IMG/VR virus record: IMGVR_UViG_3300044623_000858
Span: 1-31,755 of that record
Length of the DNA: 31,755 bases
Source of the DNA: a virus
Direction: 5' to 3' (one strand)
Part shown: piece after piece, positions 1-31,755 of the stretch
Layout of the letters: every line of letters starts with the position of its first letter
Position numbering within the stretch: the first letter of the stretch is position 1
Position numbers and translations under genes: made by a program
Notes under the pieces: generated by a model
Told to the model about the DNA's origin: nothing
Databases searched by the model: none
Seen by the model: only the letters and a program-made list of their open reading frames with translations

Positions 1-1
1 T

Positions 2-832
2 GTTACTCACAAATGTAATATGGAATGCGCTAACTGTTATGCACACATAAGAACAGTGCCGGACTTAGATGTAACTAAGTTATATGAAGTTCTAGCACAA
101 CTACCTAACAAGGCTGAGATTAGACTAATAGGTGGCGAACCTACAGTAAGAACAGACTTAGTAGAGATAGTAGACAATATTAAACGTCTAGGTCATCGCC
201 CGACCATGATGACCAATGGGTTAATGCTAGCCAGGCCTGGTTATGCCAGAGCATTAGCAGACGCAGGAATGCGTAGTATATACATCAGCATGAATGGTGC
301 AGACGATAACTCTATCTATAAAATCATGGATGGTGGTGGGTCATGGGCTGAAAGAAAAGTCACAGCACTTAAGGCATGTCTAGATGTAAAAATGAATGTT
401 AACGTTGGTGTTATCTTACAAAAAGGTGTAAACGATAATACACCCAAGAGACTTTACGAACTAGTGAAAGAATCGCAGGGCAAAGCAATTCTTCGATTTA
501 GGAATGTCGGACAAGTAGGACGCTATAGTTTAGAGAAAAACCAAAACTGGACGTGGGATGAAATGGTTACATTAGTGTGTAATCAATTAGGCATAGATAA
601 AGAATGGGCGCTGACACAAACTGAAATTAACGGATGCCGAGAAAAAAATGTAATATTTTTTCCTGTTGAAGCTGATAAGAAGTATACTACCAGTTGGATT
701 AAAATTACAGACTGGAGTCCTGAAGATAGTGACTTTCCAGATCCAGGTAATGATAGACGTGGTAGGCTAACTCAGGATTTTAAACTTGCTCCATTTTTTG
801 AGCACGTAAAAAAATACGAAAATCAATTTTAA
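2..832 (+). CDS. Radical SAM enzyme, 5' end outside the window
   Basis: The reading frame is open at the left edge, so the true start is outside the window; 276 residues are visible. The first visible residues contain the [4Fe-4S]/SAM cluster motif CxxxCxxC (CNMECANC, starting at base 14). The ATG at base 20 lies inside this motif and cannot be the start. Downstream is a GGEP motif, which binds the SAM amino group in this superfamily, and then MMTNG, as in MoaA-type TIM-barrel enzymes. I see no SPASM-type cluster of extra cysteines: a single Cys stands near residue 208. The reaction cannot be read from the sequence. It lies 18 nt upstream of a desaturase and an ACP on the same strand, so the substrate may be lipid- or acyl-linked (inference). 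The family call is strong; the function is open. Confidence 0.9.
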   Translation, partial: VTHKCNMECANCYAHIRTVPDLDVTKLYEVLAQLPNKAEIRLIGGEPTVRTDLVEIVDNIKRLGHRPTMMTNGLMLARPGYARALADAGMRSIYISMNGADDNSIYKIMDGGGSWAERKVTALKACLDVKMNVNVGVILQKGVNDNTPKRLYELVKESQGKAILRFRNVGQVGRYSLEKNQNWTWDEMVTLVCNQLGIDKEWALTQTEINGCREKNVIFFPVEADKKYTTSWIKITDWSPEDSDFPDPGNDRRGRLTQDFKLAPFFEHVKKYENQF

Positions 833-850
833 ACAACCGTGGTGAATATA

Positions 851-1654
851 ATGAAAATATTAAATTTTTGGAATAGCTTGGGAGTGAATCTCAGACGGGT
901 TACTATACCAGCACACATTTTGACGTTGGTTGGTATAGCATCTGTGTTCACTGGTGCTACCAATTGGCTCTGGTTAATGATAATATACCCTGCATGGTTT
1001 CTATTCGGCCATATAGGATATGGTATCTTTGTTCACAGATACTATTGTCATAAATCTTTTGAGACATATACCTGGATAGCTAGATTGGGCGCATTTTTTG
1101 GTTTATTGTCAGGTGCTGGAAGTGCAATGAACGTGAAAGTTATACACGTAGGATACCATCATCCGCATAGCGATACAGAATTAGATCCGCATTCACCTAT
1201 AAAAGGGCTTTGGTGGAGTTATCTATTATGGCAGAACCACAAATTTGACCTGGCCAAAGACAAAATATGGGCTGTTAAAGACATGATGAAAGACCCATAT
1301 CTTAAAGTTTTTCATAATCATAACTATAAAATTTATTGGGCATGCTGGTTGCTGTTAGCGTTAATAGATTGGAGACTTGCAGTGTTCATTGTCAGTGCTG
1401 CCACAGTTCTAGAGTTTCATTTGCTGTCTATAGCCAATACATTCGGTCACTACAAACACAAATGGAGTTATCAGAACTACCAGGGTAGAGACAATAGTCA
1501 AAATATCACTTGGCTTAACTGGATTACACTAGGGCACGGCCTTCATAATAATCATCATGCCGATCCGAGAAATTATAATCATGCTCATAAAAAAGGCGAA
1601 TTTGATACAGCAAAATGGTTGATTCCGTTAATAGAAAAGAGAGAAACAACATGA
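851..1654 (+). CDS. Membrane-bound fatty-acid desaturase (copy 1)
   Basis: A 267-residue integral membrane di-iron desaturase of the acyl-lipid/acyl-CoA delta-9 type. All three histidine boxes are present: HRYYCH (residues 62-67), HVGYHH (99-104) and HNNHH (232-236, preceded by GHGL). Hydrophobic segments lie near residues 20-60, 75-92 and 160-195, as expected for a protein with its active site on the cytoplasmic face. In the family it introduces a cis double bond (or related C-H oxidation) into an acyl chain using O2 and an electron donor. The ATG at 851 is preferred over in-frame GTG codons at 839 and 842. The stop codon overlaps the ACP start as ATGA, so the two are probably translated together and the acyl substrate may be carried by that ACP (inference). 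Its second box is HxxxHH, unlike the other two desaturases here. Confidence 0.92.
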   Translation: MKILNFWNSLGVNLRRVTIPAHILTLVGIASVFTGATNWLWLMIIYPAWFLFGHIGYGIFVHRYYCHKSFETYTWIARLGAFFGLLSGAGSAMNVKVIHVGYHHPHSDTELDPHSPIKGLWWSYLLWQNHKFDLAKDKIWAVKDMMKDPYLKVFHNHNYKIYWACWLLLALIDWRLAVFIVSAATVLEFHLLSIANTFGHYKHKWSYQNYQGRDNSQNITWLNWITLGHGLHNNHHADPRNYNHAHKKGEFDTAKWLIPLIEKRETT

Positions 1655-1887
1655 AAGATGCAGAAAATAAAGTAAGAGCTATTATAGCTAAACATTACAG
1701 AATAAGTGAAGATGCAGTTAAAAACGACAGTTCGTTTATAAAAGACTTTAAAGGTGACAGTTTAGATATCATTGAACTGGTACTGATTCTAGAGGATAAG
1801 TACGGCATTGAAGTCCCAGAAGAAATTGCCGAAGAACTAGACACTGTGCAAAAATTATATGACTATATCAATTCTTTAAATGTTTGA
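1651..1887 (+). CDS. Acyl carrier protein
   Basis: A 78-residue acidic helical protein with the normal length of a type II ACP. The phosphopantetheine attachment site is GDSLDI with Ser37 (Ser36 in E. coli AcpP), followed by the acidic recognition helix ending in EDKYGIEVPEE. A holo-ACP synthase would add the 4'-phosphopantetheine arm; none is visible here, so the host enzyme is presumably used. A longer frame from ATG 1615 is possible, but the ATG at 1651 gives the correct N-terminus, overlaps the desaturase stop by 4 nt (ATGA) and follows an AG-rich stretch (AGAAAAGAGAG) that can serve as ribosome binding site. Pairing with a desaturase suggests that the acyl chain is modified while tethered to this carrier (inference). 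Confidence 0.93.
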   Translation: MKDAENKVRAIIAKHYRISEDAVKNDSSFIKDFKGDSLDIIELVLILEDKYGIEVPEEIAEELDTVQKLYDYINSLNV

Positions 1888-2500
1888 TACTATGAACACC
1901 ACAAGATTTATTACCCCAGACGAAATTGACTACTTACGTGTCACGTACGCCGTTGGCCGTAGTGCCTTAGGGACAGTAATTACAGAAGATGTGCAGGAAA
2001 ATTTCCTTAGCACTACCAAACAGAAAATGATAGAAGGTCTGATGCACGTTGCAGTAGTGTTCGATGACGACAGTAAACCGATAGCATCCTATCAAGCGTA
2101 TGAGGTTCCTCAAATACTTGCATGGCGTTGGAATGGTCTTAGTAGTGTAGCAAAGCACAATCACTACAATAAAACTGCTCCTATTATTGCACCTGCACTA
2201 GACATGATAGTGAATCTAATGGAGTCTAAGGGATACTATAAATTTTGGTCTTTAAATAAAGAGTCTGCACATAACATACGATATAAAATTATGTGTAAGC
2301 ACAGCACCCTATTGAATAGGTATAAATGCTACGATGAGTTAATAATTCCTAAAGGAAAAACTTCTGGAATACCATTGTTTGATGTACCCACTGCACCCTA
2401 TGATCTATTAGTGCGATTGTTTGTCTTAGATCAAAAGCACAGAGTTGAACAACTTAGAAAACACGGATACGACGATTACAAAGGCACATTGGATATATAA
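1880..2500 (+). CDS. GNAT-like protein of uncertain function
   Basis: A 206-residue protein that overlaps the ACP gene by 8 nt, so it belongs to the same operon. The layout is like an N-acyltransferase of the GNAT superfamily: a strand with an acidic turn (VVFDDDSKPIASY, about residues 58-72), a long central helix (about 105-118), then YYKFWSLN and a stretch rich in basic and aromatic residues ending in ELIIPKG. The classical Q/RxxGxG/A acetyl-CoA loop is not evident, so the assignment is weak. Its position directly after an ACP allows the idea that it uses acyl-ACP as donor, as in acyl-homoserine-lactone synthases (inference only). An alternative start is ATG 1892. It ends the plus-strand operon. 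Confidence 0.6.
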   Translation: MFDTMNTTRFITPDEIDYLRVTYAVGRSALGTVITEDVQENFLSTTKQKMIEGLMHVAVVFDDDSKPIASYQAYEVPQILAWRWNGLSSVAKHNHYNKTAPIIAPALDMIVNLMESKGYYKFWSLNKESAHNIRYKIMCKHSTLLNRYKCYDELIIPKGKTSGIPLFDVPTAPYDLLVRLFVLDQKHRVEQLRKHGYDDYKGTLDI

Positions 2501-2505
2501 TATCG

Positions 2506-2549
2506 TCGGGTGTCGTGTACATGCAGGTTAGTCATATTCAATCACCCGA
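2506..2549. terminator. Possible weak bidirectional terminator or spacer hairpin
   Basis: Between the convergent genes ending at 2500 and 2560 there is a 7-bp inverted repeat, TCGGGTG (2506-2512) and CACCCGA (2543-2549), with a 30-nt loop. No clear U tract follows on either strand, so this is only a weak candidate. Confidence 0.2.
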
Positions 2550-2559
2550 GAAGTGATGA

Positions 2560-2862
2560 TTATTTAATATCTACTGACTCATCAACCAAATATATTTGAT
2601 TCTCGTCATTATAGACAGCACGTTGTGATACTTTTTCTGCCATATATGAGTCATTTATAAACTCTTCCTGATCGTCTAAAGTTGTGAAGGTAAACGTTTG
2701 TTTTAACGTCAAATCATCAACTCTTGTAGTTGAACCTGTCAGTTTCCCAGTAGCAACATATTTTTCTCTTATATATTCAAGGTGAGATGCCGGCAAAGTA
2801 TCAATAAACCACGGTACGTCTGCACTAAGTTTGATAAAAATTTGAGTAACTTCTATGGCCAT
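2560..2862 (-). CDS. Small phage protein, unknown function
   Basis: A 100-residue soluble protein that I do not recognise. It begins with a strand-like segment (AIEVTQIFIKL) and has charged, strand-rich middle and end sections; a small alpha/beta fold such as a ferredoxin-like (ABM-type) domain is possible but unproven. The ATG at 2862 has a good ribosome binding site (AAGGA, 8 nt upstream), and a CATAAATA box lies 22 nt upstream of the start. It is the last gene of the minus-strand series before the convergent junction. Confidence 0.65.
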   Translation of the reverse strand: MAIEVTQIFIKLSADVPWFIDTLPASHLEYIREKYVATGKLTGSTTRVDDLTLKQTFTFTTLDDQEEFINDSYMAEKVSQRAVYNDENQIYLVDESVDIK

Positions 2863-2883
2863 AATATTTTCCTTATTTTATAC

Positions 2884-2891
2884 TATTTATG
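2884..2891 (-). promoter_or_regulatory. Candidate T4-type late promoter (CATAAATA)
   Basis: One mismatch to the T4 late -10 box TATAAATA, placed 22 nt upstream of the start at 2862 and downstream of the binding-protein gene's stop at 2895. In AT-rich DNA such a box can occur by chance. Confidence 0.3.
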
Positions 2892-2894
2892 CCT

Positions 2895-3791
2895 TTATTC
2901 TTTAGGAATTCCTGCAGTTAGTTTTTCCCAAATAATTCTATTTGTTTGATTCACTGAATCTAATTGTTTGTACGGAGTCTTTACTAATTGACCAAAGTCA
3001 ATTTCACAGATTGATTTAGGTTTTTCAGTTAGAGCGTCACTTAAAATCTTGTGCAGTTCTTGCCTAGTAATATCGTCAACTGTTTTATTAACAAAGAAAT
3101 AGTGACCTACAGTGATATTCTCTAACCCTTTAATTTTTAGTGATTGAAATGTTTGGTGACCGTTGACGCTACGAGTTCCTGTCACACCCACAACTTTAAC
3201 ATCATTAGTAAATCTTGCAGTGACACTGGGACCCATCCAATCTACGCTACCATCAATGTGTCCTCCTAGCATATCAGTTGTTGCCTCAGGTGTTCCTTTA
3301 TAAGGTACTTCGGTTATGCTAAATTCAGGATTTTCACGTTTAAGTGATCTTGTTATTAATGAAGTGATAGAACCTGGATTGACACCAATTGTTATATCAC
3401 GATGTTGAACATCAGATAATTTGTTTATCTTTTTAGAAAAAATTGCTAGCGGCTGTGCGTTACAAAACGGAGTAACCAATTCGAAATCGTCTGTATGATG
3501 ACTATCTTTATATAATAACGGTCTAATATAGAAACTACTTGTAGTAGCTAATACTGCTAATTCTTTTGAATCTTTTACAGCAAGTGCGGCAACTGCGCCT
3601 CCAGCGCCTGGTCTATTTTGAAACACAAATTGATATTTGTTTTGTTGAGCATTTGCACTCTCTATTACCGCACGAACCATATTTGATTGTGAACTGGCTG
3701 GAGAGAAAGGCCAATATATTGGAACAGTTTTTTGTGCAAAGGCTGAAAACGTAATGTACGTCATCAGCAAGATTGTGAATATTTTTTTCAT
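2895..3791 (-). CDS. Secreted Bug/TctC-type substrate-binding protein
   Basis: A 298-residue protein of the tripartite tricarboxylate transporter receptor (Bug/TctC) family. It starts with a signal peptide (MKKIFTILLMTYITFSAFA, likely cleaved after Ala19). Family signatures are NRPGAGGAVAA near residue 60, a PGSITSL loop near 137, and YKGTPEATTDMLGGHID near 165-181, which contact the carboxylate ligand in known members. Such proteins bind small organic acids in the periplasm and hand them to TctAB membrane partners. No transporter gene is visible, so the protein would have to work with host TctAB, or scavenge or signal with a host partner. The start ATG is 12 nt after the preceding gene, and an exact TATAAATA box lies 45 nt upstream. 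A transporter receptor is uncommon in a phage, and acquisition from a host is likely. Confidence 0.88.
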   Translation of the reverse strand: MKKIFTILLMTYITFSAFAQKTVPIYWPFSPASSQSNMVRAVIESANAQQNKYQFVFQNRPGAGGAVAALAVKDSKELAVLATTSSFYIRPLLYKDSHHTDDFELVTPFCNAQPLAIFSKKINKLSDVQHRDITIGVNPGSITSLITRSLKRENPEFSITEVPYKGTPEATTDMLGGHIDGSVDWMGPSVTARFTNDVKVVGVTGTRSVNGHQTFQSLKIKGLENITVGHYFFVNKTVDDITRQELHKILSDALTEKPKSICEIDFGQLVKTPYKQLDSVNQTNRIIWEKLTAGIPKE

Positions 3792-3803
3792 TTTTTCTAT
3801 AAG

Positions 3804-5024
3804 TTAAGTTTTAAACAGTATGTCTGTAGAAGTAATATTTATATCTTCAACCGGGTGTGGTTTAAAATTATTTTCATGCCCAATTCTCCAGTAATGATAA
3901 AACCTGATAAATCCGTCATCTCCGTCATGTTTATATTTTGCGTCTATTTTACTATTAAACAGCTTTAAATCAGACTCTACTTGTTGAACAATCCTTTCTT
4001 TTCCATGTAACTGGAACATCCAATCATCCATTTGAAAGCCACCCTTAAAACCCATACCTTGTTTAAGTGCTTGCCAGTTTTTACTGTAGTCTTTAAAAGC
4101 AGGATAGATGCATGGAATGATAGCACGTTGCCAATTACTTCCTCTTTCAACGTTAGCATTGAAGGCAAGAGGCTTAGACCTGTCCCATAATATGGCTTTT
4201 ACGTGGGCATTCTCAGGTCTGTAATTCCAACGGCATACTTCATGGGCTTGCTTAATCATTAGCTCGGGTAAATCAGGAGAATAATAAAACATTATAGACT
4301 CTACGTTAGTATATTTTTCTTTAAAATGAGGGCATATAATGTTTACTAAAGGGTCTGCAACAACGGTATATAAGTTTCCCGACTCTCCCCTACATATTAT
4401 AGGTTTATCGATGCCATATACTACTCCTATTTTTTTACCTGCTTCGGCTAAATTTTTGATGTGAGTGAACTTATCTAGTGAATGTCTAGTAGCCCCTGAA
4501 AAATGTATCCAGTGTGAGGCTGACTCATAGATCCATTCATCTGTTTTCATCTCTAAGATATCTTCAAAGTAATCATGTATGGAAAGTTTAATGTTAGGAT
4601 GAGTTTTAGAAATACTATTTAGAAAAGGTAACTGTGATACTATAGTTTCAGTAATAGTGTTATTTGCGGATTTGTCATTAAGATTTACTTTCCAATTTTT
4701 TAATCCACTAATAGGGGAGGCGGCAACTATTTCATCTATACGAATGTTATTATTTAAAAAACTTTTTACAACGTTGGTACTGTCGGCGCCACCACTAGCC
4801 ATTACGATAACATAATCAAACTGTTCTCGGATTTGCCTAGCACGTTCTGCATACAACATATCTAGTGATACTGGTGGCTCAATTGTCCAATCATACTTGT
4901 CAAAAATTTCGTTATTAAAATGCCAGGTGATGTCCGCTTTAGTGGGATTAGCATATAATATAGCCTGTAATTTGTTGTAGAATATATGATGTCCTACTTT
5001 ATAATAACCTAATTTTGTGTTCAT
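3804..5024 (-). CDS. PP-loop ATPase (adenine nucleotide alpha-hydrolase family), copy 1
   Basis: A 406-residue protein with the pyrophosphate-binding PP-loop SGGADS at residues 77-82, preceded by the strand YVIVMA. This signature belongs to ATP pyrophosphatases that adenylate a carboxyl, carbonyl or similar group (asparagine synthase, QueC, TilS, PAPS reductase and others). The N-terminal 70 residues do not show an N-terminal-nucleophile glutaminase domain. The C-terminal half is rich in Trp, Tyr and His and I cannot place it. It is 4 nt downstream of an oxygenase gene and in one series with a GNAT and a second PP-loop protein, which suggests amide or ligase chemistry on a small substrate (inference). 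Exact reaction unknown. Confidence 0.72.
   Translation of the reverse strand: MNTKLGYYKVGHHIFYNKLQAILYANPTKADITWHFNNEIFDKYDWTIEPPVSLDMLYAERARQIREQFDYVIVMASGGADSTNVVKSFLNNNIRIDEIVAASPISGLKNWKVNLNDKSANNTITETIVSQLPFLNSISKTHPNIKLSIHDYFEDILEMKTDEWIYESASHWIHFSGATRHSLDKFTHIKNLAEAGKKIGVVYGIDKPIICRGESGNLYTVVADPLVNIICPHFKEKYTNVESIMFYYSPDLPELMIKQAHEVCRWNYRPENAHVKAILWDRSKPLAFNANVERGSNWQRAIIPCIYPAFKDYSKNWQALKQGMGFKGGFQMDDWMFQLHGKERIVQQVESDLKLFNSKIDAKYKHDGDDGFIRFYHYWRIGHENNFKPHPVEDINITSTDILFKT
3836..3843 (-). promoter_or_regulatory. Candidate T4-type late promoter (TATAAATA)
   Basis: An exact TATAAATA box, 45 nt upstream of the start of the binding-protein gene at 3791 and inside the 3' end of the PP-loop gene. 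The spacing leaves room for a normal leader. Confidence 0.45.
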
Positions 5025-5027
5025 TTC

Positions 5028-5753
5028 TTATAATCCATAGTATTCTCTGATTCCTACCCGGTCAGCCCACTCGGCATTGAATTTTCCATCGACACGTAAA
5101 CTCCAGGATATAAAGTCACTATGACCTTTACTACAATGCCAATTTACAGTGTTGAAAACCATTGCCCTACTATTAGACTCATGTATAATTGTAGAGCTAT
5201 CGTCACGTAATAAAATCTTTTTTGCATATCGGCCAGTCAACCAGATGAATGGATCACGTTTATCTAAATTGGGATTACCGTAATCAGTATGCATTGCTGT
5301 TATTTGATTAGGCTCATTAATCCAAAACATTGTTCTACCGTATTCGTCAAAGCATCCCTGATCTTCTATCCATTTAAACAAAAAATCAAAGTCGCCGTAG
5401 GATGCCATGTTTACACTGTGTTCGCTTAAGTGCTTATGACCATACGTACTAGGGTAGCCTTTGTTCCCTCGCAATAATAAATGAGTTCCCAAAGTCGAAG
5501 TACCTTTAAGTTTAGTATACCAATTAATCTCTGCTGGACCGAACTCTGGGAGAGTTTTTTTGTATGTTTCTCTTTCTTCTAAGTAGCCCGGTAATTCTTT
5601 GTTCAATAGTGTACTATGAGGCGTATATGATGGCTCAATGTTTTTTGCATTCTTAGCTATATTATAAGAGATTTGATCTTCTAATAAGGCAAAAGAGTCC
5701 ATATCCAAATATGGTGCTAGGTCAATGAACATTTGGTCGTTTATCAATTTCAT
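5028..5753 (-). CDS. 2OG-Fe(II) oxygenase-like hydroxylase
   Basis: A 241-residue protein with the double-stranded beta-helix facial triad of 2-oxoglutarate/iron dioxygenases: HTD (His155, Asp157), a distal His206 in NWHCSKGH, and Arg220 in SLRVDG as the likely 2OG carboxylate ligand. Enzymes of this type hydroxylate or desaturate amino acids, peptides or small molecules. The N-terminal 130 residues are not recognisable. It overlaps the upstream GNAT gene by 4 nt (ATGA) and sits 4 nt before the PP-loop ATPase gene, so the three proteins are probably made together. Metal and cofactor residues look intact; the substrate is unknown. Confidence 0.78.
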   Translation of the reverse strand: MKLINDQMFIDLAPYLDMDSFALLEDQISYNIAKNAKNIEPSYTPHSTLLNKELPGYLEERETYKKTLPEFGPAEINWYTKLKGTSTLGTHLLLRGNKGYPSTYGHKHLSEHSVNMASYGDFDFLFKWIEDQGCFDEYGRTMFWINEPNQITAMHTDYGNPNLDKRDPFIWLTGRYAKKILLRDDSSTIIHESNSRAMVFNTVNWHCSKGHSDFISWSLRVDGKFNAEWADRVGIREYYGL

Positions 5754-6187
5754 TTGATTCCTCGTTTCACTAGTTGCATTATCGGTTCGTATCCTATTTT
5801 TTTCATAATGTGTTCTTGCATGATTTGATTCTCCGAGTGTATGTAAGAATAGATTGATGACCGACCTAGTTCTTTGCCTAGTATATCTATAAGAGAATGA
5901 ATTTTAGTATATATACCTTGTTGTCTATATTGATCTTCTACAAAAATGATATGAATTAGGATTGAGTTAGAACTCTTTGAGAAGTTGAGAAAAGCTCCTG
6001 CTATTACTTCACTGTCATTCTTTAATAAGATTCCACCGTCTAGTGGCCAAGAATCAGATGCTAATGCATGACCATTGGCTTTGATGATACCATACATTCT
6101 GTTGTATTCATTAGACAATTCTTCACAGTTGTCCAAATATATGTACTGATAGTTTTTGTATGTATCTAAAATTTGTAAATTATTCAT
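5750..6187 (-). CDS. GNAT-family N-acetyltransferase
   Basis: A 145-residue protein of normal GNAT length. Motif A is visible: a strand (SILIHIIFVED, about residues 74-84) followed by the acetyl-CoA pyrophosphate loop RQQGIY and helix, then a motif-B-like stretch with SENQIMQEHIMKKIGY, the usual N...A..-Y ending of the fold. It should transfer an acetyl or acyl group from CoA to an amine. It overlaps both neighbours (8 nt with the PP-loop gene upstream, 4 nt with the oxygenase downstream), which fits a single translation unit. Confidence 0.8.
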   Translation of the reverse strand: MNNLQILDTYKNYQYIYLDNCEELSNEYNRMYGIIKANGHALASDSWPLDGGILLKNDSEVIAGAFLNFSKSSNSILIHIIFVEDQYRQQGIYTKIHSLIDILGKELGRSSIYSYIHSENQIMQEHIMKKIGYEPIMQLVKRGIK

Positions 6188-7097
6188 TGATTGAAAGTCT
6201 TTTTACTGCGTCACTGTATGGTTCTAAATATTCCCCATTCCACTTCTTCTTAAATTCTTCAAAAATTTTAAGATTAGGGTGTTGCATAATTTCTGAACTA
6301 TATATCTGTTCGTAGCCTGTTAACTTTATACGTTTTTTAGCCACAAAGTCATATATTGGCATGTTGAAGTTAGAACCGTTGTTAAAGACATACGACTTTG
6401 TAGAGTTGCTACCTGTTTTGCCCGGAAATTGGCCTGTCCCTAATTTAACTATACTTGGATCTAACAAAAATGATAACATCATTTCGGGGGTATAAGATAG
6501 TAAAAAGGGACAACCGTTGATATTATATTTTTTATAATATCTCTGTAGGCTATGAACGTATTCCATCTCCTCTAGCACCCATATTCCGTTGTATCTGTCT
6601 TTCTCATACCGCATGTAGGGTGGATCGTTACCTAATAAAGTAAATCCATCTAATTGACTGGCAACATGCATGGTAGCCGGTAGTGCAAATGAACAACATG
6701 TTACTGACTCAGCTATCTCAACGTTCTTACCAGAATTTACAAACTCATGGAAATTTAACTTAAAGATGACAGGATCAATGTTTTTTGCTTTACAGAATTC
6801 ATATGCATAAACAATGTCATGTTGATTCAATACGTTCCCGTCATTATCGGTTAGTTCAATAATCACCGGATCAAAGTCCATCTTAAGATGCAATAACACT
6901 TCACAAACATACTGACTATCTAAACCACCACTATATAATACTTGAAACTTACCGGTCTTATTCGCATAAACGTATTCTACTGCATTTAATGTTTCTTCAA
7001 AATATGTTTTTACTTTACGTGTAGGAGGGACGATGTTTACATGCCAGGTATCACCGTGACCAGTACCAGATAGATAATTGTTTTTAGTAAGTTCCAT
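6180..7097 (-). CDS. PP-loop ATPase (adenine nucleotide alpha-hydrolase family), copy 2
   Basis: A 305-residue protein with PP-loop SGGLDS at residues 56-61 in the setting FQVLYSGGLDSQYV, which resembles the synthetase domain of asparagine synthase and related ATP pyrophosphatases more than copy 1 does. A later LLGNDPPY segment may be part of the ATP or substrate site. There is no glutaminase domain, so ammonia, an amine or a thiol would have to be the nucleophile. The ATG at 7097 follows AAGAGAAA. It starts the PP-loop - GNAT - 2OG - PP-loop series. Similarity between the two PP-loop proteins is limited to the motif region, so they are probably not a recent duplication. Confidence 0.75.
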   Translation of the reverse strand: MELTKNNYLSGTGHGDTWHVNIVPPTRKVKTYFEETLNAVEYVYANKTGKFQVLYSGGLDSQYVCEVLLHLKMDFDPVIIELTDNDGNVLNQHDIVYAYEFCKAKNIDPVIFKLNFHEFVNSGKNVEIAESVTCCSFALPATMHVASQLDGFTLLGNDPPYMRYEKDRYNGIWVLEEMEYVHSLQRYYKKYNINGCPFLLSYTPEMMLSFLLDPSIVKLGTGQFPGKTGSNSTKSYVFNNGSNFNMPIYDFVAKKRIKLTGYEQIYSSEIMQHPNLKIFEEFKKKWNGEYLEPYSDAVKRLSINE

Positions 7098-7103
7098 TTT
7101 CTC

Positions 7104-7283
7104 TTAAAAAATCTCTATAATGTAACCTACACCATTTTTAGTTGAAATTAAACTTTGTTGGTGTAGACAAATATTTGAAATCAAAAGAACCTCGTCAGAA
7201 TTTATAAGGACTTTTTCTTTATTAAATTGCTCTAATACTTGATAAGAGTTGGGTGATATGGATGCTTTATGTGACAGGAACAT
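7104..7283 (-). CDS. 59-residue ORF with a Rieske-like half motif
   Basis: This ORF fills most of the apparent 254-nt gap between the second desaturase and the PP-loop gene. The protein starts MFLSHKASISPNSYQVL and contains EVLLISNICLHQQSLIS, where Cys39-x-His41 matches the first half of a Rieske [2Fe-2S] motif (CxH...CxxH) in its usual strand-loop setting. The second CxxH half is absent: the frame ends in NGVGYIIEIF, and the +1 frame does not restore it. It is either a truncated Rieske gene or a small protein that only resembles one. Its stop is 6 nt before the next start. No strong ribosome binding site is visible. Confidence 0.45.
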   Translation of the reverse strand: MFLSHKASISPNSYQVLEQFNKEKVLINSDEVLLISNICLHQQSLISTKNGVGYIIEIF

Positions 7284-7351
7284 CTAATATTTATGATGAT
7301 ATGTTTTCCTGTATTTTTTAAGTACCAATTATTTTCGCTAGTAAAAATCAT

Positions 7352-8119
7352 TTATGCTTTTATGAATTTAATAATCATTCCAGATATATCTAATTCCCAC
7401 CACTTTTGTGTAGTAGTATAACTCTTAGGGTATCTATGATGATTGTTATGCCAACCTTCACCCCAACTAGGAATTGCCCATACCCAGTTATTACAGCTAT
7501 GGTCATTTAAGTTATAAGTTCTATACGACCCCCACCATGACTCTTTATGTCCGGCATAGTTAACCATATTACTCATAACTGCGGCAAGAACAACAGGCAT
7601 CCAGTGTAAAAATATCATTAGATACCATCCACCTATGAGAAACAATGTTAGGCTGTATACAACTAACAGTAAGTTATAATACTTGTGTAAGAATTGGTGA
7701 TACGGATCTGTAATAAAATGCCTCATTCTCCATTTCATCGTTTCATCTATTGGGTACTTCAACAAGAACACACGCCAACCTGTAATCCATGGACTATGAG
7801 GATCACCCTCACGATCAGATTTCAAGTGGTGCTTCATATGTATAGCAACCCATACAATAGAACTACCGGTGTTGGCCATACATCCCAAGAAGCTAAATAT
7901 TTTACTAATTATAGGATGTGTAGTGTAGCTTTGATGTGTTAATTGTCTATGGAACGTTACTACTATACCTAAACAAACATATAAAAAATAGCCAAAAATA
8001 CTTAGACCAATTGTGTCTAAACCTAATCCGTAGTTATAGAACCCTATCAAACTTCCTATAAGACTTATAACTAAAAATAGCTGTGTGGTAGGGGTGTTAC
8101 TGACTAATAGTTGTTTCAT
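7352..8119 (-). CDS. Membrane-bound fatty-acid desaturase (copy 2)
   Basis: A 255-residue membrane desaturase. Histidine boxes: HRQLTH (residues 57-62), HMKHH (94-98) and HNNHH near the C-terminus in [12 protein letters not shown], with a further likely ligand in NYAGHKESW. GDPHSPW after box 2 is typical of the delta-9 acyl-lipid/acyl-CoA group. Hydrophobic spans lie near residues 12-32, 38-58 and 150-185. ATG 8119 is preferred to the in-frame ATG 8176, which would overlap the upstream GNAT gene by 53 nt; from 8119 the gap is 4 nt. It is much closer to copy 3 than to copy 1. It closes the desaturase - 2OG - GNAT - desaturase series. The electron donor is not encoded in view. Confidence 0.92.
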   Translation of the reverse strand: MKQLLVSNTPTTQLFLVISLIGSLIGFYNYGLGLDTIGLSIFGYFLYVCLGIVVTFHRQLTHQSYTTHPIISKIFSFLGCMANTGSSIVWVAIHMKHHLKSDREGDPHSPWITGWRVFLLKYPIDETMKWRMRHFITDPYHQFLHKYYNLLLVVYSLTLFLIGGWYLMIFLHWMPVVLAAVMSNMVNYAGHKESWWGSYRTYNLNDHSCNNWVWAIPSWGEGWHNNHHRYPKSYTTTQKWWELDISGMIIKFIKA

Positions 8120-8123
8120 ATTT

Positions 8124-8744
8124 TTATTTATCTTCAGTAAACCTAATGCTTTCCCAATCAGGTTGATATAGCTCATCTATCTTGTGATAAACGACCCATT
8201 GTTTTGTATAGTTGATGGTTACTGGAAAATCAAGTATGTGTTGTCCATTGTAAAATAGACTACCTGGTTTTCTTTTCTTTTCTATACCTAGTCCAGAACG
8301 AGCAAAATAAGGGAGTAATCTTTTATTGTAATCATTAAATGTTAGGGCAAGTGTTTTGAATCCTAAACTACTTGCCCAACTTAGTTGATGTGGTAATACG
8401 TGCCTCCCCATCATAAATTGCCCACGCAAATCTTTATTAAGCCAAGTTCGAACTCCACCTAATACTACGTTCTTATCAAAGTCTGAAACATTTGCGCCCG
8501 AAGTTCCTAATATGTTATCGTTCTCATCAAGTAACAATAGCATAATGCCATTGTTATTTTTGAATCTATTACTAGAATACACTATATATGGAAACGTTGC
8601 TGAGTTATTCTCCCATTCAGGATGCCACATGTTTGCATGACCTGGTTGATCTTTTTCTGTGTAGGCTTGCTTGCAATAATTTAATATTGCATCTTTGTGT
8701 GTGATATAATAATCATCTTCAAAAATACTTTTTATTTTATACAT
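8124..8744 (-). CDS. GNAT-like acyltransferase
   Basis: A 206-residue protein with a GNAT-like core: strands around IMLLLLDENDNILGTSG (about residues 66-83), then VVLGGVRTWLNKDLRGQFMM, where the acetyl-CoA loop would be expected, a helix ending in SWASSLGFKTLALTF, and a final NKRLLPYFARSGL helix typical of the end of the fold. The donor and acceptor cannot be inferred. It overlaps the upstream oxygenase by 8 nt and lies 4 nt before desaturase 2. Being between two desaturases suggests an acyl-chain or head-group transfer (inference). Confidence 0.65.
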   Translation of the reverse strand: MYKIKSIFEDDYYITHKDAILNYCKQAYTEKDQPGHANMWHPEWENNSATFPYIVYSSNRFKNNNGIMLLLLDENDNILGTSGANVSDFDKNVVLGGVRTWLNKDLRGQFMMGRHVLPHQLSWASSLGFKTLALTFNDYNKRLLPYFARSGLGIEKKRKPGSLFYNGQHILDFPVTINYTKQWVVYHKIDELYQPDWESIRFTEDK

Positions 8745-9207
8745 TTTGAAACTTTTTCTTTACTTCGTCATATGTCTGTTCGTTACAACCAATAGACAAC
8801 ACGTATCTAGTTTTATCTAAGCTAGTGTTAGATACACTATGCAGTTTTCTTCCATTGATTAACAGTATCTCATCTTTTATATATGGAATTGGTATTTTTG
8901 TTTTTAAATCATCAGAATAAAAATACACCTTAAAATCGTTATCTGGCTCTACTAATAGCATATTGATTGCAGTATATCTTATATCTCTGTGCAATGGGTA
9001 AGTCCATCCTGGTTCATTTTTAAAAAAACCACAACAAGATATTTTAAACGGCACTACTTCTTGAAGTATATTTCTCATGTCTTGACTAACATCAGACCTA
9101 CATGATCCATATTTGCTAATATACCAAATTGCAGTATTCAATTCAGCATAAATTTTATCCATAAAGGTAAACTGTAAGTTTACTTTGCAAAAATATTCTT
9201 CTGTCAT
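8737..9207 (-). CDS. Small 2OG-Fe(II) oxygenase-like protein
   Basis: A 156-residue single-domain dioxygenase: HRD (His73, Asp75) after PGWTYPL, distal His123 in [11 protein letters not shown], and Arg134 in KTRYVLSIG, the full H-x-D...H...R set of a 2OG enzyme. ATG 9207 is chosen over the longer in-frame ATG 9255 because it overlaps the desaturase-3 stop as ATGA and keeps the domain complete. It is probably translated with that desaturase. It would hydroxylate or further oxidise the product of a neighbouring enzyme (inference). The fold call is firm, the substrate unknown. Confidence 0.78.
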
Positions 9208-9959
9208 TTTTTTATTAATTTTATTATTAGTCCCAATGGATCTATTTCCCACCACTTCTCTCTAAGATTATATTTCTTAGAATCATTGTGATGATTGTTG
9301 TGCCAACCCTCACCCCATAGTATCAAAGCAATCAGCCAATTGTTTTTGCTACTATCATTAGTATTATGATTGCGGTAACCAAACGTATGATTGAAATATA
9401 CAAAAGAATCGATAGCTAAGAATGTTAATGTGATTGGCACAATGTACAGGAAATACAATAACTCAATATCTATCATACCTAAAAACAATATCCATAATAC
9501 AGGAAATAACATATAGTATTTGTGTATGTTTACTTGTGTTCTGTTCAACAAATCTTTAACAATATGTCTATCTGCATGATTAGTATAAGACATTAAATGA
9601 GGGAAATAAATTTTCCATCCCTTGACCTTAGGATCATGTGGATCATTTTCTCGGTCAGAGTATTTGTGATGTGTTCTATGAATATGTGCCCAGCCTAGAA
9701 CACTACCTCTACCTGCAACTAATCCAAAGAATGTGAATGTCCATTTGATTGCAGGGTATTTGAATTCAAAGCTACGGTGACTCCAATATCTATGTAGCAT
9801 TAGACTTATGCCTATTCCACTGTACAGTATATATCCAATGATTATAGTTATGATATCACGCCAAGTAATCTGAAAGTAAAAAAACCCTATTATTGTGGCT
9901 AATAGTGCGATTGCTTGTAACAACGATACTTTGTTTCCGGTAGCTTCTAAATTAGTCAT
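9204..9959 (-). CDS. Membrane-bound fatty-acid desaturase (copy 3)
   Basis: A 251-residue desaturase with boxes HRYWSH (residues 56-61), HRTHH (94-98) and HNNHH in [12 protein letters not shown] near the C-terminus, and the ENDPHDPK segment after box 2. Several hydrophobic stretches flank the boxes. ATG 9959 (MTNLEAT) is preferred to ATG 10004, which would run into the divergent gene starting at 9982. It leads the four-gene series and is coupled to the small oxygenase by ATGA. A TATAAATA box is only 5 nt upstream of this ATG, too close for a normal leader. Copies 2 and 3 share box spacing and the GEGWHNNHH ending and look like diverged paralogues. Confidence 0.92.
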
Positions 9960-9981
9960 TAAGTATTTATAGTGAATAAAT

Positions 9982-10617
9982 ATGAGTATGATATTAGACA
10001 GCATAGTTTCTTCACCGATAGTATTTCCTAAAATAGTACCTAATGATTGGGATAAGTGGTGGAACTTATGGATTTCTGAGGCTAAGCCAGTTGTTAGAGT
10101 TAAACAAACTCATAATAGCAAAGGAGGACCTTGGATAGGCATAAATGTATATGTTAAACCCGGAGTAGATAACATTGAGTATACCGGGTATAATATTAAA
10201 AATGTATTCTGTCCTGAATTATTTCCATCATTATTTGATAACTTGGATCTGTTCCCCATAGATATTGCAGTAATGCAAATAGTATCAAGTAGATGTCCTT
10301 CCCCACCGCATTCTGATCATACTGAACCTAGAATAAGTGTTCGTAGCATGTTGTATGATAATAATTTTACTCCTACATTTTATTATCAAATTGACGGAGA
10401 TAAGAAATATCAGACTCTACCCGATGATACAAATACATGGATGTACCATGATAATAAATATAAACATGGATCTGACCACTATCAAGGTCATAGTAAACAT
10501 TTAATAATATATCATGGTAAAATCAAGCGTGAGCTATTAGAAAGTAATCTATCATCATGTAATGATAGATATAAAGATTACATCATAAGAGACATAAATG
10601 CAGTGTCACAAATATGA
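9982..10617 (+). CDS. 2OG-Fe(II) oxygenase-like protein on the opposite strand
   Basis: A 211-residue protein and the only plus-strand gene between 2501 and the right end. A candidate iron triad is HSD (His110, Asp112) in [11 protein letters not shown], with a distal His162 in KYKHGSDHY; Arg117 and Arg121 follow the first motif. The pattern resembles phage 2OG-type hydroxylases, though a final Arg for 2OG is not certain. It is divergent from desaturase 3 with 22 bp between start codons and ends 2 bp before the convergent methyltransferase gene. The isolated orientation suggests separate insertion or separate timing of expression. Low AT-rich complexity in the upstream gap prevents a promoter call. 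Confidence 0.6.
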
Positions 10618-10619
10618 TT

Positions 10620-12032
10620 TTATTTTGTACATAGAAAGGTCACAAAACTCAAGTCAGCATGTATTACTTCCACTTTAAATCCTATATTGCTTAATGCTTC
10701 TAAGTACCATTGAATGTGTACGCTTTTCATTACACCTATTAAATTCTGTTCTTTTTGTCTAATGTATTCTTCACTAACCCCGTGACTTCGTTTAAAATCA
10801 TAATACATATCTTTAACTATATCAGACTGTAAGCACTTGTCGCTTAGTATTAGATATCCATTATTTTCTAAACTATTATAGATATCAATAAGATATGATG
10901 TTTTGTCAGTAACAAAATGTAATGTCCAGTTCATCATTACTAGTTTGTATTTGTATTTGGGTAGTTTGTCATCACATAACACTAACTGTTTGTGCATACT
11001 CTTATCAATCATTGCAGTACTGTTATCGACACCCATAACATTAGTAAATCCTGCATTGATAAACTTGCTTATTGTGTAACCCAATGCGCTACCCACATCA
11101 ATAACTTTATCTGTTTTTTGTAAGTACTTATTTGCAAACGTCAAGCATTTATCAATAACTAGATGATAGCTAGGAATATTTGTTTCAGCTTCGTGTTGAA
11201 ATCTCTCAGCTACCGAGTTATCAAATACCCATTGTTCTGTTTTAGTTGGTGGTACAAAGAACTCTTTTAATAATATAGGTTTTTCTTTAACTCTATTGTA
11301 TCGTACAATATATCTTGCAGGTGCTGACGTACCATTCTCAAACTCCCATGGATCTCTGTATGCATCGTTATCACAATCAGTCATGGGTTCAGGTAGTATT
11401 ATGCCTTCGTTAGTAGTAAAAGCAAACGTTGACATTACTATGTTCAATGCGTGAAATGATATGCGAGAAGCAACTCCTTCGAAGGGAGGACCCAAGTCAT
11501 CATCTGCGTAAACCATGTTTTCTTGTCGTTTAATGATAGTCTCACCAAACTCAGGACTATCAATAGATGCGGGCCAGTTGATTGTATCAATAACTACCAC
11601 ATCTTTAGCTACCATTGTTATCTTTTTAAGTATGTTTACTATATCTAAAAAACAATAGATAACACCTGCGGCTAATACAACATCATACTTAACTCCGTTT
11701 GCAATCTGTTCATCTAAGAAATCTTCAACTTCTTGTTGTATGATTTTATATGAGTCTTGTGGACAATACTTAGATAGTAAGCTGTTACTTAAATCAACAT
11801 AGTGAGTTTGTGCTTCTACCCCTATGTATTCTTTTGCACCTGTCTTAATAGCATAATACCCGGCTGCACCTAAACAAGACCCTAAATCTAAAACAGTTTT
11901 ATCTTTTATTAGCCATTCAGGAAGTTGAACCTTCAGCTTATTAAACAAAGATAACTTTGTAGTTTGATGGTGGGTTCTTAGTCTACGATTGTCGTAGTCA
12001 ATAAAGTCTGTAGCTAAATCAAAAGGGTTCAT
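10620..12032 (-). CDS. Two-domain SAM methyltransferase with CmoA-like C-terminal half
   Basis: A 470-residue fusion of two Rossmann SAM-binding domains. Domain 1 has VLDLGSCLGAAG (residues 47-58) and an acidic ligand in GVEAQ (73). Domain 2 (about 265-470) has VIDVGSALGY (310-319), GVDNSTAMIDK, MNWTLHF and YDFKRSHGVSEEYIRQKEQ, which follow the order and wording of E. coli CmoA (DNSPAMIE, NFTLQF, HDFKRANGYSE). CmoA makes carboxy-S-adenosyl-methionine from SAM and prephenate, which CmoB uses to form cmo5U at the tRNA wobble base. Domain 1 could therefore be the transferase partner, giving both steps in one chain (inference). An exact TATAAATA and a hairpin lie upstream. The start at 12032 has GGAG 11 nt upstream. 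Confidence 0.75.
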   Translation of the reverse strand: MNPFDLATDFIDYDNRRLRTHHQTTKLSLFNKLKVQLPEWLIKDKTVLDLGSCLGAAGYYAIKTGAKEYIGVEAQTHYVDLSNSLLSKYCPQDSYKIIQQEVEDFLDEQIANGVKYDVVLAAGVIYCFLDIVNILKKITMVAKDVVVIDTINWPASIDSPEFGETIIKRQENMVYADDDLGPPFEGVASRISFHALNIVMSTFAFTTNEGIILPEPMTDCDNDAYRDPWEFENGTSAPARYIVRYNRVKEKPILLKEFFVPPTKTEQWVFDNSVAERFQHEAETNIPSYHLVIDKCLTFANKYLQKTDKVIDVGSALGYTISKFINAGFTNVMGVDNSTAMIDKSMHKQLVLCDDKLPKYKYKLVMMNWTLHFVTDKTSYLIDIYNSLENNGYLILSDKCLQSDIVKDMYYDFKRSHGVSEEYIRQKEQNLIGVMKSVHIQWYLEALSNIGFKVEVIHADLSFVTFLCTK

Positions 12033-12037
12033 AGTAT

Positions 12038-12059
12038 AAAAGACTCCAAAGAGTCTTTT
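12038..12059 (-). terminator. Hairpin terminator after ahpD
   Basis: A perfect 9-bp stem, AAAAGACTC and GAGTCTTTT, with a 4-nt loop. It follows the ahpD stop on the minus strand and continues into TATAC; the arms themselves supply the U-rich 3' side. It lies between the ahpD end and the methyltransferase start and abuts the late promoter box, so it probably separates the two transcripts. Confidence 0.6.
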
Positions 12060-12066
12060 ATTTATA
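12059..12066 (-). promoter_or_regulatory. Candidate T4-type late promoter (TATAAATA)
   Basis: An exact TATAAATA, overlapping the ahpD stop region and 26 nt upstream of the methyltransferase ATG. Transcription starting about 7 nt downstream would begin inside the terminator stem, so the new transcript would lack that hairpin. Confidence 0.5.
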
Positions 12067-12577
12067 GTGCTACTTTACCTACTGCATTTATAACTGCGGC
12101 AATTTTGCCCACAGCCTGCAGTTGTTGCACAGTCATACCTTCATTCTTAAGAATGTCGTAGTGTGACTTAACGCAATGATTACACTTGCCCACAATGCTA
12201 GCACACAGTGCATACATTTCAAACTTTAGTTTTGAAACTCCACCGTGTGTAGCATATGCTTGCATTCGTAAACCGGGAGGCAAGCCTTTTAGATTAGGAT
12301 CATCTGTCATATCAACGAATGGATAGTAAACGTTGTTCATACCCATTAGTGCTGCCGCTGTCTTTGCGGCTTCACGTTCAGGGGTACCCATAAGAGGACC
12401 GTTCATTCCGATCTCATATGCTAACTCACCGTTGCCTGCACTGATAGCCGCAGCCATAGCGCAAGCATGTGCGTCAACTTCATCTAGACCACTGCGATTA
12501 ATGACTGCATCTAAGTTTAACTTAATATCCTTAGCGTGGTCTGGAATACTTTCCTTAACCTGATCTACCCAACTCAT
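12062..12577 (-). CDS. ahpD: AhpD-like alkylhydroperoxidase
   Basis: A 171-residue all-helical carboxymuconolactone-decarboxylase/AhpD family protein, close to the 177 residues of the mycobacterial enzyme. The thiol relay is intact: Glu120, Cys132-x-x-Cys135 (KCNHCVKSH) and His139, with the same spacing as Glu118/Cys130/Cys133/His137 of M. tuberculosis AhpD. In that system AhpD reduces oxidised AhpC using a lipoylated carrier. ATG 12577 overlaps the ahpC stop as ATGA; the longer in-frame start at 12613 would run back into ahpC. The pair forms a self-contained peroxide-reduction module, with reducing power expected from host lipoyl proteins. Confidence 0.9.
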   Translation of the reverse strand: MSWVDQVKESIPDHAKDIKLNLDAVINRSGLDEVDAHACAMAAAISAGNGELAYEIGMNGPLMGTPEREAAKTAAALMGMNNVYYPFVDMTDDPNLKGLPPGLRMQAYATHGGVSKLKFEMYALCASIVGKCNHCVKSHYDILKNEGMTVQQLQAVGKIAAVINAVGKVAL

Positions 12578-13113
12578 AGAGTTGCGCCACCAATTGGACG
12601 ACTGCACGGGCATAGTTCACCAGTTTGCAATGCGTCTAGTACACGCAATGTTTCTTCTGGGCTACGACCAACATCTAAGTTGTTAACTGTGATATGTTGA
12701 ATAACGTTTTGTGGATCAACAATAAATGTTGCACGTAGTGCCGCACCTGCTGGAGCATAGAATACTCCTAGTTGATTAATCAAACTACGCTCATCTCGGG
12801 CGGTATCAGCAAATTGATTATGACTAATCTTTGCTAAGTCTGGATGTGCTTTTTGCCACGATACTTTACAGAACTCATTGTCTGTTGAACCTGTTAGCAA
12901 TACTGCATCACGGTCTTCAAAGTCTGAACGTAGTTTATCAAATGCTACGATTTCTGTAGGGCATACAAAGGTAAAGTCTTTTGGATAGTAAACGATAATC
13001 TTCCATTTACCTGCAAAACTTTCTTCTGTAATTGGGAAGAATGCATCTTCCGGTTGTCCTGGCTTAACACCTGTAACAACAAACGATTCTAATTTATCAC
13101 CGACTGTTTTCAT
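12574..13113 (-). CDS. ahpC: Peroxiredoxin AhpC (2-Cys type)
   Basis: A 179-residue thioredoxin-fold peroxidase. Peroxidatic Cys51 lies in YPKDFTFVCPTE, with Pro44 and Thr48 completing the PxxxTxxC active site. The C-terminal LCPCSRP holds Cys168 and Cys170 as candidate resolving cysteines. It reduces H2O2, organic peroxides or peroxynitrite; regeneration is most likely by the adjacent AhpD. Start ATG 13113 has an excellent ribosome binding site (AAGGAG, 6-nt spacing), with a 7-bp hairpin and an exact TATAAATA box further upstream, so strong late expression is expected. No AhpF reductase is encoded here. The chain is full length. Confidence 0.93.
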   Translation of the reverse strand: MKTVGDKLESFVVTGVKPGQPEDAFFPITEESFAGKWKIIVYYPKDFTFVCPTEIVAFDKLRSDFEDRDAVLLTGSTDNEFCKVSWQKAHPDLAKISHNQFADTARDERSLINQLGVFYAPAGAALRATFIVDPQNVIQHITVNNLDVGRSPEETLRVLDALQTGELCPCSRPIGGATL

Positions 13114-13138
13114 ATTTTCTCCTTGTGTGTAGTCTGTA

Positions 13139-13155
13139 TGAGTATAACATACTCA
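13139..13155 (-). promoter_or_regulatory. Leader hairpin upstream of ahpC
   Basis: A 7-bp inverted repeat, TGAGTAT and ATACTCA, with a 3-nt loop, between the TATAAATA box and the ahpC ribosome binding site. No U tract follows. It could form near the 5' end of the late transcript. Confidence 0.35.
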
Positions 13156-13159
13156 ATGT

Positions 13160-13167
13160 TATTTATA
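13160..13167 (-). promoter_or_regulatory. Candidate T4-type late promoter (TATAAATA)
   Basis: An exact TATAAATA in the only real gap of this block, 47 nt upstream of the ahpC start and after the stop of the small Cys/His gene at 13184. It is the best-placed late promoter in the window. Confidence 0.55.
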
Positions 13168-13183
13168 TAAGTAAAAGGGTATA

Positions 13184-13486
13184 TTAAGCTTCGGTAGATT
13201 GTAATCCATTACTATGTTTATCAGATACTTTTTCAATATCCTGAAACAAACGTTTCTCTTGTGCTGTTAGTTTATCTTTATGTGACCTACGTGGGTTGCT
13301 ACATAATGGACATTTAGGGATACCACAATCCATAGCATGATGTTTTACTAAACGATGTGGTTCTTTGATAGCCTTATCATAAAATCCTAAACCATGTTGT
13401 TTAGCGATACGAACTTGTCTTGCGACTGCTACATCATTTTTATGACGCCGGCGGCTGTTTATGTACTTTGCTGTTTCATTTGACAT
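13184..13486 (-). CDS. Small Cys/His zinc-ribbon-like phage protein
   Basis: A 100-residue basic protein. The N-terminus is rich in Arg and Lys (YINSRRRHKN), and the centre holds HHAMDCGIPKCPLCSNPRR: C-x4-C-x2-C with flanking histidines, a likely zinc site. I recall similar KHH-A-x-x-CG-xx-KC-xx-C-x-NPR proteins in marine T4-like phages, without known role. It starts within the iscU stop (TAATG, 1-nt overlap), so it is translationally linked to iscU. Nucleic-acid binding is possible from the charge and zinc site (inference). Confidence 0.7.
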   Translation of the reverse strand: MSNETAKYINSRRRHKNDVAVARQVRIAKQHGLGFYDKAIKEPHRLVKHHAMDCGIPKCPLCSNPRRSHKDKLTAQEKRLFQDIEKVSDKHSNGLQSTEA

Positions 13487-13866
13487 TAGTGCCTCTGTTT
13501 ATAATCATTTACTGCGGCTTTGATGGCGTCTTCCGCGAGGATACTGCAATGGATTTTGACTGGGGGGAGTGCAAGTTCTTCTGCGATTTGAGAGTTTCGG
13601 AGCTCGGCAGCTTGGTCAAGTGTTTTCCCTTTGACCCATTCAGTGACAAGACTTGAGCTAGCAATAGCCGACCCGCACCCATACGTTTTAAATTTAGCAT
13701 CTGTTATTAATCCTGTTAGTTTATCTACTTTAATTTGTAGTTTCATTACGTCCCCGCAAGCAGGGGCTCCGACCATACCTGTACCTACATCGTCATCGTC
13801 TTTTGCAAAACTACCGACGTTTCTTGGATTTTCGTAGTGGTCTACTACTTTTGCGCTATAAGCCAT
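13486..13866 (-). CDS. iscU: IscU iron-sulfur cluster scaffold
   Basis: A 126-residue, complete IscU. All ligands are present: Cys37 and Asp39 in GAPACGD, Cys64 in TYGCGSAIASSS, and His106-Cys107 in KIHCSILAEDA. The LPPVK motif (100-104), recognised by the HscA chaperone, is also intact. The sequence is extremely close to E. coli IscU along its whole length (compare the start DHYENPRNVGSF). It receives sulfur from IscS and iron and assembles [2Fe-2S] clusters; neither IscS nor HscAB is encoded here, so it must use host partners. Start 13866 has AGGAG 8 nt upstream. Counted by eye, 13501-13680 is about 45-55% GC against about 30% at 14041-14100, suggesting recent transfer. Confidence 0.96.
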   Translation of the reverse strand: MAYSAKVVDHYENPRNVGSFAKDDDDVGTGMVGAPACGDVMKLQIKVDKLTGLITDAKFKTYGCGSAIASSSLVTEWVKGKTLDQAAELRNSQIAEELALPPVKIHCSILAEDAIKAAVNDYKQRH

Positions 13867-13880
13867 ATATTAGTCTCCTG

Positions 13881-14549
13881 TTAAGTATTTAGTGTACTAG
13901 ATATTTTATCTAAACATTGTGATGTTGCTTCTCTCCATTCCAATAAGTTTGAAATGTTGAAGTTTTCTTTAGGTATGCGAGTAAATGCGGAAATCTTTTC
14001 TATAAGAATATTAGTATCTAAATGAAATAGCTCTTTCCATGACACATTCAAGACATTAGCAGACTCGTATTCTTTAAAAAATCTAGAGGAATATTTTAGT
14101 GTGATTTTAGTAGTGACGTATTTATGGCTAAATGATATATTGGTATTAGGTTGTTCATCTATATGAAACTTTCCATAATATATCAATGCAATATCTGATA
14201 TATCTTCTATGTCATATATGATAGAAATAACTTTATCAAATATGTTTAGTAGAATCTCAATATTCATTAAATGCATTGCAGGATAATATACAGGCACTGA
14301 TCCTTCTTTACCTATTAGATTCAACATAGAATTAATATTTAAAGTATCATTTTGAAAACGTGGGCCAAAGGCTGATTCTTTGGGTATATTAAAATCTGAT
14401 AGATTGTTTTGATGAGCGTTGCCATGTACACTTAAATATATATTGTACTTATTGTTGGTTTTGGCAGCAGTAATGAAATTAGACAAGAACTGTCCTCCTG
14501 TCCCTGACATATATCGAATAGGTATAATATCAATATTCTTCTGAACCAT
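13881..14549 (-). CDS. Sulfotransferase-like P-loop protein
   Basis: A 222-residue protein. Near the N-terminus, after the strand IDIIPIRY, is SGTGGQFLSNFI, a glycine-rich loop like the 5'-PAPS loop of sulfotransferases. The C-terminal part (NVLNVSWKELFHLDTNILIEKI then TRIP) matches the order seen in sulfotransferase-like phage proteins (vs-x-x-eL ... i-x-x-f-x-x-i-p). No catalytic His can be fixed. It overlaps the upstream gene by 20 nt. Family assignment is tentative; it could also be a degenerate P-loop protein of unknown function. Confidence 0.5.
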   Translation of the reverse strand: MVQKNIDIIPIRYMSGTGGQFLSNFITAAKTNNKYNIYLSVHGNAHQNNLSDFNIPKESAFGPRFQNDTLNINSMLNLIGKEGSVPVYYPAMHLMNIEILLNIFDKVISIIYDIEDISDIALIYYGKFHIDEQPNTNISFSHKYVTTKITLKYSSRFFKEYESANVLNVSWKELFHLDTNILIEKISAFTRIPKENFNISNLLEWREATSQCLDKISSTLNT

Positions 14550-15093
14550 CTATTACTATCCAACCCAATTTCAATAAATCTTCTCGTATCTCATCAGTTA
14601 CGCAACCTTCTGGTACAAACTTTTTACCTTGTATATACGATTCTTGCTGTTCTTTAGTAAGGGCACGAAATTCATCATCGTCAAGTATCTTAGCATCTCT
14701 GATACCACTACAGTACCAATCGATGTAATCACCCTTCTCTTGCATATCAGCAATGATGCCACCTGCTGATCGCCAACTACAACTCCAACGTTTCTCAGTT
14801 AATATAGGCCATACATCATTTTTAGTAAAGTCATTGTTACACATAGCGGCATACAAATGTTGAGCATATACTTCATCACCTTTAACTTTGTCAATAATCC
14901 ATTGAGTACTACGTAAGTCATACTCCATATTATCTTTTTGCCATTCTGGATCTACAATGTTGGCTTGAGCCTGTTCTCGCCAAGTTTTAAACATGTCTAA
15001 ATATGCAGGATCAGGTAGTTTCCCTGCCTCTTCTTGTCGTTTGACATAATTTTCCATTTGAAATGTATTTCTATCCGGGCTACTACTTATCAT
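14530..15093 (-). CDS. Conserved phage protein, unknown function
   Basis: A 187-residue soluble, acidic and Trp-rich protein (for example RWSCSWRSAGG near residue 107 and YIDWYCSG near 125), ending in a VTDEIREDLLKLGWIVID segment. I recall similar proteins in T4-like marine phages, without function. The start at 15093 is supported by GAGG about 6 nt upstream; ATG 15057 is an alternative. It overlaps the upstream DUF2452-like gene by 11 nt. Confidence 0.7.
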   Translation of the reverse strand: MISSSPDRNTFQMENYVKRQEEAGKLPDPAYLDMFKTWREQAQANIVDPEWQKDNMEYDLRSTQWIIDKVKGDEVYAQHLYAAMCNNDFTKNDVWPILTEKRWSCSWRSAGGIIADMQEKGDYIDWYCSGIRDAKILDDDEFRALTKEQQESYIQGKKFVPEGCVTDEIREDLLKLGWIVIDGSEEY

Positions 15094-15559
15094 CTTCTAC
15101 CTCTAGCCATGTGTGATCTCCTAGCCATTTAACTCTACAAATATATTCATATTGTTCTGGGGCACGGCCAGACCAATCATTAGGTCCGTGAATACTTAAT
15201 CTAGTAAACTGTTTCAATGTATCAAATAACAACCAATATATGTTACCATTGGCTAACTGAAAATCATATTTAGCGGCATGAACCATATCAGTCAAGTCTA
15301 ACCGATGTTTAATCTGCTCTGCTTGTTTCTGTAATACATTAACTAGTTCCATGATTCTATCATATTCTTGCTTGGCATGCAACCTTGCAACATTAAGCAT
15401 AATGTCTTTATGCTTTTCTACAGGGACTAAATCAAATTTGGGTCCACTAGATTCAGTAGCGTATGGTGTTACATTACGATTGAAGAAATGTATTAATGAT
15501 CCACTACTAGTAGAGTCATAGCTACTAACACCATTAGCTGAATTTGGTTTATCACTCAT
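15083..15559 (-). CDS. DUF2452-like protein
   Basis: A 158-residue protein matching the DUF2452 family pattern as I remember it: TPYATESSGPKFDLVPVEKH near residues 31-50, a central coiled helix (NVARLHAKQEYDRIM then LQKQAEQIKHRLDL), and a C-terminal YWLLFDTLKQFTRLS...GPNDW segment. No catalytic motif is visible and the function is unknown. It follows the hydrolase gene by 6 nt. Confidence 0.72.
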   Translation of the reverse strand: MSDKPNSANGVSSYDSTSSGSLIHFFNRNVTPYATESSGPKFDLVPVEKHKDIMLNVARLHAKQEYDRIMELVNVLQKQAEQIKHRLDLTDMVHAAKYDFQLANGNIYWLLFDTLKQFTRLSIHGPNDWSGRAPEQYEYICRVKWLGDHTWLEVEDDK

Positions 15560-15565
15560 TAGATA

Positions 15566-16159
15566 TTATATGTTATTATCCGATTTAATGACAGTCTTTT
15601 GGGTATTAGTTTGCTTTTTGTGTTTACTATAAAAGATATGATTACCAATCTTTGCTACTTGTTTATAAGGCCACAACGGATCAACAGTTAGGTTATGAAA
15701 AAACAATGCTGATTTGGGTAAAACATCGTTATATGCATCATTAGCCATAACATCATAAGCTACTTGTTGGGCTAGCTTGTATCGTTGACTATTCTTATTT
15801 GGTTCAGCTTTGTCCTCACAAACCCAACTAAACTGACATAGTTTAACTTTGGTAGTTTCATCGTCAACTACTTTTTCTACAATATGTGCCTGGTATATAA
15901 CAGCACAAGGAGTATGAGCAAACCCATGAGCTACTCTATTCATTACCACACGTGCAACTGCCGCTTGTCCCATAATAGATTCGCTACCTGCTTCATAGAA
16001 TATATTCTTTGCCATACACGCAAGTTGTTTTGGATCTACTACTTTAGCAACAACTTCTGTAGTTTTTTCTGGTTCGACATATTTAATAGAGTCATGTGTA
16101 AAATAAGCTCCAAATAATATAATGCAGGCAACTATAGGTTTAATAAAATTTAGTTTCAT
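15566..16159 (-). CDS. SleB-type cell wall hydrolase
   Basis: A 197-residue protein of the Hydrolase_2 (SleB) family, known as spore-cortex and cell-wall lytic enzymes. An N-terminal hydrophobic segment (FIKPIVACIILFGAYF) suggests export or membrane anchoring. The catalytic domain begins CMAKNIFYEAGSES, with the characteristic Glu in YEAGSE, then AVARVVMNRV, CQFSWVC, ALFFHN and IGNHIFY. The likely role is peptidoglycan cleavage during entry or lysis. ATG 16159 is chosen because AAGGA lies 5 nt upstream; the longer in-frame start would overlap the preceding gene. It follows two tail-structural genes. Confidence 0.88.
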   Translation of the reverse strand: MKLNFIKPIVACIILFGAYFTHDSIKYVEPEKTTEVVAKVVDPKQLACMAKNIFYEAGSESIMGQAAVARVVMNRVAHGFAHTPCAVIYQAHIVEKVVDDETTKVKLCQFSWVCEDKAEPNKNSQRYKLAQQVAYDVMANDAYNDVLPKSALFFHNLTVDPLWPYKQVAKIGNHIFYSKHKKQTNTQKTVIKSDNNI

Positions 16160-16167
16160 ATTCATCC

Positions 16168-17931
16168 TTAGATTAAATCCCAGCAATCGCAGTTGCAACG
16201 AATAACCTCATCGATTGCTTCTCCGATAGTGTATGTAGAAGGTAACAAGTTCTTGGACGCATAGATAGCATTCAAGTTTGTTGGTATAAGATTATTATAC
16301 GCTGAACCTGCAAAAGATCCTAATGCTTCGGCATTTCCCGTATCTAACAGAGACACACCAAAGTCAGGATTAGTTACATAATAGTTATTATTATTTGGAT
16401 CATATACACCATATGGATTAGGATTGATTTCATCTCCGGTGTCACAGTTTACTTGTGCTAGTGTTGCCGGTGGAGAGTTAGCAACTGTACCATTGGCTAC
16501 TAACTCTTTATTTTGTACTGGAGTAATAGTGTCATTAATATTATTATCTAACGGTACACCTATTGTATTTAATCTAGCTTGGTTACGTGCTTCACGCATC
16601 ATACCTACAATGCTTTGTCCACCGGGTGTGCATATGTTAGCTATTGCTTCCAAAGTTTGTCCTTGCATATGCGGATCAGTGTTCAATGCAAACTGTGGTA
16701 TAGAATCAGTAAATGCTATTTGTGTTGTGGGGAACTGTGCAAGATCGGGTACAATATCTTCCGGGGCAGGTGGAACGGGTACGGGTAAGCCTGTATCTAA
16801 TGCACGTTGTTCTATAGTAAGTTGTGTTCCAGTATCATTCCAGTTACTGTTCATTTGTTCAGATAATCTTTGTTTAGCAGTTTGTATTGCTAATATCTCT
16901 GCGTTAGCATCGTCAATCAAAGTTTGTACTACTGCATTCATACTAGGCCAGCCTGCTGTACCATATGCCGAATTGCTAGCACCAGTATATGGGTAACTGC
17001 TAACTGTTGTCGGTGGGGCAGATAACTGATATTCAATATTCGGCTTTACTGGAGTTGAACTTGCTTCACCTGTACTATATGTTACCCAAGTTCCCGGAGT
17101 GTTTGCTACAACTAAGTTAATCATTCGACCATAAGTACCCGGCACATTATTAGAGTTAGTGTCTGGGTTAGTAGATAATAGAACACCACCGGAAGGGGCG
17201 ATGCCACTTCCGTAAGGACTTCCGGTTGGGTAATAATAATCTCCACCGGGTGCTGGTGCGCCATTTCTAGTGTACCCACCTCCTGGATTAGTCATAGTAG
17301 TGCCAGTGATTCTGTACTGCCAACTATAAACACCCGGACTTGTTTCGATTGATTGTTCTGCTGTTGTTACTTCAAACATCGCTTGTTGCCAAGTTACAGC
17401 CAAATATAATTGATTGTAGATATCATATAGTTTGGCACTTTCTAATGCACCTATTAATCCTTTAAGGTCAATACCAATATAAGGCAAGCCATTCATACAA
17501 CCAAAGAAGTCACTCATTGTGTATGTGCCATACGGGCCGCTACCTAATGCGATTAATGGTAATGATCCACTTACTAATGTTCTATCTACTGGTACACTTG
17601 AGCCATTTATAGCTAACCCTGCAATCGTTTCTATGCTAGTTACAACTTGTGCAAACTTCTCTATTGGAATAGAACTTATGTTTTTAATCTGTTGCATTGA
17701 TACTGCAAATGCTCCGGCAGCAGTAGCAAAGTCAGGTGGTAATATACCATCTAAATATGAACCAAACCCTACTGGAAACTGTTGTATAACTATATTCTCA
17801 GGAGTAGAACTAATAGACGCATCAGTAACGGTTGATGTACCAAAACTGGGCGGGGAATAGGCTGCACCGATTGAATCAACTGAACTTTCTCTTTCAGATA
17901 CTACTCTAAGATTTTGAGATAATATTGCCAT
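16168..17931 (-). CDS. Phage structural protein, probably baseplate or tail
   Basis: A 587-residue protein, Ser/Thr/Pro/Asn-rich with many prolines and glycines, without transmembrane segments. It ends in an unusual Cys-rich tail (VIRCNCDCWDLI). It is translated directly after the preceding structural gene (TAATG, 1-nt overlap) and upstream of a cell wall hydrolase. Position near the PAAR tip and composition suggest a virion component, probably in the baseplate. No domain is recognised. Confidence 0.65.
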   Translation of the reverse strand: MAILSQNLRVVSERESSVDSIGAAYSPPSFGTSTVTDASISSTPENIVIQQFPVGFGSYLDGILPPDFATAAGAFAVSMQQIKNISSIPIEKFAQVVTSIETIAGLAINGSSVPVDRTLVSGSLPLIALGSGPYGTYTMSDFFGCMNGLPYIGIDLKGLIGALESAKLYDIYNQLYLAVTWQQAMFEVTTAEQSIETSPGVYSWQYRITGTTMTNPGGGYTRNGAPAPGGDYYYPTGSPYGSGIAPSGGVLLSTNPDTNSNNVPGTYGRMINLVVANTPGTWVTYSTGEASSTPVKPNIEYQLSAPPTTVSSYPYTGASNSAYGTAGWPSMNAVVQTLIDDANAEILAIQTAKQRLSEQMNSNWNDTGTQLTIEQRALDTGLPVPVPPAPEDIVPDLAQFPTTQIAFTDSIPQFALNTDPHMQGQTLEAIANICTPGGQSIVGMMREARNQARLNTIGVPLDNNINDTITPVQNKELVANGTVANSPPATLAQVNCDTGDEINPNPYGVYDPNNNNYYVTNPDFGVSLLDTGNAEALGSFAGSAYNNLIPTNLNAIYASKNLLPSTYTIGEAIDEVIRCNCDCWDLI

Positions 17932-19259
17932 TACATTGCTCCTCCACCACCACCACCACTGGCGCCACCGCCACCACCATCTCCACCACCAGAACTACCG
18001 CCATCTCCACCACTATCACCGGCACTTACAATAGAACCTGCAACAATAGCACCATCTACTACTCTTGCTACTAAGTCAATAGGATTGCCTTGCTCATCTG
18101 TCATAGTATATTGATATACTGTAACTTGATTTGCTGTTTGTGTCGCACTAGGTGCTATCACAGGAGTACCTGTTGGTGTTTGTGTACCTATTTGATTAGT
18201 TACTAATGCACTACGTAGGTTACTATTAAGACCACCATTTACATATATAGGATAATATGTTTTACTGTTTGTTGGGCCTTGCGTTGTATTATATACCGGT
18301 ACTGTTAACGTTTGATAACTGTTTGGGAATAACTTTTGTGGGTTTAATAAATCAGCGAGAGATTCTAACCCTCGAACTTTACAGTTTAATGGCACTAGTA
18401 CATCATTAAGACTATCACCCACAATCAGATTGTAGGCTGCATATAATCTTCTTTCTTGTTCTTGCGTAACTGCACTAAAGTTTGTTAATATCTGAGATAA
18501 CTCATCTAGTTGTAGACCTGAAGATAATATTGCTAAACTTACTTCTTTAGTTATTGCATTATACTTTTGCAATGTCTCTAATAGATTAGAAGGTAATCCA
18601 AATGTTGATATCTTTGCTAGATTGATTGCTTTACCACTAGTAATCAAGTCACGACCAAATGTTGATGTTGCTAAACTTATACCAGCAATATCAGCACTAA
18701 TCAAATCATTCATGTTACTATAAGTACCGTCTAAGAAATCTTGCGAGTTCGTCATAGACAATATAGCTTTGTTCGTGTATTCTACAAAACTACTAGCTGC
18801 CATAAAAGCAGATAAGAAATCTTTATATTCTCCGCCAGTAGCATATCCATTATTATAGTTAAACTCATTGTACCCTTGTAGTGCAAATAGTCTTACATAG
18901 CCCCAACGTGTTACTTCATTACTTTTAGTATAGTCGCTTGCCCAGTTAGGATAGCCTGTCCAGTTGAAAGTAGGTGCTTTGCTGTTCCCTAATGCAGGTA
19001 TAGTTGTTGAACCGATTGAGATTAAGTTATTATATGTAACTGTATTAACTTGCCCTCTACCATAAGCATCATTAAATGCATATGTAAGCAAACGCAAACA
19101 AGTATCATTAACTATACTACCAAGATTAGTAGCAGATGTTTCACTGATACTAACTCCAGTAAAGTCAACCATGATAGGGTTTATATTAAACCCTTGATTT
19201 TGTAATAATGAACTTAGTGTGTTAACACCTAGTGGGCTTTGCTTTCCTGTATCGCTCAT
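17931..19259 (-). CDS. Phage structural protein with glycine-rich C-terminus
   Basis: A 442-residue protein, helix-rich in its middle (about 150-300) and ending in a low-complexity GGG/SGG/DGG tail of about 35 residues, terminating in GGAM. It overlaps the PAAR gene by 4 nt (ATGA) and the next structural gene by 1 nt, giving a single translated unit: PAAR - this protein - 587-residue protein. A baseplate or spike-associated role is likely from context. I do not recognise the fold. Confidence 0.65.
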   Translation of the reverse strand: MSDTGKQSPLGVNTLSSLLQNQGFNINPIMVDFTGVSISETSATNLGSIVNDTCLRLLTYAFNDAYGRGQVNTVTYNNLISIGSTTIPALGNSKAPTFNWTGYPNWASDYTKSNEVTRWGYVRLFALQGYNEFNYNNGYATGGEYKDFLSAFMAASSFVEYTNKAILSMTNSQDFLDGTYSNMNDLISADIAGISLATSTFGRDLITSGKAINLAKISTFGLPSNLLETLQKYNAITKEVSLAILSSGLQLDELSQILTNFSAVTQEQERRLYAAYNLIVGDSLNDVLVPLNCKVRGLESLADLLNPQKLFPNSYQTLTVPVYNTTQGPTNSKTYYPIYVNGGLNSNLRSALVTNQIGTQTPTGTPVIAPSATQTANQVTVYQYTMTDEQGNPIDLVARVVDGAIVAGSIVSAGDSGGDGGSSGGGDGGGGGASGGGGGGAM

Positions 19260-19540
19260 GGAACAAATACATCAGGACTACCATCAACGATACTATGACC
19301 GCAACTGTTTCCTGACCCTACTCTAAGTACCGCACTACCTTCAGCAAATACTGTTGGACTAGCACTTGTAGTTGTTGCGGCTTTGTGTGGTGGATGACCT
19401 TTTTTACTCCACGGCGCGTGTGGAGTAATCGTACTAACGTGTAGACCAACTTGGATTCCATTGGCAAAGACAGTACCGGCACCTCTTACGATAGCACCGC
19501 CTTCTTGATTCTTGTCACCTACACGACTTAGTTTTGCCAT
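19256..19540 (-). CDS. PAAR-domain spike tip protein (T4 gp5.4-like)
   Basis: A 94-residue protein, the length of T4 gp5.4 (97). It shows the PAAR pattern: SRVGDKNQEGGAIVRGAGTVFANG at the start, then paired hydrophobic strands, HAPW, GHPPH, and GSGNSCGHSI near the end, whose His and Cys can bind the stabilising metal ion. The family forms the sharpened cone at the tip of the central spike that pierces the outer membrane. It strongly supports a contractile-tailed (myovirus) phage. Start ATG 19540 follows AGGA. Confidence 0.88.
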   Translation of the reverse strand: MAKLSRVGDKNQEGGAIVRGAGTVFANGIQVGLHVSTITPHAPWSKKGHPPHKAATTTSASPTVFAEGSAVLRVGSGNSCGHSIVDGSPDVFVP

Positions 19541-19541
19541 T

Positions 19542-19847
19542 TTATCCTAATACGATTTTCTTATCTGGTACTTTGATACCAGTTGTTGCTTCTAAATACT
19601 TCATTCTAACACTATCGTCAGTTTCTGCATAAAGAGCAATACTACTAGTATTTAGCTTAAAATCACCCTTCGGATTTGCAGTAAATACGCTAGGAATCAT
19701 TTGCATACCCTGCTGTGTAGGTGCAATAGAGACAGGTTCTTCAATAATAATGAAGTCACCACCTGCTTGAATTACTTTTGCTATAAGTTCTTCTCCTGAG
19801 TTAAGTTTAAATGTATATACGGTGTTTGGTTCGATTGCTATTTGCAT
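19542..19847 (-). CDS. LSm-like small phage protein
   Basis: A 101-residue protein opening with VYTFKLNSGEELIAKVIQAGGDFIIIEEPVSI, a strand pattern like the Sm1 motif of Sm/LSm folds; similar proteins are common in T4-like marine phages. It could bind RNA or be a structural factor; there is no direct evidence for either. It follows the glutaredoxin gene by 8 nt and has AAGGA 5 nt before its ATG. It precedes the PAAR gene by 1 nt. Confidence 0.6.
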   Translation of the reverse strand: MQIAIEPNTVYTFKLNSGEELIAKVIQAGGDFIIIEEPVSIAPTQQGMQMIPSVFTANPKGDFKLNTSSIALYAETDDSVRMKYLEATTGIKVPDKKIVLG

Positions 19848-19855
19848 TGTGTTCC

Positions 19856-20080
19856 TTAGGCTGCAAGTTTTTCTTTGAGTTCTGTAAACCCACCCACAAG
19901 TTCATCTTCAATAAAGATTTGTGGTACTGTTCTGGCAGTTGGTACTGCTTCTAATAGTTCTTCTTTTGTGTATCCGTCACCAATCTTCTTTTCTTCGATT
20001 ATGTAACCTTTACTTTTCAATAATGCCTTTGCTTGGTCGCAATAAGGGCAGTGATATTTACTCCAAATAGTTGCTTTCAT
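19856..20080 (-). CDS. Glutaredoxin
   Basis: A 74-residue glutaredoxin with active site CPYC (YHCPYCDQAK, residues 11-14), the cis-Pro segment TVPQIF and the GGFTEL glutathione/C-terminal motif. It is close in length to phage T4 NrdC (87) and E. coli Grx3. ATG 20080 is chosen over ATG 20110 because AAGGAG lies 8 nt before it. It reduces disulfides, here most likely the ribonucleotide reductase large-subunit cysteines, in the same cluster as nrdA and nrdB. Confidence 0.9.
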   Translation of the reverse strand: MKATIWSKYHCPYCDQAKALLKSKGYIIEEKKIGDGYTKEELLEAVPTARTVPQIFIEDELVGGFTELKEKLAA

Positions 20081-20094
20081 TTTTATTCTCCTTT

Positions 20095-20814
20095 TTAATG
20101 TCTTGTCCAATATTTACATTTAGGGAATGTCATTCCTAAACCTTCGTCATACTCTAATATTGTATCTTTAGTAATATTATACTTCTCTATACCTTCTTGT
20201 AGCTTTTCAGGAATCCAATAATCTATTCCTAAGAAATACCAATAATCATTACTATTATTAGTAAACTCATGTATATCATCTGCGTGAAACGCAAACATCA
20301 TACCTGATTGCAGTGGCACGTCTTCGTTGTTTATCTTAATAGAAATGTCCGGTGAACTTTGCTTTGTTGCAGTGTATATATAACGTGTGACACCTACTTG
20401 ATAAGGCAAGGTATCTACATGTGCTGAAATCTTACTACCGGGTGGACAATCCCAAACAATCATTCTACCAAATGGCCCAGTCTCTTTGTTAAACTCTCTA
20501 GCCATTTCAAATAGTTCTAATGACTTAGTGAACAAGGGATTATACTCGTACCCATTCAACGCTAACTGTATTGTACTTTCTTCATACAAAATGTTAAAGT
20601 TTCTATTAACAAAATGCAATCTTACATCATCAAAAACACCTTTAGTAGTATTTTCTGAATTGGCTGTTCTGACCCCTTTATCATCTACTCGCCAATTAAC
20701 TGCGTGATGCCATTCTGGATCAAGCTGTTTAGCTGTTTCGATTTCTGTTGCAATAGTTTCCGCCCATTCAGGAAACTGACATATATTAAATATTGGGGAG
20801 TTCATCATATTCAA
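20095..20814 (-). CDS. 2OG-Fe(II) oxygenase-like protein beside nrdB
   Basis: A 239-residue protein with HVD (His132, Asp134) in KISAHVDTLPY and distal His182 in DDIHEFTNNS, followed by DYWYFLGIDYW, consistent with a DSBH iron enzyme of the aspartyl/prolyl hydroxylase-like group. The Arg normally placed after the distal His is not found at that position, so the cosubstrate may differ. The start overlaps nrdB by about 29 nt; ATGs at 20808 and 20805 are equally possible. It sits between nrdB and glutaredoxin. Its role is unknown. Confidence 0.65.
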   Translation of the reverse strand: MNMMNSPIFNICQFPEWAETIATEIETAKQLDPEWHHAVNWRVDDKGVRTANSENTTKGVFDDVRLHFVNRNFNILYEESTIQLALNGYEYNPLFTKSLELFEMAREFNKETGPFGRMIVWDCPPGSKISAHVDTLPYQVGVTRYIYTATKQSSPDISIKINNEDVPLQSGMMFAFHADDIHEFTNNSNDYWYFLGIDYWIPEKLQEGIEKYNITKDTILEYDEGLGMTFPKCKYWTRH

Positions 20815-21886
20815 TACTATCAGTCATCACACCGATAACATAGTTGGTTGATTCGTTTTCTTGTAATGCTGTTTGTTTCTTACTTGTATCAACGTGTTTG
20901 TTGAACCAAGGAATAGGTGTTGTTTTAGGTGCAGGACTATTATATCTAATACCAATTTCTTTTAATGCAGATACAGCCGTGTAATCAACAAAGTCTTTCA
21001 ACACAGTTGCATTTAATCCAATGACTGGACCCATCTTAAACAAGTAGTCTGCCCATTCTTTTTCCTCACGAATAACATCCAAGTAGAGTTGGTAGACTTC
21101 ACTTTCACACTCAGATTTAACTTGTGCGAAACGACTATCTTCTTTAACTACTTGGTTAATAAGGTAGGCAGTCCAGCCTTTATGGAGAAGTTCATCTTGG
21201 AGAATTAAACTGATAATATTGCCATTACCAATAAAGATTTTGTTCTCAACCATTGCTAACGATGTAGCGAATGATACCATAAAGCGGAATGCTTCCAATG
21301 CGTAACTGGCATGTAATGCCATGTAGATTGCTTTGATGTGTTCTTTCTCGTTCACATCTTGACCTAACTCTTTGCGACAATTAACTTTGTGTAGTTCATC
21401 ATAATAACGACCAACACTACTTGCCATATCTACAATCTCTTTTGTATCATGGATAGTATTGAATACATCTTTAGGTACATTATAGATGTTACGAATGATG
21501 TGACTGTAGCTACGACTATGAATGTTAGTTTCAAAGAAACTCCAGTTGTAAATCAATGCTTCTAGTTCAGGCAATGATACTACTGGAGTAAACACTTGAC
21601 TAGGTGCACGACCTTGTAAACTATCTAGTGCTGTTTGACGTAATAGGTTACTAGTAAAGATATGTTTTACTGCATCACTAGCTTCTTTAAAATCATTGGC
21701 ATCTTTAGTTAGACTAACTTCTTCTGGAACCCAAAAGAAACCACGTGCTGTTGTTTCAAAATCTGCAATCTTTTTATATTTTACTTCTTCAAATCTTTGA
21801 ATGGTTACGGGACCTTCCGGGTCCAAAAACATTTTTCTATTCAAATAATCTGTCTTAGTGTGTAGGTTGTATTGTTGTTTTGACAT
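20786..21886 (-). CDS. nrdB: Ribonucleotide reductase class Ia, beta subunit
   Basis: A 366-residue R2 subunit. Iron ligands: Asp88 (TALDSLQGR), Glu119 and His123 (FFETNIHSRSY), Glu198 (YALEAFRF), Glu232 and His235 (LQDELLHKGW). Tyr127 is in the position of the radical Tyr122 of E. coli. The segment ETNIH has one more residue between Glu and His than E. coli ETIH. The C-terminal DELPNI resembles the R1-docking tail. It generates the tyrosyl radical for reduction of ribonucleoside diphosphates. AAGGA precedes the ATG, and the nrdA stop is 8 nt upstream. Confidence 0.96.
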   Translation of the reverse strand: MSKQQYNLHTKTDYLNRKMFLDPEGPVTIQRFEEVKYKKIADFETTARGFFWVPEEVSLTKDANDFKEASDAVKHIFTSNLLRQTALDSLQGRAPSQVFTPVVSLPELEALIYNWSFFETNIHSRSYSHIIRNIYNVPKDVFNTIHDTKEIVDMASSVGRYYDELHKVNCRKELGQDVNEKEHIKAIYMALHASYALEAFRFMVSFATSLAMVENKIFIGNGNIISLILQDELLHKGWTAYLINQVVKEDSRFAQVKSECESEVYQLYLDVIREEKEWADYLFKMGPVIGLNATVLKDFVDYTAVSALKEIGIRYNSPAPKTTPIPWFNKHVDTSKKQTALQENESTNYVIGVMTDSIEYDELPNI

Positions 21887-21894
21887 TGTTTTCC

Positions 21895-24213
21895 TTAAAG
21901 CTTACAAGCTTCGCAATCTTCTTCATCCATATCATTAAAGCCACTTGGCAAATCTAATACAGTTTCATCTTGGCTCTTACTACCCGCTTTGTTAATCAAG
22001 CTATAGTAGAATGTTTTTAATCCCCAGTGATGTGCTTGCATTAAGTTTTTAGCAATCAATGTTGTAGGGACTTTACGTTCAGGGAAATGTGCTGGATTAT
22101 AAAACGTATTAGTACTTATGCTTTGGTCAACATAGGCTGCAATCACTGCCGCCGTCTTTAAGTAACCATCACAGTCTTTTTGTTCCCACATCATTTGATA
22201 TTTGTTTTTCAACTTATGATATTCTGGAACAACTTGTACAAAACTACCTGCTTTACTTTCTTTAACACTGATTAAACTCATTGGCATTTCAATACCATTA
22301 GTGCTGTTGATAACCACAGAACTAGATTCTACAGGAGCAACTGCCATTTGTGTAGCATTACGGACACCATAACTACGCATCATTGCACGTAGTCCTTCCC
22401 AGTTTAGTTCTGGATCAAAGTTAGTTAGTTCGTTAACACCTTTAGCACGTAGTTCCCAGGGGAATATACCTTGTCCATAACGAGTCTTATCGCTGTGTTC
22501 GCAACGACCACGTTCTTGTGCTAGTTCTACACTTGCTTCTGTTAAGTAGAAGGATAAGTGTTCCATCCACGTCTTGACTTCAGCCAAGGAATCTTTTTCT
22601 CCGTACTTGAGGCTTCGCTTGGCGTGCCAGTATGCAAGATTAGTAATTCCAATTCCGAGAGGTCTGATCTCGTCGTTACTCAACTTCGATTGGATAGATA
22701 AGAAATCTTGATAATCAAGAATGTTGTTAAGACTGCGATGAAGTATGCGGCAAGCACGGCGCATATCTTCAGGATTACGGAAAGCACCCCAGTTGATGGA
22801 TCCAAGAGTACATAAAGCGATGCGGCCATTAGGATCATCGAGACGCTTAAAAGACTTAGTAGGTAATAGTATTTCACAGCAAAGGTTACTCTGGTAAATT
22901 GTATGATACTCAGGATCGAATGGTCCTTGATTCATAACATTGTCAACGAACACTAAGTAGATACGTCCTGTATCTGTTCGTTCTTTTAATATGCCTGACT
23001 TGAATACTTCTTCAGCACTCATTGTTTTCTTACGCAATCCTGATTGCTTTTCGTATTTCACATAGAGTGCTTCAAACAGTTCTGTATTACTATAGAATGC
23101 TTGATAAAGATCAGGAACTTCATTAGGATCAAAGAATGTTATTTGTTCTTTGTTTTTAAATCGTCTCCAGAAGAAAGCACTAAGCACAACCCCATAATCC
23201 ATATGACGGACTCGGGTTTCGTCGGTTCCTTGGTTGTTCTTAAGAACAATAAGATCATCAAACTGATGATGCCAAATAGGATAAAAAACAGTAGCACTTG
23301 CATTACGAATACCTCCTTGACTGCAACTACGTAAATCGCCGAACCATTTCTTTAAGAATGGTATCATACCGGTGTGCATAATCTCGCCACCTCGAATAGG
23401 ACTACCTAATGGTCGTAGTCTGCCAATCTCTAAGCCAATGCCAGCACGTTTACTAGCATATTTAGCCATCATTTCACCTGAAGCAAATATACTGTCCAAA
23501 TCATCGTCACTGCGGATAAGTACGCAACTACTAAACTGTTTAGTAGGAGTCCCAAGACCAGCGAGAACAGGAGTAGCAAGAGTGAACAACCCATCACTGG
23601 CTGCATTATAATATTCTTTGATATAACGCATACGGGCGTTATTAGGTTCTTCACTATGAAAGACTGTAGCGGCTGCAACCATGTATCTAATTTGAGGTGT
23701 TTCATATATTTCTTTCGTTGAACGATTCTTAACTAGATATTTTTCAATCAGTTGTTCAATGGCGGCATAACTGTATTGTTCGTCCTTAGAATGATCCAAC
23801 ATATCATTCATCTTGTTCCAATCTTCTTCACTATACCAGTCAAGAAGTTCACTAGTATAAAGACCTGTTGCTACATTCTTTTTAACTATTTCGTATAGAT
23901 GTGGAACTTCGTATGAACCGTATACATCTTTGCGTAGCATACTGACACGTTGTTTGCCTGCTACATATTGATAGTTAACATGACCAACATCACTATTGTT
24001 TTCTACATCAATTAAATCAACAATAGCACGTAATGTAATGCCATCAATTTGTTTAGTTGTGATGCCATCATAAAAATGTAGTTGTGATTTAATCTCTATC
24101 ATTGATGGGCTAACGTCTGCTATCCCTTTACATACTTGTGCTACTTGTGCTTGCCATTTTTCTAATGTGAGTGGCTCTTTTGCCCCGGAACGTTTCGTTA
24201 CGTGTATCTTCAT
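21895..24213 (-). CDS. nrdA: Ribonucleotide reductase class Ia, alpha subunit
   Basis: A 772-residue R1 subunit, close to E. coli (761). N-terminal ATP-cone region (VTKRSG then about 90 residues). Active-site Cys230 (FSSCVL), thiyl-radical Cys445 with Asn443 and Glu447 (SNLCCEILLP), and Cys468 (ALCTLGS) as the redox partner. FYYSLINKAG corresponds to the Tyr-Tyr radical relay near the C-terminus. The C-terminal tail is EDCEACKL, a CxxC instead of the E. coli CxxxxC. It makes dNDPs for phage DNA synthesis with nrdB; glutaredoxin nearby is the probable reductant. It overlaps the upstream gene by ATGA. Confidence 0.97.
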   Translation of the reverse strand: MKIHVTKRSGAKEPLTLEKWQAQVAQVCKGIADVSPSMIEIKSQLHFYDGITTKQIDGITLRAIVDLIDVENNSDVGHVNYQYVAGKQRVSMLRKDVYGSYEVPHLYEIVKKNVATGLYTSELLDWYSEEDWNKMNDMLDHSKDEQYSYAAIEQLIEKYLVKNRSTKEIYETPQIRYMVAAATVFHSEEPNNARMRYIKEYYNAASDGLFTLATPVLAGLGTPTKQFSSCVLIRSDDDLDSIFASGEMMAKYASKRAGIGLEIGRLRPLGSPIRGGEIMHTGMIPFLKKWFGDLRSCSQGGIRNASATVFYPIWHHQFDDLIVLKNNQGTDETRVRHMDYGVVLSAFFWRRFKNKEQITFFDPNEVPDLYQAFYSNTELFEALYVKYEKQSGLRKKTMSAEEVFKSGILKERTDTGRIYLVFVDNVMNQGPFDPEYHTIYQSNLCCEILLPTKSFKRLDDPNGRIALCTLGSINWGAFRNPEDMRRACRILHRSLNNILDYQDFLSIQSKLSNDEIRPLGIGITNLAYWHAKRSLKYGEKDSLAEVKTWMEHLSFYLTEASVELAQERGRCEHSDKTRYGQGIFPWELRAKGVNELTNFDPELNWEGLRAMMRSYGVRNATQMAVAPVESSSVVINSTNGIEMPMSLISVKESKAGSFVQVVPEYHKLKNKYQMMWEQKDCDGYLKTAAVIAAYVDQSISTNTFYNPAHFPERKVPTTLIAKNLMQAHHWGLKTFYYSLINKAGSKSQDETVLDLPSGFNDMDEEDCEACKL

Positions 24214-24653
24214 GTTCTACCTATTTTTGTAATTATTGTTTGTAAATCTAACTTTTGTACTATTTTAAAATCTTTTAGTGTATTACTTATGACCGTATTA
24301 GGCCAGTAATTCATTATATATTTTGCGTTGTCAACTAGGACTAATACTACATCTTCTGCTGTTTCATTTCTAGCTAGTACCAATTCTATATCAGTTATTC
24401 CTATTAGATGTAGAGTATAACACATTCCTAAGGCTCTTGCAACCTCACAGTAGGTATTTTCGGACAAAAGTTCCCAGGGGTCAGGCCAGTTGTCTATGTC
24501 ATGTGGGTGTAGATGATGGGTAACCAATGGAGCATGTTGCCACCATTCGTCTATGGTTACACATTGTTGTTCTATGGGTAAACTAGTTACGGATGTCCGT
24601 AATTGAAACCAATCTTGAAGCCTTGCTTCATAAGTTGATTGAAAGATATTCAT
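24210..24653 (-). CDS. Conserved phage protein upstream of nrdA
   Basis: A 147-residue protein with a distinctive HHLHPHDIDNWPDPWELLSENTYC...ALGMCYTLHL core. The His cluster, WPDPWELL and two cysteines may form a metal or catalytic site, but I cannot name it. I recall proteins with this WPDPWELL-C pattern from marine T4-like phages. It overlaps nrdA by 4 nt. Its ATG lies in the base of a strong hairpin, and no Shine-Dalgarno sequence is obvious. Confidence 0.62.
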   Translation of the reverse strand: MNIFQSTYEARLQDWFQLRTSVTSLPIEQQCVTIDEWWQHAPLVTHHLHPHDIDNWPDPWELLSENTYCEVARALGMCYTLHLIGITDIELVLARNETAEDVVLVLVDNAKYIMNYWPNTVISNTLKDFKIVQKLDLQTIITKIGRT

Positions 24654-24688
24654 ACATCACTACTTATCATTTCTAAGTAGTGAGTATG
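24651..24688 (-). terminator. Strong hairpin between fibre gene and the nrdA-upstream gene
   Basis: Arms TCACTACTTA and TAAGTAGTGA (10 bp, perfect) with a 7-nt loop, extended by CATAC/GTATG across a single unpaired base. It follows the fibre stop at 24701 by 12 nt. No U tract follows on the minus strand; instead the next gene's ATG is part of the 3' arm. It could stop or pause transcription, or hide the start codon. Confidence 0.5.
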
Positions 24689-24700
24689 AATTTGATATTG

Positions 24701-27385
24701 TTAAGCGTAAGTTGCTTGGAATCTTGAACCAGAACTCAATGCAAAGTTACCAGTTACTGTAGCAGTAGTAGTGTTTGCACCAGTAGTGAAAGTATTACCT
24801 AAGTGTGTTGCACCTGTTCCACCAACAGTACCAGTAGAAACAAGATTACCTGCAGTTACATTACCTGTTACTGTAACCAAACCACCTGTAATCAAGTTAC
24901 CTGCAGTTACGTTACCTGTTACAGTAATCAAACCACCTGTGCCTAAGTTACCTACGTTAGCATTACCTGACACACCCAATGATGTTAGTGTGCCAACTGC
25001 TGTGATATTTGTCTGTGATGCAGTACTTAATGTACCAACTAAGTTAGTAGCACCAATGTTACCAACGTTAGCGTTGCCTGACACGCTTAATGAACTTAAT
25101 GTTCCTAAGCTAGTAATATTTGTCTGTGTTCCAGTAGTTAATGTGCCAACTAAGTTAGTAGCACCAATATTACCAACGTTAGCATTACCACTGACACTTA
25201 ATGAACTTAATGTTCCTAAGCTAGTAATGTTTGGTTGTGCCGCAGTCGTTACTGTACCTGCGCTTGTAGCTAATGGTACAGTGCCTGTTACGTTAGCACC
25301 TGTAATTGCAGATAACGCAGAACCGTTACCACTTACGCTAGTAAATACACCTGCCGCCGCTCCAACATTACCAATATTAGCATTACCACTGATACTCAAT
25401 GATGTTAGTGTACCAACACTAGTAATAGTAGGTTGTGCTACGTTAACACTGAATACACTACCTGTTAATGTTAATCCACTACCTGCAGTATATGTACCTG
25501 CACCACTGAACTGTACCCAAACAACTGGACTTGTTCCAACTGTTGTTACTGGATCTGGCATTACCCAACCAGTGTTATCATATACTGTTCCTGCAGTAAC
25601 GAATGTGAAGTCACCGCCTGCCATTTCAACTGAAGTATCAAAGTCATCTGCACGTGTTAATACTGTGCTACTTGTTCTTACATAGATACCGTTATTTGCG
25701 GCAGACACTTCGTTCTTAACAAGAATACGCATGCCATCTGACAATGTAACACCATCAATAGTTGTATATGAACCTGTTGTTGTCAATGTTGCACCAACAC
25801 CACTTGTACCGTTATTATATGTAACAGTACCACCTGAGATTGTTGCTAATGTAGTTGTTGTGGCTGCGTTACAACTGTCGTGCGTATGTAGACCTTGAGC
25901 AACATCGTCAACATATTGCTTAGTTGCCGCATCAGTAGCATTAACTGGACTAGCAAGATTAATAATATTGTTGCTGGTCATATCTAAGTTACCAGCAATA
26001 GAACTTACGCCAGTGCCAGTAACACTTAATATACCAGCTGTTACTAAGTTACCACCGGTTACGTTACCTGTTACACTTAAACTTGCTAATGTACCTGTAC
26101 TTGTAATATTTGGTTGTGCCGCAGTTGTTAATGTACCTGTTAACAATGTACCACTAATATTGCCACCAGTAATGTTACCAGTAGCAGAAACTAGACCGCC
26201 CGTTGTGATATTGCCACCAGTGACGTTACCAGTTACACTTAAACTTGCTAATGTACCAGTACTTGTAACATTTGGTTGTGCCGCAGTTGTTAATGTACCT
26301 GTTAACAATGTACCACTAATATTGCCACCAGTAATGTTACCTGTAGCAGATACTTGACCTGCAGTTACTAAGTTACCGCCATTAACGTTACCGGTGATAT
26401 TTGCTATACCAGTTGTTACTAAGTTAGCTCCAATAACGTTACCAGATGCAGTAACAATATTTGCGCCCAATGTACCTATAATGTTGGCACTACCATCAAC
26501 TATCATATTACCTATGTTAGCAGACCCACTAACTGATAGTGCAGTTAATATTCCTAAACCTGTAATATTAGGCTGAGTACCTGTTGTTAATGTACCTGTT
26601 ACCAATGTACCACTAATATTACCACCAGTAATATTACCAGTAGCTGTGATTATACCGGCTGTTCCTAAGTTACCTACGTTAGCATTACCTGATACACTTA
26701 AACTTGTTAGTGTACCTGTACTTGTTATGTTTGGTTGTGCCGCTGTCGTTACTGTACCTGCTGTCGTTGCACTTGTAGCCGCTCCACTTAGTGCTCCAGT
26801 AAATGTTGTTGCACTTACATTACCTGCACTGATATTACCTGATACACTTAAACTTGTTAATGTACCTGTACTTGTGATATTTGGTTGAGCCGCAGTTGTT
26901 AATTCGCCTCCTACTGTTGTAAATATACCACCAGTTGCACCAATGTTACCTACATTAGCATTACCACTAGCACTAAATGTTCCTGTGACATTTGCACCGG
27001 TCGTTGTAATAACTAATACATTTGCAACACCACCTACGCTAGTAGTTACATTACCACTAGCACCAATAATGTCAACATTACTTGTACCGTTTGCGATAGA
27101 TGAAACATTAATATCACCTGCATCTAAATTACCAGTAACAGACAGATTTGTAACTGTCATTGTTGCTGATGTTTTATTGAATACTAAGTTAGCATTACCA
27201 TTTAATGCACCATTGTCATTAAAAAGTACCTGTGTATTTGCACCCTGAACTGTTGGGAATGTTGTTACATTCCCGTCGGGGCTTTTAACAGACATGACAC
27301 TATTATCATTGACGAACAGTGTACTTTTGCCAGCTGGTGGCGTTGCTATCGTGTTTGCTGGTTCTTGTTTTAAAATTAAACTCAT
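24701..27385 (-). CDS. Long repetitive tail fibre
   Basis: An 894-residue protein built mainly of degenerate repeats of the form (T)AAQPNITSTGTLTSLSVSGN-NVGN, Asn/Gly/Thr-rich and very low in charge, as expected for a trimeric beta-helical fibre shaft. Adjacent copies are separated by 37 or 54 residues. A distinct region near residues 470-650 contains the common fibre motif NLASPVNATDAATKQYVDD, then a Cys-containing insert, and is followed by more repeats. The C-terminus is short (GSRFQATYA). ATG 27385 follows AAGGA, with GATAAATA 46 nt upstream. It is probably a host-recognition shaft. Confidence 0.85.
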   Translation of the reverse strand: MSLILKQEPANTIATPPAGKSTLFVNDNSVMSVKSPDGNVTTFPTVQGANTQVLFNDNGALNGNANLVFNKTSATMTVTNLSVTGNLDAGDINVSSIANGTSNVDIIGASGNVTTSVGGVANVLVITTTGANVTGTFSASGNANVGNIGATGGIFTTVGGELTTAAQPNITSTGTLTSLSVSGNISAGNVSATTFTGALSGAATSATTAGTVTTAAQPNITSTGTLTSLSVSGNANVGNLGTAGIITATGNITGGNISGTLVTGTLTTGTQPNITGLGILTALSVSGSANIGNMIVDGSANIIGTLGANIVTASGNVIGANLVTTGIANITGNVNGGNLVTAGQVSATGNITGGNISGTLLTGTLTTAAQPNVTSTGTLASLSVTGNVTGGNITTGGLVSATGNITGGNISGTLLTGTLTTAAQPNITSTGTLASLSVTGNVTGGNLVTAGILSVTGTGVSSIAGNLDMTSNNIINLASPVNATDAATKQYVDDVAQGLHTHDSCNAATTTTLATISGGTVTYNNGTSGVGATLTTTGSYTTIDGVTLSDGMRILVKNEVSAANNGIYVRTSSTVLTRADDFDTSVEMAGGDFTFVTAGTVYDNTGWVMPDPVTTVGTSPVVWVQFSGAGTYTAGSGLTLTGSVFSVNVAQPTITSVGTLTSLSISGNANIGNVGAAAGVFTSVSGNGSALSAITGANVTGTVPLATSAGTVTTAAQPNITSLGTLSSLSVSGNANVGNIGATNLVGTLTTGTQTNITSLGTLSSLSVSGNANVGNIGATNLVGTLSTASQTNITAVGTLTSLGVSGNANVGNLGTGGLITVTGNVTAGNLITGGLVTVTGNVTAGNLVSTGTVGGTGATHLGNTFTTGANTTTATVTGNFALSSGSRFQATYA
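25041..25262 (-). repeat. 111-bp tandem repeat inside the fibre gene
   Basis: Two adjacent copies with offset 111 bp (37 codons), starting AAGTTAGTAGCACCAATG at 25041 and again at 25152. They encode NITSLGTLSSLSVSGN units. Confidence 0.75.
26061..26352 (-). repeat. 130-bp near-identical direct repeat inside the fibre gene
   Basis: Copy 1 is 26061-26190 and copy 2 is 26223-26352, offset 162 bp (54 codons), differing at about 5 positions. This is suitable for slippage or unequal recombination. Confidence 0.8.
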
Positions 27386-27430
27386 GTTTTTTCCTTGTGT
27401 TTCAAGCAGTAATATACCGAATATTACTAT

Positions 27431-27438
27431 TATTTATC
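27431..27438 (-). promoter_or_regulatory. Candidate T4-type late promoter (GATAAATA)
   Basis: One mismatch to TATAAATA, 46 nt upstream of the fibre start at 27385. It overlaps the end of the very small ORF at 27434. Confidence 0.35.
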
Positions 27439-27523
27439 TTTTTTTTAATCTTATTGTATTTAGAGCTATACAATAGGCATTAATTATTCGTTGTTTATCG
27501 TCAGTTAACTCATATTTTACCAT
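27434..27523 (-). CDS. Very small ORF, 29 residues
   Basis: A 29-residue frame, MVKYELTDDKQRIINAY then a basic end (IRLKKR), whose ATG overlaps the stop of the upstream 45-residue gene (ATGGTAA). Its helix-like amphipathic composition is plausible for a real peptide, but it may be chance. No function is known. Confidence 0.35.
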   Translation of the reverse strand: MVKYELTDDKQRIINAYCIALNTIRLKKR

Positions 27524-27654
27524 TTTCCTATAGGACAAGTGCTACTTTCTATTCTAACTTTAACAGGAAGAACACAACCGCATTTTTTACAGAACCATTC
27601 TCCGTAAAATTCACATTTCTTGCATATCTCAATTCGTTGTTCATGTAATATCAT
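27517..27654 (-). CDS. 45-residue Cys-rich zinc-binding-like protein
   Basis: A 45-residue protein with cysteines at 11, 14, 22, 25, 27 and 40: ICKKCEF, then WFCKKCGC, then STCPIGKW at the end. Two CxxC pairs indicate a zinc knuckle. I recall small phage proteins ending CPxGKW near fibre genes in marine T4-like phages (similar to DUF6171). ATG 27654 lies 5 nt downstream of the stop of the fibre gene that ends at 27660. Its role is unknown. Confidence 0.65.
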   Translation of the reverse strand: MILHEQRIEICKKCEFYGEWFCKKCGCVLPVKVRIESSTCPIGKW

Positions 27655-27659
27655 ATTAT

Positions 27660-28496
27660 TTACCAGCTTAAGAAAACGTATCCACCTTGTGTCCAAGTAT
27701 TCTCATTTTGACTAGTTGTCAAATAAGGACTTGATGCAGTTCCTCTAAAAGAACTGCCACCACTATAACCACCCATATATATACCATCATTTATGTGAAT
27801 GCCGGATAATGTTAACCATTGTCCACTAGCATCCTGACCTGCTCCGCATGCACCTTGATAGGGTCCAAAATTTTGCCAACTTGGTGTATTACTAGGGGTA
27901 GCAAATTGACTAATCAATGATGTAGTATAACTACATGATGCTGATTGACCAAAATTGCTATACCAGGCAGTAGTGTCCGGTAGTTTTTCAAATGTTTGAC
28001 GTTGTGCTACTATGACCCATCTTATAGTATTTGCGACTATGATAGTATTCATATCAGTATCGCTTATTTTTGCTGATCGGCTAGGTGTTGTGTCTGTTGG
28101 AGTAACAGCTAAATCAGCTTGATTGTTTGAGGTAGTAAGATATTGATTTTGATCGTTGGGTGACAATTTAGTAACCATAACCATCGGATAGTTAGTAAAT
28201 GAAGTGAAATCAGTATACATAGGCACGGTGCCACTAGTTAATGTGTAGTAATAAACACCGTTAGTGGTGACACCGGAACTTTTTAATTGCGTTGCGGAAC
28301 TTGCAGGATTACCCTGAGTTCCTAGTGCTCCTAGAATACTTAACCACGATCCGGCTGCGTATCCTTCAATTGTACCTGTTGTAGTATTATATCTAACCAT
28401 TCCGTTAGACGGGCTTGCAGGTCTTTGAGCCGTTGTTCCAGTTGGCAGACCTAAGTAACCAGTGTCGTTTATTGTTGTATTCTTTAGTGTTGCCAT
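27660..28496 (-). CDS. Tail-fibre protein, fibrinogen-like C-terminal part
   Basis: A 278-residue protein. Residues 1-52 are the module shared with its neighbours: MATLKNTTINDTGYLGLPTG, QRP, RYNTTTG and a final GSW. The rest differs: GVYYYTLTSGTVPMYTDFTSF and a later Cys pair and aromatic-rich region (AWYSNFG, GIYMGGYSGG, GYVFLSW) are reminiscent of fibrinogen-related recognition domains (tentative). It probably ends in the receptor-binding head. It starts only 5 nt after the stop of the previous fibre gene. Confidence 0.72.
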   Translation of the reverse strand: MATLKNTTINDTGYLGLPTGTTAQRPASPSNGMVRYNTTTGTIEGYAAGSWLSILGALGTQGNPASSATQLKSSGVTTNGVYYYTLTSGTVPMYTDFTSFTNYPMVMVTKLSPNDQNQYLTTSNNQADLAVTPTDTTPSRSAKISDTDMNTIIVANTIRWVIVAQRQTFEKLPDTTAWYSNFGQSASCSYTTSLISQFATPSNTPSWQNFGPYQGACGAGQDASGQWLTLSGIHINDGIYMGGYSGGSSFRGTASSPYLTTSQNENTWTQGGYVFLSW

Positions 28497-28500
28497 GTTA

Positions 28501-29565
28501 TTAACTAAACGTTACCGTTCCTGTTCCTGCTGTTATTGTATATATTTTATACCCTGCAATTGCGGTTGATAATGAGGTAGTCAGTCCTCCGCTAAAAGTG
28601 GCAGTAATTGCGTTAGTAATTTTTAAAATAATAACTCCATCTCCACCTTTTCCTCCGTTATTTGTTGTAGTCGATCCGCTAATATAACCGCCACCACCTC
28701 CACCACCTCCTGTATTATTTGTACCATCTTGACCAACACTGGTGCCACTAACTCCGCTTCCTCCCTGTCCGCCGCCGCCTGCACCACCTGCGCCTCTTGC
28801 AGTGTTATTAGAATTTCCACTATGATTTCCACCACCTCCACCGCCGGCGTATGTTATTGAAGAACCGGAGATAGAAGATGCAGTGCCGGTTCCACCTGCA
28901 TTTGGACCAGCAGTGCTTGAATTTCCAGTACCTGCTGATGTTGCACCTCCGCCGCCGGCGCCGTACCAACTACTATTTACATATCTGCCATTGCCGCCAT
29001 TGTTTCCTTGACTAGGTGTTGTAGATGGCGTATTACCAGAGCCGCCGGCGGCTCCAACAGACGGTTCACCTATACCGCCACCGCCACCTGAACCACCATT
29101 CGCGCCAATAGCATAAGCAGACCCAGACGCTGTATAAGCACCTCCGCCGCCGCCACCGGCAGCTATTATATTATTAAATATAGAGTTAGAACCGCTTACA
29201 CCTTTGCTATTTGAATTGTTACCTGTGTCGGCTGTTGCACCGGCACCTCCTGTGCCTACTGTTACCGCATATGCTATGTTTGTTAATAAATTAGATACAG
29301 TACCAGTTAAAAATCCTCCGGCGCCACCTCCACCAGCTGTGATGGCACCACCACCGCCACCACCAGCAACTACCAAGTATTCAATTGTAAGAGACCCGGA
29401 CGCTATTGTTATCCAATTACCGGCAACATACGCTTCGTATGACGATGTAGTTGTGTTATATCTCATCATCCCGTTGGTAGGGCTTACTGGTCTTTCAGCC
29501 GTATTACCAACGGGCAATTGTAAATACCCGGTATCAGTAACATTAGTGTTCTTTAATATTGCCAT
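28501..29565 (-). CDS. Glycine-rich tail-fibre adhesin (copy A)
   Basis: A 354-residue protein. The N-terminal module (MAILKNTNVTDTGYLQLPVG, ERP, RYNTTTS, GNW) is shared with the other fibres. From about residue 65 it becomes a poly-Gly body with many GGGGGG blocks opening with YLVVAGGGGGG, the pattern of glycine-rich phage adhesins such as the receptor-binding tips of T-even-like phages, which pack as polyglycine-II helices. The end is a short Ser/Thr-rich region (ATFSGGLTTS...). It is likely a variable receptor-binding tip. It starts 4 nt after the stop of the 124-residue protein. Confidence 0.8.
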   Translation of the reverse strand: MAILKNTNVTDTGYLQLPVGNTAERPVSPTNGMMRYNTTTSSYEAYVAGNWITIASGSLTIEYLVVAGGGGGGAITAGGGGAGGFLTGTVSNLLTNIAYAVTVGTGGAGATADTGNNSNSKGVSGSNSIFNNIIAAGGGGGGAYTASGSAYAIGANGGSGGGGGIGEPSVGAAGGSGNTPSTTPSQGNNGGNGRYVNSSWYGAGGGGATSAGTGNSSTAGPNAGGTGTASSISGSSITYAGGGGGGNHSGNSNNTARGAGGAGGGGQGGSGVSGTSVGQDGTNNTGGGGGGGGYISGSTTTNNGGKGGDGVIILKITNAITATFSGGLTTSLSTAIAGYKIYTITAGTGTVTFS

Positions 29566-29569
29566 TATT

Positions 29570-29944
29570 TTATTCTGTTGTAGGACCTACATCCCAACGT
29601 ATTGCAAAATCATTCCAAATATACATTTTTCCGTCATTTGGGTAAGCAACTGGTGCTTCCCAGCGACAAGTTGTCTCATTCAATATCCAACTATTGAATG
29701 GTTTAGGTGATATGAATGCATCTCTAGTTTCATCGTATGTAAAACCTATACCTGCATAGTTTTTTCTAATGTTAGCATTATAGCTAGTTTGTTTCCATAT
29801 AGTATTTGGTCCTAGTAGACTCTTACAGAACGCTATGCCTGTAAGTTCACTTTCATTACCTTCACTATCTTTTATATCATCATTACTTACAACAATTACT
29901 TGTGTAACGATGTTATTTTCATCTAATTGTGCAAAATGTGCCAT
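29570..29944 (-). CDS. Conserved phage structural protein
   Basis: A 124-residue protein beginning MAHFAQLDENNIVTQVIVV and containing KQTSYNANIRKNYAGIG, which recalls a family widespread in marine T4-like phages. Many aromatic residues and the setting between two fibre genes point to a tail or capsid decoration component. ATG 29944 follows AGAGGA with about 7-nt spacing. No function is known. Confidence 0.75.
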   Translation of the reverse strand: MAHFAQLDENNIVTQVIVVSNDDIKDSEGNESELTGIAFCKSLLGPNTIWKQTSYNANIRKNYAGIGFTYDETRDAFISPKPFNSWILNETTCRWEAPVAYPNDGKMYIWNDFAIRWDVGPTTE

Positions 29945-29958
29945 ATTTTATTCCTCTA

Positions 29959-31041
29959 TTATTGATATCTATATTTAACAATGACTATACCTGAGCCACC
30001 ATTTGTTCCTATATTGTTTGGTCCACCATTACCCGCACAGGCGCCGCCCCCTCCACCTGTATTAGCACCACCATTACCACCAAAGAATCCACTTGGGGTT
30101 CCACCTACATTTATACCACCTGTGCCACCAGATCCAAAACGACCACTATCACCCCAGCCGCCTCCGCCCCCACCAAGTCCTCCGTTACCACCAAATGTAC
30201 CGGATTGATTATAGTAATAAATCATCCCTGCTCCACCTCCGGCCCAATAATAATTATTGCCGTCTATGTTTATTTGAACTCCGGAGCCACCGTTGCCACC
30301 TGAACTAGCAGGGTCTAGTGGAGATACTCCATTTGCACCTGCCCCTGCGCCGCCACCAGTTGGGTAATTTACACCGTTTTGACCTGCGCCACCAGTGTAT
30401 CCACCATATCTAGTGAACACATAATTTATATTTTGTCCTGTTATACCTGCATATCCTGCAGTTCTAGAACCACCACCGCCCCCATTAGCAATGATGCTAG
30501 GTAGTGTACGTGGTCCATTATAATCTGATCCCAATCCGCCACCACCGGGTTTTGCTGTTTCACCAAATGCTGTAGTAGGACTACCACTAGTCTGTATATC
30601 ACTTGAACCAGATGCGCTAGGAGACGCTCCTGCTCCAATAACAATGCTATACGCATTTGAAATTAGATTGACTGAGGTACTGTATATAACTTCTCCACCA
30701 CCACCTCCACCACAATATGAACCACCTGCCCCACCGCCCCCTACCATTAATACCTCAGCAGTTGCTCCTATAGGAGCACTATTTACAGTAAATGCACTAG
30801 AACTAGTAAATGTGTGAATTTTATAATCACCACTAGTAGTTACTGTTCCCCCTGTTGCAACAGTGTATCCTACATACATTGCACTAAACCAAGCTCCGTT
30901 TATATAAACTTCAACATATTTAGTGTCAGTATTGACTCTACTATAACCTTCGGCAGGACTACCTGGTCGTTGGGCTGTATTACCATTAGGAAGCCCCATA
31001 TAGCCAGTATCATTGATAATAGTATTCTTTAATGTTGCCAT
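29959..31041 (-). CDS. Glycine-rich tail-fibre adhesin (copy B)
   Basis: A 360-residue protein starting at ATG 31041 (MATLKNTIIND), 1 nt after the upstream stop. The longer frame from 31065 would overlap the neighbouring gene. The shared N-terminal module runs to about residue 52, then a YTVATGG segment and a poly-Gly body (VLMVGGGGAGG, GGGGGG, GSGGTGG), ending in GGSGIVIVKYRYQ. It is closely similar to the next gene to the right, most of all in the last 85 residues (PSGF, GANTGGGGGA, GGSGIVIV-YRYQ). The likely function is a receptor-binding tip. Confidence 0.8.
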   Translation of the reverse strand: MATLKNTIINDTGYMGLPNGNTAQRPGSPAEGYSRVNTDTKYVEVYINGAWFSAMYVGYTVATGGTVTTSGDYKIHTFTSSSAFTVNSAPIGATAEVLMVGGGGAGGSYCGGGGGGEVIYSTSVNLISNAYSIVIGAGASPSASGSSDIQTSGSPTTAFGETAKPGGGGLGSDYNGPRTLPSIIANGGGGGSRTAGYAGITGQNINYVFTRYGGYTGGAGQNGVNYPTGGGAGAGANGVSPLDPASSGGNGGSGVQINIDGNNYYWAGGGAGMIYYYNQSGTFGGNGGLGGGGGGWGDSGRFGSGGTGGINVGGTPSGFFGGNGGANTGGGGGACAGNGGPNNIGTNGGSGIVIVKYRYQ

Positions 31042-31042
31042 C

Positions 31043-31755
31043 TTATTGATACCTGTAACGAACAATAACTATTCCGGAGCCGCCATTACCACCTAATACT
31101 CCACTGCCGCCATCGCCTGCACCTGCGCCTCCACCGCCACCGGTATTTGCGCCGGCTGATCCGCCCACGAATCCACTAGGGTTTCCACCTGTATTGTAAC
31201 CATTTCCACCTGAGCCATACCATCCTCCTGGTGCCCAACCACCTCCGCCACCACCTAATCCACCATTGCCACCTCTTGTACCAGAAGATCCGCCATAGTA
31301 AATCATGCCGGCGCCGCCGCCGCCCCAGTATACTGATGCGCCGGTTATGTTTATAGCTACTCCAATACCTCCGTTGCCCCCTCCGACAGCTCCGTCTGTA
31401 ATTGACGCAGTACTTGCGCCTGCGCCTGGACCACCTACAGATGGATAGTTAGGAGAACCTGTTCCGTTACCGCCTGAGTTGCCACCATATCTAGTGAATG
31501 GTATTGCAACATTGGTGCCGATAGAGCCACCGTAACCAGTAGAGCGACTTGCGCCACCACCACCGTTAGCATAAGTTGATGATGAGGGGAAAGTTTGTGA
31601 GTCTGATCCTTTACCACCTCCGCCTGCCTTAGCTGTTTCGCCAAATGCTGTTGTTACTGAACCTGGATTGCCTATGATATTGCCACCATTACCGTCAGGT
31701 GATGTACCACCTGCTCCAATAACAATACTATATGCTTGTACTGCTAATGTAGCTG
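31043..31755 (-). CDS. Glycine-rich tail-fibre adhesin (copy C), N-terminus outside window
   Basis: The frame is open to the right edge (first full codon at 31753), so the ATG at 31306 is internal and the gene starts beyond the window; 236 residues are visible. The visible part aligns over its full length with copy B: AYSIVIGAG, TTAFGETAK, ANGGGGASRS, FTRYGG, GGGGAGMIYY, PSGF-GG, GANTGGGGGA and the same C-terminal GGSGIVIVRYRYQ. Tandem duplication is clear. No stop codon interrupts it. Confidence 0.82.
   Translation of the reverse strand, partial: ATLAVQAYSIVIGAGGTSPDGNGGNIIGNPGSVTTAFGETAKAGGGGKGSDSQTFPSSSTYANGGGGASRSTGYGGSIGTNVAIPFTRYGGNSGGNGTGSPNYPSVGGPGAGASTASITDGAVGGGNGGIGVAINITGASVYWGGGGAGMIYYGGSSGTRGGNGGLGGGGGGWAPGGWYGSGGNGYNTGGNPSGFVGGSAGANTGGGGGAGAGDGGSGVLGGNGGSGIVIVRYRYQ

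Follow-up and report, generated by a model that had tools for sequence, protein, structure and literature searches.

The window analyzed here, a viral record of 31,755 bases that is itself a fragment, contains a four-gene unit, D3–OG2–GN3–D2 (Table 1), for which the best explanation, with a roughly even chance of being right, is that it is a phage-borne cassette for tailoring acyl chains. The identity of its genes at the level of fold or family, their operon-like packing, the purifying selection acting on them and their recurrent linkage are established. The first-pass annotation had reported the four genes, their order and their junctions, all of which proved exact to the base upon re-reading. 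The D3 stop codon and the OG2 start codon share ATGA (9204-9207), OG2 and GN3 overlap by 8 nt (8737-8744), and a 4-nt gap (8120-8123) separates GN3 from D2, so that the operon-like packing claimed earlier was also borne out. Longer upstream starts are possible for D3 (at 10004) and D2 (at 8176), and homologues favour the shorter start in each case, the D3 homologue being that of contig L005. When the four genes were compared with those of related contigs, dN/dS was 0.05-0.33 wherever dS could be estimated, indicating that all four are under purifying selection. Considering these low values together with the Pfam matches of the desaturases and the recurrence of the gene set in many divergent contigs, the four genes are not a product of chance. 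The T4-like late promoter core TATAAATA occurs on the minus strand at 9964-9971, 12059-12066, 13160-13167 and 3836-3843; three of these four sites immediately precede genes, and one immediately precedes D3. A role as a T4-like late promoter was rejected, because four sites in the window are no excess over chance.

Table 1. Features of the four-gene unit and of the neighbouring locus in the window
Feature	Position	Strand	Remarks
Radical SAM, cut by window edge, adjoins D1	2..832	+	Pfam Radical_SAM 1.4e-20; collinear in L222, L223
D1, third desaturase homologue	839..1654	+	Pfam 1.9e-14; 63-97% identical in L222, L223, L228, L246
Acyl carrier protein (ACP), 78 aa	1651..1887	+	TIGR00517 80.7 bits, cut-off 70.45; GDSLDIIEL
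GN1, 206 aa, possibly acyltransferase-like	1880..2500	+	GNAT-type phage family HMM 1.1e-6
TctC-like substrate-binding protein, signal-like N terminus	2895..3791	-	Pfam TctC 1.8e-7
o3804, second SGGxDS protein	3804..5024	-	SGG.DS invariant in 13 relatives
o5028, tentative second 2OG-type protein	5028..5753	-	2OG assignment by eye only
GN2, second GNAT-like protein	5750..6187	-	PHROG acetyltransferase 3.3e-6; family matches weak
o6180, PP-loop (SGGLDS) ATPase-like	6180..7097	-	Profile matches to N-type ATP pyrophosphatases, E 2.9e-4 and weaker
D2 desaturase, 255 aa	7352..8119	-	Closes unit
GN3 GNAT-fold putative acyltransferase, 206 aa	8124..8744	-	Third in unit
OG2 small 2OG/Fe(II) oxygenase, 156 aa	8737..9207	-	Second in unit
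D3 desaturase, 251 aa	9204..9959	-	Opens unit

Judging from their sequences, D2 and D3 are homologues of the DesC/SCD-type membrane fatty-acyl desaturases. Both matched the Pfam FA_desaturase family (PF00487; D2, 1.2e-17 and 65 bits; D3, 7.8e-14 and 52.5 bits; cut-off, 29.7), and the closest solved structures by sequence were stearoyl-CoA desaturases, phmmer matching D3 to the SCD1 structure 4zyo (8.8e-16) and D2 to the SCD1 structure 4ymk (2.5e-11). The three-box pattern HX4H, HX2HH, HX2HH is present in D3 (HRYWSH, HRTHH, HNNHH) and in D2 (HRQLTH, HMKHH, HNNHH, with Asn at -4), and the box histidines are invariant in alignment A3. At the position four residues before a conserved His (DSFVYFNH in the D3 of the window), Asn is replaced in 11 of the 25 D3-clade members and kept in all 20 members of the D2 clade and in 83 of 90 viral desaturases; the equivalent residue of SCD1 sits at the di-iron site. 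D2 and D3 are 37% identical and fall into separate clades, with support of 87-99, in trees that include viral and bacterial relatives, and are thus an old pair from two deep clades. The description of two related but distinct desaturases in the first-pass annotation therefore stands, whereas the comparison that it had proposed in search of a duplication yielded deep separate clades and not a local copy; a recent tandem or local duplication is ruled out by the low identity and the separate clades. Setting aside one contig that is 100% identical to the window and may represent the same virus, viral relatives are up to 77% (D3) and 94% (D2) identical, whereas identity to D3 does not exceed 35% in the closest of the bacterial sequences sampled.

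Since the OG2 and GN3 sequences themselves gave no significant Pfam match (for OG2 including the Asp_Arg_Hydrox model), their assignments draw on family-level motifs and predicted structures. At the level of fold and family, OG2 is a 2OG/Fe(II) oxygenase, and a probable hydroxylase. None of 25 relatives departs from H75, D77, H125 and R136 (HxD...H...R, the iron triad and the 2OG-binding Arg), and the AF2 model (pLDDT 95.7) has the double-stranded beta-helix fold of the 2OG superfamily. Its best match in the PDB was the 2OG-Fe(II) oxygenase 6n1f (Z 13.9, rmsd 3.0, 144 aligned), followed by AspH, PHD2 and P4H. In the case of GN3, 19 of 26 relatives matched Pfam Acetyltransf_1 at E values up to 0.1 (best, 9.4e-6), and the AF2 model (pLDDT 89.4) showed a GNAT fold upon comparison with GNAT structures (best, 3gy9; Z 14.1, rmsd 2.8, 144 aligned). 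R99, R107, N137, N140 and Q182 are its invariant residues. The canonical acyl-CoA loop, Q/R-x-x-G-x-G/A, is absent from GN3, where R107 is invariant but other residues stand in place of the glycines (window sequence, RGQFMM). Because the loop glycines are missing, we named GN3 a GNAT-fold protein, a putative acyltransferase. No fatty-acyl-transferase signature was found in GN3, and an AHL-synthase-like assignment was rejected, the single structural match of that kind, BjaI, ranking only 31st. Combined with the Pfam matches of D2 and D3, the motifs and predicted structures agree with the enzyme identities (desaturases, 2OG oxygenase and GNAT) originally proposed.

Many divergent viral contigs share the gene set, which is the conservation elsewhere for which the first-pass annotation had suggested looking. 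A D3-clade gene lies upstream of D2 on the same strand in 18 of the 20 D2-clade loci. The counter-case named in that annotation, desaturases of unrelated families in an order not conserved elsewhere, thus did not arise, both genes being DesC/SCD-type. By contrast, the layout that it had called symmetric is one arrangement among several, since the contents of the D3-D2 interval vary by contig: a 2OG gene and a GNAT gene in the window and L005, a GNAT gene alone in L016, L017 and L018, one or two 2OG-type genes in L020, L021, L025, L059 and L193, and no recognised gene in L019, L022, L023, L024 and L203. When the window is compared with L016, identity is 86% for D2 and 65% for GN3 but only 40% for D3, and the 2OG gene of L016 is on the other strand; parts of the unit have thus been exchanged. 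To avoid ascertainment by desaturase, we also used the GNAT profile alone as bait. A desaturase was present within 8 kb in 44 of the 45 viral loci recovered, a 2OG-type gene in 43 and a PP-loop protein in 37, and many of these loci had overlaps or gaps of less than 50 nt. Among the loci absent from the desaturase scan, 26 of 27 had a desaturase; some GNAT-bait contigs are near-duplicates (e.g., L189-L192), so that independent viruses are fewer, about 18 of 19 among the new loci. When the PP-loop protein o6180 served as bait, a desaturase was found in 44 of the 49 closest loci. Many other loci carry desaturases without GN3 (L006, L039, L040, L046-L052).

The functional locus probably extends over about 10 kb (bases 1-9959) and is wider than the unit first annotated, as suggested by the collinearity, at high identity, of its left arm (radical SAM to GN1 on the plus strand; TctC to o6180 on the minus strand) in L222 and L223. 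The ACP, for which a longer ORF begins at 1615, adjoins D1 in these two contigs too, and o5028, which gave no Pfam match, has a counterpart of 72% identity at the equivalent position of each. GN2 adjoins o6180 in L223 and L224. No Pfam match was obtained for GN1, and a profile comparison was negative for GN1 as a relative of GN3. The o3804 gene is present in 19 of the 45 GNAT-bait loci, and no PDB relative of its product was found. The Pfam scan, which took in 20 window ORFs, revealed neither glycosyltransferase nor nucleotide-sugar genes in the 10-kb locus. D1 and the ACP overlap by ATGA (1651-1654) and the ACP and GN1 by 8 nt, so that the junction types of the D3–OG2–GN3–D2 unit are repeated in this second operon. 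The TctC-like protein occurs in 15 of the 45 GNAT-bait loci, with no transporter partner among the recurring families. On the other side of the unit, the minus strand encodes a 470-aa protein whose single chain contains two methyltransferase domains (10620-12032) and, at 12062-13866, AhpC- and AhpD-like (CMD) proteins, a 100-aa protein and an IscU/NifU-like gene; this last group adjoins the desaturase unit and is kept in many related viral contigs.

Related loci contain additional genes: a fatty-acid hydroxylase directly after D2 (L017, L021, L025, L059), a FabF-like ketosynthase with desaturases (L018/L041, L225), a FabK-like flavin enzyme (L022 and others), a P450 (L025, L059), a Rieske protein (25 loci), an AMP-dependent ligase (five loci: L233, L238, L239, L241, L297) and B12-radical SAM partners. 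L226 has six mutually divergent desaturases (~22-34% identical) within 7.6 kb (5080-12659), the last four in unbroken tandem, and L227 has a six-desaturase array of the same kind (5294-12672).

For the D3–OG2–GN3–D2 unit we infer an acyl-chain substrate, one pathway for all four enzymes, an order of steps and a product. The two different membrane di-iron desaturases would act on a fatty-acyl chain carried as acyl-lipid or acyl-ACP, each adding an unsaturation, or one of them carrying out a further oxidation instead; OG2 would hydroxylate the chain or its head part, and GN3 would place an acyl (or acetyl) group onto an amine or hydroxyl acceptor. Serial action of the four enzymes on a single acyl chain is plausible. 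Either a small acyl metabolite or a modified lipid, of the membrane or amino type, could be the product, and the cassette would operate within a ~10-kb locus with a third desaturase, an ACP of its own and PP-loop enzymes. Acyl chemistry is indicated by the ACP overlapping D1, the fatty-acid hydroxylase after D2, and the FabF-/FabK-like and AMP-ligase neighbours. Counting against acyl-chain tailoring, the sampled cellular desaturases nearest in sequence (at most 35% identity) have no GNAT or 2OG partners, so that no characterised pathway serves as a guide; GN3 lacks a fatty-acyl-transferase signature; radical SAM, B12-radical SAM and PP-loop proteins occur in these loci without an obvious lipid role; and the ACP, ketosynthase and ligase are found in a minority of loci. 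A broader version, which we consider unlikely as a whole, is that of a mobile, modular phage biosynthetic cluster, in which phage-specific desaturases, 2OG, GNAT and PP-loop proteins and a partial ACP-dependent fatty-acid machinery would give rise, in infected cells, to a dedicated acyl product that is polyunsaturated or acetylenic as well as oxygenated and conjugated.

The main rival, a minority possibility that has to be taken seriously, is that the desaturases just raise the unsaturation of host phospholipids, with the 2OG and GNAT proteins acting elsewhere and co-located through a hypervariable accessory island. This is the view of phage desaturases given in two publications (PMC7300359; PMC7678222), and it is consistent with the many loci that have desaturases and no GN3. 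However, a desaturase next to the GNAT gene in 44 of 45 baited loci, often with tight junctions, and a D3-D2 pair kept despite the exchange of parts would hardly be expected from a random island, and two to six divergent desaturases per locus exceed the need for fluidity; the tight, recurrent linkage thus argues against this explanation.

Modification of a host-surface glycolipid (lipid A/LPS or capsule), for instance to block superinfection, is distinctly less likely. Here, 2OG hydroxylation and acyl transfer would take place on lipid-linked sugars, and the PP-loop proteins would be sugar amidotransferases. LpxO and OlsC are AspH-type 2OG enzymes that hydroxylate lipid-bound acyl chains, and AspH is among the structural neighbours of OG2; moreover, the SAR11 (Pelagibacter) phage Mosig has, right before its tail fibre genes, a sugar-type cluster of aminotransferase, carbamoyltransferase, epimerase and N-acetyltransferase genes in which 8 nt separate a desaturase from an Asp_Arg_Hydrox-type oxygenase. 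The lack of glycosyltransferase and nucleotide-sugar genes from the 10-kb locus and of an Asp_Arg_Hydrox Pfam match for OG2 are at odds with such a role. It is very improbable that the substrate of D2 and D3 is a non-lipid metabolite, which they would oxidise as di-iron hydroxylases or as oxidases of another kind, the cassette yielding a small modified compound or cofactor. PF00487 also covers enzymes other than desaturases, the loss of the -4 Asn (11/25 in the D3 clade, against retention in 20/20 of the D2 clade) could be read in this way, and PP-loop and B12-radical SAM partners would suit small-molecule chemistry, but stearoyl-CoA desaturases are the solved structures closest to them in sequence, and the ACP, ketosynthase, ligase and fatty-acid hydroxylase neighbours indicate acyl chains.

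Several known systems resemble parts of the putative acyl-chain tailoring cassette. Roitman et al. (2018) reportedly described phage and cyanophage desaturases (vFAD) and viewed them in terms of membrane fluidity. According to parts of another study, desaturases of aquatic phages occur in several copies per virus, with five each in two cryopeg viruses, and some viral desaturase clades are without cellular members (Zhong 2020, PMC7300359). Like the genes analyzed here, vFAD are DesC/SCD-type and multiple per virus, whereas in these parts of that source they are treated as single fluidity genes, without a linked 2OG-GNAT-PP-loop cassette or a phage ACP (PMC7300359). Bacterial alkyne and polyyne clusters (cepacin, caryoynencin, protegencin) comprise jamABC, two desaturases, a thioesterase and a rubredoxin (PMC8406139). 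They share with the window the combination of several membrane desaturases (here D1, D2 and D3) and a dedicated ACP (1651-1887), and with some related phage loci an AMP ligase and a P450; by contrast, the phage loci contain 2OG, GNAT and PP-loop genes in addition. Pfam revealed no fatty acyl-AMP ligase, thioesterase or rubredoxin among the 20 ORFs scanned in the window, which is a fragment, and we therefore did not class it as an alkyne/polyyne cluster; by analogy, its cassette may work similarly. The stearoyl-CoA/DesC delta-9 desaturases have the fold family and His boxes of D1-D3, whereas the phage proteins are ~250-270 aa long and share no more than ~35% identity with the bacterial relatives sampled. 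In the ornithine/amino-lipid pathway, OlsB is a GNAT-like N-acyltransferase that uses an ACP-bound acyl donor and OlsC is a 2OG acyl hydroxylase. The window likewise has a GNAT-like putative acyltransferase, an ACP and a 2OG enzyme, but that pathway is without desaturases and the GN3 relatives match the Acetyltransf_1 type and not OlsB; no OlsB-type acyltransferase or OlsC-AspH-family match was found for GN3, GN1 or OG2.

In the open-access literature, we did not find a conserved desaturase-2OG-GNAT cassette described. Single phage desaturases, even five per virus, and bacterial multi-desaturase-ACP clusters are known, and the linked phage cassette appears to be undescribed. Phage desaturases have so far been explained gene by gene, as aids to fluidity. 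That two old desaturase lineages stay linked with 2OG and GNAT genes despite the exchange of parts points to one pathway with one product. Infected cells would then contain a lipid or acyl metabolite made under viral direction, which suggests that an acyl (fatty-acid-type) molecule of some kind is built or remodelled by these viruses in the course of infection. The unit provides a defined four-gene set for expression and a clear question, namely which new acyl species results.

None of 80 loci around the nearest sampled cellular desaturases had GNAT (GN3) or 2OG partners and, as the cellular relatives are also at most 35% identical, direct capture from a host operon is not supported. In 393 genomes of Planctomycetota and cyanobacterial phyla, a sample without a positive-control genome and with the likely host lineage outside it, the GNAT matches that the GNAT profile gave were all short and weak. 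Searching 50,697 phage records by tblastn with D2, OG2, GN3 and o6180 yielded nothing, so no isolate among those records has a close copy; D1 reached only Pelagibacter phage Mosig, and D3 reached Mosig and one bacterial-looking record. L220 (CAKLQH020000002.1), deposited as 'Acinetobacter phage MD-2021a', contains trp genes, accD, btuB and a cardiolipin synthase gene; it reads as a contig of a bacterial chromosome and is probably mislabelled.
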